Positions 1 to 15,015 of a stretch of DNA of 15,015 nucleotides are shown piece after piece (the stretch's first letter is position 1; every line of letters begins with the position of its first letter). The notes beneath the pieces were generated by a model. It worked only from the letters and a program-made list of their open reading frames with translations, was not told the DNA's origin and did no database searches. The translations under genes and the position numbers were made by a program. The stretch comes from Acanthamoeba lenticulata (Eukaryota > Discosea > Longamoebia > Acanthamoebidae), in contig NAVB01001773.1 of the NCBI GenBank assembly GCA_002179805.1, positions 1-15,015 of the forward strand, written 5' to 3'.

Positions 1-86
1 CACATGAGTCAAACAAATAGGCGGATCGGAGGCGCTTCCACCAAGCGCACTGCCGTGATCACCGGAGGAGAGAAGGAGGGGGAAGA

Positions 87-104
87 AGAGAGAGAGAGAG
101 AGAG
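87..104. repeat. (AG)9 microsatellite in intron
   Basis: This is a perfect AG dinucleotide run on the plus strand. Read on the minus strand it is a CT-rich tract just inside the putative intron after exon 2 of the left-edge gene, and may serve as its pyrimidine tract. Confidence 0.9.
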
Positions 105-107
105 GAC

Positions 108-457
108 GAACCACTTGGTCTTCGCGTAGAAACTTGCGCAGCTCCCGAGCAAGCGCCTCGTAGTTGTCGGGCAATGAATGCTGCCCTCGCGGTCGTTCGG
201 TCGAGTGTCGTGCGGGAGCGCCGTGGGCATGAGAGGGATCCGAACAAGTGGGTCCACACGCAGTTTGACGAGGATGCACCGCCGTGTGGCCACGCCTCAC
301 ACTCACACCACTGGCGTGCACATCCCCACAGGCCAACACACCTTTAACAAGTGCCGGAGAGGGAGGCGCAAGGGAGAGGGGGGGGGGTGGCTTACCGGGA
401 AAGAGAATGCACGGCACGGATAGGGGCAACGCGTTGAGTGTGCAAGGCCCGCAGCAT
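108..457 (-). CDS. 5' end of a probable mitochondrial protein, partial (runs off left edge)
   Basis: Exon 1 is 457-396. It starts with ATG and encodes an Arg/Ala/His-rich leader with no acidic residue (begins MLRALHTQRVAPIRAV), typical of a mitochondrial presequence, and ends at a GTAAG donor in phase 2. Exon 2 joins in frame from 295 (acceptor TGTGAG) and reads to about 115-108, with a helical stretch LPDNYEALARELRKFLRED. The sequence then enters a CT-rich intron, seen as an AG microsatellite on the plus strand. The exon 2 donor is ambiguous (after 115, 112 or 108). A CAG at 52-50 could start another exon at 49, but its translation is not convincing and the next exon may lie outside the window. 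The product is not identified. The 'LP-x-Y-x2-L...L-x-ED' pattern weakly recalls the start of FAD-linked D-lactate dehydrogenases, but no diagnostic motif is visible. Confidence 0.4.
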
Positions 458-545
458 GTCGTGTTGGGAGGAACCAGAAGAGCAAGAGTGAGGGTCACCG
501 GCGTCAGAAAATAATAGCCTAAAAAGGGTTTTTTCTTCTGTTTTC

Positions 546-551
546 TTTATT
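546..551 (-). promoter_or_regulatory. Poly(A) signal AATAAA of the helicase-fragment gene
   Basis: TTTATT on the plus strand reads AATAAA on the minus strand, about 36 nt past the helicase stop codon. An intact 3' processing signal suggests that the 3' end of this gene is preserved even though its 5' end is missing. Confidence 0.55.
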
Positions 552-586
552 CTTCGTGTCAAATAAACGCCGACAAGGCCATCACT

Positions 587-1971
587 TCAGTGCTGCTGCC
601 CTCCCAGTGGGAGCATCAACACCTTGGCCTGGTGCAGAAGTTGCTTAAGGAAGAAAAAGCCCTTCTTTGATCGCGGGTCGTCGAGAACCGCCGCCGAAGG
701 GCTTAACATGGCGTCGGAGAGTAACACGATGCACTTCTTCCTCGCCCGCGTAGTCGACACATTCTGTTGGTCGCCTCCAAACCCAAAACCCAAAATCCGG
801 TCACCGACGGGGAGGGGAGGGGGGAATGGGAAGAGGGAGGACGGCAACGGCGCACCAGCCGGTTAAGGGAGTAAGCGAACTCGTGGCTGGCGGCAAGCTG
901 CTCGGGGGTCCAAGCTCCATAACAAACGATCACGCAGTCGCACTCCTGTACAAGGGGAGTGGCGAAGGTGATGAGCACGGCCAAGCCAGAATCAGCACAA
1001 GAAGCTGTACGGTACGCACCTGACCCTGCATCTTCTCCACGGTATCGACGAACACAGCACCGAGGTCGAATCCCGCCTTGGCCAACGCACGCCGCACCGC
1101 CACCCTGCAATTGGGCCCTCGTGTCAGACGCCTGTGCCTTCAGAGGAGAGAGAGAGAGAGAGAGAGCAGGGCAAGAGAGGGCAGGGTGCAGGAAGAGGAG
1201 AGAGAGAGAGAGAGAGAGAAGTGACCGTTGCACGTGGCGCGGCGTGACGATGAAGAGCTTCTCGCGCCAGAAGGCCTTCTGATTCGCGCGTGAAGCATCG
1301 GCGTAGCCAGCCCCACGCCACAGGACCAGGGCGAGCAGAGCCACGATCTGGGCCTCACGCTCCTCCAGCCCCGTGGCCGTTGCCACTGCAGGCCCGACGG
1401 AAGAGGCAAGCCGGAGGGCAATGATCGACCGCTCGTCCTGGATTGTCACCCGTGCCAGCTCGACCAGTGGGTGCGCGGCATCACCCGCCTGTTCCGCATC
1501 GTCGGTAGTGTGCCCGACGTCAAGGCGCCAGTTCCGGTTGCGAGCAGTCGGCTGGTAGTTGGCGCCGTAAAGCTGGCGCGGGAGCTCGCACAGCTCAGCG
1601 TTCATCCGGAAATTCTCCTCCAGCGATCCCAAGTGCTCGGCAACCAGCCCCTGTCCGACCCGTTTGAGAGTGCACCCCACCTCCCCACCCCCCAATGAGC
1701 GCCTCGTCCTCATCTTCGTTTGCATCCGCATCCTTCCCCCCCCCCTCCCCCTCTCAAGTCCGCCGCCGCGCTCCAATCGCACGGCAAAAGTGGGAGCGGA
1801 AGCGGGAGGGAGTGCTGTGGTCTGTCGCACGTGAGTCTCGAGCGCATGCTTGAGGCATTTGAAGATGGACCGATGCAGCGGCGGGAACGCAGCAGGGCGG
1901 CCGTTCGTAGCTCCAAGCGGCGTCGTCGGGTAGCTCCCGGCCAGGATCGTCCCCAGTTGCTTGTCTGTCAT
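587..1971 (-). CDS. Superfamily 1 (DNA2/NAM7-like) helicase, C-terminal half only, 5' truncated
   Basis: The exons are 1971-1831, 1680-1226, 1104-1020, 945-856 and 763-587, summing to 948 nt (315 aa if read from the ATG at 1971). Visible motifs in order are D-KQL at the very start (the end of SF1 motif III, usually GD-x-KQL); EENFRMNAELCELPRQLY (motif IV region); VDTVEKMQGQECDCVIVC at residues 218-235 (motif V region); and SLNRLNVSTTRARKKCIVLL (motif VI, Arg263 and Arg265 kept). These define the second RecA-like domain of a Upf1/SETX/DNA2-type helicase. Walker A, motif Ia and the DExx box are absent: a minus-strand acceptor (TGACAG, ending at 1965) precedes the first exon, and no upstream exon is found before the next gene. 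The ATG at 1971 sits just inside that acceptor, so it is probably not the real start. The intron 1830-1681 is open in frame and its acceptor is less certain. The fragment could be a pseudogene or the product of an assembly error. An ATPase is not possible from this part alone. Confidence 0.8.
1146..1219. repeat. Paired (GA)n microsatellites inside a helicase intron
   Basis: Two GA runs, at 1146-1166 and 1198-1219, are separated by a purine-rich spacer within the intron 1225-1105. On the minus strand they read as long CT tracts upstream of the CAG acceptor, so they could act as an extended polypyrimidine tract. Confidence 0.9.
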
Positions 1972-2124
1972 TGGAGAAGGGGGCGGGGGATGTTTCATTG
2001 TGGTGTGACGAAATGCGTCTTCTCCTTCTTCTCCTCCAACTCACCCGCTTGGTTTCCCCCCCCCCCCAAAGGCCCTCTTGCTTTGGTTTGTCCAACTAAT
2101 GCACGTTTCTTGCTTGTTGTTCAG

Positions 2125-2537
2125 GTACTACATTGATGTGCACACGGGCGAGGGCATCTTGAAGAAGAGTGTGGACGGTCCCTGCTCCAAGGTGCGTGCG
2201 TCTCCACGTGAATGGCAAGAGGAGGAGGAAGAGAAGCTCGAGGAGAGGCCTCAATAGAGCGCCGTCGCGGCTGCGCGGGTTTAGGGCAAGAAGCAGCGAA
2301 CGCACCAGGTGAAGGTTGAAGGGCGGCGCGTATTCGTGAAGCTCGACCGAAGCCCCGAGGAGCTCGCGTCGGACCATTACGCCCACATGGGTGCGTGTAG
2401 ACCTGCATACTCCCCTTTGTACACGTGGCGGACGGAGCGGTGGCGCTCACCAGCTTGGGGCACCACCAACAGGTTTGTGGCGATATCCGACAGACAAGAC
2501 GCCACCAAAGCAGCTGCACTCCAAGCAACGAAACTGA
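2125..2537 (+). CDS. 3' end of an unidentified gene, 5' exons missing
   Basis: Three phase-compatible exons are seen: 2125-2191 (enters in phase 2 after a strong acceptor with an upstream CTAAT and TTGTTCAG), 2285-2390, and 2473-2537 with stop TGA. The joined peptide of 79 residues begins YYIDVHTGEGILKKSVDGPC, contains KVEGRRVFVKLDRSPEELA and ends HMGLWRYPTDKTPPKQL followed by a basic tail. I do not recognise the family. No in-phase upstream exon or start ATG could be found between 1972 and 2124, and further upstream lies the opposite-strand helicase fragment. The exon chain, correct phases and a downstream AATAAA argue for a real gene tail. It could be the end of a larger protein whose front was lost at the same breakpoint as the helicase. 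Confidence 0.45.
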
Positions 2538-2595
2538 CAGCACCACGGCTCACGTTTAAGAGCGCAAGGTGGGCGCGCCGGCCACGAAGAAGCGC

Positions 2596-2601
2596 AATAA
2601 A
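2596..2601 (+). promoter_or_regulatory. Poly(A) signal AATAAA for the 2125-2537 gene
   Basis: AATAAA on the plus strand, 59 nt after the TGA at 2535-2537. It faces the VDAC poly(A) signal, so the two genes converge within about 205 bp. Confidence 0.5.
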
Positions 2602-2679
2602 AATCTTGGCCTGTAGCCGAATTTTGATCACGATCCAAAATCGAGCAACGAGAGCGTTTGATCCCGAAATGCGCATGCA

Positions 2680-2685
2680 TTTATT
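2680..2685 (-). promoter_or_regulatory. Poly(A) signal AATAAA for the VDAC gene
   Basis: TTTATT on the plus strand gives AATAAA on the minus strand, about 58 nt past the VDAC stop codon. Confidence 0.55.
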
Positions 2686-2742
2686 GGGTATGATACTTGC
2701 GCGCTGATGCGACGTGAGAAGAGATGTGAAGGAAAGGGAGAT

Positions 2743-3802
2743 TTAAGCCCTGACCTCGAAGTGAACGCCGAACTTGGGGGTAGAGCCAGCAAGGTCGAAG
2801 GTGTTGAGCTCAGTGCCGAGGGTGGCCTTCACCACGGGGGTGAGCTGCTGAGCGACGCTGACGCTGAGGAGACCGTCCGAGCCGATCTTGGCCTTAGCCT
2901 CAGTGCGGGCGTCAAGCTTGACGGAGTCACCGATGGTCACCTTGATGGTGTTCTTCTGGAGGTCGTAGTCGAGCGAGGAGGCGAAGCTGGTCTCCTTCGA
3001 GGGAGTGTAGTGCAGGTGAGCACCAACGGAGTAGAGCCTGGGAGCATCACCACCATCGGTCACGCTGCCGGCGTCGCTCTTACTGCACGCACAGGGCAAA
3101 TTAGTGTCCGCTCGACAAAATCTGCTACAATTTTGAATGGCAAAATTCGCCGCAAGGGGGCAAAAGAGAAAATGTTCCCGGTACGTACACGAAGGCGGTA
3201 AGATCGTGGGTAGTGGCCTTGTAGTTGAGGACACCAGTGACGTTGTTGAGCACGCCAGCCTGACCGGCAAGAATGCTGTACTTGGTCTCAACACCAGCGG
3301 TGACGGCCTGGCGCGAGACGGTGGCGTTGGCCGAGAAGACGCTCTTGGCCGAGACGGGGTTGTAGACGAGGGTCGAGGCAAAAGTGCCGACCTCGTGCTT
3401 GTACTCGAGAACGGCCTCCAGATCGTGGGCAGCGCCAGTCTGGGCCTTGAGGGTAGCCTTGAGGCCGGGGAAGGCGTTCTCGAGGGCGAGCTCAGCCTTG
3501 ATCTGGTTGTTGGTGTCGACGGTGCCGATAACCTCCAGGCCGCGCGAGGCAAGCTTGAACTTGGGCTGGAAGGTGCCGACGACGACGTCAGCCTTGTTGG
3601 CCTGCTTCTTCTCGGCCGAGGTCACGAATTGGACGCCATTCTCAGCGGTAGTGGTCACCTCGACCTTGTAGGTGGAGGGGAAACCCTTGCTGAGCAGGTC
3701 CTTGGCGCCCTTGCCGAGGTTGGAGTAGAGCGGGGCAGCGGGCCTCACGACGACGGGGACGGCGGTGGGCTTGATAGCGGGGGCGGGGGCAGCGAACGAC
3801 AT
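2743..3802 (-). CDS. VDAC: Mitochondrial outer-membrane porin (voltage-dependent anion channel)
   Basis: There are two exons, 3802-3189 and 3082-2743, split by a 106-nt GT-AG intron (phase 2), giving 317 aa and ending ...HFEVRA. VDAC forms a 19-strand beta-barrel in the mitochondrial outer membrane that passes ATP, ADP and other metabolites. The sequence shows the eukaryotic porin pattern: a short N-terminal helix region with LYSNLGKGAKDLLSKGF, then alternating amphipathic strands such as YKVEVTTTAENGVQF, and a C-terminal half with LSVSVAQQLTPVVKATLGTEL and GSTPKFGVHFEVRA. The usual VDAC is about 280 residues; the excess is largely an Ala/Pro/Val-rich extension of roughly 24 residues before the conserved LGK. 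The ATG at 3802 is the only upstream in-frame start that fits. The gene diverges from the ARID gene over 271 bp. The family call is secure; the role of the extension is unknown. Confidence 0.93.
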
Positions 3803-4073
3803 CGTTAATTAAGCGGATGAGGGGGTTTGATTGCTCTCTTTTCTCACGACAGCAGAACAAAGCGGCGCTCGCTCCGGGGCATAACCTCCCGCCCCCTCCC
3901 CCCCTTTACCGGCATTTCCAGGCAGGATAAATCCTTGTTCGGGCAGTCCTGATTTATCGTTCGCGTTTCTTGTCGACACATGGGCTTTCATGACCGTTGG
4001 CAACTGAAACCAACAAAGAAATTCAAAAATATATGAAAAAGAAATAGTTAAATTGATCAAAAAATCGGCAAAG
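3803..4073. promoter_or_regulatory. Shared divergent upstream region, VDAC / ARID gene
   Basis: This is 271 bp between the VDAC ATG (minus strand) and the ARID ATG (plus strand). A C-rich block lies at about 3887-3906. The ARID-proximal 60 bp is AT-rich (AAAATATATGAAAAAG around 4026-4041). No firm TATA box or named operator could be assigned; a two-way promoter is inferred from the layout only. Confidence 0.5.
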
Positions 4074-7000
4074 ATGGAGGATGAAAGCTCGGAGAAGAAG
4101 GCCTTCATGGCCAGCTTAACCGAGTACATGGCTAAGCGGGGGTGCGTCTATCACTCGATTTTTTACAATTTTTGTGGCAATAATTTTGAGTTGGTTCTTG
4201 CTCTTGCAGCACGCCCATCGAGCGCATCCCGCACCTGGGCCAGAAAGAAATCGATCTGCACAAGCTCTACGTGGAAGTGACCAAGCGGGGCGGTCTCAAC
4301 GAGGTCATCTCCAACAAGGGCATGAAGGATGTGGCCACTGCCTTTAACTTGCCGCCCACCTGCACCAACGCCGGCTTCACTCTTCGTGTTCACTACCTCG
4401 TACTCATCTCTTCCTCTCTCTTCTCTTCATCTTCTTCCTCTTCTCTCCTCCTCACCACAACCCACAACACGCACCAGAAATACTTGTTTCCCTACGAGCG
4501 GCGGTTCTTCCACAACCTCGACGACGACGCCATGGTGCCCAAGCGGCCCGTCGGTCCGACCCACCTCCCCTTTGCACTACTGCTATCCTCCTCTTCTCTG
4601 CCGCAGCTCTTCTCACACGCGCTTGGCGGCGCTCTTTTGACCAAAGGTCGGCCCCGCAAGGAGGAGCGCCTGCTGTTCTCGTACGCGCCCATCACCTCGT
4701 TGTCATCATGTTCACGATCTTCTTCTTCTTCTTCTTCTTCTCACGTGCATGTCGTCATGCGCAAGCAGGAAGGACGACGGGAGCGCCAAGCCCGCGCGTG
4801 AGCCGCCACCGCCGGCCTACGGGCCCGGCACGCGGCGCTCCACCCGCCGCGCGGCCAGCGAGGCCGCCATGCGCACAGCGGCCGCCATCGCCGGCGAGCG
4901 CGGCATCACCTCGGCGGCCGCGATGGGCATCGGCTCCGGCGTCGGAGGCGCCTCGGCCATCGGCGGCGGGCCATCGGCGGGCGCCGGGCTGGGCTCGGCC
5001 GGCCTCGGCGGCGACGCCGCGGGCGGCATCACCACGCGCTCGGCCCTGATCCTGCGCTCGGCGCAGGACATCATGCCGCAGGACTATGTGCGGACGGCCG
5101 TCCCCAAGGCCAGCGCGCGGCTCAAGGGCGCATGGGCGTCGTACCACCCGGCCCTCCGCCTGATCGCGCTCGCTCTCGACTCGCCCTTGTCGCCCGACGT
5201 ACGTCGCTCAGCCCAATTGCTGACGTGGCCTTGGCGCGTGCTGACGTGGCGCATGGGGGGGGGGATGCTGACGTCGATAGGCGCAGATCGATTGGGCGCT
5301 GAACACGCTGGCGGTCCTGTCCTACGAGGAGCCGCTGCACGTGGGGGCCATCCCGCTGACGGGCATCATCGACGCGCTCCTCCGCCACGCGCGCCCGCTC
5401 GCCGCCTTTGTGCTTCACGCCTTTGCGCCGCCCGCCGTCCGGCGCCATCACCGTCGGCTCCGCCGCTTCATCGACACCGTCGACGAGGAGGAAGACGAGG
5501 ATGACGATGAAGAGGATGATGATGACGAAGATGATGACGACGATGATGGCGAAGAGGACCTCGTGCCACCGGCCGAGCCCACCAAAGTGCAGATCAAGCG
5601 CGGGATGCAGGTGTGGGAGATTCTGCGCAATCTGGCGTTCGTCCCAGAGAACGAGGCCAGCCTCGCCGAGCACCGCCGCCTCGTCCGCGTGGCCGTCGGG
5701 CTCATGAACCTCAGCCGCCTTCGTGCCGCAGCCGCCGCCCCAACAATGCAAAGAATGCCAAGAATGCCGAGCGCCGCGGCGCTCAAGCGCGAGCGGGTGG
5801 AGAGGCTGAGCGCCAACGCGCTCGACGTCTTTGCCAGCGTGTGCCACTGTCCGTCGCTGGCCGGCGCCCCGGCGGTCGCCCGCGCCGCGCCGGCGCTGCT
5901 CCACGCCCTCGAGCGGGCCGACCTGCGCGGGCCCGGCGCCACCAGACCTCACGCGTGGACCGCCGACGAGGGCGGCGTGGACGAGCTCGTGTGGACTGCC
6001 GTCGACTGCCTGAAGAAGCTCACGCGCGAGACCGACAACGAGGCGCGCCTCTTGCCCTTCGTCGACCGCCTCCTGGACGCGCTCGCCGGCCTCCTCTGCA
6101 TGCGCGACCGCGACGACGACTTTGTCGACGACGAAGACGTTGAAGACGACGACGACGAAGAGAACGAAGACGGCGACGAAATGGAAAACGACGAAGAGAA
6201 TGAAAACGGCGGAGAGGGCGCCGGCCGGCGACGTCGAGCCGCCGCCACCGTGGCGAGGCGTGCCCGCGAGCGCGAGAGCGACGAAGTGGCCGAGCTGAAG
6301 GCCGCCGTGCTGGCGGTGCTGCTCAACCTGGCCAAGCACTCGACCCGCACGGCCTGTCGCCTGCCGGCCCACCCGGCCCTCGTCCGCCGCCTGCTGGGCC
6401 TCGTCGTCGCCGCCGGCGCCGCGGCGCCTGACGTCATGACTCCGGCGCCCGCCGCTGCCGCCGTCACTGCCGCCGCCGCCGGCATTGACGCCGGCTTGTC
6501 GGCAGTCGTCGGCGCGAGTGTGCCGATGGACGTCGTCGTCGATGACGATGATGAGAATGGCGACAACAACATCAACAGCAGCGACAAGCCCGAGGCGCGA
6601 GGCGTGGAAGAAGACGAGGAGGACGACGAGGAGGAAGAGGATGACGAGGACAGGCTGGAGGACTTGCGGGCGGCCAAGCGACGAAAGGTGGATGACGGCG
6701 GGGAGAAGAACGCAGACGAGGAAAACAACGGGGACGGCGAGGCCGCTGGTGGCGAAGTGGCACAAGAACGAAAGACGACGACGCAAAACGAAAACGAAAA
6801 CGAAAGCGAAGCCGACAATGCCGCGGCCACTTCCACGGAGCCGGCCAGCACTGCCGCTGCCGCGGCGACAGACGCGCCCACAGCAGTCGCCGCGGAAGGC
6901 ACCGGCGGCGCCGGCGTTGACGGAGCGGCCCGCAAGAACGGGGAGAGCGGCACCAACATCATCAACGTCATCATCAACAACAACAGCGACGGCCCTGCTG

Positions 7001-7221
7001 GGGTCGAGCGGGCGCGGGAGAGGCTGCGGAAGCAGGCCGGCCTGGTGCTGAGCAAGCTGGCCGACGACGTCGCCTGTTGTGACGCGCTCCGGCCCTACGA
7101 CGACCTCATCGTGCAGGCCACGCTTCTGGTGCCTTCACAGGGACCGCTGGCCTCGCTGCTCCACAAGCTGCTCCTCAACATCGGCCTCGCCGCTTCTTCT
7201 TCCTCTTCAGCTTCACCTTGA
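4074..7221 (+). CDS. ARID1/Swi1-like SWI/SNF subunit with AT-hook
   Basis: The six exons are 4074-4141, 4210-4399, 4478-4553, 4647-4680, 4769-5198 and 5281-7221 (about 912 aa; an alternative in-frame acceptor gives exon 6 from 5287). Residues about 6-99 form an ARID DNA-binding domain (LTEYMAKRGTPIERIPHLGQ, VTKRGGLNEVISNKGMKDVA, FTLRVHYLKYLFPYE). An AT-hook-like KRPVGRPRKEE is assembled from exons 3 and 4. An Ala/Gly-rich linker leads to IDWALNTLAVLSYEEPLHV (about 269-287), then an acidic tract (334-361), MQVWEILRNLAFVPENEASL (a hallmark of the ARID1/BAF250 C-terminal region), two more acidic tracts, an NLS-like AAKRRKVDD (about 731) and a helical C-terminus VLSKLADDVACCD...YDDLIVQATLLV...LLHKLLLNIGL. 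ARID1/Swi1 proteins target SWI/SNF remodellers to DNA. Here ARID is at the extreme N-terminus, and the long disordered N-terminal arm of animal ARID1 is absent. ARID and C-terminal assignments are firm; complex membership is inferred. Confidence 0.9.
5219..5275 (+). repeat. Triple GCTGACGT(GGC) motif in ARID intron 5
   Basis: Within the 82-nt intron, GCTGACGTGGC occurs at 5219-5229 and 5240-5250, and a shortened GCTGACGTC at 5267-5275. The core TGACGT resembles CRE/bZIP sites. Function is unknown. Confidence 0.7.
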
Positions 7222-7242
7222 GGCGAGGAGGTGTTTAAGGCA

Positions 7243-7243
7243 A

Positions 7244-7274
<31 letters not shown>

Positions 7275-7278
7275 AAAA
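7243..7278 (+). repeat. (TAAA)n microsatellite at the convergent 3' ends
   Basis: A TAAA/AATA run starts about 22 nt past the ARID stop and contains several overlapping AATAAA hexamers, which can serve as poly(A) signals for the ARID gene. The region 7222-7344 separates the convergent ARID and beta-helix genes. No AATAAA is visible on the minus strand for the latter. Confidence 0.85.
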
Positions 7279-7344
7279 AGAAGACAAAACGGATTGTTCA
7301 ACACCAATCAAGTGATGATAGTTTGTTGGTCGTCTACTACAAGG

Positions 7345-10300
7345 TCACAGGCCATCCGCTTGGTCACCATCGCCGAAGTTGACGGCGTCGAACTGCTGCT
7401 GCCTCCGTCGACGCACGATGAAGGCCGCCACCAGCGCCGCGCAGATGACCACCACGACAAGGCCCGCGGCCACTGGAATGGCCACCGCCACGGCGATAAC
7501 CCACTCCGTCCCGCCGCTGCTGCTCCCGTCTCCGTCGCCGTCTCTCGACGAACGGCCGAGGAGAAGCGAGAGGTCGGGATCAAAGTCGAGGTCGTGGTCA
7601 AAGTGGTCGAACGTGATGCGCACCGACGACGTGGCCACGTGGGCCTGGCTCGAGCAGTTGACGCGCGTCGTGCTGTTGTCGGTGAGGGCAAAATTGAGCA
7701 GGCGCACGAGTGTGCTGGCTTTGGAGGGGTCGGCGCTGGCGAGGAGGAGGGTGGTCATGTCGGTCTGGGGCGTGTTGTCACGCACGGTGGCGTTGGCAAA
7801 GGCCGGCCTGATGACCATCTCGAACTGCAGCTTGTTGGCAGGGGAGGACCAGTTCCAGGAGTCGAGGAGGAGCGAGAACTTGAGGAAGGCCGGCGTGATG
7901 CTGAACGTGTAGTTGTTGCCTGTCATTGTTGGCCAAAAGAAGAAGAAGAAGAAGAAGAACACAAACACACGCACATGGACAGCATCAGGTCAACGGAGCA
8001 ACTACCGAACAACATAAAATGGTTCGAGCGCACCGAGGGTGAGGGCGGTTGAGGCGTTGAAGGTGGAGAACTTGTAGATGAGCGTGGCGTTGTTGGCCAG
8101 CTTGCTCGTGAAGATGCTCGTCGTCACGTTCTCACTGCCCGTCGACGACCCGCTGCTCAGCCACCCTGCAGGAACAGGTATGAGAAAGCAGACCGTCAAT
8201 CCAAACGCCAAGCCTGGCCCAGCGCATGGCGCGCACCGTCCTGGAGGCGGGCCTGCCAGACGAGGTCGCCCGCGGCGGTGAGCTCGCGAAGGCTCATGAA
8301 GTCCACCTGCGCCCTCTGTCCTCCATCGTCGTCTGTGCCGCCGTTGGCCGAAGAGGCGTTGCGGGGCTGGAGGACGAGGCTCGGCGTGGTGCTGTCGATC
8401 GTCACGCCGATGGCCTCCACCGTCGGGCTGGGCAGCGGCACCGGACAGATGGCTTCCGACCCGGCGCCGCTGGCGGACAGGCTCGGGGAAGGGCCCAGCT
8501 GCTGCCAGCCGATGCTGCCCACCGTGCCAAAGTCGATCCCTGCATGCCATTCGTGTTGTCACCCTTCCTCCTTCTCCTTCTTCTGCTCTTTTTCGTACCG
8601 CAGTTGCTGTCGCCGGTGACGTTTACTTGCACGTTGCCCGTTTGCGTCCACGTCTTGCCCGCGGTCTCGAACTGCACTCCTGCTCGCGCGTGTTAGCCGC
8701 CCAGCAAACAAACAAAGGGAAATGATGACGATGATGACGATGAAGGCGTGCGAACCCTTGGACTTGCTTCCGGGGCCCACAGTCAGCACGAGGTCTTTGT
8801 CCTGGCGCCATGTTCCCGCCCCGGCTGCCTGAAATTGCAGACCTGTTGCGCCCACAGTCACGCGCGGAGGCGGTCAGCAGCGTCACCCGGACTTGGGGAA
8901 GGGGGAGGAGCGGTTGGTACCAACAGAGCTACTGCCTACCACATGCAGGCCGACCATGCCCTTCTGCGTCCAGTTGGCTTGGCTGCCTGCGTTGAACACG
9001 ACACCTGGTTGTGCGACACGCATGTGGACAATGATCAGAAATGAGAACAACCAGTAGTAGCTTGCTTGTGCGCATACCCGAACTGTCGTCGTAGACCGTG
9101 ATGTTGAGGCGGCCTTGTGCCGTGGTTGTCCAATCGCCAACAGCGACCACACCTGCACCATGCAGGATGAGCAAAAGACGAGCAAAAGCAATGCTTTGTT
9201 ATGGTTTACCAGTGGAGCCCGAGTACGCGGAGATGGTGGTGTCGCTCGTATGGTTCCACGTGTACACTTGCACTCCTGGGAAGCAGCCACATCATGTGGA
9301 GGTTGTTGGTTTTTTTACAGTTTTAAATGGAGTTTAGGTGCTTTTTGGGTGGTCGTACCGATAGACGCGTTGGTGAGGTTCATGTGCACACGACCATATT
9401 GAGCCCACGTGATCGTTTCACCGCTCGAGCCTCTTGTCCCAAACACGCCTTTTTGCCCCCACGCCATTTTTGCCCATCAACAACAACAGCACGACTTGAG
9501 GGGAAGCTGTACACGCCGCACCGCCTGAATTGTTGAGCACCATGGTCAGGTCCCCGTACTGCCGCCAGGAGGTGGCCTGCGATGTCGCCACCAGCTGAAC
9601 GCCTGCGAGGTCGACAGAAATGAGCCTCAAGGTCTGAGTGCGGAAGGCGAATGAGGGCGACGTCCAGACCATTGGCTGAGACGGCCTCCAGCCACACGTG
9701 GCCATGTTGATGCCACGCGCCCCCAAGGCGGACGCCAAAGACGCTTGAGGTGATCACCGTGAACAGCGAGTTGCCGAACTGCTGCCAGGTTCCCTCGACA
9801 TTCACGCCTGCCCACCACGCGCATCAGTCGGTTCACCACGTCTACATCATCATCTTCAACACTTCAGGTGATTTCAGAAAAAGAAGAGGATAATGAGGGT
9901 ACAGGGGACGTAGGAGAAGCTGTTGGACGTAAAAGAAAGGTCGCCGTGCTGAACCAGAGTTCCTTGGACAACCAGCGCAGGTCCGTTGATCGAGAACGAG
10001 CCGTTGAGGCTGAGAGTCTGGCCGGTCTGGATCTCCCACAAGCTACTCGAGGTGTACGAAGTGTCGAGTTGGATGTGGACTCCCGCCACTCCCGCTCTCC
10101 ACAAGAAGGTTAATGAATGTCGAGGGGCGTGAGGATTTCATAGGAGGGTTGAAGGAGGTGGCCCTACATGAGGGTGAGGTTCTTGGCGATGGTCGTGGGC
10201 GGTTCGCCGTAAATGCCACCGGCTACAAGAACGCTGTCAGTGTCATTCGCCGATGCAATGGCGTCGTGGATGGTAGTGTACTGGCAGCCAGTCTTGCACA

Positions 10301-10467
10301 CAGACCACTGGGCTGTGCCCCCCAAAGAATCAGTTCGGGCAAGAAGATACATGGCAGCAGATTTAAACAGGTTTGGTACTTGCTGCGGCTGCGGCAAGGA
10401 GGAAGAAGAAGAAGAGCAGACTCCATTGACAAGAGGGAAGTGACGATGTCCTCATTCCGCAAGACAT
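7345..10467 (-). CDS. Type I membrane protein with beta-helix-like repeats, one repeat per exon
   Basis: The 14 exons are 10467-10380, 10312-10168, 10096-9903, 9807-9670, 9602-9522, 9448-9359, 9275-9210, 9152-9078, 9004-8921, 8842-8756, 8679-8599, 8539-8237, 8165-8034 and 7919-7345; the sum is 2139 nt (712 aa). Residues 1-29 hold a signal peptide (hydrophobic core WSLLFFFFLLAAAA; a second in-frame ATG lies at 10455). Next comes a segment WSVCKTGCQYTTIHDAIASA...VLVAGGIYGEPPTTIAKNLTL, the usual entry of pectin-lyase-fold parallel beta-helix proteins (DUF1565-like). From residue about 143 there are short repeats, each starting G-V/L and holding W-x-Q-x-G or a variant, with many N-glycosylation sequons. 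Exons 12-14 encode a longer ectodomain, one TM helix (about 661-690) and a basic-then-acidic cytosolic tail RRRRQQQFDAVNFGDGDQ. All introns between exons 3 and 14 are phase 1. It is likely a cell-surface protein; ligand and function are unknown. The fold is inferred from pattern only. Confidence 0.85.
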
Positions 10468-10936
10468 AAGTAACCTACTGAGAACTGACACCACCACCAC
10501 ATACTTCTTCGAAACGGCTGCAGCAAGGCTCCTGCCCTACCTACACGCAAGCAATGTCATTTGTTCACAAGTCCGACAATTAAAGATCTTAATTCCGTTG
10601 CAACGGTCGAAGAACCACCTGCCGCTAAGGCTCACGCCGTTGCCACGTCAGCCAATCTGGTCTTTGAAGACTTCAGCCCGCTCTTAACCAGCACTTGTGG
10701 CTGGTTTTTCAAATCCATGAGATACCAGGTCTAACCTGGTCGTTAGCTTGGGCATGTAAGCCGGCGCGATTTCCTCTGTTGTTACAAAATTGTCTTTGCT
10801 CACAACTGGTAAACTCCTCAAACCAATCCTTCTTGTGTGCAACTTTATTCACACAAAAATCAGCAAATGGGGACAAACAAAGATAAAAATGCCACCAGAA
10901 ACACACAGCACTTGTGCAATTTCCAATGAACACACT
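10468..10936. promoter_or_regulatory. Intergenic region: 3' flank of the 10937-12842 gene and upstream region of the beta-helix gene
   Basis: No convincing coding exon is seen on either strand. It holds a minus-strand AATAAA (10849-10844) for the gene ending at 10937, a perfect palindrome CCGTTGCAACGG (10595-10606), a near-palindrome around an AGATCT site (about 10578-10594), two short hairpins (10686-10706 and 10724-10740), and GCTGACGTGGC on the minus strand (10652-10642) next to an inverted CCAAT. The promoter role for the beta-helix gene is inferred from position. Confidence 0.45.
10844..10849 (-). promoter_or_regulatory. Poly(A) signal AATAAA
   Basis: TTTATT on the plus strand; it lies 88 nt past the stop codon at 10937 of the membrane-protein gene. 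Confidence 0.5.
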
Positions 10937-12842
10937 TCATACCATGTAGTGCAGGTCTTCTTCTTCTCGGCGGCCGCGGCGGCCGTAGAGGATCATCCCT
11001 ACGAGGGCCACCACCCAGGCGCCCATACTCGCCATGCTCCCTACATGACAACGCGCGTGCCGTGTAGCGTCGCATGTGAGCAATCCCTCTCCCTCTCGTC
11101 GGCTACTTTCATCTTCATCTTCATCAGCATCACAAACAAGACCTCGGCAGGGCCGCAGCGTACCGATGATCATGGCCATCCGGCGTTCGCGGTCGAGGAC
11201 GATCATGACGCCAAACTGGGGCTCGCCCTTGGCCAGGTAGCCCACCGTCAGGCCCAGCTGCACGTCGCCCAGCTCGTTCATCTGTCGACACCATCATCAA
11301 CATCAACAAAGGCAAGAGGACGACGCCTTTCAAGAGAGAAAGATGGGCGAGACGGCCCGGCGTGACGACGTACCCGCGCGAGCAGATGGGCGTAATCGTT
11401 GCCTCCGTGCCTGTAGATCTGCACAATAATCACATCGCATCGAGCATGATGCGGATGAGGAGAGGTCAAGCGTGAGTCACCCTGTTGGGCGAGTGCGCAC
11501 GTACGGGGTGAGACACGTCCGCGCCGGAGAGGAACTGCTCGTGCAGCTTCTCGGCAAAGAACTGGGCCACCTCGCCGCGAATGCCGAGGGACACGAAGGA
11601 GCCGTGGTCCGTGAAGAACGAGTTGAGGTCGTCACGCCCGGGGATCATCGGCGCCAGCTTCATGCACTACACAAAGTGCCAATCGTGCTGTAAGTCTACA
11701 CGCGCGCATGCGCGGTGGATTGATGAAGAGGGGGGGGGGGCGTACGACATCGCCTGGGGCCATGTGCGACTTGTCGGTGTCGATCACCACGACAGCCTGC
11801 TCCCTGTGGTCGCCCTCGAGTTCGACGACAGAGGTCGAGGTGTGGTGGAAGAGCTTCCTGCCGTGCTCTTTGTTCCACATGAAGTCGAAGTAGGCCTCTG
11901 CCCACATACGGCTAAAGTAAGATGATGCAACTCTCTTCCAAAGACGAATGAAAGATGAAGATTTTGTAGAGGAATGAATTCGTCCTGAATAAGATGAAGA
12001 GGACAAGGCCTGGGAAAGGAGCTGCACGTACTAAGGTACCAGCGGGTGAGCTCAGGCCTGACGTGATACTGGTCGGGGTGCTGGAGGAGGAGGCGGAGGT
12101 GGCCGCAGCCCTGGTAGAGCGGGTCGGTCAAGAGCTCCAACAGGCGAGGCTGATCTTCTACCGGCGGCTTGCGAGCCGGGTCGTACTCCTCATCTTCGAG
12201 GGTTGCGCGCAAGCGCTCAACCGCGTGCTGCACGCAGTTGTAGATCAATCTTTTTACGAAGGGTTCTGCAAAGATGCAACCGGCGTACCTCGTCAGTGTG
12301 GAGGTAGAAGCGCCGCCCATAGGGGATGGTTCTCACAAAGTGTTCAAAGAGGCTGGCCACGTCCTCCTCATGGAGGCGGCCCTTACGTGGCAGCACCTCC
12401 AGCAAGCGCTCTTCATAACTGCGCGAAGTTGCTCAATCGGTTGAAAAATCGAACCGAGGTAGGAGGTGCAGCATACGCAACGAGGCCGAGGATGAACTCG
12501 CCCGAGTCGCCGGCGGGCGTGGTGAGGCCTGGTGTTGTGGAGCGGCCGTCGACGCACGACCACTGTTGCTCCTGCGGGTCCACCCACACGACCTTTTCCT
12601 CAACGTGTCTTCGCACGTCCTCGGCAGTAAGGCCCGTGCTCGCGTTTTGCTGCGCAGGCAGCACGTTGATGTGGTGGAAGAGGCAGCGCTCACCACCGGC
12701 CACTAGTTGCCCCGCCCCCACCGGCACTTGAGCACTCGACTTGCAGAAAAAGATCGAATGAACGAAAAGGAGCACCTGCGCAGCAGACGACAAGCAAGAG
12801 CAGGCCCTCGAGGAAAAAGATGGCCTTGCTGTGAGCCAGCAT
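10937..12842 (-). CDS. Unidentified 413-aa type I membrane protein
   Basis: The nine exons are 12842-12776, 12726-12477, 12418-12289, 12227-12028, 11911-11746, 11666-11505, 11418-11374, 11281-11164 and 11040-10937; they sum to 1242 nt and all phases match. Residues 1-22 are a signal peptide (hydrophobic core FFLEGLLLLVVCCA). The bulk is a soluble, probably lumenal or extracellular domain with few cysteines; recognisable stretches are CLFHHINVLPAQQ, WVDPQEQQWSCVDGRS, LLTDPLYQGCGHLRLLLQHP, MWAEAYFDFMWNKEHGRK and FFTDHGSFVSLGIRGEVAQFF. A C-terminal TM helix (about 375-398, MAMIIGSMASMGAWVVALVG) precedes a 15-residue tail GRRGRREEEDLHYMV. I do not recognise a family or catalytic motif. A 61-nt intron (12288-12228) separates exons 3 and 4; a closer CAG would give a 23-nt intron and a frame with an early stop. 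Neighbours give no functional clue. Confidence 0.8.
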
Positions 12843-13150
12843 GTGTTTCGTGTGTGTTTGGTTCCGAACGATGCAGGCTTAGCCCTCGGGACTTCGCGCT
12901 GGTGGGCGAGCAAGAAGCCCAGCAACGGCATTGCCGTGTTCCATTTTCCGGATTCTTACTTTGCTCTGATTGGACCGACGTAGAAATTTTGTTGACTTCT
13001 TTATGACTCCCATAGCCCTGTTTGGTCAAACTTGGGTTCCAGAGTGGAGATGAAGCAAAACTTGCCCCTCCTTCTGTTGTCACGTCACTTTCTTTCTGTA
13101 TTGTTTGATGCACCAGGTATTGCAACTGTTAACCGTGCGCCTTGCAAGAC
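12843..13150. promoter_or_regulatory. Intergenic region between PHYHD1 3' end and the membrane-protein gene start
   Basis: 308 bp with no supported exon. On the minus strand a CCAAT box (12973-12969) lies about 127 nt upstream of the ATG at 12842, a plausible promoter element. A weak poly(A) variant AATACA (plus TGTATT at about 13097-13102) lies past the PHYHD1 stop. Confidence 0.4.
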
Positions 13151-14489
13151 TCAGAAGCCTCTTGGTGGGTTGGTGGGTCGCTGCAGCCTATGGCAGAGAG
13201 GAAGGATGTGAGAAACATCATGATCAGGACCATACAAGAAGTGAATGGGCACCAGTTGTCGGCGGGATAGGTGGCATGGGGCGGGCCCTCGACGATGTGG
13301 AGGGTGTAGGCTTGGCGCGACTGATCAGACTTGTTCTCGTACGACATGTGCACCAGGCTGCCATGCATCAACACCAACGTTCCTGTGTGGTGTTCAAACA
13401 AACACAACCAACTTGAGTGTAAACCTTGTTGGGAACAAAATAGACGATGACATGGCAGCACGAGACGAACCTGCAGGGACCTCGACGGGGCTGAACTGAG
13501 ATGCGTCGGCCCACTCGGGGTCGTTGCCCTTGGGCGGCTTGAAGGTCACGCCCTCGCCCTCCCGCACGAACCTGCGCTTGATGCCGTGCTTGTGGGAGCC
13601 CGGGATGACCCACAGGCAGCCGTTGTCGCGGGTGGCCTCTTCAAAGGCGAACCAGAACGCGACGCACGAGAGCGGCTCCGTGTAGAGGAAGGTGCTGTCC
13701 TGGTGCGGCGACACTACACAAAGACCATTACCAGCGAGTACACAGGTCAGAGAGGTGAGGGTCTTTGTTGCGACTGCTGGTGGCACAAGTAGAAGTAGGA
13801 CGAACCTTCACCGCCAATTCGAGGCTGCTTGAAGATGTACATGGACTGGATGAGGAGCGGGTTCTTGAAGCCGACCAGCTCCTTGGCCACCCGTTCCATC
13901 TCGGGCTTGCGCGAGAACTTGCTGAACTCGGGATCCTCGTCGTGTAGCGCTACAACCGCACGTCAGCGGATACGTCCATGTAGCGACGGTCCTCCAACAT
14001 GCAAAGGTGTTGGGGAAGGGCATGGTACCGTGGGCGATCTTGTTGATGGAGAGCTTCTTCTCCTGCTTGAGCTCACCTTGCTCCGTGAAGGCGTTCTCCT
14101 CAAAGAAGAAGCGAATCTTGTCGCCACTGTCGAGGAAGTACTTGTTGGTCTTCGTCTGCGCACACGATCAGTGCGAAGATGAGAGTGAGTAAGAGCTGAG
14201 GGGAGGAAAGAAAAGTAGATGGGAGCGTGTACGGGCTGCTCCTTCGTCGAGAAAATGGTGAACTCCTCAGATGATTCGAACTCTTTGATGAGTTCCTGAA
14301 TACGCTGCTTGAGGGACGCCACCTCTTGAGGCGTCACAAAGCCGGGCAGCACGGCATAGCCGTCCTCCAAGAACTTCTTCTTGAGCTCCTCAAACTAAGG
14401 AAGGTTGAAGATTGACGTCAGCGCACAACCGTAAGCCAAGGCAGCTAGAGCACGTTAGCAAGGGACAAACGTACATCGTAAGATGCCAT
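13151..14489 (-). CDS. PHYHD1: Phytanoyl-CoA dioxygenase domain-containing protein 1 (PHYHD1-type)
   Basis: The seven exons are 14489-14475, 14394-14233, 14155-14029, 13949-13806, 13713-13471, 13382-13253 and 13187-13151; they sum to 858 nt (285 aa, close to the roughly 290 aa of animal PHYHD1). This is an Fe(II)/2-oxoglutarate-dependent oxygenase with a double-stranded beta-helix core. The N-terminus FLEDGYAVLPGFVTPQEVASL is the usual PhyH opening. The metal site is His153 and Asp155 (SPHQDSTFLYTEP) with the distal His242 in HGSLVHMSYENKSD, and Arg253 (SRQAYTLH) is placed to bind 2-oxoglutarate. WVIPGSHKHGIKRRF and the ending DNWLQRPTNPPRGF are also PHYHD1-like. The last exon is only 37 nt; reading through its intron gives a wrong tail, whereas splicing TG|G restores NWLQRP. 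The first exon is 15 nt. All active-site residues are present, so the protein should be active. The physiological substrate of this subfamily is not established. Confidence 0.92.
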
Positions 14490-14683
14490 TTTATCCAGTG
14501 GTTCCAGGCAGATGTGGGGTGCGCGCAAGTCTTACACAAATACTGACGTGACGGGAATATTCATCGGCTTTTGCAGACAAGAATTTAAAAAATTCAAATA
14601 GCCAAGGACCTGCAAAAAGACGGAAGAGGTCATTACCGGAGAGAGCCCCGAAAGCAAGAGTGGATGAAGGTGAGGTGCTGGCG
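14490..14683. promoter_or_regulatory. Shared divergent upstream region, PHYHD1 / LRR gene
   Basis: 194 bp between two divergent start codons. It contains an AT-rich inverted repeat GAATTT-AAA-AAATTC (14581-14595), the only TATA-like element, roughly midway, and TACTGACGTGACGG near 14541-14554 (an ACGT-core element). The promoter role is inferred from layout. Confidence 0.45.
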
Positions 14684-15015
14684 ATGTTGACACTTCTCTT
14701 GCTCGTGCTTCTGTTGTCGCTTTCAGGTTGGCGTCCCCAACACGCATTCTTTTTAATATTTTTTATTTACTGACTTTCGAGGTGGCAACTCGCACAGCCC
14801 CGGCCCACGCGGAAGCACAGAGGCCCGACGAAGAGGATGTTGTGCGCGTTGTGCTGGAGCAGTTCTTCAACGCCACCGGCGGACCGGGCTGGTTCTCCCG
14901 CTGCGCCCAACAACACCCGCCCAGCGGTTGCTGGCTCGACCCAGCCACACCAGACTTCTGTCAGTGGCTCGGCGTCTCTTGTCGCCCATCTACGTGCGTC
15001 TTCTCTCTCTCCCCT
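14684..15015 (+). CDS. Secreted or membrane leucine-rich-repeat protein, N-terminal part (runs off right edge)
   Basis: Exon 1 is 14684-14726: ATG followed by a Leu-rich signal peptide, phase-1 donor after TCAG. Exon 2 is 14798-14993, spliced at CGCACAG, and ends at a GTGCGTC donor in phase 2; the rest lies outside. The joined start reads MLTLLLLVLLLSLSAPAHAE. It then follows the LRR N-terminal cap pattern of plant-type LRR receptors: VVRVVLEQFFNATGGPGW, a short Cys-containing loop CAQQHPPSGCW, and FCQWLGVSC. In this family that cap is followed by leucine-rich repeats and often a TM helix and kinase, which cannot be checked here. An alternative acceptor before GTGGCAACT is out of phase with this donor. 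The LRR call rests on the cap only. Confidence 0.75.

Follow-up and report, generated by a model that had tools for sequence, protein, structure and literature searches.

Analysis of the 15,015-nt stretch of Acanthamoeba lenticulata DNA considered here (the window) revealed a predicted minus-strand gene (10467-7345) whose product is probably a type-I receptor or adhesin at the cell surface; the gene would have evolved in the germ line by an exon-per-rung mode. The ectodomain would be a right-handed parallel beta-helix with a pectin-lyase-like N-cap and about 12 rungs; beneath it would come a supersandwich-like stalk close to the membrane, then a TM helix and a short tail of basic residues. Most rungs would be encoded by one exon each, with phase-1 introns in the inter-rung turns, a placement at which gain or loss of a unit would leave both frame and fold intact.

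Gene structure

The gene model has 14 exons joined by GT-AG introns throughout (57-114 nt) and reads open over 713 codons, stop included, to give 712 residues. The protein runs from a signal peptide and N-cap through about 12 W-x-Q-x-G-like units to a stalk, TM helix and basic tail. The signal-peptide-like N-terminus and the C-terminal TM segment with its RRRRQQQ tail were assigned by eye, and a TM helix is also modelled in the stalk of a paralog, in agreement with the type-I topology proposed in the initial annotation; the protein is thus presumably displayed at the cell surface. The exons are as follows, with the basis of each in brackets.

10380-10467, minus strand: exon 1, ATG and signal-peptide-like stretch, 88 nt, then a phase-1 intron (signal peptide by eye)
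10168-10312, minus strand: exon 2, beta-helix N-cap (QWSVCKTGCQYTTIHDAIASANDTDSVLVAGGIYGE), then a phase-2 intron (gene model; N-cap profile; gene finder at one setting)
9903-10096, minus strand: exon 3, first rungs; borders picked by frame, the least certain exon (gene model; missed by gene finder)
9670-9807, minus strand: exon 4, two units (WQQFGN, WHQHGH), phase-1 symmetric (gene model and gene finder)
9522-9602, minus strand: exon 5, one unit, 81 nt, phase 1-1 (splice-border check, gene model, gene finder)
9359-9448, minus strand: exon 6, one unit, 90 nt, phase 1-1 (splice-border check, gene model, gene finder)
9210-9275, minus strand: exon 7, one degenerate unit, 66 nt, phase 1-1 (splice-border check, gene model, gene finder)
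9078-9152, minus strand: exon 8, one degenerate unit, 75 nt, phase 1-1 (splice-border check, gene model, gene finder)
8921-9004, minus strand: exon 9, one unit, 84 nt, phase 1-1 (splice-border check, gene model, gene finder)
8756-8842, minus strand: exon 10, one unit, 87 nt, phase 1-1 (splice-border check, gene model, gene finder)
8599-8679, minus strand: exon 11, one unit, 81 nt, phase 1-1 (splice-border check, gene model, gene finder)
8237-8539, minus strand: exon 12, last unit (WQQLGP), linker and start of stalk, 303 nt, phase 1-1 (gene model, gene finder, paralog matches)
8034-8165, minus strand: exon 13, stalk, 132 nt, phase 1-1 (gene model, gene finder, paralog matches)
7345-7919, minus strand: exon 14, stalk (supersandwich-like in a paralog model), then TM helix, RRRRQQQ tail and stop (gene model, paralog matches and models)

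The seven mini-exons picked out initially (exons 5-11; 81, 90, 66, 75, 84, 87 and 81 nt) were found exactly as described, each preceded by AG and followed by GT, with phase-1 junctions that divide a Gly codon. The series is nevertheless longer than had been claimed: introns 1 and 3-13 are in phase 1 and only intron 2 is in phase 2, and since introns 3-13 share one phase, exons 4-13 constitute ten consecutive symmetric exons. A Gly codon is split by 10 of the 12 phase-1 introns. Exons 5-11 carry one unit of 22-30 residues apiece, and the W-x-Q-x-G-like core that had been ascribed to every unit is present in the five exons originally quoted, but by eye exons 7 and 8 have no clean core. Counted over the gene, seven exons hold one unit, one holds two and one holds the last unit plus linker; exon-per-unit is therefore the rule but not a strict one even here, as exon 4 (9807-9670) shows.

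Of 48 gene finder settings, the best returned all seven mini-exons exactly (11 of 14 exons overall, with exons 1-3 missed) and many others missed some of the seven; the splice matrix of this simple gene finder was trained on the window gene itself, which makes this recovery only partly independent. An artefact of frame picking was ruled out, since splice borders, phases and the 713-codon open frame are concordant and the pattern is common to paralogs. No Rfam match indicative of an RNA gene was obtained at the gathering score.

The window also contains a long acidic frame (5281-7221, plus strand) that matches BAF250_C barely above the cut-off (21.4 versus 21.1 bits); it is convergent with the exon-per-rung gene and ends about 120 bp from the stop of the latter. 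Further away lie a eukaryotic porin (3125-3808, minus strand; Porin_3, E 1.5e-21) and pieces of a PhyH-type dioxygenase gene (13394-14394, minus strand; E 1.6e-20 and 1.9e-5).

Repeat fold

A profile built from six N-caps, two of them partial, matched residues 12-58 of Pectinesterase A (E 0.0016). Searched singly against Pfam, the N-cap members gave only DUF1565 (E 0.011, in one of six) and one unrelated match, and the window protein stays below the cut-off of every Pfam family, beta-helix families included, which does not exclude a beta-helix fold. In a low-confidence model of a paralog, three strands are present in both central units, the unit measures about 25 aa, and the unit-start Gly, which is the intron site, lies immediately ahead of strand 1. 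Foldseek found no significant structural match for the helix of this model, so the fold assignment rests on the N-cap profile and the strand pattern. Both are consistent with the beta-helix-like repeats of the initial annotation, the strand pattern coming from a model of low mean confidence. The N-cap profile links the protein with right-handed parallel beta-helix proteins that have a pectin-lyase-like N-cap, such as pectinesterase, AlyGC and phage tail spikes, and the three strands that the low-confidence model gives each central unit of roughly 25 aa would fit them too; in contrast to these, the repeat of the window protein is W-x-Q-x-G-like, has no Pfam match and is membrane anchored. N-cap-like matches at E 0.1 or better occur at 21 places in the genome, and beta-helix genes therefore probably outnumber the nine that we looked at.

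Introns and rung borders

The seven units are alike beyond chance at both the protein (z 16) and the DNA level (z 7.5) when compared with residue or mononucleotide shuffles. The introns between units were analysed over eight helix loci, window included, using gene models made at one fixed setting tuned on the window gene; L060, which gave no model, and L050, an allele of L049, were left out of the count. In the helix region 41 of 43 introns are in phase 1 (32 of 34 with the window left out), against a baseline of 46 of 145 introns for predicted non-family genes, from which two stretches possibly carrying family ectodomains were removed. Introns also fall 5-14 residues ahead of a Trp far more often than randomly placed ones (31 of 43 versus 13.7 +- 3.0, with a maximum of 26 in 2000; 22 of 34 versus 10.9 +- 2.7 with the window left out). 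Placement and phase together indicate that intron position follows the rung border, and the claim that exon borders are rung borders is borne out both by these statistics and by the paralog structure model. Rung borders free of introns exist too: paralog exons carry one to four units each and start mostly near a unit start. Gly splitting is weaker evidence on its own, because it is partly a by-product of the G/GT..AG/G splice consensus; among predicted genes that do not belong to the family, a Gly codon is split by 16 of the 46 phase-1 introns as well.

Outside support for one predicted border was provided by two metagenome proteins. P0003, with 52% identity, is missing precisely the in-frame intron that the predictions for C384/C1637 place between helix and stalk; P0006 has an insertion at the same site. 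For the intron borders of the window gene, no such protein witness was found among approximately 8000 candidates scored.

Exon duplication

Exon duplication is directly visible in the paralog C77 (L060, 10.3-12.3 kb), which contains a tandem array of an approximately 183-bp exon-plus-intron unit (3.8 copies at 77% by TRF), with self-matches that span C77:10328-12229. Its units were read by motif and alignment, the gene finder setting having given no model for this locus, and the stretch covered contains seven unit cores, spaced at 157-188 bp. Similarity is 73% for fixed 81-nt exon cores (z 39.6) and 61.5% for the trimmed introns (z 24.6); homology of both between units implies that exon and intron were copied together. 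By splice pattern, four of the seven units have both sites (exons of 84-87 nt), one has no donor and two have no acceptor, and the latter suggests that parts of the array may be decaying. The opposite strand has a further N-cap and array-like match at C77:13.4-14.1 kb.

Such an exon-intron array occurs in one of the nine other helix loci, some of which are covered only in part and two of which (L049 and L050) are alleles. Apart from it, L048 has one 86-bp self-match (76%) inside a Ser/Pro-rich linker. At L038:6179-7035 there is a long tandem repeat of period 81 with 10.6 copies. The window gene has no DNA tandem repeat and no self-match among its exons, and the similarity among its introns does not exceed that of shuffles (z 1.1). 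The proposal that symmetric exons can be multiplied therefore holds for the family, as C77 demonstrates, but the window locus, which had been described as built to vary, bears no DNA trace of duplication.

These observations could also be explained by parallel gain of introns in an old intron-poor beta-helix, the Gly codon in the turn acting as a repeated G/G proto-splice site, with no exon duplication in the window gene. This would fit its mutually unalignable introns, the intron-free rung borders of paralogs, the fair frequency of Gly splitting elsewhere and the average of 6.2 introns per gene reported for A. castellanii (PMC4053784). We nevertheless consider it unlikely, since the homologous introns of C77 were copied together with their exons and since a single phase is common to introns 3-13 of the window gene. 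The same source describes recent intron gain in A. castellanii as very rare, which is relevant if the present genome is closely related (PMC4053784).

We therefore favour the exon-per-rung reading, in which whole exon-plus-intron units would be duplicated in tandem in the germ line, as in C77, and introns would sometimes be lost to leave several rungs on one longer exon. Intron loss is the probable origin of such exons in the family, and the window gene is likely to descend from old exon duplications.

A very improbable alternative is that diversity is regulated, with symmetric exons skipped or combined by alternative splicing such that one locus yields many repeat numbers. Where introns are short, intron definition makes exon skipping uncommon, and introns of 57-114 nt represent such a setting. 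The ten consecutive symmetric exons would suit this mechanism, and splice variants are reported for the LRR exons of brown-algal ROCO genes (PMC11378527). Least probable of all is that exon-per-unit is a meaningless accident, functionally and evolutionarily, of a compact intron-rich genome in an ordinary conserved surface protein, which would agree with the lack of recent duplication in the window gene but not with array growth in C77 or with intron phases and positions that are non-random relative to repeat borders in eight loci, also when the window is left out.

Stalk and family

The stalk of the window protein recurs at 57 places outside the window contig, alleles included, and the ectodomains above this common stalk-TM module are RCC1, kelch, beta-helix or unassigned. 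Three pairs of loci (C384/C1637, C1141/C1191 and C1678/C65) have equal match scores, suggesting uncollapsed allelic copies in the assembly, so that places outnumber genes. No relatives were found for the window protein and the spliced helix set among the roughly 8000 candidates scored; the stalk profile alone found 18 related proteins.

As modelled in paralogs, the stalk looks supersandwich-like (we take 8r8q_B to be GLMP, and the enzymes listed with the stalk model to have the supersandwich fold). A supersandwich domain next to the membrane in a type-I protein is known from GLMP of the lysosomal peptide transporter and from Dictyostelium ComC. Unlike these, the present family has interchangeable ectodomains and no significant sequence match to them: ComC_SSD was found only at E 0.084, in one of 14 members, and a PDB profile search with the stalk gave a best E of 0.34, to TM segments and an unrelated transporter.

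Together, the data point to a large unnamed receptor-like family with one stalk-TM module and several ectodomain types. Whole ectodomains (beta-helix, RCC1 propeller, kelch and unassigned) have probably been swapped on the common stalk, mostly at a phase-1 junction. The window protein would display a spiral scaffold on this stalk, with variable turns offered for binding, most likely to glycans or to prey and substrate surfaces.

Precedents and implications

The nearest precedent for this architecture is found in the brown-algal ROCO (LRR-ROC-COR) and NB-TPR candidate immune receptors, reportedly the subject of a study by Zambounis et al. in 2012. These are LRR and TPR solenoids, the ROCO proteins being GTPases; in the account of PMC11378527, ROCO LRR exons encode one repeat per 72-bp, phase-2 exon and undergo duplication and shuffling with splice variants, the TPR exons of NB-TPR genes are likewise exon-per-repeat, and somatic recombination has apparently yet to be shown (PMC11378527). 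A single intron phase through the repeats, a candidate receptor and exon duplication or shuffling (here in the family, through C77) are common to the ROCO and amoebal systems, and one repeat per exon holds for most repeat exons of the window gene. The window gene differs in having phase-1 exons of 66-90 nt rather than uniform 72-bp phase-2 LRR exons, and in its beta-helix-like rungs, type-I TM topology and a stalk common to other ectodomains. The same paper also mentions luteinizing hormone receptor genes, whose LRR exons each encode about one repeat (PMC11378527); these resemble the window gene in exon size and in encoding a surface receptor, and differ in fold (LRR, not beta-helix).

In the open-licence papers searched, neither exon-per-rung beta-helices nor this family turned up. 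The statement that exon-per-repeat was undescribed for this repeat accordingly stands within those papers, but the architecture itself is known from the brown-algal LRR and TPR exons (PMC11378527). What is known is exon-per-repeat in one phase with duplication, and what appears new is its occurrence on beta-helix-like rungs.

Exon-per-repeat organization is a hallmark of candidate diversifying receptors on LRR and TPR scaffolds, and beta-helix-like rungs are a second kind of fold whose exon cassettes track structural units. We tentatively propose, at somewhat less than even confidence, that the amoeba has a large, remodelled receptor repertoire in which ectodomains are swapped on a supersandwich-TM stalk and rungs are gained or lost as phase-1 cassettes, giving germ-line diversification. 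If true, this would represent a germ-line diversification system on a fold for which the open-licence papers searched gave no exon-per-rung precedent, and the multiplied gene pieces in the sister gene suggest a route by which cells could remodel what they bind.
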